From: a virus
Direction: 5' to 3' (one strand)
Virus record (IMG/VR): IMGVR_UViG_3300005939_000034
Location: 1-27,506 of that record
DNA: 27,506 nt
Shown here: positions 1-27,506 of the stretch, in pieces
How the letters are laid out: every line of letters starts with the position of its first letter
Position numbering within the stretch: position 1 is the stretch's first letter
Notes under the pieces: model-generated
What the model was told of the DNA's origin: nothing
The model's input: only the letters and a program-made list of their open reading frames with translations
Database searches by the model: none
Translations under genes and position numbers: made by a program

Positions 1-311
1 TCACTTAACGGTACTGATCCTTTGTGACAAACATCATCTTTTGTTAAACCTTCAAGTGGATGATGTTTGTATTTCTTGGCTCTCTCTCCAGACAATGAAC
101 CAAGCGTATTGCTACCACTCAGGACACCGTCTATCCCCCTGCTAATGACATCAACAGGGATATCCAATACAATTGCACACCAAGTGTCCCCATACTCGCT
201 GAGGAAGAGCCTGGACTGTTCAGCGTACTTGTTTCCTTTCTGAATATTATCCAGGGCACCGTGTACCATCTGAACAGCTAGGTTTTTCATTGGATTGGAA
301 TTTATCATCAT
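1..311 (-). CDS. Unknown protein, 3' end outside window
   Basis: An open frame on the minus strand runs from tandem ATGs at 311 and 308 (a third in frame at 290) to the window edge without a stop, giving at least 103 codons. The product is soluble-looking, with a run VLDIPVDVISRGIDGVLSG and a later basic stretch ERAKKYKHH. I recognise no family. Its 5' end overlaps the preceding minus-strand gene (247-507) in a different frame, and no good SD is visible before any of the ATGs, so translation may be coupled to that gene. The open length and gene-like overlap argue that it is real; its function is unknown. Confidence 0.5.
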   Translation of the reverse strand, partial: MMINSNPMKNLAVQMVHGALDNIQKGNKYAEQSRLFLSEYGDTWCAIVLDIPVDVISRGIDGVLSGSNTLGSLSGERAKKYKHHPLEGLTKDDVCHKGSVPLS

Positions 312-507
312 AATTTACGAGCAGCCCAGTTTTGTATTCATCACATCTAGCCGTATAATCCTTTTTAAGCCATGCTACAGCAAAACATTCTGGAATATGG
401 TCAGGTAGTATAGGAGGATTGAAATCAGGCACGTCAAGGCCAGTATTCGTCTCTATGAACCAATCGGATTCATCTTGTTTGGTTATGTGCTCTGAAATAA
501 TTATCAT
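247..507 (-). CDS. Small acidic protein of unknown function
   Basis: This 86-aa frame starts at ATG 507, with an in-frame TAA just upstream. The product is acidic and rich in W/D/P (for example DVPDFNPPILPDHIPEC) and resembles no family I know. There is no SD; instead a good -10 hexamer ends only five bases before the ATG, so the mRNA may be leaderless. The 3' end overlaps the next minus-strand gene. It is read divergently from the regulator operon at 793 and so may belong to an early or lysogeny-type transcript. That role is inferred from orientation only. Confidence 0.45.
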   Translation of the reverse strand: MIIISEHITKQDESDWFIETNTGLDVPDFNPPILPDHIPECFAVAWLKKDYTARCDEYKTGLLVNYDDKFQSNEKPSCSDGTRCPG

Positions 508-512
508 ACAAT

Positions 513-541
513 ATTATATAATATTATTTTTCATATAGCAA
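513..541 (-). promoter_or_regulatory. Candidate sigma70-type promoter, minus strand
   Basis: On the minus strand a -35-like TTGCTA (541-536) is followed after 17 bases by a perfect TATAAT (518-513). The expected transcription start falls at about position 507, the A of the ATG of the 86-aa gene, so the transcript would have essentially no leader. The surrounding ATTATATAAT (513-522) is a perfect palindrome, so a TATAAT also reads on the + strand at 517-522 and could fire towards the GC-rich segment. No good + strand -35 is visible. Confidence 0.45.
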
Positions 542-630
542 TGGAGGACGCAGGCGTTAAGCCTGGAGTCCGGAGTTGCGTACTGGTGGGGAGTTTCCGA
601 AGGGCAGGGTCGCTCAATCGGCGCTAGCCT
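541..630. other. GC-rich, hairpin-forming segment (possible structured RNA)
   Basis: These 90 bases contain 56 G/C (62%), whereas the 40 bases before them contain only four. On the + strand a hairpin is clear: GGAC (546-549) and CAGGC (551-555) pair with GCCTG (561-565) and GTCC (568-571) around a GTTAA loop. Further possible pairs are CGGA (571-574) with TCCG (596-599) and CGC with GCG around 611-623. A + strand -10 lies at 517-522, which would start an RNA just before it. It does not look like a tRNA, tmRNA or SRP RNA. Both a 28-codon + frame (541-627) and a 65-codon minus frame cross it, but neither looks like a protein I know. Confidence 0.4.
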
Positions 631-685
631 ATAACACTTAAGGTACTTGTTTTTGCTAATGATACCGGTTGGTTTGAATACATCT

Positions 686-727
686 ACATACCACACAGGG
701 TATATCAACATACCACACAGGGTATAT
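686..727. repeat. Two 20-bp direct repeats with internal dyads (operator-like)
   Basis: The unit ACATACCACACAGGGTATAT occurs at 686-705 and again, identical, at 708-727, so the two copies are 22 bp apart, about two helical turns. Each copy contains ATACC and GGTAT as inverted halves separated by six bases (688-692/699-703 and 710-714/721-725). The palindrome GGTATACC recurs at 760-767 inside the spacer of the proposed promoter of the ribbon-helix-helix gene, and a single ATACC lies at 662-666. Tandem dyads on one helix face are typical of operators for small dimeric repressors. The adjacent RHH protein is the obvious candidate ligand, but this is inference. Confidence 0.6.
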
Positions 728-745
728 TTAGAAGTATGTATTGCA

Positions 746-774
746 TTGTAATACGTAATGGTATACCTTATGTT
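746..774 (+). promoter_or_regulatory. Candidate promoter for the RHH/RepL-like operon, with internal palindrome
   Basis: TTGTAA (746-751) and TATGTT (769-774) are 17 bp apart, each matching four of six consensus bases. The palindrome GGTATACC (760-767) fills the end of the spacer, where a bound repressor would exclude RNA polymerase. The expected start, near 781, leaves a leader of about a dozen bases carrying the SD GGAGG at 784-788. Confidence 0.4.
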
Positions 775-792
775 TAAACAAATGGAGGATGT

Positions 793-954
793 ATGAACAA
801 GGATGCACCAATAACGATGCGGATAACACCAACCTTAAAGCTTAAATTAGCAAAGATTGCCACCGAGGAAGAACGTTCCTTAAGCGCAACAATACGGAGG
901 GCTATACGTGAGTACGTTGAAAAGAGAGAAACCAAGGTTCTCGGTGAGGTTTGA
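793..954 (+). CDS. Small ribbon-helix-helix DNA-binding protein (CopG/Arc-like)
   Basis: This 53-aa protein starts at ATG 793, four bases after a GGAGG SD (784-788). Residues 7-11 (ITMRI) look like the beta strand that enters DNA. They are followed by helix A (about 14-26, TLKLKLAKIATEE) and helix B (about 29-44, SLSATIRRAIREYVEK), with the S-hydroxyl turn between them, which is the standard ribbon-helix-helix layout. Such proteins bind tandem operators as dimers and usually repress their own promoter. The repeats at 686-727 and the palindrome at 760-767 fit this. The gene overlaps the next one by 47 bases in another frame, so the two are co-transcribed and probably co-regulated. Confidence 0.75.
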   Translation: MNKDAPITMRITPTLKLKLAKIATEEERSLSATIRRAIREYVEKRETKVLGEV

Positions 955-1246
955 TGAGTTTGATAACTTTGCTGAGAATTGCAAGAGTCCAATGGCTACA
1001 AGATTGTTTGCTGTATTGGCAAGAAGGATGAAGTTTGATATGGCTAATACTGTGTTTATAGAGCAATCAGCTATAGCTAATCGTATGGATACAACACAAC
1101 CTTCTACTAGTAGGGCCATATCTGTATTGGTTAAATGGAAAGCTTTAAAGAAAGTTAAGGGTGGATATATGCTTAGTCCTTATTTTATTTTTATTGGATC
1201 AGAAGAGCAAAGAGTGCAAACTATTGCAAGGTGGAATAATATATGA
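908..1246 (+). CDS. RepL-like winged-helix protein (replication initiator or regulator)
   Basis: The 112-aa protein is best started at GTG 908, seven bases after GGAGG at 896-900. After a basic N-terminus (KREKPRFSVRF), residues about 28-100 form a winged helix-turn-helix: TRLFAVLARRM, then FIEQSAIANRM, then TSRAISVLVKWKALKKV. The wing and following motif GGYMLSPYFIFIG closely match the YMLNP-x-FIF-x-G signature of RepL-type plasmid initiators and their phage relatives. It is shorter than plasmid RepL proteins. It overlaps the RHH gene upstream and shares an ATGA with the terminase small-subunit gene downstream. It could be an initiator or a transcription factor. Confidence 0.6.
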   Translation: MSTLKREKPRFSVRFDEFDNFAENCKSPMATRLFAVLARRMKFDMANTVFIEQSAIANRMDTTQPSTSRAISVLVKWKALKKVKGGYMLSPYFIFIGSEEQRVQTIARWNNI

Positions 1247-2115
1247 GTTGGGACCCAGGAGTCAAGGTTAGCGCTAAGGATACCAAGATACAAAGGTCAG
1301 AGCCAGTTGTTATGACTAATGTAATTGATGGCGAGAATACCCCAATACCGATAGATGCTACTGAGTTGACAATACATCAGGTTAGAGCATGTGCTCCGAC
1401 TGGTGTTAGAAAGAATATAACTCAGAAGATAGTGGATCTTATTAATTCATCAATTGACGACAGTGAGATTAGGGATGTCTATAGGGAGAACGTTCTTTCT
1501 TGGATCAATGTGTTACAGGAGGGTAAGTGGAAGATTAGTGATTATGCCAACGCTGTAAAGTATGTCACGTATAAACTGCTTGGCGATACTCAGATGAGTT
1601 CTTGGGTCAAGGTGTTCCCAGACAGGTTCCAGAGACTGGTTGATAAGGGGGTCCCGAATAAGAATATATCTGCTCATGTTACAATGTACAACAAGACACC
1701 GTTGGTGTTGAAGATACATGAGAGAACATTGCCCGCTATACATTTGCTTAATAGTGATATCCTTCAGGAAGCTATTAATGTTGAGGCAACGTTGATGAGG
1801 ACATCTAGCAGTGATACCGTTAGAATGAAAGCGGCAGCTATCCTAATAGAGCACTTAAAGGCCCCTGAGAGCTTGAAGGTGGATATTAATGTTGGTGTAA
1901 GCAATGATACTGTGGAGGATCTTAGGAGTATCACAAGAGCCTTGGCTGTCGAGCAAAAGAGGATGATAGAGTCTGGTGGTATGAGCGCAAAAGGTATCGC
2001 TGAGATGGATGTCATTAGGAGAAGAGAAGATGCTATTGATGCTGAGTTTAAGGAGATGGAACCTGATCCGGTTAATAGGAATAATTTGGTTAAAGACTTT
2101 TGGCCTGGAGGCTAA
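1243..2115 (+). CDS. terS: Probable terminase small subunit
   Basis: This 290-aa protein is encoded directly before the large terminase gene and overlaps the RepL-like gene by ATGA. It is mainly helical, with an N-terminal half that could hold the DNA-binding helices. A conserved-looking C-terminal region follows: SSDTVRMKAAAILIEHLKAPESL, then DVIRRREDAIDAEF, then a tail ending in KDFWPGG. Small subunits recognise the packaging site, form a ring and stimulate TerL. The call rests mostly on position, size and the helical C-terminal pattern seen in other podovirus small terminases; no catalytic motif is expected. Confidence 0.65.
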   Translation: MSWDPGVKVSAKDTKIQRSEPVVMTNVIDGENTPIPIDATELTIHQVRACAPTGVRKNITQKIVDLINSSIDDSEIRDVYRENVLSWINVLQEGKWKISDYANAVKYVTYKLLGDTQMSSWVKVFPDRFQRLVDKGVPNKNISAHVTMYNKTPLVLKIHERTLPAIHLLNSDILQEAINVEATLMRTSSSDTVRMKAAAILIEHLKAPESLKVDINVGVSNDTVEDLRSITRALAVEQKRMIESGGMSAKGIAEMDVIRRREDAIDAEFKEMEPDPVNRNNLVKDFWPGG

Positions 2116-2116
2116 T

Positions 2117-2188
2117 GTGAGGAAAAAGTACTGTAGATTCTATTCGATGTTCTTTGAAATTTTGGTTAATGGTAGGATTGTAGTATGA
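2117..2188 (+). CDS. 23-codon ORF leading into TerL
   Basis: A GTG at 2117 lies five bases after a strong GGAGG (2107-2111) at the very end of the small-subunit gene. Its frame gives MRKKYCRFYSMFFEI and further residues, 23 in all. It ends in TGA at 2186-2188, overlapping the TerL ATG (2185) as ATGA. TerL has its own weaker AGGA at 2174-2177. The frame could be a coupling leader peptide or a chance reading of the spacer. Confidence 0.3.
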   Translation: MRKKYCRFYSMFFEILVNGRIVV

Positions 2189-3789
2189 GTCAATTAGTTA
2201 AGAAGACTGTAGAGGATTGGCTCAGAGATGTGGACTACGGTGATGATCCAAACTATGTACCAAGTGAGTTTGCGTTAGAGTTTATCAACTTTATCAAGAT
2301 GGTCAATGGTGATAAGGGTGAAGAGAATGCAAGTCCTGTTATTCACTTTAAGTGGTTAGACAACCTTTGTAATAGGAAACAGGACAGTGTTGCATTGTGT
2401 GCAAGGGGGTTCGCCAAATCAAGCATCTTTGCTGAGTATTTCTATCTTTATTTGGCTGTATTTGGATCGATTCCAGGGTTCGGAATAGTTGACTATGCAT
2501 TGTATATTAGTGATAGTATTGACAACGGTGTTAAGAAGATGAGGAACAGAATAGAAAGGAGATACCAGAACAGCGAGTTCCTTCAAGAATATATAACAAA
2601 GAGCAAGATAACTGATCAAAGATGGTACTTTGTTAATAAGTTTGGTAAGGAGTTCGTTGTTACTGGTCACGGTGTAAGTACTGGAGTCAGGGGAACAGTT
2701 GAGCTTAATACTCGACCACAGCTTGCCATACTGGACGATCTTATTAGTGATGAGGATGCTAGGAGTAAAACTGTTATTGATAAGGTTGAAGATGTTGTTT
2801 ATTCGGCTATTGACAATGCGTTGCATCCAAGTAGAAGAAAGATAATATGGTGTGGAACTCCATTTAATGCTAAAGATCCATTGTATAAGGCGGTAGAGAG
2901 TGGTGCTTGGTATGTTAGTGTGTTTCCAGTGTGTCAAGAATTTCCGTGTAAAAAGGAAGAGTTCAGAGGTGGCTGGGAAGACAGGTTTCCGTATGAATTT
3001 GTTAAGGCTAGATACGATAAAGCTGTGTTGACTGGGAAGATCAATAGTTTTAACCAGGAGCTTATGTTGAGGATTATGAGTGACGAGGAAAGATTGATTG
3101 AGGATGGTGATTTACAGTGGTACAAGCGAAGAAGTGTGGTTAAGAACAAGGGTGCATACAACTTTTATATTACTACAGACTTTGCGACTAGCGATAAGGA
3201 ACATGCAGACTTTAGTGTTCAGAATGTTTGGGGCCTGAATAGTATTGGTGATTGGTATTGGGTTGACGGTGTATGTAAGAAAATGTTGATGGACGAGAGC
3301 ATGAATCATTTGTTTAGATTGGCTCAAAAGTGGCAACCACAGTCGGTTGGAGTTGAGATAACTGGACAACAGGGTGGGTTTCTTTCTTGGATCAAACAGT
3401 TGATGAACGACAGGAACAACTTCTTTAATTTAGCTTGTCCTATTGGTTCAAATAAGCCTGGATTGAGGCCAACGAAGGATAAGATGAGTAGGTTCCAGAT
3501 GAATGCTGTGCCTCTGTTCAAGGCAGGTAAGATACACTTTCCAGAAGAGTTGATGGAGAGTAGTGAGTTAATGGAAATACTTCAGGAGTTGAGATTGGCT
3601 ACCATAAAAGGGTTTAAGTCGGCTCACGACGACCAGATAGATACTGTTAGTATGTTGGGTGAGATGGAGACATGGAGACCAAGTGGTGCTGAATATGAGG
3701 ATGAGACAGCTAAGCCTGCTGGTGATGGTGGAGTATGGGGTAATAGGTCGTTGGATGAGGATAGTGAGGAAAGCTCTTACTTTGTTTGA
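2185..3789 (+). CDS. terL: Terminase large subunit (packaging ATPase/nuclease)
   Basis: This 534-aa motor protein translocates DNA into the prohead and cuts it. The ATPase half carries a Walker A variant CARGFAKSS (about 72-80), in which arginine precedes GFAKS as in many phage terminases. It also has a Walker B QLAILDDL (179-186) and the coupling motif IWCGTPFN (221-228). The C-terminal RNase-H-like nuclease half shows TDFA with D332, the acidic GVEITGQQGG (E391) and SAHDDQIDTVS (D482/D483/D486), which together give the metal-binding triad. Length and layout are normal and intact. In gene order and size it recalls N4-type podovirus terminases. It starts with AGGA seven bases upstream. Confidence 0.93.
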   Translation: MSQLVKKTVEDWLRDVDYGDDPNYVPSEFALEFINFIKMVNGDKGEENASPVIHFKWLDNLCNRKQDSVALCARGFAKSSIFAEYFYLYLAVFGSIPGFGIVDYALYISDSIDNGVKKMRNRIERRYQNSEFLQEYITKSKITDQRWYFVNKFGKEFVVTGHGVSTGVRGTVELNTRPQLAILDDLISDEDARSKTVIDKVEDVVYSAIDNALHPSRRKIIWCGTPFNAKDPLYKAVESGAWYVSVFPVCQEFPCKKEEFRGGWEDRFPYEFVKARYDKAVLTGKINSFNQELMLRIMSDEERLIEDGDLQWYKRRSVVKNKGAYNFYITTDFATSDKEHADFSVQNVWGLNSIGDWYWVDGVCKKMLMDESMNHLFRLAQKWQPQSVGVEITGQQGGFLSWIKQLMNDRNNFFNLACPIGSNKPGLRPTKDKMSRFQMNAVPLFKAGKIHFPEELMESSELMEILQELRLATIKGFKSAHDDQIDTVSMLGEMETWRPSGAEYEDETAKPAGDGGVWGNRSLDEDSEESSYFV

Positions 3790-3847
3790 CATTGCTATTT
3801 GTTTGGTTTATAAAGGTTGTATCAATTAACTATGCGTGGAGCAAATA

Positions 3848-4501
3848 ATGTTAGTGTATGAGTATATCAACTTGCTAGTAGCAAGTGAATTAAAGCCTCT
3901 TGGCTTAGCGAATATAGGTGGTGATTTCAGAGATGAGATCCAAGAGAAGAATCTCCAAGATATCATTGGCCTCCTTAATTTAGCGAACTCAGCTTTACAT
4001 GAAAAGTTTGCCCTCCTTCAGAAAGAATTCCTACTAGAAGACATAGAGAACAATAAAACATTTGCGTTGCCAGATGACTTTGTTTATCCAATTAATGCTG
4101 CGCTAGAAGATGGGACTCAGGTTCCTCTTAATAATGAACGTAAAGTGTTGGTTGATAAGACTGACAAGGCATTGAGCTTAATGTTTCCTGAGCCATTTGT
4201 TTGTTTGGTTAAAGGAGAGGATCTCAATAGTCAGGTTAGGGTTAGTTTGATTTACATTGCAAGTCCGAAAAAGGTAACTGGACCGACAGATAAGATTTCT
4301 ATTACAAGTGCATTCACACAAGCCATACTTGATTACGTTGCGTATAAAGCGTTCCTTGGTGTTGACGGACATGTTGATAAGACAAACAATACTTACTATA
4401 TGAGATACATCGCCGACTGTAAGGCCATTGAAACAAGCGGTCTTGCTGCAATCGATAATCTTAATAGTAACGTTAAGCTTGAAGAGAGAGGATTTGTATG
4501 A
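3848..4501 (+). CDS. Head-tail adaptor-type protein
   Basis: The protein is 217 aa from ATG 3848, which has GGAG (3838-3841) six bases upstream. The alternative GTG at 3836 lies on that SD and is less likely. The N-terminal half is helical (LVYEYINLLVASELKPLG, then a NLQDIIGLLNLANSALHEKF run). A beta-rich middle, with the LPDDF-x-YPI step typical of connector proteins, and a C-terminal helix pair follow (TSAFTQAILDYVAYKAFL then YYMRYIADCKAI). This resembles the family of podovirus adaptor or head-completion proteins that sit under the portal. The position right after terminase and before the tail genes fits. The assignment is by pattern and context. Confidence 0.55.
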   Translation: MLVYEYINLLVASELKPLGLANIGGDFRDEIQEKNLQDIIGLLNLANSALHEKFALLQKEFLLEDIENNKTFALPDDFVYPINAALEDGTQVPLNNERKVLVDKTDKALSLMFPEPFVCLVKGEDLNSQVRVSLIYIASPKKVTGPTDKISITSAFTQAILDYVAYKAFLGVDGHVDKTNNTYYMRYIADCKAIETSGLAAIDNLNSNVKLEERGFV

Positions 4502-4575
4502 ATAAATTTATACATACAGTATCTCAAGACAAATTGTTAGAAGTTCTGAACTATAACGCTACCATGGAGCAATAG
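4498..4575 (+). CDS. 25-codon ORF between adaptor and tail genes
   Basis: The ATG at 4498 overlaps the adaptor stop as ATGA, with a purine-rich GAGAGAGG just upstream. It encodes MNKFIHTVSQDKLLEVLNY plus six residues and a TAG. No family is recognised. It may be a real micro-protein or a device keeping ribosomes close to the next start at 4580. Confidence 0.3.
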   Translation: MNKFIHTVSQDKLLEVLNYNATMEQ

Positions 4576-4579
4576 TATA

Positions 4580-5059
4580 ATGTCTAGTAATTTTAATTCA
4601 TTTGATCCATATAATATTTCTAACAATAAGTATACAGATACTATATTCATATCAGCACAAGACAGACTTGAAGAGGTTGTTGTCGATCTCAGGTCTAGCG
4701 ACTGTCAGAGTGAAGATTCATTATATTCTCAATGGGAGTGGCCAGACCTGAGTCTTGCTGGTTTTAATGAAGTAATAATGTACATAAAAGAAGAAAACTC
4801 CGATGAGCTTCATAGTGAAATTATTGGAGTTCCAATGCAACCACTTGAAGAAGGTAAGGTTATATTTAGGTTCGACGGTGCTTCGTTTGGAGGTGAGCAT
4901 GGTAAATATATTGGATTGGTTGAAGTTAGATATAAGGGGTCTGACAGAAGTGGTGATAGAATAGTTACTGCTAGAAACTATATACCTTTTGAAGTTAGAG
5001 AGGATTTCTATTGTAATCCATTCGATGAATATTTCAAAGAATGTGCAGGAGGTAAGTAA
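4580..5059 (+). CDS. Beta-rich tail/baseplate-type protein (BppU-N-like fold suspected)
   Basis: This 159-aa protein is started at ATG 4580, with GGAG 10 bases upstream. It reads as an immunoglobulin-like beta sandwich: FISAQDRLEEVVVDL, then EVIMYIKEENS, then EGKVIFRFDG, then GKYIGLVEVRYKG, ending with NYIPFEVREDF. The last pieces match the closing strands of the small domain found on phage baseplate and fibre attachment proteins (compare 13966-14337). No catalytic motif is seen. It probably anchors or decorates the fibre complex encoded downstream. Confidence 0.45.
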   Translation: MSSNFNSFDPYNISNNKYTDTIFISAQDRLEEVVVDLRSSDCQSEDSLYSQWEWPDLSLAGFNEVIMYIKEENSDELHSEIIGVPMQPLEEGKVIFRFDGASFGGEHGKYIGLVEVRYKGSDRSGDRIVTARNYIPFEVREDFYCNPFDEYFKECAGGK

Positions 5060-5814
5060 TGGCTGTTTGGGCATTCGCATGTAAGATTGAATCTAGTCTA
5101 AACAGATGGTTCGACGGCACTGATCAAGATGTTTATTTTAAAGATAGTCTTGGTTATGATATTACAAAAAACAAAATTGATCCAATTGATGCCTTAGATG
5201 AGCAACGTAAGGTATTGTACAAGTATATTAGTCAAGTACGTAGTGGACTTGGTACTGCATTGTTCAATGAAACACAATTCAATGTAGGTGTTAGAAGATT
5301 GTCTGATTTTGATGACGCAATCTTTATGCAAGAAGATATTAATATTGATTTGTCTAGGGCTATAGTAAGGCTTAATGATATAATATATCCAGTTGAATAT
5401 TTTAATAAAGAGATTAGTTTTTCCAAAGTAGATTCTGTTGATACTGACGATAGTCTATATGGAAACATATCTGATGGAACAATTGATGATGGATTTGTTG
5501 AAGATAATTCATTTGTTAGTGATGTAACTGAGATTGGACTTACTAAAACTATCCAATATGATGCAACTGATAGTGTTAGCTTTATTGAGCATTTTACTGC
5601 ACAAATTGGTGGGAAGAGTATCTGTGATCTACTTGAAGTAGAAGATTCCATTACCAAAGAGTTTAATAATGAAGTTGGTGATGAAGGTAATTATAGTCCG
5701 TTTAATTCGTTTTTATTTAATGAGTTAATAATTAATGGTAGTAATAATGAGTCTACAGTCATTACGGTTGTTGGACTTACAGAAGAAGTACAAATTATTG
5801 TAACAGGAGTATAG
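5059..5814 (+). CDS. Unknown structural protein of the fibre cluster
   Basis: This 251-aa protein's ATG overlaps the upstream TAA, with a strong AGGAGG seven bases away. The N-terminal third (AVWAFACKIESSLNRWFDGTD) is mixed helical and strand. From about residue 90 it is repetitive, acidic and serine/aspartate-rich, with alternating short hydrophobics (SDFDDAIFMQEDINIDLS, later ITVVGLTEEVQIIVTGV). That low-complexity beta-repeat style is common in fibre shafts. I do not recognise a family. It is assigned to the fibre complex from its neighbours only. Confidence 0.4.
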   Translation: MAVWAFACKIESSLNRWFDGTDQDVYFKDSLGYDITKNKIDPIDALDEQRKVLYKYISQVRSGLGTALFNETQFNVGVRRLSDFDDAIFMQEDINIDLSRAIVRLNDIIYPVEYFNKEISFSKVDSVDTDDSLYGNISDGTIDDGFVEDNSFVSDVTEIGLTKTIQYDATDSVSFIEHFTAQIGGKSICDLLEVEDSITKEFNNEVGDEGNYSPFNSFLFNELIINGSNNESTVITVVGLTEEVQIIVTGV

Positions 5815-5815
5815 G

Positions 5816-6247
5816 ATGAACGTAAAAGCGAATGTAAAAGTCACAGGTAAGCTTCAAGTGCTTATGAACGGAAACCTTCACAGCGAATTTAACAACCTTG
5901 TTGTTGATGCCGGTAAAGAATGGGTTGCCGGTATGATGACTGGTGTTGGAAATGCAATGACCCATATGGAGGTTGGTTCAGGTACTGCTAGCGCAGCTGC
6001 TGGACAAACTGCATTAGTTAGTGCTGTGGACCGTAATGCTTTACAAACTGCCGGTGGTTCTCTTACTGCCAATACAGTTCAGTATGCATGTACTTGGGGT
6101 AATGGTGATGGTGATGGTGCTCTGACTGAAGCTGGACTATTCGATCAAGCAACTGGTGGTGTAATGCTTGCACGTACAGTGTTTGACGTTGTTAACAAGG
6201 GTGATGGTGACGTTATGACAATTATATGGACAATTACTGTAGCATAA
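5816..6247 (+). CDS. Small beta-structured fibre/decoration protein
   Basis: The 143-aa protein starts at ATG 5816, six bases after AGGAG. Its strands are ordered as in a widespread phage tail-associated family: an opening VTGKLQVLMNG, the turn NLVVDAGKEWVAGMM, the site MEVGSGTASAAAGQTAL, then an ALTEAGLFDQATGGVMLARTVF stretch and a closing MTIIWTITVA strand. Members are found beside fibre genes and are thought to be structural. Its exact role here, shaft, tip or decoration, cannot be told from sequence. Confidence 0.55.
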   Translation: MNVKANVKVTGKLQVLMNGNLHSEFNNLVVDAGKEWVAGMMTGVGNAMTHMEVGSGTASAAAGQTALVSAVDRNALQTAGGSLTANTVQYACTWGNGDGDGALTEAGLFDQATGGVMLARTVFDVVNKGDGDVMTIIWTITVA

Positions 6248-6278
6248 CGTTAGTTTATAACCAGAAAGAGGGTTAGAT

Positions 6279-7121
6279 ATGAAAGTTAGATATAGCAATA
6301 ATGCTTCTACGGTACTTAACTCTCCGGTTGAGGTTGGCCATACTGTGATGATTGTTGCAAGTGCTTCACAGTTTCCAATCCTCTCTTCTGGAGATTGGAT
6401 GTATGTTACTGTAGAAGAAGAAGTAATAAAGGTTACAAATACAAGTGGTAATGTATTCACTTGTGAAGCTTTTAATCAAGCACATGGTGCTGCTAGTAGT
6501 GTTGAAGGTCGTATTACTATTGAGGTTATGAACGATGCGCAAGATGCAGATATCTACGATACTGCAAGCGATGAACCAGATAATGGATCAATGCGACATG
6601 GAGAGATGTTTGTAAATACAACAGATCTTAAGTTTGGTATTGGTGATCCATATGGAAATCCTATTGATATTATAGCAGTTAAATTTCATTCATTATCAGC
6701 TAAATATTATGTTGGAGATATTGTTGTTTATGGTTTAAATATTTGGCGCTGTATTCAAGAACATACTGCATCTGTATTTAACAATACAATGTGGGTTGCT
6801 ATTGGTTCAGGTGGAAACACTTCAGTAAATGTTGTAGAAACATCAGGAGCAATTGTTATAGACGTATCTCTTGGTGATGTATTTACTATAAATATTGCTG
6901 GAGCAACAAGTATTTATTTTACTGGTTTTGAATCTAATTTACATAAAACTATAATGTTAATACTTAATAGTTCTAATCATAACATTACTTGGAGCCCAGC
7001 TGTTAAGTGGCCAGGTGGATCAGTTCCAACATTGTCTGCATATAGAGATAGACTTGTCTTTTGTAGTGAGGATGGTGGTTTTAATATTGATGGTGGTGTT
7101 TGTGGGGTAGGGTATGTTTAA
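6279..7121 (+). CDS. Tail-fibre protein with carbohydrate-binding-like module
   Basis: The 280-aa protein has a GAGGG SD before ATG 6279. Residues about 105-131 (RHGEMFVNTTDLKFGIG, then DPYGNPIDI) match the GE-x-x-VNT-x-D-x-K-x-x-x-G repeat of phage fibre shafts. Residues about 141-176 (KYYVGDIVVYGLNIWRC, then W172) have the Y-x-x-GDIVVY-x-x-x-x-W spacing of CBM5/12 chitin-binding-type modules. The C-terminal part is a beta-strand trimer-like stretch. This suggests sugar binding at the cell surface. It overlaps the collar gene by eight bases. Confidence 0.55.
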   Translation: MKVRYSNNASTVLNSPVEVGHTVMIVASASQFPILSSGDWMYVTVEEEVIKVTNTSGNVFTCEAFNQAHGAASSVEGRITIEVMNDAQDADIYDTASDEPDNGSMRHGEMFVNTTDLKFGIGDPYGNPIDIIAVKFHSLSAKYYVGDIVVYGLNIWRCIQEHTASVFNNTMWVAIGSGGNTSVNVVETSGAIVIDVSLGDVFTINIAGATSIYFTGFESNLHKTIMLILNSSNHNITWSPAVKWPGGSVPTLSAYRDRLVFCSEDGGFNIDGGVCGVGYV

Positions 7122-8154
7122 AAATTGGTGGTATACTGTTGGTTCCAGCGGTATTATGCTACCGATTGGAGCCATTATAGGGTTGGATAGTCTAATCATC
7201 CCTACTGGCTTTCAAGCGTTTACTTATGCTGATGACTTTTATATTGTTGGTGCATCAGGTACAAAGACTTTAGGGGCTACAGATTCTCCATTGATTACTA
7301 CTACAACAACAACTAGTGGTGCTCATACTGGTGGTTTACAGAGTGCATATGGTACAGATTGGGGTAATGGTAGTGGTAAACCCGGTACCACATATACACC
7401 ACAGGGTGCTCACGATCATACTGTAGATTTTTCTTACAAACCTGAGTCTTCAAATCTTAAACTGATACAAGCTACAGCTAAATCATTTGTTCCAGAAAAT
7501 GGTATATTATTCTCTGATGGTGAGATTAGTAATGCTATAGCGTTTGATGCTCTTGAAGCAAATGGAGGTTATGCTAAAGGTTTTAGTGTAACCGGTGCTG
7601 GAGCTGCTGCACATAGTATAGCTACCAACAGTTCTATTATGAGTCATGATCATATGACAATGTGGCCAAATATGGCGGACTTTGGTTGCGGAAATACAAA
7701 TACTTGGCAAGGTTCGCAGTTTGCTCATGACCATACTTTAGCCAATACTACAGTTACAGGTCAGATTAAACATGTTGTTCTAAGGGCGTGGAAGGCTGCT
7801 GCTGCTAGGATTGGTGGTAATCCTATTGTTATGTACCAATCAGATATTATTCCAGAGGGTTGGTTAAAATGTGATGGTACACTAGGCACTCTTGACCTTA
7901 GAGATTGCTTCATTAAAGCGTCAGCTACTGGTGATGGTACTATTTCTGGTGATAATCAACTTGTCGTTGATGGTCTTACAGATTCGTTTGGTCATACTCA
8001 TATGTATACAGGGCCAGCAACTATGTCATGTGATAGACAACATCCAGAGATAGTTGATCATGATCATGCTATTACGTGGTCTGGAGAGGGATTACCTCCT
8101 TGGTTCGCATTAAACTTTATAGTAAAAGGAAATCTACCTTTTGCAATGGAATAG
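7114..8154 (+). CDS. Collar-domain fibre tip protein with five HxH motifs
   Basis: This 346-aa protein has two successive tail-collar-like units. The first opens with MLPIGAIIGLDSLIIPTGF (15-33). The second, 239-269, has the typical sequence DIIPEGWLKCDG followed by LDLRDCFIKAS. Histidine pairs of the H-x-H type occur at 100/102, 178/180, 205/207, 294/296 and 316/318. In T4 gp12-like fibre tips such histidines bind a metal ion along the trimer axis. It ends in the family's PPWFALNFIVKG (about 328-340). It probably forms the receptor-binding tip with the neighbouring proteins. Confidence 0.65.
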   Translation: MFKNWWYTVGSSGIMLPIGAIIGLDSLIIPTGFQAFTYADDFYIVGASGTKTLGATDSPLITTTTTTSGAHTGGLQSAYGTDWGNGSGKPGTTYTPQGAHDHTVDFSYKPESSNLKLIQATAKSFVPENGILFSDGEISNAIAFDALEANGGYAKGFSVTGAGAAAHSIATNSSIMSHDHMTMWPNMADFGCGNTNTWQGSQFAHDHTLANTTVTGQIKHVVLRAWKAAAARIGGNPIVMYQSDIIPEGWLKCDGTLGTLDLRDCFIKASATGDGTISGDNQLVVDGLTDSFGHTHMYTGPATMSCDRQHPEIVDHDHAITWSGEGLPPWFALNFIVKGNLPFAME

Positions 8155-8157
8155 ATA

Positions 8158-8832
8158 ATGAAAAGAATATTGTTGTTAGAAAAAGCTAAGTTTATACTTC
8201 TTAGAGATAGTAATGGAAATGAAGTTGCATTTGATACGGTTGAAGATTTTAACAGATGTGTACCGTCAGTATCATTTGCAGGAATGGTTAAAGTTAATTA
8301 CGAACCAGATAAAGGTTTTCATATTGTAGATGGTATCAAGAAAAGCGTTCCTTATGACACCTATGATTTGATTCTTAATGATGTTAATCAAATAGCACAG
8401 AACAAGCTTAATGAGTATTATGGTCTCGATGTTGATGTTGCCAAGGACCTTGCGTTTAAAAACCATAATGAAGCATTAGCTGAACGAAAAAAAGAAGAAA
8501 ATCTTAAAGATTTTAGTTATAATGGTGTTAGCTTTACTTCTGATAAAGAATCAATTCAGGCTACACAGAATGATTGTTTATCTCAACTTGGAACAGATCC
8601 AATTTTAACATTTCGTGGTACTGTTAATGCTGGATCTTGGCTTACTACAGAAGGGTTTGTTCCATTTACAAATGAAGAGTTTATAACATTTGCTAAAGAA
8701 TATTTCCTTCGTGGTTCTGATAATTATACTACCATGGCTGGACACATTATTGCCATTAAGGCTATCATGTCTAACGCAAGTAGTACTGCTGCCGATATAT
8801 TGGCCTATGATTTCAGTGGTGGATGGCATTAA
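8158..8832 (+). CDS. DUF4376-like tail-fibre-associated protein
   Basis: The 224-aa protein follows the collar gene after three bases and lacks a clear SD, so it may be translated by re-initiation. The N-terminus (KRILLLEKAKFILLRDSNG) is a small strand-rich cap, and a helix with an AERKKEENLK stretch links to the C-terminal half. From about residue 117 this half has the DUF4376 pattern: YNGVSFTSDKESIQATQNDC, a GSWLTTEGFVPFTNEEF stretch, then HIIAIKAIM. Proteins with this domain lie next to fibre genes in many phages, as assembly helpers or minor fibre parts. The biochemical role is not known. Confidence 0.55.
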   Translation: MKRILLLEKAKFILLRDSNGNEVAFDTVEDFNRCVPSVSFAGMVKVNYEPDKGFHIVDGIKKSVPYDTYDLILNDVNQIAQNKLNEYYGLDVDVAKDLAFKNHNEALAERKKEENLKDFSYNGVSFTSDKESIQATQNDCLSQLGTDPILTFRGTVNAGSWLTTEGFVPFTNEEFITFAKEYFLRGSDNYTTMAGHIIAIKAIMSNASSTAADILAYDFSGGWH

Positions 8833-8858
8833 TTTAATAAACCCGTAGAGAGGGCGTT

Positions 8859-9146
8859 ATGTGGATAGAACAAGCAGGAGGGGTTAAGATGCTTAGCCCC
8901 GATGGTGATAAGATTACAATTGCCATGACAGACCCAACAGGAACAGTAGCTGTAGATCAGATGGGTGAGACTACCTCTGATTGGTTTGAATATAAAGATG
9001 GAGGAGTTAGTGCCAATCTTGATGTAGATAATACAGCTAAAAGCATATTCGCTCCAATAAAACTAAGGATTACTGCGGTAGGCACTGGGGTTAGACTGTA
9101 TCATAGAAAGAAGCCTAGTAAACAACCTGTTATTATAAGGAATTAA
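8859..9146 (+). CDS. Small structural protein of unknown family
   Basis: The 95-aa protein has a GAGAGGG SD before ATG 8859. It is beta-strand-rich (DKITIAMTDPTGTVAVDQ, then FAPIKLRITAVGTGVRLYHR) and ends in a basic tail KKPSKQPVIIRN. No signature is recognised. Its position among fibre genes and its fold tendency suggest a virion component. Confidence 0.45.
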   Translation: MWIEQAGGVKMLSPDGDKITIAMTDPTGTVAVDQMGETTSDWFEYKDGGVSANLDVDNTAKSIFAPIKLRITAVGTGVRLYHRKKPSKQPVIIRN

Positions 9147-9151
9147 TTGAC

Positions 9152-9532
9152 ATGGGTGTTATCTATCCGACTATAATGAAGATAATTGCGCCAACAATAG
9201 GTAATCCATTCGGATTGCCAGTTGGTGGTGGGGTGTTGACTCAGCCTCCATACTCAGAAGACCTCCTTGTTTGGCTCAGGGGAAATGATGATGGTGTAGA
9301 TCAAAAACTAGACTCATGGAAGAAGCCAGACGCTGAAAACTTTGATATGAGCAAGTCTAGTTGTATTTTTGTGAACGGTACTGATGAAAAACTATCCATG
9401 CCGGATATGCCTTCTGATGCTACTATAACGTATCAAGGAACTGCTACTGCTGTTGTTGATACAGTACTGAAGGAAATAACATTCACAACTGCTGGTACAT
9501 TCTATGACCTCAACGTATGGACTGACTTATGA
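9152..9532 (+). pseudogene. N-terminal part of a split fibre/LamG-like gene
   Basis: The 126-aa frame begins MGVIYPTIMKIIAPTIG, a typical opening for LamG-like fibre proteins, followed by EDLLVWLRGNDDG and a strand-rich domain. It stops in the middle of what looks like a repeating module: the last residues TFYDLNVWTDL would naturally continue into STLFAHFRLSEG at the start of the 9900 gene. The truncated HNH gene 9529-9903 lies exactly between, overlapping both by ATGA. I read this as the upstream piece of one fibre gene cut by a homing endonuclease. Both pieces may still be translated and assemble. Confidence 0.55.
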
Positions 9533-9903
9533 TTGATTGGTTAAGTAGGTTGGGAAAAAAAGAAAATCTCACAGGGCATAAGTTCGGAAGACTCACAGTC
9601 TTACGTATAGACGAAATTTGGCACTGCGAGTGTGACTGTGGAAACGCAGTAGCTGTTATGGGTGATAACCTTAGTGGAAACAATACATTTTCATGCGGAT
9701 GCTCATTCTTGGAAAAGGTAAGCGGTGAGAACTCGCATTTTTGGAATGGTGTATCTAGGCTGAGCAGTCAAGGTTATATTTATATTACAGACAGGCATGG
9801 CGATAGAGTCAGGGAACATAGAGATATAGCCAGAGAAGTTCTCGGGAGGGAGCTAACCAGCGATGAAGTTGTGCACCATAAGATGAGGGAGGCTGGAGCA
9901 TGA
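9529..9903 (+). CDS. Truncated HNH homing endonuclease inside a fibre gene
   Basis: The 124-aa product has the domain order of small phage HNH enzymes. A zinc-ribbon-like N-terminus (LTGHKFGRLTVL, then WHCECDCGN and FSCGC, four cysteines) is followed by the HNH_3 start (FWNGVSRLSSQGYIYI and EHRDIAREVLGRELTSDEVVHHK). It stops two or three residues after the first histidines, at VVHHKMREAGA. The usual NGDK-x-DNR-x-x-NL segment with the catalytic asparagine and last histidine is therefore missing, and nuclease activity is doubtful. There is no SD at its ATG. Its last codons carry GGGAGG and GGAG, which serve as the SD of the downstream fibre piece. Confidence 0.75.
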   Translation: MIDWLSRLGKKENLTGHKFGRLTVLRIDEIWHCECDCGNAVAVMGDNLSGNNTFSCGCSFLEKVSGENSHFWNGVSRLSSQGYIYITDRHGDRVREHRDIAREVLGRELTSDEVVHHKMREAGA

Positions 9904-11261
9904 GTACTCTATTTGCACATTTTAGATTAAGTGAAGGTCCACTAGCTGGACTAACCTCGTGGGACGACACCGGATTACATACCATTACGTGGGATGGGAC
10001 TACAGCTAACATGAGAGCTGGTGTTCAGTCGTCTGGGTATAACCCTAATGCTGTTGATGGTTGGTGGGAGATTACTGGTGATGACGTGATGTACCCTTAC
10101 CCTGTTAGTCAATTTGATGTTTATCACAAAGGCGGAACATTTAACTTTTGTAAAGATACGCATTACGCACCTGAGACTAGCCCTATTGGTACTTTTAATG
10201 GGATTGATGATGAAATAATACTAGATACTGAAGTGGTATTCAATGACGATTTTTACATAACTTTTTATGTTGATTCAAGCGCAGGTAATCTAGTTCACCA
10301 GATGTTGTTTGGTGCTGGTGCTGGTCCTTGCTTGCTTAGGATTCTAGGTGGAAAATGGTCTGCCAAATTAAATGATGACAACACTAGATACTTTAGTTTA
10401 GTAACTAATGTTACAGGGTTTGGTTCGTTTGTGAGAGTCAACGGTGTACTCACTCTTACAGTTGGAGATCAAACGCAGAGCATTAACATACCAACAGGTG
10501 TATCCTTCGCTATCAAAAACATTTCAGTAAACACCGTTTCGTTTAGTGGGATCATAAGAAATGTGGATATTAATGGAACTCTTATTCCAATCAACGAAGG
10601 CGAAGGACTAGACTGTCACGACTCAGAGGGTAACATTATAGGCACATATAGCGTAACTATCCCTACATTCTGGAATGGTGAGCCTATGGTGTCTCAGGCT
10701 ATTATGGATATGGAAGCTGCTAGTACCAGTGGGAATTATCTTACTGATGGACTTGGGCATCCACTACCTATGACACAAACCAATTGGGGTGAGCTTGGGG
10801 CTGATATTGTAATCAATGGTCAGTTTATTTATGGTGCTGATGATTGGACCCTTGGAACTGGGTGGACTGTAGCCAATAAAGTCCTTACATACTCTGGAGC
10901 GGCTTTTGGACCAGTAGTGTCTCAGTTAGGTGATGTAACGCTGTCGGCAACTTACAATGTTGACTGTGAGCTGGAGGCTGGGTCTTTCAGGATAAAGGTT
11001 GGTTCTCTCGCGTACACTACATGGGAAGGTACACCCCTCACCATAGTAGCAGATGGAACTATTCCAGATATCAACATCGAACCGTTGTCAGCAACTGTCG
11101 AGTTAAGTTCAATTTCCATAAGAGAAGTAAACCCAGTAATGAACCAAAACAAACAGTACTATATGACAGCTTGTGAGGGTAAACCAGTCGAGCGATGGGA
11201 TTATAAAACACCACGTACCACGGCTGAGGATGCTGAGATTAAGCTCCTCGGCTGTCTTTGA
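9900..11261 (+). CDS. Fibre/LamG-like adhesin, main part of the split gene
   Basis: The 453-aa protein starts at ATG 9900, overlapping the HNH stop. It begins abruptly inside a module (LFAHFRLSEGPLAG, then SWDDTGLHTITWDG). A similar whole module follows later (VDINGTLIPINEGEGLDCHD, then SEGNIIGTYSVT). A concanavalin-like strand pattern (DDFYITFYVD) is followed by a carbohydrate-binding-type beta domain with the phage signature INGQFIYGADDWTLGTGW and a closing VELSSISIREV. It should be a host-surface-binding fibre. It probably depends on the 9152 piece for the N-terminal attachment domain. Confidence 0.55.
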   Translation: MSTLFAHFRLSEGPLAGLTSWDDTGLHTITWDGTTANMRAGVQSSGYNPNAVDGWWEITGDDVMYPYPVSQFDVYHKGGTFNFCKDTHYAPETSPIGTFNGIDDEIILDTEVVFNDDFYITFYVDSSAGNLVHQMLFGAGAGPCLLRILGGKWSAKLNDDNTRYFSLVTNVTGFGSFVRVNGVLTLTVGDQTQSINIPTGVSFAIKNISVNTVSFSGIIRNVDINGTLIPINEGEGLDCHDSEGNIIGTYSVTIPTFWNGEPMVSQAIMDMEAASTSGNYLTDGLGHPLPMTQTNWGELGADIVINGQFIYGADDWTLGTGWTVANKVLTYSGAAFGPVVSQLGDVTLSATYNVDCELEAGSFRIKVGSLAYTTWEGTPLTIVADGTIPDINIEPLSATVELSSISIREVNPVMNQNKQYYMTACEGKPVERWDYKTPRTTAEDAEIKLLGCL

Positions 11262-11342
11262 TAATATTATTGATATTTGAAACCATAGACGGTAGAGAAA
11301 GACGCTTACCCATACGGGATATTCACTTAACGGGAGATAGAA

Positions 11343-11819
11343 ATGGCATTAAAAATAATAGTACCAGAAGAAGTGATTGACGAACCGGTGATGATTGAAA
11401 TCGGAGAACGATTCAGGCGCAGATCTTCAACAAATAAAGAGCATGCTCTTGGAACAATATATCAATTTAGCGATGCTGGCGAGAACCTGTTTACTGCGGA
11501 GGCATATGCTGCCTGTCATGGATATGGTTGTATACTAGATGATGGTATGTTTTACCATGTATTTACTACTGCCGAGAAAGACAATCTTGTTCCTGTAGAC
11601 TGGCCAAACAGTAAAGACGCAGAAGATGAGCGAATAGCTTATGAAGATTATTTTCGTAAGTCAACACAGACTGAACTTGCTGACGGTACTTGGAGATTCA
11701 GGATACAAGTTGGAAATGACGCTCTAATGAACACCGAGAGGTTGATCTACCAAGAATCATTGGGTGTATTACTGACAAAAGGTGAAGGTCAAGCTCTTGA
11801 AGTTAAACCAGAAGTATAA
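11343..11819 (+). CDS. Unknown protein closing the fibre cluster
   Basis: The 158-aa protein starts at ATG 11343 with GGGAG upstream. It is charged and mixed in structure: RFRRRSSTNKEHALGTIYQF, then FTAEAYAACHGYGCILDDG, later TELADGTWRFRIQVGNDAL. No family is recognised. It is preceded by 81 non-coding bases in which I see no clear promoter or terminator. It could be a fibre chaperone or minor tail protein. Confidence 0.45.
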   Translation: MALKIIVPEEVIDEPVMIEIGERFRRRSSTNKEHALGTIYQFSDAGENLFTAEAYAACHGYGCILDDGMFYHVFTTAEKDNLVPVDWPNSKDAEDERIAYEDYFRKSTQTELADGTWRFRIQVGNDALMNTERLIYQESLGVLLTKGEGQALEVKPEV

Positions 11820-11831
11820 AGGAATCTCAAT

Positions 11832-12194
11832 ATGGATGTGCCAGATCTTGTAGTGGAATGGGCATTAGGAGTTGTGACTAGTGCCGGAATGGGGAGTTTC
11901 TTCTTTTTGAAGAACAAGTCAAGTAAGAACACTGCTAGTATCGTGGCACTTAAAGAGCAAATGGATCAAAAAATAGTTAATGCAATTGAGAAACTAGGAG
12001 AAAACGTAACGCCACTAAGTCTCTGTAATGCCAAGCAAGAGTTGTGGCAAACAAGGTTTGATATGTGGATGGCCCAGAACAAGGAACAACATAACCATAT
12101 TGACAGTAGTGTAGCTGCTGCGCTGGAGAACATAGAAAAGCAATTGGTTTTTGTATTCGAGAAGCTTGACAATTTAAGTAAGGGGGACAAGTGA
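11832..12194 (+). CDS. Membrane-anchored coiled-coil protein, lysis cassette
   Basis: This 120-aa protein has one N-terminal hydrophobic segment (about 6-27, LVVEWALGVVTSAGMGSFFF) followed by KNKSSKN. A long helix with coiled-coil heptads follows to the C-terminus (VALKEQMDQKIVNAIEKLG, later ALENIEKQLVFVFEKLDNL). Acidic residues before and lysines after the membrane segment predict the helix on the cytoplasmic side, which argues against an inner-membrane spanin. A holin-associated or regulatory lysis role is possible. It overlaps the lipoprotein gene by one base. Confidence 0.5.
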   Translation: MDVPDLVVEWALGVVTSAGMGSFFFLKNKSSKNTASIVALKEQMDQKIVNAIEKLGENVTPLSLCNAKQELWQTRFDMWMAQNKEQHNHIDSSVAAALENIEKQLVFVFEKLDNLSKGDK

Positions 12195-12643
12195 TGTGGA
12201 GGTCAATAGGGTGTGTGATCATAGTATTTATGTTGCTGTCTGGGTGTGGTGCTCACGAGAAAACTAATAATTTGATAGCTCAGGCTAACACAGATAGATT
12301 CAAAGCTTTCACAAAAGGCATGAACGCTTCCACTTCCGAGGGTGCAAGGATTGCTATGGCCATGGCCTTCGCTGGTAACATGGGACAACAGAACTTCTAC
12401 AAAGAAGACTCGGCCCTTGATTGGGTACTTGGTGTTGGTCGTATAGTTACTCCACTGGTTCCGTTGTTCTGGCAGAGTGGTGACGATACTACTCAGGGTA
12501 TTACTGCTGGTCGTGATGTATTCTTTCAGTCTACAAGAGCTGACTCTCATTCAAACTACCAATCAGCAGCAAGTGAGTTGTTCTTGGGAACAGGAGCGTA
12601 TGCTTACGACAATGGTACAGAAACCTCGTTTCCAGTAGAATGA
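12194..12643 (+). CDS. Lipoprotein (possible outer-membrane lysis protein)
   Basis: From ATG 12194, seven bases after AGGGGG, the protein has 149 aa; GTG 12191 is also in frame but sits too close to the SD. The signal peptide (MWRSIGCVIIVFMLLSGC) ends in a clear lipobox LSGC, with the lipidated cysteine at residue 18 followed by glycine, which favours export to the outer membrane. The mature part has a glycine/alanine-rich helix (ARIAMAMAFAGNMG) and a hydrophobic VLGVGRIVTPLVPLFW. It sits between a membrane coiled-coil protein and lysis enzymes. An outer-spanin-like role is possible, but it is longer than usual. Confidence 0.55.
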   Translation: MWRSIGCVIIVFMLLSGCGAHEKTNNLIAQANTDRFKAFTKGMNASTSEGARIAMAMAFAGNMGQQNFYKEDSALDWVLGVGRIVTPLVPLFWQSGDDTTQGITAGRDVFFQSTRADSHSNYQSAASELFLGTGAYAYDNGTETSFPVE

Positions 12644-12722
12644 GCAGTGATAATTGAAAGATTACTGTACTTGGTGGCGTTTCTATTAAAAGTAAAGTAG
12701 TCTCAGTGTAGAGGATAGGGTC

Positions 12723-12836
12723 ATGGCCCGAAAGCAAGTAACCTACTTTAATCGAATGAGGATTTGGTGTGATGACGAAACATCAGCTTGTAAGTACGTC
12801 AACGAAAGACTTTTGCACGTTTTTCCCAGAAGGTAA
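12723..12836 (+). CDS. 37-codon ORF overlapping the PLA2-like gene
   Basis: The ATG at 12723 has GAGG eight bases upstream, and its frame gives MARKQVTYFNRMRIWCDDE and 18 more residues to TAA 12834-12836. It overlaps the start of the phospholipase-like gene in another frame. It may be a genuine small protein, a translational coupler or chance. The product has no recognisable motif. Confidence 0.25.
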   Translation: MARKQVTYFNRMRIWCDDETSACKYVNERLLHVFPRR

Positions 12837-13044
12837 TTGGAGCCACTGCTGCCAAAAACACGACCGGGCATACTACATTGGTGTCCCATTCTTTGCCGCA
12901 AACTGGAGGCTTTACAAGTGTGTAAAAAGAAGGAATCATACAGCAATAGCATTAGTGATGTTGGTCGGGACAAGCTTGTTTGGGATAGTCCCATATATGA
13001 GGGCCAGTACGGCCCGAAAGAAAAGAATAAAAAATTTAGGGTAA
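12769..13044 (+). CDS. Phospholipase A2-like protein with membrane segment
   Basis: The 91-aa protein starts at GTG 12769 (GAGG seven bases upstream) or ATG 12772. Residues 16-36 have the PLA2 active-site pattern: cysteine 16, FFPEGNWSHCCQKHDRAYY with the double cysteine at 27-28, the catalytic-type histidine 31 and the aspartate 32, then a YIG turn. Small phage proteins of this kind are known as a PLA2-like family. Only the catalytic helix is clear; the rest is short. A hydrophobic stretch (about 56-73, TAIALVMLVGTSLFGIVP) may sit in a membrane. Between a lipoprotein and an endolysin, it may attack host membrane lipids at lysis or entry. Confidence 0.55.
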   Translation: MMTKHQLVSTSTKDFCTFFPEGNWSHCCQKHDRAYYIGVPFFAANWRLYKCVKRRNHTAIALVMLVGTSLFGIVPYMRASTARKKRIKNLG

Positions 13045-13093
13045 TGGTACCCGTATCCAAGCTTTGGGTTTGGTTTAAAAACAGGAGAAACAA

Positions 13094-13300
13094 ATGAATA
13101 ATTTAGTACTTAAGATGGCCCTTCCTATTATCCTCGGATTAGTAGAGGATATGATTACCCCTGACAACTTCAAGATTTATGGTAAAAAACTGATTGGATT
13201 GGCTCGTGAGTTTGTTAAGGATACTGAGACGAAGGTGGATGATAAAATTATGCTCCCACTTCTTGATGCTGCTGAGAAAGCTCTTGGGATTATTGAGTAG
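13094..13300 (+). CDS. Small protein with amphipathic N-terminus
   Basis: The 68-aa protein has a clean AGGAG six bases before ATG 13094. The N-terminus LVLKMALPIILGLVEDMI is hydrophobic and could lie on or in the membrane. The rest is charged and helical (DNFKIYGKKLIGLAREFVKD, ending in MLPLLDAAEKALGI). Similar short proteins appear beside lysis genes in other phages as hypothetical proteins, as far as I recall. A holin-like role is possible but unproved. Confidence 0.5.
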   Translation: MNNLVLKMALPIILGLVEDMITPDNFKIYGKKLIGLAREFVKDTETKVDDKIMLPLLDAAEKALGIIE

Positions 13301-13301
13301 T

Positions 13302-13490
13302 ATGTGGAACTGGTTTAAACGAGAACCAAAGGTAATTGCTACGAAGCGTCAGGTAATACTGGCGCTTTATCACGCTTCTGGTATGACGTATGATGCTGGT
13401 AATGATCTTGAGGACGCTGAGTTGTCTGATCCAAATAGTAGAAGGTCCCACTCGTTTGAAGGACATAAAATTTATAGGTTGTGGATGTGA
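13302..13490 (+). CDS. 62-aa protein of unknown function
   Basis: The frame begins at ATG 13302, one base after the stop of the preceding gene. A longer reading from an upstream ATG inside that gene is not needed. The product is basic at the start (MWNWFKREPKVIATKRQ) with a short helix VILALYHASGM and an acidic middle. The SD is weak, so it probably depends on translation of the gene before. No family is recognised. Confidence 0.5.
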   Translation: MWNWFKREPKVIATKRQVILALYHASGMTYDAGNDLEDAELSDPNSRRSHSFEGHKIYRLWM

Positions 13491-13491
13491 T

Positions 13492-13950
13492 ATGAGTTTT
13501 AATAAAGACCAGTTGCGTGATCTAATCATAAGGGTGTTGAAGAAGGTAGACAACTTCTACTCTGAAGATGCTGTGACACTATTGATGATGACCGCTGCTT
13601 CCGAATCTGACCTCGGCACGTATCTGCACCAGGTAAAGGGGCCAGCTAAGGGATTGATGCAGGTTGAGCCAGCAACAATGCGTGACAATTATGGGTCATA
13701 TTTGCACTTCAGGGATAAGCTTAAGGAGCAGATTTTTTCAGCTTGCCATGTTGGGATGCCTGATGTAGACGCACTTGAATACAACATTGCCCTTAATATA
13801 CTAATGGCAAGAGTGAAATACTACAGAGCACCTGGCCCAATACCAAGTACTCTTGAAGGAATGGCAATGTATCACGAAGAATTTTACAATGCCGGAGGTG
13901 CTGCGCATTGGGAGATTACCCTTGAGAAGTATCAGAAGTTTTGTCTTTAG
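13492..13950 (+). CDS. Lytic transglycosylase-type endolysin
   Basis: The real start is ATG 13492, one base after the previous stop, giving 152 aa; an in-frame upstream ATG would run through the previous gene. The motifs of soluble lytic transglycosylases are present: the catalytic glutamate in AASESDLG (E38), then KGPAKGLMQVEPATM (49-63, the GLMQ signature) and a C-terminal helix with YYRAPGPIPS. It should cut the glycan chain of murein to release progeny. No signal peptide is seen, so release through a holin is likely. It could also act in entry, but the lysis-type neighbours favour release. Confidence 0.7.
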   Translation: MSFNKDQLRDLIIRVLKKVDNFYSEDAVTLLMMTAASESDLGTYLHQVKGPAKGLMQVEPATMRDNYGSYLHFRDKLKEQIFSACHVGMPDVDALEYNIALNILMARVKYYRAPGPIPSTLEGMAMYHEEFYNAGGAAHWEITLEKYQKFCL

Positions 13951-13965
13951 GAAATTGGAGCAGCT

Positions 13966-14337
13966 ATGGATTGTTTAATTAGAGAAGACTTGTGTCCAAT
14001 ATATAGAGGCGACACACCAATATATGATGTTAAGCTTACGTATTCTGATGGGTCGCCTGTAGATATTACTGGGATGACGCTTATATTTTCAGCAAAGTTA
14101 AATAAAGATAGTAAGGATGGTGTCATAGGTGACTTTAAGGTGACTACCTTATTTGAGGTTGGTGATGATTCAACTAATGGAATTGGTTCAATCACCATAC
14201 CTTCAAAGGTAACTATGACGCTGGTTCCATCTAGGAATATGCATTACGATGTTAAACTGATTGGTAGTGGAATTGTGTCAACAGTTGCCGCTGGAATGTT
14301 CCAAGTAGTTCAAACCATACCAAAGAAGATACCGTGA
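13966..14337 (+). CDS. BppU-N-like beta-sandwich tail protein
   Basis: The 123-aa protein has GGAG five bases before ATG 13966. It matches the N-terminal domain of phage baseplate upper proteins and fibre anchors: YRGDTPIYDVKLTYSDG, then SPVDITGMTLIFSAKLN, GIGSITIPS, and closing MHYDVKLIGSG. This immunoglobulin-like fold docks fibres or decorates tail or capsid. It is separated from the fibre cluster by the lysis genes and lies before the portal, so a head-tail interface position is possible. Confidence 0.6.
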   Translation: MDCLIREDLCPIYRGDTPIYDVKLTYSDGSPVDITGMTLIFSAKLNKDSKDGVIGDFKVTTLFEVGDDSTNGIGSITIPSKVTMTLVPSRNMHYDVKLIGSGIVSTVAAGMFQVVQTIPKKIP

Positions 14338-14462
14338 TAAATAGTAAAATTATATTTAATATGGTAAGAAGAACTATAAGTGTTCATGTTTCAAGCAGAA
14401 AAATAGTTTCTAGTATTTCTAAAAAGAATATAATTAAGTTAAACATAGTTAAACGAGGTTAG
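14334..14462 (+). CDS. 42-codon beta-rich ORF before portal
   Basis: A GTG at 14334 overlaps the stop of the BppU-like gene (GTGA), and the frame ends at TAG 14460-14462. Most of this spacer would otherwise be empty. The product alternates polar and hydrophobic residues (RRTISVHVSSRKIVSSIS, then KNIIKLNIVKRG), is strongly basic and looks like two or three short beta strands. The SD is weak (GAAG). An in-frame ATG at 14361 is an alternative start. Confidence 0.4.
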   Translation: MINSKIIFNMVRRTISVHVSSRKIVSSISKKNIIKLNIVKRG

Positions 14463-14464
14463 TG

Positions 14465-16480
14465 ATGTCCGATGATATAAATAATGATAGTCTCGTTGAT
14501 TGGAAAAATGCTCCAAGTTTGCAAGATTTGAAGGCTGACGTTACTGAGGCAGAACATGCACACAATGCCCATGTCACAGAAGTTGATAACTGGCTCAAGA
14601 ACTATAACGGTGAGCAGATAATCAAGACTAAGGCTGGTAGGAGCAAGATAGTACCAAAGGTTATCAGGAAACAAGCTGAGTGGAGGTATCCAAGTCTTAG
14701 TGATCCATTTCTTAGCACTACAGATTTATTTAATGTTGCTCCAAATACATTTGAAGACAAGCAATCAGCCATACAGAATGCACAGGTACTGAACTATCAG
14801 TTTAACCATCAATTGAATAAAGTTAAGTTTATAGATGAATTTATCAGAACGTGTGTTGACGAGGGAACAGTAATAGTTGAGTTAGGCTGGGAAGAAGAAG
14901 ATGACGAACGTGAAGTAGAAGTTCCAGTTATGGGGATCGACCCAGCAACAGGTGAAACTGTTCAGGTTGGTGTTGAGTTGCAGGTTAAAACTGTTTCAGT
15001 TAAGAACCAACCAACATTAGAAATATGTCACTATAATAATACAATAATAGATCCAACTTGCGATGGTGATCTTGATAAAGCAGAGTTTGTTATTAGGAGT
15101 TTTGAGACAAGTAAGAGTGAGCTTAAGAAAGATGGTAGGTATAAGAATATAGATAAGATATCTATCGATTCATCTGATAGTTTGACCGATAGTGACTTTG
15201 AAAGTGCAGATGCAAGTAACTTTAGGTTTAGAGACGATGCTAGAAAGAAGTTTGTTGTTTATAGGTATTTTGGATATTGGGATATAGATGGTAATGGAGT
15301 AACGAAACCTATTGTAGCTGCGTGGGCAGGTGACGTTATGCTTAGACTGGAAGAAACTCCATTCCCAGATAAAAAGATACCTTTTGCATTGGTTCAATTC
15401 CTTCCACGTAGGAAGCAGGTTTACGGTGAACCAGATGGTGCGTTGATTGAGGACAATCAAAAGGTCATAGGTGCTGTTACACGAGGTATTCTTGATGTAA
15501 TGGGTCGAAGTGCAAATGGGCAGCAAGGTAGCCGTAAAGACGCTCTTGATCCAGTCAATGCACGTAAGTATGAACGTGGTGATGATTATAAGTTCAATGC
15601 TAATGTTGACCCAAGGCAAGCATTTCACATGGGTACATATCCTGATGTTCCAAGAAGCGCTATGGATATGATTGGATACACTTCAAATGAAGCTGAGAGT
15701 CTTACTGGCGTTAAAGCATTTAGTAGCGGTGGCATTACAGGGAATTCACTTGGAAACAGTGTTGGTGGAGCTAGGCTTGCTACAGACGCTACAACCAAAA
15801 GAGAACTTGACATACTTAGACGGCTTGCTAATGGAATCGTGCAGATAGGTAGAAAGATTATAAGTATGAACCAAGAATTTATCAGTGATGAGGAAATTCT
15901 TAGGATAACTGATGAAGAATTTGTTAATATAAGCAGAGATGATCTTGCTGGAGAGTTTGATATTACATTGAGTATTAGTACTCCGGAAGCTGATAATGAG
16001 AAAGCTGCTGGCCTAGAGTTTATGTTGCAGACCGCAGGTGAGACTATGCCGTTTGAATTTAAGCAGATTATACTTAGCGATATAGCCAGGCTTAGAAAGA
16101 TGCCAGAACTTAGTAAGATGATATCTGAATACCAGCCACAACCAGATCCCGCTGCTGCGTATAAGGCTAAGCTTGAGATTCAGTTGTTGGAAGCTCAGGT
16201 TTACAATGAACAGGCTAAGGGCCAAGAGAATGCTGTGGACGTTGGGCTTAAGCAGGCTAAGACAGAAACAGAGATTGCAAAAGGTAGAAGTCTTAATAGT
16301 AAGTCTGATAAAGAAGATCTTGACTTTGTCGAGCAAGAGTCTGGAGTACATAGACAACATGAACTTGACAAACAAGATAATGATAGTAAGAATAAGAATG
16401 AACAGAAGTTGGTTGATTTAATGATAGCTGATGAACAAGGTGCTGGTGCTGTCGGTGATGGTAATGCTGGTGTACAATAA
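14465..16480 (+). CDS. Portal protein
   Basis: The 671-aa portal ring subunit is best started at ATG 14465, six bases after GAGG; the GTG at 14462 is too near. The N-terminal half has the clip and wing regions, with the early motif KVIRKQAEWRYPSLSDPFLS (substrate-entry part of podovirus portals). A central DPTCDGDLDKAEFVIRSFE and PFALVQFLPRRKQVYGEPDG follow, then GVKAFSSGGI, a putative tunnel-loop region. A long charged C-terminal coiled coil (from about residue 555) ends in an acidic, glycine-rich tail. Size and motif order recall N4-type portals. It is followed by the scaffold and capsid genes, as expected. Confidence 0.85.
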   Translation: MSDDINNDSLVDWKNAPSLQDLKADVTEAEHAHNAHVTEVDNWLKNYNGEQIIKTKAGRSKIVPKVIRKQAEWRYPSLSDPFLSTTDLFNVAPNTFEDKQSAIQNAQVLNYQFNHQLNKVKFIDEFIRTCVDEGTVIVELGWEEEDDEREVEVPVMGIDPATGETVQVGVELQVKTVSVKNQPTLEICHYNNTIIDPTCDGDLDKAEFVIRSFETSKSELKKDGRYKNIDKISIDSSDSLTDSDFESADASNFRFRDDARKKFVVYRYFGYWDIDGNGVTKPIVAAWAGDVMLRLEETPFPDKKIPFALVQFLPRRKQVYGEPDGALIEDNQKVIGAVTRGILDVMGRSANGQQGSRKDALDPVNARKYERGDDYKFNANVDPRQAFHMGTYPDVPRSAMDMIGYTSNEAESLTGVKAFSSGGITGNSLGNSVGGARLATDATTKRELDILRRLANGIVQIGRKIISMNQEFISDEEILRITDEEFVNISRDDLAGEFDITLSISTPEADNEKAAGLEFMLQTAGETMPFEFKQIILSDIARLRKMPELSKMISEYQPQPDPAAAYKAKLEIQLLEAQVYNEQAKGQENAVDVGLKQAKTETEIAKGRSLNSKSDKEDLDFVEQESGVHRQHELDKQDNDSKNKNEQKLVDLMIADEQGAGAVGDGNAGVQ

Positions 16481-16509
16481 TAATTAACACATTCATAAGG
16501 TGACCCTGT

Positions 16510-16857
16510 ATGCAAGACGAGAATTTAGGTGAAATGGAAGAAATTCGTATCAGTATTGAAGAGGCAGAACATGCCATAGCTTTGAGAGATGATATCAACA
16601 AGATGCTTGAAAATCCATTGGTTAATAAGGTAGTTGGCCATCATTATTTCCAGGAAGAGTCTATGAGACTTGTGTCCTGTCTGGGTGAAGATAATCTTGA
16701 CGATAGGACTAAGCTTGAGATGCAAAAGATGCTATACGGTATTGCCTATTTTCAGCGTTGGCTCAGGGTAACTGTTCTACAGGGTAATGAGATGGAAGAG
16801 CATGTTAAGGCTGCACGGGACGAACTTGATAGAGAAGTTGATCCGGAGGTTAATTAA
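16510..16857 (+). CDS. Head-assembly-associated helical protein
   Basis: The 115-aa protein has AAGGTGA before ATG 16510 and lies between portal and scaffold. It is all helical: EEIRISIEEAEHAIALRDD, MLENPLVNKVVGHHYFQEES, then YFQRWLRVTVLQGNEMEEHV. This matches a short protein family found in the same slot in other podoviruses, to my recollection. It may assist prohead assembly or bind scaffold. Its stop overlaps the scaffold start. Confidence 0.55.
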   Translation: MQDENLGEMEEIRISIEEAEHAIALRDDINKMLENPLVNKVVGHHYFQEESMRLVSCLGEDNLDDRTKLEMQKMLYGIAYFQRWLRVTVLQGNEMEEHVKAARDELDREVDPEVN

Positions 16858-17990
16858 TGGCTAATGGCATTGACGAAACCGTTGATCTTGAGAATATGAG
16901 TGATGATGATTTTATGGAAGCAACTGAGTCTGACGATCCTATTGGAACCGTTGCCGAAGTAAATAGTGAAGTAGTGAACGATGAACAAGATGGACCTGAT
17001 GAAGATTTGGATGAAGCTGATGTCGATGATCAAGAGGACACTCTGGATGATGACCAATCAGACGATGAAGATGATGAGTCAGAAGATGGCAGTGAAGAAG
17101 ATGATGGTCAAGTAGACAAAGACACGGAAACTCTCGATGGAGAGCAAGATACTGAAGATACCCCTGATATCGACTTTGAAGCTGGTTATAAGGATTTATT
17201 TGCGCCATTTAAAGCCAATGGTAAGTACATGCAGGTAGATAATGTGGAAGATGCCAGACGACTCATGCAAATGGGTGTTGGGTATCAAAAGCGGATGTCA
17301 GAGCTTAAACCACATTTGAAGATTATCAAAAGTCTTAAGAATAACGATTTGCTTGATGTAGATAAGATAAATCGCCTTATTGATTTGGATAAGAAAGATC
17401 CTGGTGCAATTGCTAAGCTAATTAAGGAAGCGGGAGTAGATCCACTTGATATCGATACTGAGGCTGGCGAAGAGTATAAGCCGAAAGATTATGGTGTCTC
17501 TGATTCTGAGTTCGATCTCGACCAAGCGATTGACAATATTCGTGGCAATGAAAGCTATGATAGGTCAATAGCCGTGATGGGAGAGCAATGGGACCAGAAA
17601 AGTAGAGGTATTATAGCCGAAAATCCTGAGATCGTAGGTATTATAGATAGCCACATTCAAAGTGGTGTATTTGATGCAGTGCAAGCTCATGTTGAAAAAG
17701 AACAAACTTTAGGTAGGATGAAAGGTTTGTCTAGCATTGAGGCGTACCGTGAGGCAACGCAGGTACTGCAGAAAAATGGGGTTCTTGAGGGTGATGGCGT
17801 TAAGAAAGAATCTGATCCAAAAAACAAAGAACCTAATCCATTGGTAAAAGAAGCTAAGAAGAAGCAGGAAGCTAGTCGCAAAAAGCGCAAGAAAGCTGCT
17901 GCTCCAATTAAAGGTAAACCAAAGTCAAAGAAGTCTGAAAAAGATTATGATAAGATGTCTGATGCAGACTTTATGGCAGAGGTTGGCTAA
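16857..17990 (+). CDS. Scaffolding protein
   Basis: The 377-aa protein starts at ATG 16857 (GGAGG seven bases upstream, TAATG overlap). Residues about 15-105 are extremely acidic (long runs of D and E), as in scaffolds and decoy-like cores. A helical middle (FKANGKYMQVDNVEDARR onwards) follows, then a lysine-rich C-terminus (KKKQEASRKKRKKAA). A short motif occurs near both ends: MSDDDFMEA at 14-22 and MSDADFMAEV at 367-376. Position directly before the major capsid gene supports the call. Scaffolds of N4-like phages have the same composition. Confidence 0.8.
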   Translation: MANGIDETVDLENMSDDDFMEATESDDPIGTVAEVNSEVVNDEQDGPDEDLDEADVDDQEDTLDDDQSDDEDDESEDGSEEDDGQVDKDTETLDGEQDTEDTPDIDFEAGYKDLFAPFKANGKYMQVDNVEDARRLMQMGVGYQKRMSELKPHLKIIKSLKNNDLLDVDKINRLIDLDKKDPGAIAKLIKEAGVDPLDIDTEAGEEYKPKDYGVSDSEFDLDQAIDNIRGNESYDRSIAVMGEQWDQKSRGIIAENPEIVGIIDSHIQSGVFDAVQAHVEKEQTLGRMKGLSSIEAYREATQVLQKNGVLEGDGVKKESDPKNKEPNPLVKEAKKKQEASRKKRKKAAAPIKGKPKSKKSEKDYDKMSDADFMAEVG

Positions 17991-18009
17991 AGGAAATTAG
18001 GTAAAAGTT

Positions 18010-19365
18010 ATGATTTATAGTGATCCCGTAAACGGTTTGAAGTCAAGTGTTGATGTTGGTGCTCCAGAAGGTGAACAGTTTAATCTGTTTAAATGGCAAC
18101 GCAAGGCTCTTATTGCCATTCGTAACCGTCAGGTATTCCAACAGTTGGCAGATACTACTGTGATGCCTAAGTATCATGGTAAAAAGATTAAAAAGTATGA
18201 ATACATTCCGGTCTTGGATGATCGTAATGTGAATGATCAGGGGCTTGATGCTGCTGGTGCAACTCTGATTATGGACAAGTTTCATCTGTTCACCGCAGAT
18301 AATGTTTTGGTTCCAGATGCTACTGTTGCTGGTAATGCTGCTGGTTTCAGTACCGCTGCACTCGCTGAAGCCGCTACTGGTTACGTTGCCGCTACAATGG
18401 TTGCAATGAGTGGTGGGCTTTCTTTGTATGGTGGATCTAAGGATGTCGGAACCATTACGAAGCGTCTTCCTGCTCTCACTGAGGAAGGTGGGATGGTGAA
18501 TAGAATCGGTCACTCTCGTACTACACTTGAGGGTTCTATTGCTGAGCAGGGTTTCTTTAGTACTTATACTGAAGATTCTATTCAGTTTGATACTGACGAC
18601 ATGCTGCTTGATCACATTATGACCGAATCACTCGTTGCTGCTAATGAGCTTGTTGAAGATAACCTTCAGCTTGATCTTATTGCTGCTGCTGGTGTAAGTT
18701 TGTTTGCTGGCGGTGTAACCACTGTTGAAACTATTGATGGTAATGCTGCTTCTGATTGTATCGTTAATTATAAGGATCTTTTGAAGATCAATATTACCTT
18801 GGATGACAATAAGTGTCCAAAAGGAACCAAGCTTATTAGTGGTTCACGTATGATCGATACCAAGGTTATTAGTGCTGCTCGTTATTGTTATGTTGGATCA
18901 GAACTTCTTCAGACTCTTGAGGGAATGGTTGATCTGCATGATGTTGCTGCTTGGAAAGAGGTTGCCTCTTATGCTCAGGCTGGTAATGTTGCTGTTGGTG
19001 AGGAGGGTGCAATTGGTCGTACTCGCTTTATTGTAGCCCCAGAGATGATGCGATGGGAAGGTGGTGGTGCTGCTGCTGGTGCGAATGATCAGAATTGTGC
19101 AGTTACTGATGTTGAAGGTACTGACCATTTTGATGTAGCTCCAATGTTGTTTGTTGGTTCAGGTAGTTTCTCAACTATTAGCTTTAGTTCTTCCGGAAAG
19201 TCTGTGAAGTTTAGTATTATTCACAAGAAGCCTGGCGTTGCTACTGCTGATGCGTATAATGACCCGTATGGTAAGAAGGGCTTTTACAGTTTGAGATTCT
19301 GGTATGGGACTCTAATAACACGTCCAGAATGGATTGCATTGATATACACTGCAATTGAAGAGTAA
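18010..19365 (+). CDS. Major capsid protein
   Basis: The 451-aa protein follows the scaffold gene and starts at ATG 18010. The N-terminal arm (SDPVNGLKSSVDVGAPEGEQ, then FKWQRKALIAIRNRQVFQQL) and the E-loop-like stretch TTVMPKYHGKKIKKYEYIPVL match HK97-fold coats of the N4 type. A long helix (DHIMTESLVAANELVED, then LQLDLIAAAGV) acts as the spine helix. The C-terminus has the family's DPYGKKGFYSLRFWYGTLI followed by RPEWIALIYTA. A shift towards GCT, GGT and CTT codons fits high expression. A free-standing homing endonuclease gene follows. Confidence 0.88.
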   Translation: MIYSDPVNGLKSSVDVGAPEGEQFNLFKWQRKALIAIRNRQVFQQLADTTVMPKYHGKKIKKYEYIPVLDDRNVNDQGLDAAGATLIMDKFHLFTADNVLVPDATVAGNAAGFSTAALAEAATGYVAATMVAMSGGLSLYGGSKDVGTITKRLPALTEEGGMVNRIGHSRTTLEGSIAEQGFFSTYTEDSIQFDTDDMLLDHIMTESLVAANELVEDNLQLDLIAAAGVSLFAGGVTTVETIDGNAASDCIVNYKDLLKINITLDDNKCPKGTKLISGSRMIDTKVISAARYCYVGSELLQTLEGMVDLHDVAAWKEVASYAQAGNVAVGEEGAIGRTRFIVAPEMMRWEGGGAAAGANDQNCAVTDVEGTDHFDVAPMLFVGSGSFSTISFSSSGKSVKFSIIHKKPGVATADAYNDPYGKKGFYSLRFWYGTLITRPEWIALIYTAIEE

Positions 19366-19409
19366 AAACAGGCACTTAAGTTTTATTGATATACGAACAG
19401 TCAATAAAT

Positions 19410-19493
19410 GAGGATTTTAGCTTGTGTATCCTCTACGGTTAATGTGTGGTGTGACTAGGTAGTTATAGTTTAACTAAACATTAATTGTAGAGG
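19410..19493 (+). promoter_or_regulatory. Alternative RNA pairings over the endonuclease SD
   Basis: CCTCTAC (19430-19436) can pair perfectly with GTAGAGG (19487-19493), which is the SD of the endonuclease gene. Its overlapping ATCCTC (19428-19433) can instead pair with GAGGAT (19410-19415). A third small hairpin, TAGTTA (19460-19465) with TAACTA (19471-19476), sits between. The two main pairings exclude each other, so the SD could be masked or freed. Similar masking is known for T4 homing endonucleases such as I-TevI. Here it is inferred from complementarity alone. Confidence 0.45.
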
Positions 19494-19498
19494 TTATT

Positions 19499-20110
19499 AT
19501 GGAATGTGTTGAAGATCTTGGTATCAAAGAAACAGTATCTAAGAATGGCAATATCAGGGGTAGAAGGTTTGGTTTGTTTATGTGCCCAGAGTGCTTTGAG
19601 AAAGTTGAGGTTGATATATATTACGGCAAGAAAGCAAAAACCTGTGTAAAGTGTAGGCCGTATCATATGAAGTGTAAGCATCACATGTGTAACACTAGGC
19701 AACATGCGATATGGAAGGGAATGAAGCAGAGATGTGACGACAAGAAGCGTGAGAAAGGAATTAAGTATGATGTATCATGGTCAAATTTCAATGAATTTTG
19801 GAAAGACATGGGGCCGACATACTTTGATGGTGGATCAATAGATCGAATAGATAACAACAGTGACTATTGTAAAGAAAATTGTCAGTGGTTAACCTTCTCT
19901 GAAAGCGCAAAAAAAGATAAGATAAAAAAAGTTATGCAGTTCGAGATATCAGGTAAAGGTAAAAATATAATATATACTAACTGTGTAAGCACGTTTGACT
20001 CTGTTGTGGAAGCAGAAGTGAAGACTGGATTCCATAGGTCTGGTATAGCAAGATGTGCAAGGGGAGAGCGTAGAAAGGCCAATGGATATGGTTGGAGATA
20101 CGTTAACTAA
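19499..20110 (+). CDS. Free-standing HNH-type homing endonuclease
   Basis: The 203-aa protein starts at ATG 19499 (AGAGG five bases upstream). The N-terminus holds a zinc ribbon with CPEC and CVKC pairs (about 26-29 and 48-51). The catalytic region has the phage pattern QHAIWKGMKQRCDD, then FWKDMGPTYFDGGSIDRIDN, then YCKENCQWLTFSESAKKDK. The C-terminus (DSVVEAEVKTGFHRSGIARC, then GYGWRYVN) is a NUMOD1-type DNA-binding tail. Such genes home into the same site in related genomes lacking them. Its place between capsid and a head gene is a typical late-region insertion. It looks complete. Confidence 0.75.
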   Translation: MECVEDLGIKETVSKNGNIRGRRFGLFMCPECFEKVEVDIYYGKKAKTCVKCRPYHMKCKHHMCNTRQHAIWKGMKQRCDDKKREKGIKYDVSWSNFNEFWKDMGPTYFDGGSIDRIDNNSDYCKENCQWLTFSESAKKDKIKKVMQFEISGKGKNIIYTNCVSTFDSVVEAEVKTGFHRSGIARCARGERRKANGYGWRYVN

Positions 20111-20132
20111 TATTAACTTTTTAGGAGTAAAG

Positions 20133-20678
20133 ATGGACTCTAAGAAAGACTTACTTATGGAAGAAGCGAAGAGTTTGGGGCTTAAACCTCATCACTCTAC
20201 TGGCGAACTTAAACTACAACAGATGATCAATGACGAACTAACCAAAGGTGAAGATGTGGAAGATGTAGGAGAAGTTGAAACAAAAGTAGAAGTAGAAGCT
20301 GTGGCTGAAACCAAAAGTGAAAGAATTAAGCGGTTGAGAGATGAACAGCGGAAGTTGATTCGTGTAGTCGTTCGATGCAACAATGACGATAAGAAGGAAT
20401 GGACCGGTCAAACCATTACAGTTATTTGTGCTGCTGGTACTCTTAAGAAGTGGGTTCCATTTGACAATGAAAATGGATGGCACGTGCCTCAAGCGATACT
20501 TGATGTCATGGGTGCAAAAATGTGCCAGAAATTCAAGAACGGAAAACTCGCCAATGGACAGCCTCACAAGGTTAGCTTTATGGCCAAAGAATATAGTATT
20601 GAAGAGTTAAAGCCTTTGAGTGAAAAGGAACTGAAAGGTCTTGAGAAAGAACAGGCTGCTAGAGGGAGTATAGATTAA
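20133..20678 (+). CDS. Head-associated structural protein
   Basis: Best start is ATG 20133, five bases after AGGAG, giving 181 aa; a longer reading would run into the endonuclease gene. The N-terminus (KKDLLMEEAKSLGLKPHHS, then GELKLQQMINDEL) is a HeH/SAP-like two-helix unit. A charged linker rich in E and V follows. The conserved part is ERIKRLRDEQRKLIRVVVRC, KEWTGQTITV, KKWVPFDNENGWHVPQAIL, ending in YSIEELKPLSEKELKGL. I recall this family just after capsid genes in other podoviruses. The role is probably structural. Confidence 0.6.
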   Translation: MDSKKDLLMEEAKSLGLKPHHSTGELKLQQMINDELTKGEDVEDVGEVETKVEVEAVAETKSERIKRLRDEQRKLIRVVVRCNNDDKKEWTGQTITVICAAGTLKKWVPFDNENGWHVPQAILDVMGAKMCQKFKNGKLANGQPHKVSFMAKEYSIEELKPLSEKELKGLEKEQAARGSID

Positions 20679-21310
20679 TGGCTGAGTTAACCAATACTGA
20701 TTTAACTGCTGCCGATGGATTACAGGTTAGTCAGGACGGTGCATTTACTGTTCATGGTTCAGGAACTTTCGATGACCTAATGGAAGCGGTAAATAAGCAT
20801 CTTGACGCACAGTTTAGACTTTCTAGGATCCAAGGTGCTGATTACGCAAATGCTTACGCTAGCAGCCTTCAGGCGGCTATGAGCAATGCAGTACAGTACC
20901 TTCTTGGTATGGCTAATGCTGAATTGATTGACGCTCAAATTAGAAAGATTGATGCTGAGATTGTTCTAATTGGACAACAAGGTGAGAAGACATATTCTGA
21001 GCGAGCATTACTTGACGCAAAGAAAGCTACTGAATACAAGCAAGGTGAGAAGATAGATGCTGAGCGAGCATTACTTGACGCAAAGAGAGCTACTGAAGAC
21101 AAGCAGTTGGATGTGTTGGCTGAACAGGCTCTAATGATAGCTGAACAAGCAAAAGGATTTTTGTGGTCAGCTAACCAAAAGTACATGAAGACTATTATCG
21201 ATGGTCAATCTGTAAACGCAAACATTGAAGGCGTTGGTATTACTGGAAGTATATATTCTGAAGCAAATCTAGAAGATGCCGCAAGTGTAGGTAAACCAAG
21301 TCAACCGTAA
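20678..21310 (+). CDS. Coiled-coil virion protein with a 21-aa tandem repeat
   Basis: The 210-aa protein overlaps the previous stop (TAATG) with GAGGGAG upstream. After a strand-rich head (about 1-35), residues about 60-165 are helical. They contain two near-identical 21-aa repeats (QGEKTYSERALLDAKKATEY and QGEKIDAERALLDAKRATED, each plus K), encoded by 63-bp tandem repeats. The heptad-like pattern suggests a trimeric rod. It sits between head and ejection genes, so it may be a head-tail or inner-core component. Confidence 0.5.
   Translation: MAELTNTDLTAADGLQVSQDGAFTVHGSGTFDDLMEAVNKHLDAQFRLSRIQGADYANAYASSLQAAMSNAVQYLLGMANAELIDAQIRKIDAEIVLIGQQGEKTYSERALLDAKKATEYKQGEKIDAERALLDAKRATEDKQLDVLAEQALMIAEQAKGFLWSANQKYMKTIIDGQSVNANIEGVGITGSIYSEANLEDAASVGKPSQP
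20978..21103 (+). repeat. 63-bp tandem duplication inside coding sequence
   Basis: Two adjacent copies of a 63-bp unit (20978-21040 and 21041-21103) differ at few positions and keep frame. A shared core of at least 20 identical bases is GAGCGAGCATTACTTGACGC. A more diverged copy may precede them at the protein level (AELIDAQIRKIDAEIVLIGQ). The high identity suggests a recent duplication. Confidence 0.75.
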
Positions 21311-21331
21311 GAATCCAAAGAGGTCTGCAGT

Positions 21332-23608
21332 ATGGGGTTATTTGATACAGAAATAAGGCAGTTTGAGATGTATAACCAGCCTTTGGTAGATGATCCAAAT
21401 ACTGCAGACCTTATCGGACCTGCAGTAGTAGCCATGAGGAGAGAAGAAGACTTCATGGATCACGTAAGACTAGCCTTGGTCGCCATTCTTGGTAGAAAGG
21501 ATATTCATAAATTCCAAAATATAATTGAAGATGGTGTAACTCCAAATATAGAGTTTCCGGATTCAAACATAAACTTACTAGTTGTACCTAATGCTTATCA
21601 TGAGTCATTGGTTCCAGTTGGTGGAGAGTGTACTGGTGTGAGAGTTGGCCATATGCGTGTTATCGATTGGATCAATTTCTACATGGCCCAAAACTCAGTG
21701 TCTCCATATCAACCTTGCATACAACGGCCAATAGTCGACATAGACGATGGTAACGATGGATTTAGGAGTGTTGGTGTTATAGGAGCATCGTTGAACGCTA
21801 CAGGCACTGCATATATAGCATACGCATTGGATCATGGTGCCGGTGAAAATCCAATTGACACAGTTATAGAACTTGAACCAGAAATACCACTAAAACCAGA
21901 TGGTATATTTAGTGTAGTTTATTATTCATATGGACAAATTGATCCAGAGGAACCAGAGGGTGGTTGGAGCGAGGAGGAAAGACCAGAATCATTTGAACGG
22001 TGTGGTCTTGCATATTATCCTATAGAAGAACCTGACTTTAGTTTTGGGCAAGAAGGCGGAGAGTTCAGAACATTTCCGCCACTTCCATTGAGGGTTAACA
22101 ATGAAAACTACTATGCTGCGTTTGACGAAGCAAAAATAGATGATATAGAGAAGCTTGGTAAGATTGTTGGAGTTGATACAGGCAAGCTTATCGATGATGT
22201 AATGGAGGGAGCGGAAGAGGAAGGTTACGACTCCAAGATGGATCATGTATTTCTTAACTTTGGGACAAGGATTCATGATAATTCTGAAGCTAGTTGTAGG
22301 TATTTGTATTTATTGTTTAGCAAGATAAGAGAGTATGGACTTGAGGCGGGAGATGGTAGCTTTGGATTTTATCCATGTTGGTACAATGAAATTGTAAAGG
22401 TCGAAGGTGCTATAAACCCAAGTGTTTATACTCCTGCAATGTGTAATATAATTACTATTGAAACAGATGACTATTATTATGAATTTACGTTCTCAATGAT
22501 CTCAGACGAAACTATGACAGTAGCTGCTGTATTGGCCGATGAGATTATGGGACCGCAATACGAGGACCGTGCTAACGCTTCTGGTAAGTTTTGGTACATA
22601 AGTTCAAGTTCGGGTGATCCAAGTCGTGAGGAGGAGTATGAGCAGCCTCCCGCGGAAGCTGGTATGTGGCCAGAAGAGGGTGAACAGCCAGTTGAGATAA
22701 TGTTTGGTGAATGTGATGGTGGTGACGTAAGGTTTATTAAGATAGTTGGTATTGGTGGCAAGGTAAGAATTAAGGATACTGAGACTGGTGTGGTTAAGAT
22801 GAGGAGACTTAACTACGATGATCCAAATAGTATAACTGTACCGTATATACCTGCTATTGGAGAAGTACTTACTAACCATGAGTTAGCTGATAACTTCTTA
22901 AGTGGACTTCATGTTAGTATGTATATAGCTGACATAGAAACCAAAAGTAAAAGCTGGTGGATGGTAATAGCTCAGATCATCATTGTAATTGTTGTTACGT
23001 GGATAAGTTATGGACAGATGACCGGAGCTACATTGTCAGCGCTTGGTGCTGCTGATGTCATTGCTATGGGAGCGCTCATGATAGCTGGATATATAATGGG
23101 CAAGATAGTTGTCGGTATATCTAGGGATCTTGGTTTAATAGCTGGGGCCATAGCTGCATTGTTAGCAATGTATATTACTGGTAGGATGACTACTGGTTCA
23201 TTCGCAAGTATTGGAAGTATCAGTTCTAGTTTTTCAAGTATGAGTTTGATGGATATACTGTCAACATCGTTCAAAACATTAAGTCAAGCTGTAAATACAT
23301 ACACTGGATCGTCTCTTGGTGATATTGGAAGAGAGTTTGAAGGAAAAAGAGAGTGGTACGCCAATGAGATTAACTTGCTTGGTGACCAGCGTGAAGAGCT
23401 GGAAGAAGAAGAAGGTGGTTATGTCGGCAGTGAGGTTTTGATAGAAGACTTGATAAATAGCAGTATAAGGACTACTGTGAATCCAATGGACGCAAGTAGT
23501 TACTTTGATTTTTACGACAAGTTTCACGAGATAGGCGAATCATTTTTCGATACAGATAATTTACTAGAAGCTCCATTTGATATGGAAGCACAATTAATGC
23601 CGGTTTAA
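21332..23608 (+). CDS. 758-aa virion protein with three C-terminal membrane helices
   Basis: The protein starts at ATG 21332 (AGAGG eight bases upstream). The large N-terminal part is soluble: an early MRREEDFMDHVRLALVAIL, then a conserved-looking FPPLPLRVNNENYYAAFDEA (about 248-267) and DHVFLNFGTRIHDNSEASC (304-322). Three strongly hydrophobic segments follow (about 542-559, 568-596, 600-618), with an acidic tail after them. Membrane segments in a protein encoded just before the inner-core trio suggest it is released into the host envelope during genome entry. I know no enzymatic motif in it. Confidence 0.55.
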   Translation: MGLFDTEIRQFEMYNQPLVDDPNTADLIGPAVVAMRREEDFMDHVRLALVAILGRKDIHKFQNIIEDGVTPNIEFPDSNINLLVVPNAYHESLVPVGGECTGVRVGHMRVIDWINFYMAQNSVSPYQPCIQRPIVDIDDGNDGFRSVGVIGASLNATGTAYIAYALDHGAGENPIDTVIELEPEIPLKPDGIFSVVYYSYGQIDPEEPEGGWSEEERPESFERCGLAYYPIEEPDFSFGQEGGEFRTFPPLPLRVNNENYYAAFDEAKIDDIEKLGKIVGVDTGKLIDDVMEGAEEEGYDSKMDHVFLNFGTRIHDNSEASCRYLYLLFSKIREYGLEAGDGSFGFYPCWYNEIVKVEGAINPSVYTPAMCNIITIETDDYYYEFTFSMISDETMTVAAVLADEIMGPQYEDRANASGKFWYISSSSGDPSREEEYEQPPAEAGMWPEEGEQPVEIMFGECDGGDVRFIKIVGIGGKVRIKDTETGVVKMRRLNYDDPNSITVPYIPAIGEVLTNHELADNFLSGLHVSMYIADIETKSKSWWMVIAQIIIVIVVTWISYGQMTGATLSALGAADVIAMGALMIAGYIMGKIVVGISRDLGLIAGAIAALLAMYITGRMTTGSFASIGSISSSFSSMSLMDILSTSFKTLSQAVNTYTGSSLGDIGREFEGKREWYANEINLLGDQREELEEEEGGYVGSEVLIEDLINSSIRTTVNPMDASSYFDFYDKFHEIGESFFDTDNLLEAPFDMEAQLMPV

Positions 23609-23623
23609 CCGGGAGGTAATGAA

Positions 23624-24004
23624 ATGGCAAGTAATTACATGGACCAACGGCCACAGATTGGCGATACTGGTTACGACTGGAATAAGATGGGAATAGATGC
23701 GATGGGCTTAGGTGGTGACCTCGGTGGATACTTCGGTGTTCCACAACAGGATATCGCACCACCTGATACTGGATTTGATTGGGGTGGAGCGGCTAAAGGT
23801 TTCGGTTCAGTTACTAGTGGTATTGGCGGGTTAGCTCAAGCTTGGCAAGGGATGCAGGGATTAAAATTAGCCAAAGAACAGCTTGGTACGCAGAATGCCC
23901 AGTGGGAGAAGAATTACGCAGCCCAGAGAGATGACATAGCTGTTAGTCGTGCTGAGAGGGAAGATGCTCGCGCCAGATCTAAAGAGAACTTTGTAGTAGC
24001 ATAA
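23624..24004 (+). CDS. Small internal virion protein (T7 gp14-like position)
   Basis: This 126-aa protein has GGGAGG seven bases before ATG 23624. The N-terminus is glycine-rich and flexible. The middle AAKGFGSVTSGIGGLAQAWQ and a C-terminal coiled coil (LKLAKEQLGTQNAQWEKNYA, then ISRAERE-like charges) resemble the smallest core/ejection protein of podoviruses. It is the first of three genes that would form the inner core and entry channel. The call rests on order and composition. Confidence 0.55.
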   Translation: MASNYMDQRPQIGDTGYDWNKMGIDAMGLGGDLGGYFGVPQQDIAPPDTGFDWGGAAKGFGSVTSGIGGLAQAWQGMQGLKLAKEQLGTQNAQWEKNYAAQRDDIAVSRAEREDARARSKENFVVA

Positions 24005-24025
24005 TTTAATTCAGCAGGTGACGAC

Positions 24026-25744
24026 ATGGCTAATGCAGTAACATGGAAGAATATTGGAACTGTTAGTGGTGCAGGTGCGCTTGCTGCTGCTAATAGTTCA
24101 AGACAGGATATAGGGCAAGGAATAGCTAATATAGGCAAGGCAGCTAGTGGGTTCGGTGATGATCAAATTCAAGCTGAAACAGATCTAGCTGTCAATGCCT
24201 TAAGGGCTGCTGCCCCAGATGACAGGCAAGGATTGTTGCAAAGTTTCGCTGATAGCAATATTAGTATGCATAGCGATCAGATAGGCAAGGTTGCGTCTGA
24301 GATTGATGCACGGGATTTCGCTGAAGACAAGTTCAGAACCACAACCGATGCGACAGGTGCTCAGCGTAATATTCAGAACGAATTGGATCTATCTAAGTTT
24401 GAATATAAAAAGGAACAGGACGCTTTCTCAAAAGCATTATCTGTCAAAAAGTATAATCAAAAAGCCAATGAGTTTAACAGGTCTTATGACGTTGCCAATG
24501 GATTATCAAGACCAATGCCCATGTGGGACGGATCGACTAGTGTTAATCCAATTGAACAAGCGCAAATAGATAACGTTGCAATCAACCAAACTAAAAGTAA
24601 TCCACAGTTTGAAGGTGATACAAAAGATCTTGACAGCTCTGGCCCAATACTTGTGTCACGTAAAGATGCAACTGTACTTGCGATTCAAGATTTAAAATTA
24701 AATGGTAGTACCGGTGGGTTTAAGTCGAACAGGGATGAGGTTGAAAGCAAGTCAGGTGATATACTTATTTCAAGCGCAGTTGATGCATTCTCTCCAGTTA
24801 TAGAGAAATCTATCAATGATTTTATGGCTACGAATTTAGAGTTTTTTGATGAAGACGGTAAGATTGACTATTCTGCATTCCAAGATCAGGATCAGAAGAT
24901 AGCTCCTGGTGCAGTTAAGGCCGGTAAGATGTTGGATGGTAGGCTGAGTACAATGACAAAGCAGATGAACAAATATCTTCGTAATTTCCCCGCTGGTCCA
25001 AAGAGAGACGCAAGGGAGAAGCAATTCAGAGAGGAGTCCGGACTAAATAAGCTTGACAGCATGAGCAAGGAATTTAACTCCAAGGTTTCTGAGCAACAAA
25101 AGTTTGAACGAACACAGAAGGGGAAATCGGTTGTTAAGGGTGACAAGGTAAGAAGTTATTACGATACAACTAGTAGTGTGTCAAAGGTGTATAACGAAAA
25201 CTATAAAGATAGCGACTATGATATAAGTAACTTTAAAAATCAAATAGCCACAATGCGCAATGTAGTTCCACCAGCATACGATAGTCTTCCAGATGGTCTA
25301 ATAGCTGAGGCTATCAGTAATGTCACTAAGGCTGGAAGTACTATTGGTTTTGATACAAACAATATAGAGCTTATAAACAATCCAAGTGCTACTGCTAAAC
25401 AAATTAATGTTGCTGTGTATGAGGAGATTAGGAACATAGTTAGTAGAAAGAATGGTAGTACTAATAATACATTCATGCCAGCCGTGGCAAACTTAAGTAG
25501 AGAAGATGTTGCAAAAGAGACTGCTGAGCTAAGAGCTACAAGGGCACCAGAGTCTACTTTGGTGAAAGCTGCTACTTTAGCTGGAAAAGTTGGTCGTGTA
25601 GCCAAAACAGCCAGTATGTTTACACCTCTTGGTGCTGGACTATTAGGTAAAACATTGTTCGACAAATCTAAAAATCTTACCAGGTCTCTTGATACCAAAG
25701 AAGAAAGAGATGTACTGTTAAAGGCATTAAAAGGTGACAAATAA
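24026..25744 (+). CDS. Internal core/ejection protein (T7 gp15-like position)
   Basis: The 572-aa protein starts at ATG 24026 after CAGGTGA. The opening MANAVTWKNIGTVSGAG is typical of core proteins of this type. Most of it is helical and charged, with scattered repeats such as QIQAETDLAVNALRAAAPDD. The C-terminus has a glycine-rich hydrophobic stretch (LAGKVGRVAKTASMFTPLGA) that could touch membrane. It overlaps the next gene by TAATG. In T7-like virions the second core protein lines the DNA channel across the periplasm; here this is inference. Confidence 0.55.
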   Translation: MANAVTWKNIGTVSGAGALAAANSSRQDIGQGIANIGKAASGFGDDQIQAETDLAVNALRAAAPDDRQGLLQSFADSNISMHSDQIGKVASEIDARDFAEDKFRTTTDATGAQRNIQNELDLSKFEYKKEQDAFSKALSVKKYNQKANEFNRSYDVANGLSRPMPMWDGSTSVNPIEQAQIDNVAINQTKSNPQFEGDTKDLDSSGPILVSRKDATVLAIQDLKLNGSTGGFKSNRDEVESKSGDILISSAVDAFSPVIEKSINDFMATNLEFFDEDGKIDYSAFQDQDQKIAPGAVKAGKMLDGRLSTMTKQMNKYLRNFPAGPKRDAREKQFREESGLNKLDSMSKEFNSKVSEQQKFERTQKGKSVVKGDKVRSYYDTTSSVSKVYNENYKDSDYDISNFKNQIATMRNVVPPAYDSLPDGLIAEAISNVTKAGSTIGFDTNNIELINNPSATAKQINVAVYEEIRNIVSRKNGSTNNTFMPAVANLSREDVAKETAELRATRAPESTLVKAATLAGKVGRVAKTASMFTPLGAGLLGKTLFDKSKNLTRSLDTKEERDVLLKALKGDK

Positions 25745-27506
25745 TGGCTTTTGGAAAGTTTGAGTTTTCTGGTGTTGATGACCTATATTTAAGTGAAGAA
25801 AAGAAGTTGGAAAACAAGGCTGCTCGTAAAAAAGCGGCTTTACCTATTTTTAGTAAGAAGGCAACGCTTGTAAGTGCCGTTGATGGGGATACTTTTAACA
25901 TACTTGAAGCCGAAAAGAATCTTAGGCTTTCTGGTGGTATAAACACTGCTGAATCAACAGAGACTGGGTTGTCTAATAATAAGATCCTTAGGAGTCAACA
26001 GAGATCATATGGTGCGAAGTATGGAGTACCATGGGAGACAGTAACAAAGGCAACTATAAAGCAGGAAGGTTTGGATGCTAAAAAAGCTGCACTTGGTGCA
26101 CTTGGTGGAGAAGGGTCCGATATACAATATGTTGAAAAAGGTGTTGATAGATATGGAAGAACACTTGCTGATGTTTATAGTAGTGATGGTGATAATTTAG
26201 CAGATACATTGAGTGGAAGAAATGCTAATAATCAATTTGATTCAGCAACTGCAAAGGGTAAGTATACAGGCGAAGTTGGAACAGGATTTGACGATAAGGG
26301 TAGTCCGGAAATTCAGATTGGGTCAGATGGCTTGTTTGTGTATGGTGACCATCAGCACTTGACCCGTAGCGACCTTGAGAAGAACCGAGAGCTATATGAT
26401 GCAGATTTTGCCTACAAGTATAGTTGGGATGCAAAACTTGGCAGTGGGATAGCTGGTCAAGTTGCTGATGTTGCAGGTATGTTGTATTCAGGTACAGGCA
26501 TGGTTAAAGATATATTTGAGAAAGGTATATTGTCTGGCTTTACTCCAGGGAACACTCTTGAAGATAGTTTTAACACTTGGAACAATATTCCTCATGTTGC
26601 TAGCGGTAAAACAAAAGCTGGTGTTATTGGCAATAATGAGAGGGTGATGTTTGATAGTATAGTTAATGCTGAGACGCTTACCGACGAGCAAGAAGAGTTT
26701 ATTGGTAGCCCAACAGGTAGGAATATGCTTAGGATTGCCACTGAGTATAGAGAGAAGAGAGAAGAGTTTAAAGAAATTGGTGAAAATGCTGAGGACAGAT
26801 CTAGTGTTGTCGATAGACGAAAAAGTGTAGCTGTGAACAAGGAATTCATAGAAAAGTATGAAGATGAGGGGCTTGGAAGTGCGCTACTGTTTGGATTAAA
26901 GAATGCTCCGCACTTTGGTTATAAGATGGTTGAAAGCCTACCACTTATGGTCCCTCTTGCTACTCCAGGTGTAAGTGTTGTAACCATGGCTGCTATGTCT
27001 GAAGGCGGTACTATGGATGGTGTTGAGGAATTTAGACTTACAAATGGTAGTGAACCAAATGAGAAGGAAGTCAACACTATAGCTGGATGGAAAGCTGCTT
27101 CAGCTTTATTTGAAAAATTTGGTGCTGATAGAGCCTTTGCAGGTAATACTACTTTTATAAAGCAATTTTTAAAGTCAGCGGGCGAACTTGAAAAACCATT
27201 AAGATTTTTAGCCAAAGGTGCTGAAAGCTTATTTTCAGAAGGTGCATCTGGAGGTGGATCTGAATTTTCTGATCAGATGGCTATAACGCAAGATGTAAGT
27301 AATGTTGATTACGGTAAGGTTGCACTTGGGGCCACAGAAGAAGCTCTTGGTGCACTTGGAATATCTGCGTCTAGTGGGTTGGTTCGTGGAGTTAAGAAAA
27401 TCAAACCAACTAAAGCAATTGACAATAAAATAGAAGATGCCACACCAACTCCTCAAGCGTCTCCGTCAACATACACTCCAACAGAAGGTATTGGTGGAGC
27501 TGAGAC
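25744..27506 (+). CDS. Giant ejection-type protein with N-terminal SNase-like domain, 3' end outside window
   Basis: The open frame runs at least 587 codons from ATG 25744 to the window edge. Residues about 40-165 match staphylococcal nuclease: AVDGDTFNI (D49), NLRLSGGINTAE (R61, N67, T68, E70), then RYGRTLADVY (R139), followed by DGDNLADTL. In SNase terms R35, E43 and R87 are kept, while D40 is replaced by N67. The rest is an alanine/glycine-rich helical region (AGQVADVAGMLYSGTGMVKD, VPLATPGVSVVTMAAMSEGG, LAKGAESLFSEGASGGGSEF), as in the largest inner-core proteins of podoviruses. It is third in the core gene set. Confidence 0.65.
   Translation, partial: MAFGKFEFSGVDDLYLSEEKKLENKAARKKAALPIFSKKATLVSAVDGDTFNILEAEKNLRLSGGINTAESTETGLSNNKILRSQQRSYGAKYGVPWETVTKATIKQEGLDAKKAALGALGGEGSDIQYVEKGVDRYGRTLADVYSSDGDNLADTLSGRNANNQFDSATAKGKYTGEVGTGFDDKGSPEIQIGSDGLFVYGDHQHLTRSDLEKNRELYDADFAYKYSWDAKLGSGIAGQVADVAGMLYSGTGMVKDIFEKGILSGFTPGNTLEDSFNTWNNIPHVASGKTKAGVIGNNERVMFDSIVNAETLTDEQEEFIGSPTGRNMLRIATEYREKREEFKEIGENAEDRSSVVDRRKSVAVNKEFIEKYEDEGLGSALLFGLKNAPHFGYKMVESLPLMVPLATPGVSVVTMAAMSEGGTMDGVEEFRLTNGSEPNEKEVNTIAGWKAASALFEKFGADRAFAGNTTFIKQFLKSAGELEKPLRFLAKGAESLFSEGASGGGSEFSDQMAITQDVSNVDYGKVALGATEEALGALGISASSGLVRGVKKIKPTKAIDNKIEDATPTPQASPSTYTPTEGIGGAE

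Follow-up and report, generated by a model that had tools for sequence, protein, structure and literature searches.

A predicted staphylococcal-nuclease-type head on an N4-type virion RNA polymerase

A gene that runs off the end of IMGVR_UViG_3300005939_000034 (positions 1-27,506, the whole 27,506-nucleotide stretch analysed, hereafter the window) raises the question of which giant virion protein it encodes and what a domain resembling staphylococcal nuclease (SNase) does at its front. The first-pass annotation of this DNA was right about the frontal SNase domain but missed three things: the identity of the protein as a virion RNA polymerase (vRNAP), the recurrence of the head in other phages, and SNases associated with the neighbouring gp51-like protein.

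Identity and setting of the truncated gene

The frame at 25744-27504 (+ strand, as are all features below) is open without a stop, and the window holds only the 5' part of the gene (25744-27506; 587 of 3,552 aa). Completion of the gene beyond the window, proposed earlier, was possible on a near-identical contig (IMGVR_UViG_3300031227_000095, L003:9404-20062; 7 mismatches in 11,166 b compared), which encodes all 3,552 aa. In a PHROG profile search the whole protein matches phrog_2206 (vRNAP) at E 1.1e-211, and three pieces of it align collinearly with positions 1023-1925, 2266-2530 and 2585-3385 of the profile. The protein carries ExDGxTNG at residues 1719-1726 (DGITNG at 1721), Rx3Kx7YG at residues 1798-1811 and HDA at residues 2139-2141, which correspond to the motif A region, motif B and motif C, respectively; E, DG and TNG of the first and R, K and G of motif B are invariant with eight isolate vRNAPs. 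Searches with the vRNAP by tblastn matched 228 and 368 phage records, and a phmmer search of the polymerase part against the PDB gave only an unrelated match, with no N4 vRNAP entry listed. An anonymous ejection protein is ruled out by the phrog_2206 assignment: judged by its sequence, the gene encodes the N4-type vRNAP of a Schitoviridae-like podophage. The pattern HExxH occurs at residues 1175 and 2462 (pattern match only). By position, the N-terminal domain of the vRNAP starts behind the SNase head (26281-27504); in L082, phrog_2206 begins to match at residue 147, within the last part of the head. Hydropathy peaks at residues 398-418 (26935-26997), a 21-residue stretch more hydrophobic than any other in the protein.

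The surrounding genes include those for a portal protein (14462-16480; PF23899, E 2.6e-139; phrog_1216, E 6.1e-221), a major head protein (18010-19365; phrog_1357, E 2e-103), a gp53-like protein of 758 aa (21332-23608; phrog_2220, unknown function, E 4.9e-31), a small gp52-like protein of 126 aa assigned by position, with gene order as in L007 (23624-24004; phrog_2646, unknown function, E 1.4e-12), and a gp51-like ejection protein of 572 aa (24026-25744) whose stop overlaps the vRNAP start (TAATG). The gp51-like protein found no convincing family match of its own in Pfam/PHROG-type profile searches and is identified by its position directly before the vRNAP gene, which is occupied by a gp51-like gene in annotated Schitoviridae regions too. 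The order from the gp53-like gene to the vRNAP gene matches that in L007 and L009, with opposite-strand genes following the vRNAP; portal, head protein and terminase families are found, and the gene order is of N4 type. The succession of gp52-like, gp51-like and vRNAP genes fits the earlier placement of this frame as the third ejection gene, the roles being those given for N4 in the available part of PMC12633501. By analogy with N4 as described there, the giant protein is most likely packed in the virion shell and injected.

The SNase-type head

The putative SNase-type domain spans residues ~38-165 (25855-26238), as supported by a sub-cut-off Pfam match, PHROG matches, the predicted fold and hhalign, and follows an N-terminal helix (residues 11-36; 25774-25851; DSSP on the AlphaFold model). 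VDGDT (residues 46-50), RLSGGINTAE (61-70) and RYGRTLADVY (136-145) are present as first noticed, but their spacing, originally described as that of SNase, is not strictly so: R61 and E70 lie 9 residues apart vs 8 for R35-E43, and E70 and R139 lie 69 apart vs 44 for E43-R87. The latter excess is due to additional residues inserted after the E43 loop and ahead of helix 1 (residues ~71-105; 25954-26058), which appear as a gap in the hhalign alignment with canonical SNases and contain a helix (79-93) in the model, with a helix-like stretch common to the heads in the alignment.

Positions were matched on SNase numbering, in which R35, E43 and R87 are catalytic and D21 and D40 bind Ca2+. In an alignment of 21 heads, D47-G48-D49 (25882-25890) corresponds to D19-G20-D21, both aspartates being present in 21/21; R61 (25924-25926) corresponds to R35, arginine in all 21, in a gappy region where the column is less sure; E70 (25951-25953) corresponds to E43, glutamate in 20 of the 21 and aspartate in the other; and R139 (26158-26160) corresponds to R87, arginine in every head. 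This conservation persists although the other heads are only 19-30% identical to the window head (12-row alignment). The D21 calcium ligand is kept as D49, and the alignment agrees with the first-pass annotation that D40 is the altered ligand position, replaced by N67 (25942-25944); 19 of 21 heads have aspartate there, and asparagine is confined to the window and its nearest relative, L015. The T41/P42 positions are variable among heads.

Against the first 180 residues, PF00565 aligns only 109-156 (E 0.002, 19.0 bits at best), below its curated cut-off of 21 bits, and for this reason the head is filed as a divergent SNase-type domain and not, by Pfam's rule, as a family member. Two PHROG nuclease families match the head (E 3.4e-5 and 9.3e-5), and a PDB sequence search gives weak thermonuclease and integrin matches (best E 0.092). 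AlphaFold, run on residues 1-199 with an alignment of 12 rows, predicts strands at 38-47, 50-53, 58-62, 126-134 and 140-145 in a model of mean pLDDT 75, with ten-residue blocks across 41-150 at 83-93; four of the five models have mean pLDDT 71-75 and one 45. Staphylococcal nuclease is the best PDB match of this model by both Foldseek (E 3.4e-5, probability 1.00, TM 0.52 by target) and VIA (Z 11.5, 100 residues, 2.8 A). The structure prediction and profile searches suggested at the outset thus return an SNase profile match and a predicted OB-barrel fold of SNase type, a prediction from model and PDB matches without experiment.

The sub-threshold Pfam score leaves room for the suspicion that short motifs resemble those of SNase by chance in a domain without a nuclease fold, an explanation that we consider scarcely credible and that the predicted fold, the controlled profile-profile comparison and the decoys largely contradict; the conserved catalytic positions and new members found by HMM also speak against it. 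By hhalign, the 21 heads match nine canonical SNases at 96.6% (E 6.7e-10), vs 0.6, 0.2 and 4.1% for three control sets, the match ending before the C-terminal part of the canonical SNases. An HMM built from 10 heads has among its listed matches a bona fide free SNase (Pfam E 1.3e-12) at E 1.4e-5 among 7,959 ORFs and 2e-5 among 13,832 ORFs, vs a best E of 0.57 for shuffled ORFs. Ratios of dN/dS for head pairs are 0.149 (L130/L149) and 0.125 (L017/L020), a third pair being without differences, which indicates purifying selection. The predicted fold, profile-profile match and conserved positions bear out the original proposal of an SNase-type domain fronting a giant protein of the ejection class; that the vRNAP has such a head we hold to be highly likely, and that the head is a competent nuclease we infer as probable.

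Recurrence of the head and SNases beside gp51

A head is present on 20 of 124 vRNAP cores, sampled by a search seeded with the window's own vRNAP; in four of the 20 it is in a separate upstream ORF. Ten of the 21 heads are outside the HMM training set and without near copies in it. Two heads chosen by eye for the AlphaFold alignment were excluded from the HMM, and neither is counted: L055 was matched by the head HMM (9e-5 in round 1, 0.002 in round 2), and L090 was not among the matches listed. By eye, L130 and L149 have more canonical SNase heads (PF00565, 20.2 bits for L130, just below cut-off) and are outside the 20/124. Pfam alone recovers little of this family: PF00565 matches the head in 2 of 12 whole-record scans of records with candidate heads (those of L015 and of the window's contig, neither reaching the cut-off), and of 61 vRNAP N-termini scanned only 2 give E<=0.05. 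On a quick tree, the head was gained or lost six times, at least three of these changes being forced, a count that is rough because the tree has 13 long branches.

The head is not a feature of all Schitoviridae, as the first 300 residues of the eight isolate vRNAPs sampled gave no SNase match; the single vRNAP found in a scan of genome contigs (L178) also lacked a recognised head. No convincing relative of six heads was found by tblastn in 50,697 phage records (best E 1, 0.9, no match for three, and 2e-3, the last a weak match of 45 residues in H107, an Aeromonas phage), and consequently the heads come with neither an isolate nor virion proteomics. Some other vRNAPs hold peptidoglycan hydrolases (lysozyme, SLT) in the N-terminal slot. 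Among the isolate vRNAPs, that of pVa5 begins with a lysozyme-like region scoring 21.8 bits, slightly short of the 22.3 cut-off, and that of pYD6-A matches transglycosylase only very weakly (E 8.7).

In other phages, the gp51-like ejection protein that precedes the vRNAP carries a textbook SNase or is directly followed by one, with PF00565 matches (2.7e-20, 4e-20 and 1.6e-17) all over the cut-off. The SNase of L175 has four relatives. L184 is that contig again and L185 shows 100% identity across the matched stretch; L186 lies in a similar place, and L187 has no such gene order around it. Two sister phages, L077 and L084, are 99.84% identical over 19.7 kb, but their heads, together with the C-terminal part of gp51, have no DNA match; evidence for exchange of SNase heads rests on this pair only. 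Recurrence of the head and the arrangement on or beside gp51 suggest that a nuclease has been selected repeatedly at this place in the ejectosome. The one-block difference between the sisters, the asparagine at D40 in this phage and the variability at T41/P42 could instead point to an SNase fold without catalysis that docks nucleic acid or gp51 and so contributes to holding the genome end or assembling the ejectosome. This is improbable, given that the catalytic positions survive such sequence divergence and that the gp51-side SNases are far above the Pfam cut-off.

Proposed action and comparison with known systems

On balance we favour a model in which the SNase-headed vRNAP is packed, ejected and cuts nucleic acid at the inner membrane, its virion location, activity and target being inferred. 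The capsid would contain the vRNAP and eject it once the gp52- and gp51-like channel proteins have left, following the N4 gp51-gp50 model (PMC12633501, in the part available). The head would end near the junction of the gp51 C-terminus and the vRNAP N-terminus, at the inner membrane, where it may fold once through the channel and then bind Ca2+. Calcium is plentiful in the periplasm and scarce in the cytosol. Thus folded, the head would cut nucleic acid that the channel does not shield; the likeliest targets may be nucleic acid present at the membrane, for instance a competing phage's DNA, or that of the host. We read the head as an ejected and probably calcium-gated nuclease sited near where the ejection channel meets the inner membrane, activity and location both being inferences, and its location and target rest on analogy. 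That it acts at the inner-membrane/periplasmic face is a tentative placement, preferred because the N-terminal slot of some vRNAPs holds peptidoglycan hydrolases, whose substrate is only there. A nuclease packed with the genome would need a restraint, which is unexplained.

It is possible, if unlikely, that the head accompanies the polymerase into the cytosol and there breaks down host DNA or RNA early, which would release nucleotides and silence the host while early genes are transcribed by the polymerase. For a classical SNase the Ca2+ level of the cytosol is low, the same slot accommodates peptidoglycan hydrolases in some relatives, and an unrestrained nuclease in the cytosol would endanger the phage genome; but the catalytic positions are conserved. 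In addition, the accessible portions of the sources propose that N4 vRNAP acts in the cytosol through its RNAP and its C-terminal domain (PMC12633501) and that fused vRNAP domains have early-infection effector roles (PMC5512222).

A still more doubtful role would be one in the DNA-entry program, with the head nicking or trimming, at the membrane, early transcripts or the genome as it enters. SNase cleavage is largely non-specific, and the eight sampled isolate vRNAPs manage without an SNase match. The head is nevertheless joined to a polymerase that binds the entering genome, and N4 vRNAP uses hairpin promoters, according to the part of PMC12633501 at hand.

Within the favoured model of a nuclease at the inner membrane, a speculative extension, which we regard as unlikely, is that in a lineage of N4-like phages a nuclease gated by calcium sits where gp51 meets the vRNAP and destroys periplasmic DNA, sparing that of its own phage, which would be inside the tunnel or entering the low-calcium cytosol, and so blocks superinfection from the first minutes. 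Head and gp51 C-terminus would evolve as a matched pair of nuclease and restraint, which would explain both the one-block difference between the sister phages and the SNases on or beside gp51.

The head at the same place in relatives points to an activity at the onset of infection that has yet to be studied. If active, the head is a nuclease that shares the capsid with a genome it could destroy and enters along with the polymerase that begins the infection. This raises the questions of how the enzyme is kept inactive inside the virion, to which side of the inner membrane the vRNAP N-terminus is delivered, and whether phages exclude competitors ahead of all gene expression.

N4 gp50 resembles the window's protein in its polymerase core motifs, an HExxH in the C-terminal part, a length of ~3,500 aa, and a gene that comes after gp52- and gp51-like genes with opposite-strand genes behind. 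Unlike the window's, its N-terminal domain is described as lipid-binding in the available text of PMC12633501, in which the word 'nuclease' does not occur. Relative to PF00565 (SNase, phage TNase-like), the head has the predicted OB barrel and the DxD, R, E and YGR positions, but differs in one extra residue between R35 and E43, the insert after E43, D40 to N, and the fusion to a vRNAP. The first-pass annotation knew of no described system with this fusion, and a literature search likewise showed no vRNAP-SNase fusion; a paper on N4-like phages and a thermonuclease, as far as its available part goes, concerns a gene of phage R4C, outside that paper's N4-like phages, and the accessible part of PMC7824862 has no mention of SNase. 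The closest published parallels are polyvalent vRNAPs, fused to lysozyme/transglycosylase, PBECR RNase, ART or metallopeptidase (PMC5512222, as available), which share with the window's protein the plan, inferred for the latter, of a giant ejected polymerase with an extra effector domain. In the main text of that paper, to the extent available, SNase, staphylococcal nuclease, TNase and thermonuclease do not occur; the window's nuclease differs from those described there as a predicted OB-fold SNase at the extreme N-terminus. Polyvalent proteins combine several unrelated effector domains in a delivered chain; of this, the window's protein shows SNase head and RNAP together, with HExxH seen by pattern only and delivery inferred. 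Other vRNAP fusions are known; the literature searched showed none with an SNase head, which recurs here in uncultivated relatives.

The virion RNA polymerase gene and its surroundings

The frame that opens at position 25744 (+) contains no stop up to the end of the window. The first-pass annotation had proposed completing the gene beyond that point, and a second contig, IMGVR_UViG_3300031227_000095 (45,435 b; 7 mismatches to the window in 11,166 b compared), supplies the remainder, giving a product of 3,552 aa. Judged by its sequence, the complete protein, which matches phrog_2206 (E 1.1e-211), is an N4-type virion RNA polymerase (vRNAP). By tblastn, its polymerase part matches 228 phage records and its C-terminal part 368; no N4 vRNAP entry of PDB is among the phmmer matches listed for the polymerase part. 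EVDGITNG in the motif A region, motif B Rx3Kx7YG and HDA begin at residues 1719, 1798 and 2139; E, DG and TNG of the first and R, K and G of motif B are invariant in comparison with eight isolate vRNAPs. An HExxH at residue 1175 (nt 12926 of L003, the locus on the second contig), ahead of the polymerase core, is additional to the usual HExxH at 2462 and is also present in the related locus L015 and some other relatives.

Terminase, portal and head protein families are also encoded in the window, and gp53-, gp52- and gp51-like genes precede the vRNAP gene in the order of annotated Schitoviridae, the names gp52-like and gp51-like being given by position only. With that proviso, the order gp52-like, gp51-like, vRNAP fits the earlier placement of the frame as the third ejection gene. 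The gp51-like gene ends in a stop that overlaps the start of vRNAP. An HNH endonuclease gene (19499-20110 (+); phrog_3377, E 3.4e-25), homing-type by look, follows the head protein and overlaps the frame of the next conserved gene. The 377-aa protein encoded between portal and head protein (16857-17990 (+)) bears the PHROG label 'tail length tape measure'; because of its position, a scaffold role seems more likely.

The N-terminal head and staphylococcal nuclease

The claim of a domain like staphylococcal nuclease (SNase) at the vRNAP N-terminus (the head, residues ~38-165) is supported only in part by direct searches: residues 1-180 match two PHROG nuclease families (E 3.4e-5 and 9.3e-5), but reach only 19.0 bits (E 0.002) against PF00565, under the cut-off of 21. 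At E<=0.05, PF00565 matches only 2 of 61 vRNAP N-termini, and in whole-record scans of 12 records it matches the head only in the window's contig and L015, both under cut-off. In a profile-profile comparison, hhalign pairs 21 heads with nine canonical SNases at 96.6% (E 6.7e-10), aligning DxD, R35, E43 and the R87 region, and gives 0.6, 0.2 and 4.1% for three control sets of headless vRNAP N-termini. A hidden Markov model (HMM) of ten heads also matches one free SNase ORF, which belongs to the L053 record (L095:1453-1842 (-); PF00565 E 1.3e-12), with E 1.4e-5 in 7,959 ORFs among the matches listed and 2e-5 in 13,832. Three of the ORFs ranked next in the second HMM round (L175, L140 and L061; E 0.07-0.1) turn out to be Pfam SNases; shuffled ORFs reach at best E 0.57 and 1.5 with the two HMMs. 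The L053 phage carries a free SNase besides its SNase-headed vRNAP.

Given an alignment of 12 heads, of which L055 and L090 were afterwards considered doubtful, AlphaFold predicts five strands, with helices, that follow one another as in SNase and as expected of the five-stranded barrel named in the first reading. Mean pLDDT is 75, with 83-93 in ten-residue blocks 41 to 150; one of the five models is poor (45). The best Foldseek matches in PDB are staphylococcal nuclease structures (E 3.4e-5), VIA aligns staphylococcal nuclease over 100 residues (Z 11.5, 2.8 A, 24% identity), and of the ten top matches in BFVD the six that carry a name are nucleases or TNase-like proteins. The SNase fold of the head remains a prediction.

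In SNase residue numbering, D19, D21, R35 and R87 are conserved in 21/21 heads, E43 in 20/21 and D40 in 19/21. The D40 position is N in the window and L015, and the reading that it alone is changed among the catalytic and calcium-binding positions holds, D21, R35, E43 and R87 being kept. These counts lean upward because the HMM that selected the heads contains those positions, and the R35 column lies in a gappy stretch of the alignment. The head dN/dS is 0.149 and 0.125 in the two measurable pairs; a third pair has no differences.

Distribution and apparent exchange of vRNAP N-termini

Relatives were taken from two IMG/VR scans with overlapping sets, one with vRNAP residues 1540-3480 (80 of 184 relatives kept) and one with a closer core alignment (80 of 130 kept). 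With eight isolates and one MAG locus, these comprise 168 loci in which the motif A pattern identifies a polymerase ORF, or 124 distinct cores, 15 of them truncated at the 5' side. In 13,832 ORFs the ten-head HMM finds 21 distinct heads (E<=1e-5), and these same heads come up again in a second round; ten of them were not used for training and are not near copies of heads that were. Such heads occur on 20/124 cores, including the near copies L118/L119 and L110/L157, which is not a population frequency because the vRNAP of the window itself served as the seed for sampling. In L128, which has a head, the motif pattern recognises no polymerase ORF. L130/L149 appear to be additional heads of a more canonical kind. 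Scanning with four heads adds five contigs: in two the head lies on an ORF of 1,224 aa, in three on ORFs running off the locus, and the polymerase motif is not seen on these ORFs.

Most heads form the beginning of the vRNAP chain. The head-bearing ORF directly precedes the polymerase ORF in L077/L084 and L081 and lies further upstream in L074 and L154; in all five loci the vRNAP is split, its N-terminal and polymerase parts occupying two or more ORFs. From inside the N-terminal protein onward, the DNA of L077 matches that of L084 at 99.84% identity across 19.7 kb. Their SNase heads, both matched by the head HMM, have no DNA match, nor does the gp51-like gene except in its first part. This block difference is known from one pair only; in L077:3523-8450 and L084:3507-8450 the non-matching block ends at about nt 5893. 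L136 and L150, from a clade that lacks SNase heads, have polymerase DNA of 93% identity but N-termini of 23% identity. The vRNAP N-terminus looks, from these alignments, like an exchange hot spot. Across L136 vs L147/L150 and L131 vs L152, N-termini are 23-45% and polymerase DNA 82-93% identical. A quick tree with 13 long branches, which make its count of changes rough, puts all 20 headed cores to the same side of a starred branch (49/124 rows) and implies six head changes, at least three of them forced.

Other domains occupy the same slot: SLT in L131:2897 (E 4.6e-19, by Pfam) and, assigned by eye, L040:3119, whose contig (L138) falls with L131 within the main headed clade; a lysozyme-like domain in pVa5 (L009:4729; E 2.6e-4, just under its Pfam cut-off); and a transglycosylase-like one in pYD6-A (L012:1627; very weak match). 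SNases also occur on or beside the gp51-like protein, with matches over the Pfam cut-off in three loci: at the C-terminus (E 2.7e-20) of a 992-aa gp51-like protein before vRNAP that also carries SLT (L175:2919-5894; E 1.9e-11), at the end (E 4e-20) of an ORF that precedes vRNAP and lacks its own start (L061:1-1191), and as a separate ORF between gp51-like and vRNAP (L140:4535-5308; E 1.6e-17). L186:8662-9453 encodes a relative (55%) of the SNase of L175 and lies between a gp51-like ORF and an ORF of 2,991 aa that continues past the end of the locus and in which the polymerase motif is not seen. With SNases both as vRNAP heads and on or beside gp51-like proteins, at least two arrangements put an SNase at the gp51/vRNAP junction.

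Proposed role and comparison with known systems

In a preprint (PMC12633501), N4 vRNAP is an ejection protein with NTD, RNAP and CTD, and the gp51 C-terminus meets the gp50 NTD at the inner membrane in the N4 model. Because N4 vRNAP is ejected, the headed vRNAP, whose virion location is inferred, would be ejected along with the genome. The head may end near the inner membrane, as suggested by the N4 model, the gp51-side SNases and the peptidoglycan hydrolases that other vRNAPs carry at this position. Going by SNase biochemistry, Ca2+ would gate its nuclease. The target favoured here would be membrane-side nucleic acid, DNA of competing phages among it; the main rival to this is host takeover. 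Nuclease activity, virion location and target, including the membrane-side target that we prefer, are inferred without experimental data.

The first-pass annotation was not aware of an SNase-vRNAP fusion as a described system, and none was found in the literature (open-licence papers, mostly titles and abstract starts, supplements left out). PMC5512222 reports fusions of N4-like vRNAPs with metallopeptidase, lysozyme/transglycosylase, PBECR and ART domains, and its main text has no mention of SNase, staphylococcal nuclease, TNase or thermonuclease. Compared with SNase itself, the order of DxD, R35, E43 and R87 aligns, but the spacing first reported does not fully hold, R61-E70 being one residue longer than R35-E43. 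The profile alignment of heads does not extend into the C-terminal portion of canonical SNases, and the structural alignments (VIA) reach no further than a point that varies with the PDB entry from SNase residue 111 to 141. Whereas canonical SNases pass directly to helix 1, the window head has an insert after E70 that contains a helix-like stretch shared among the heads.
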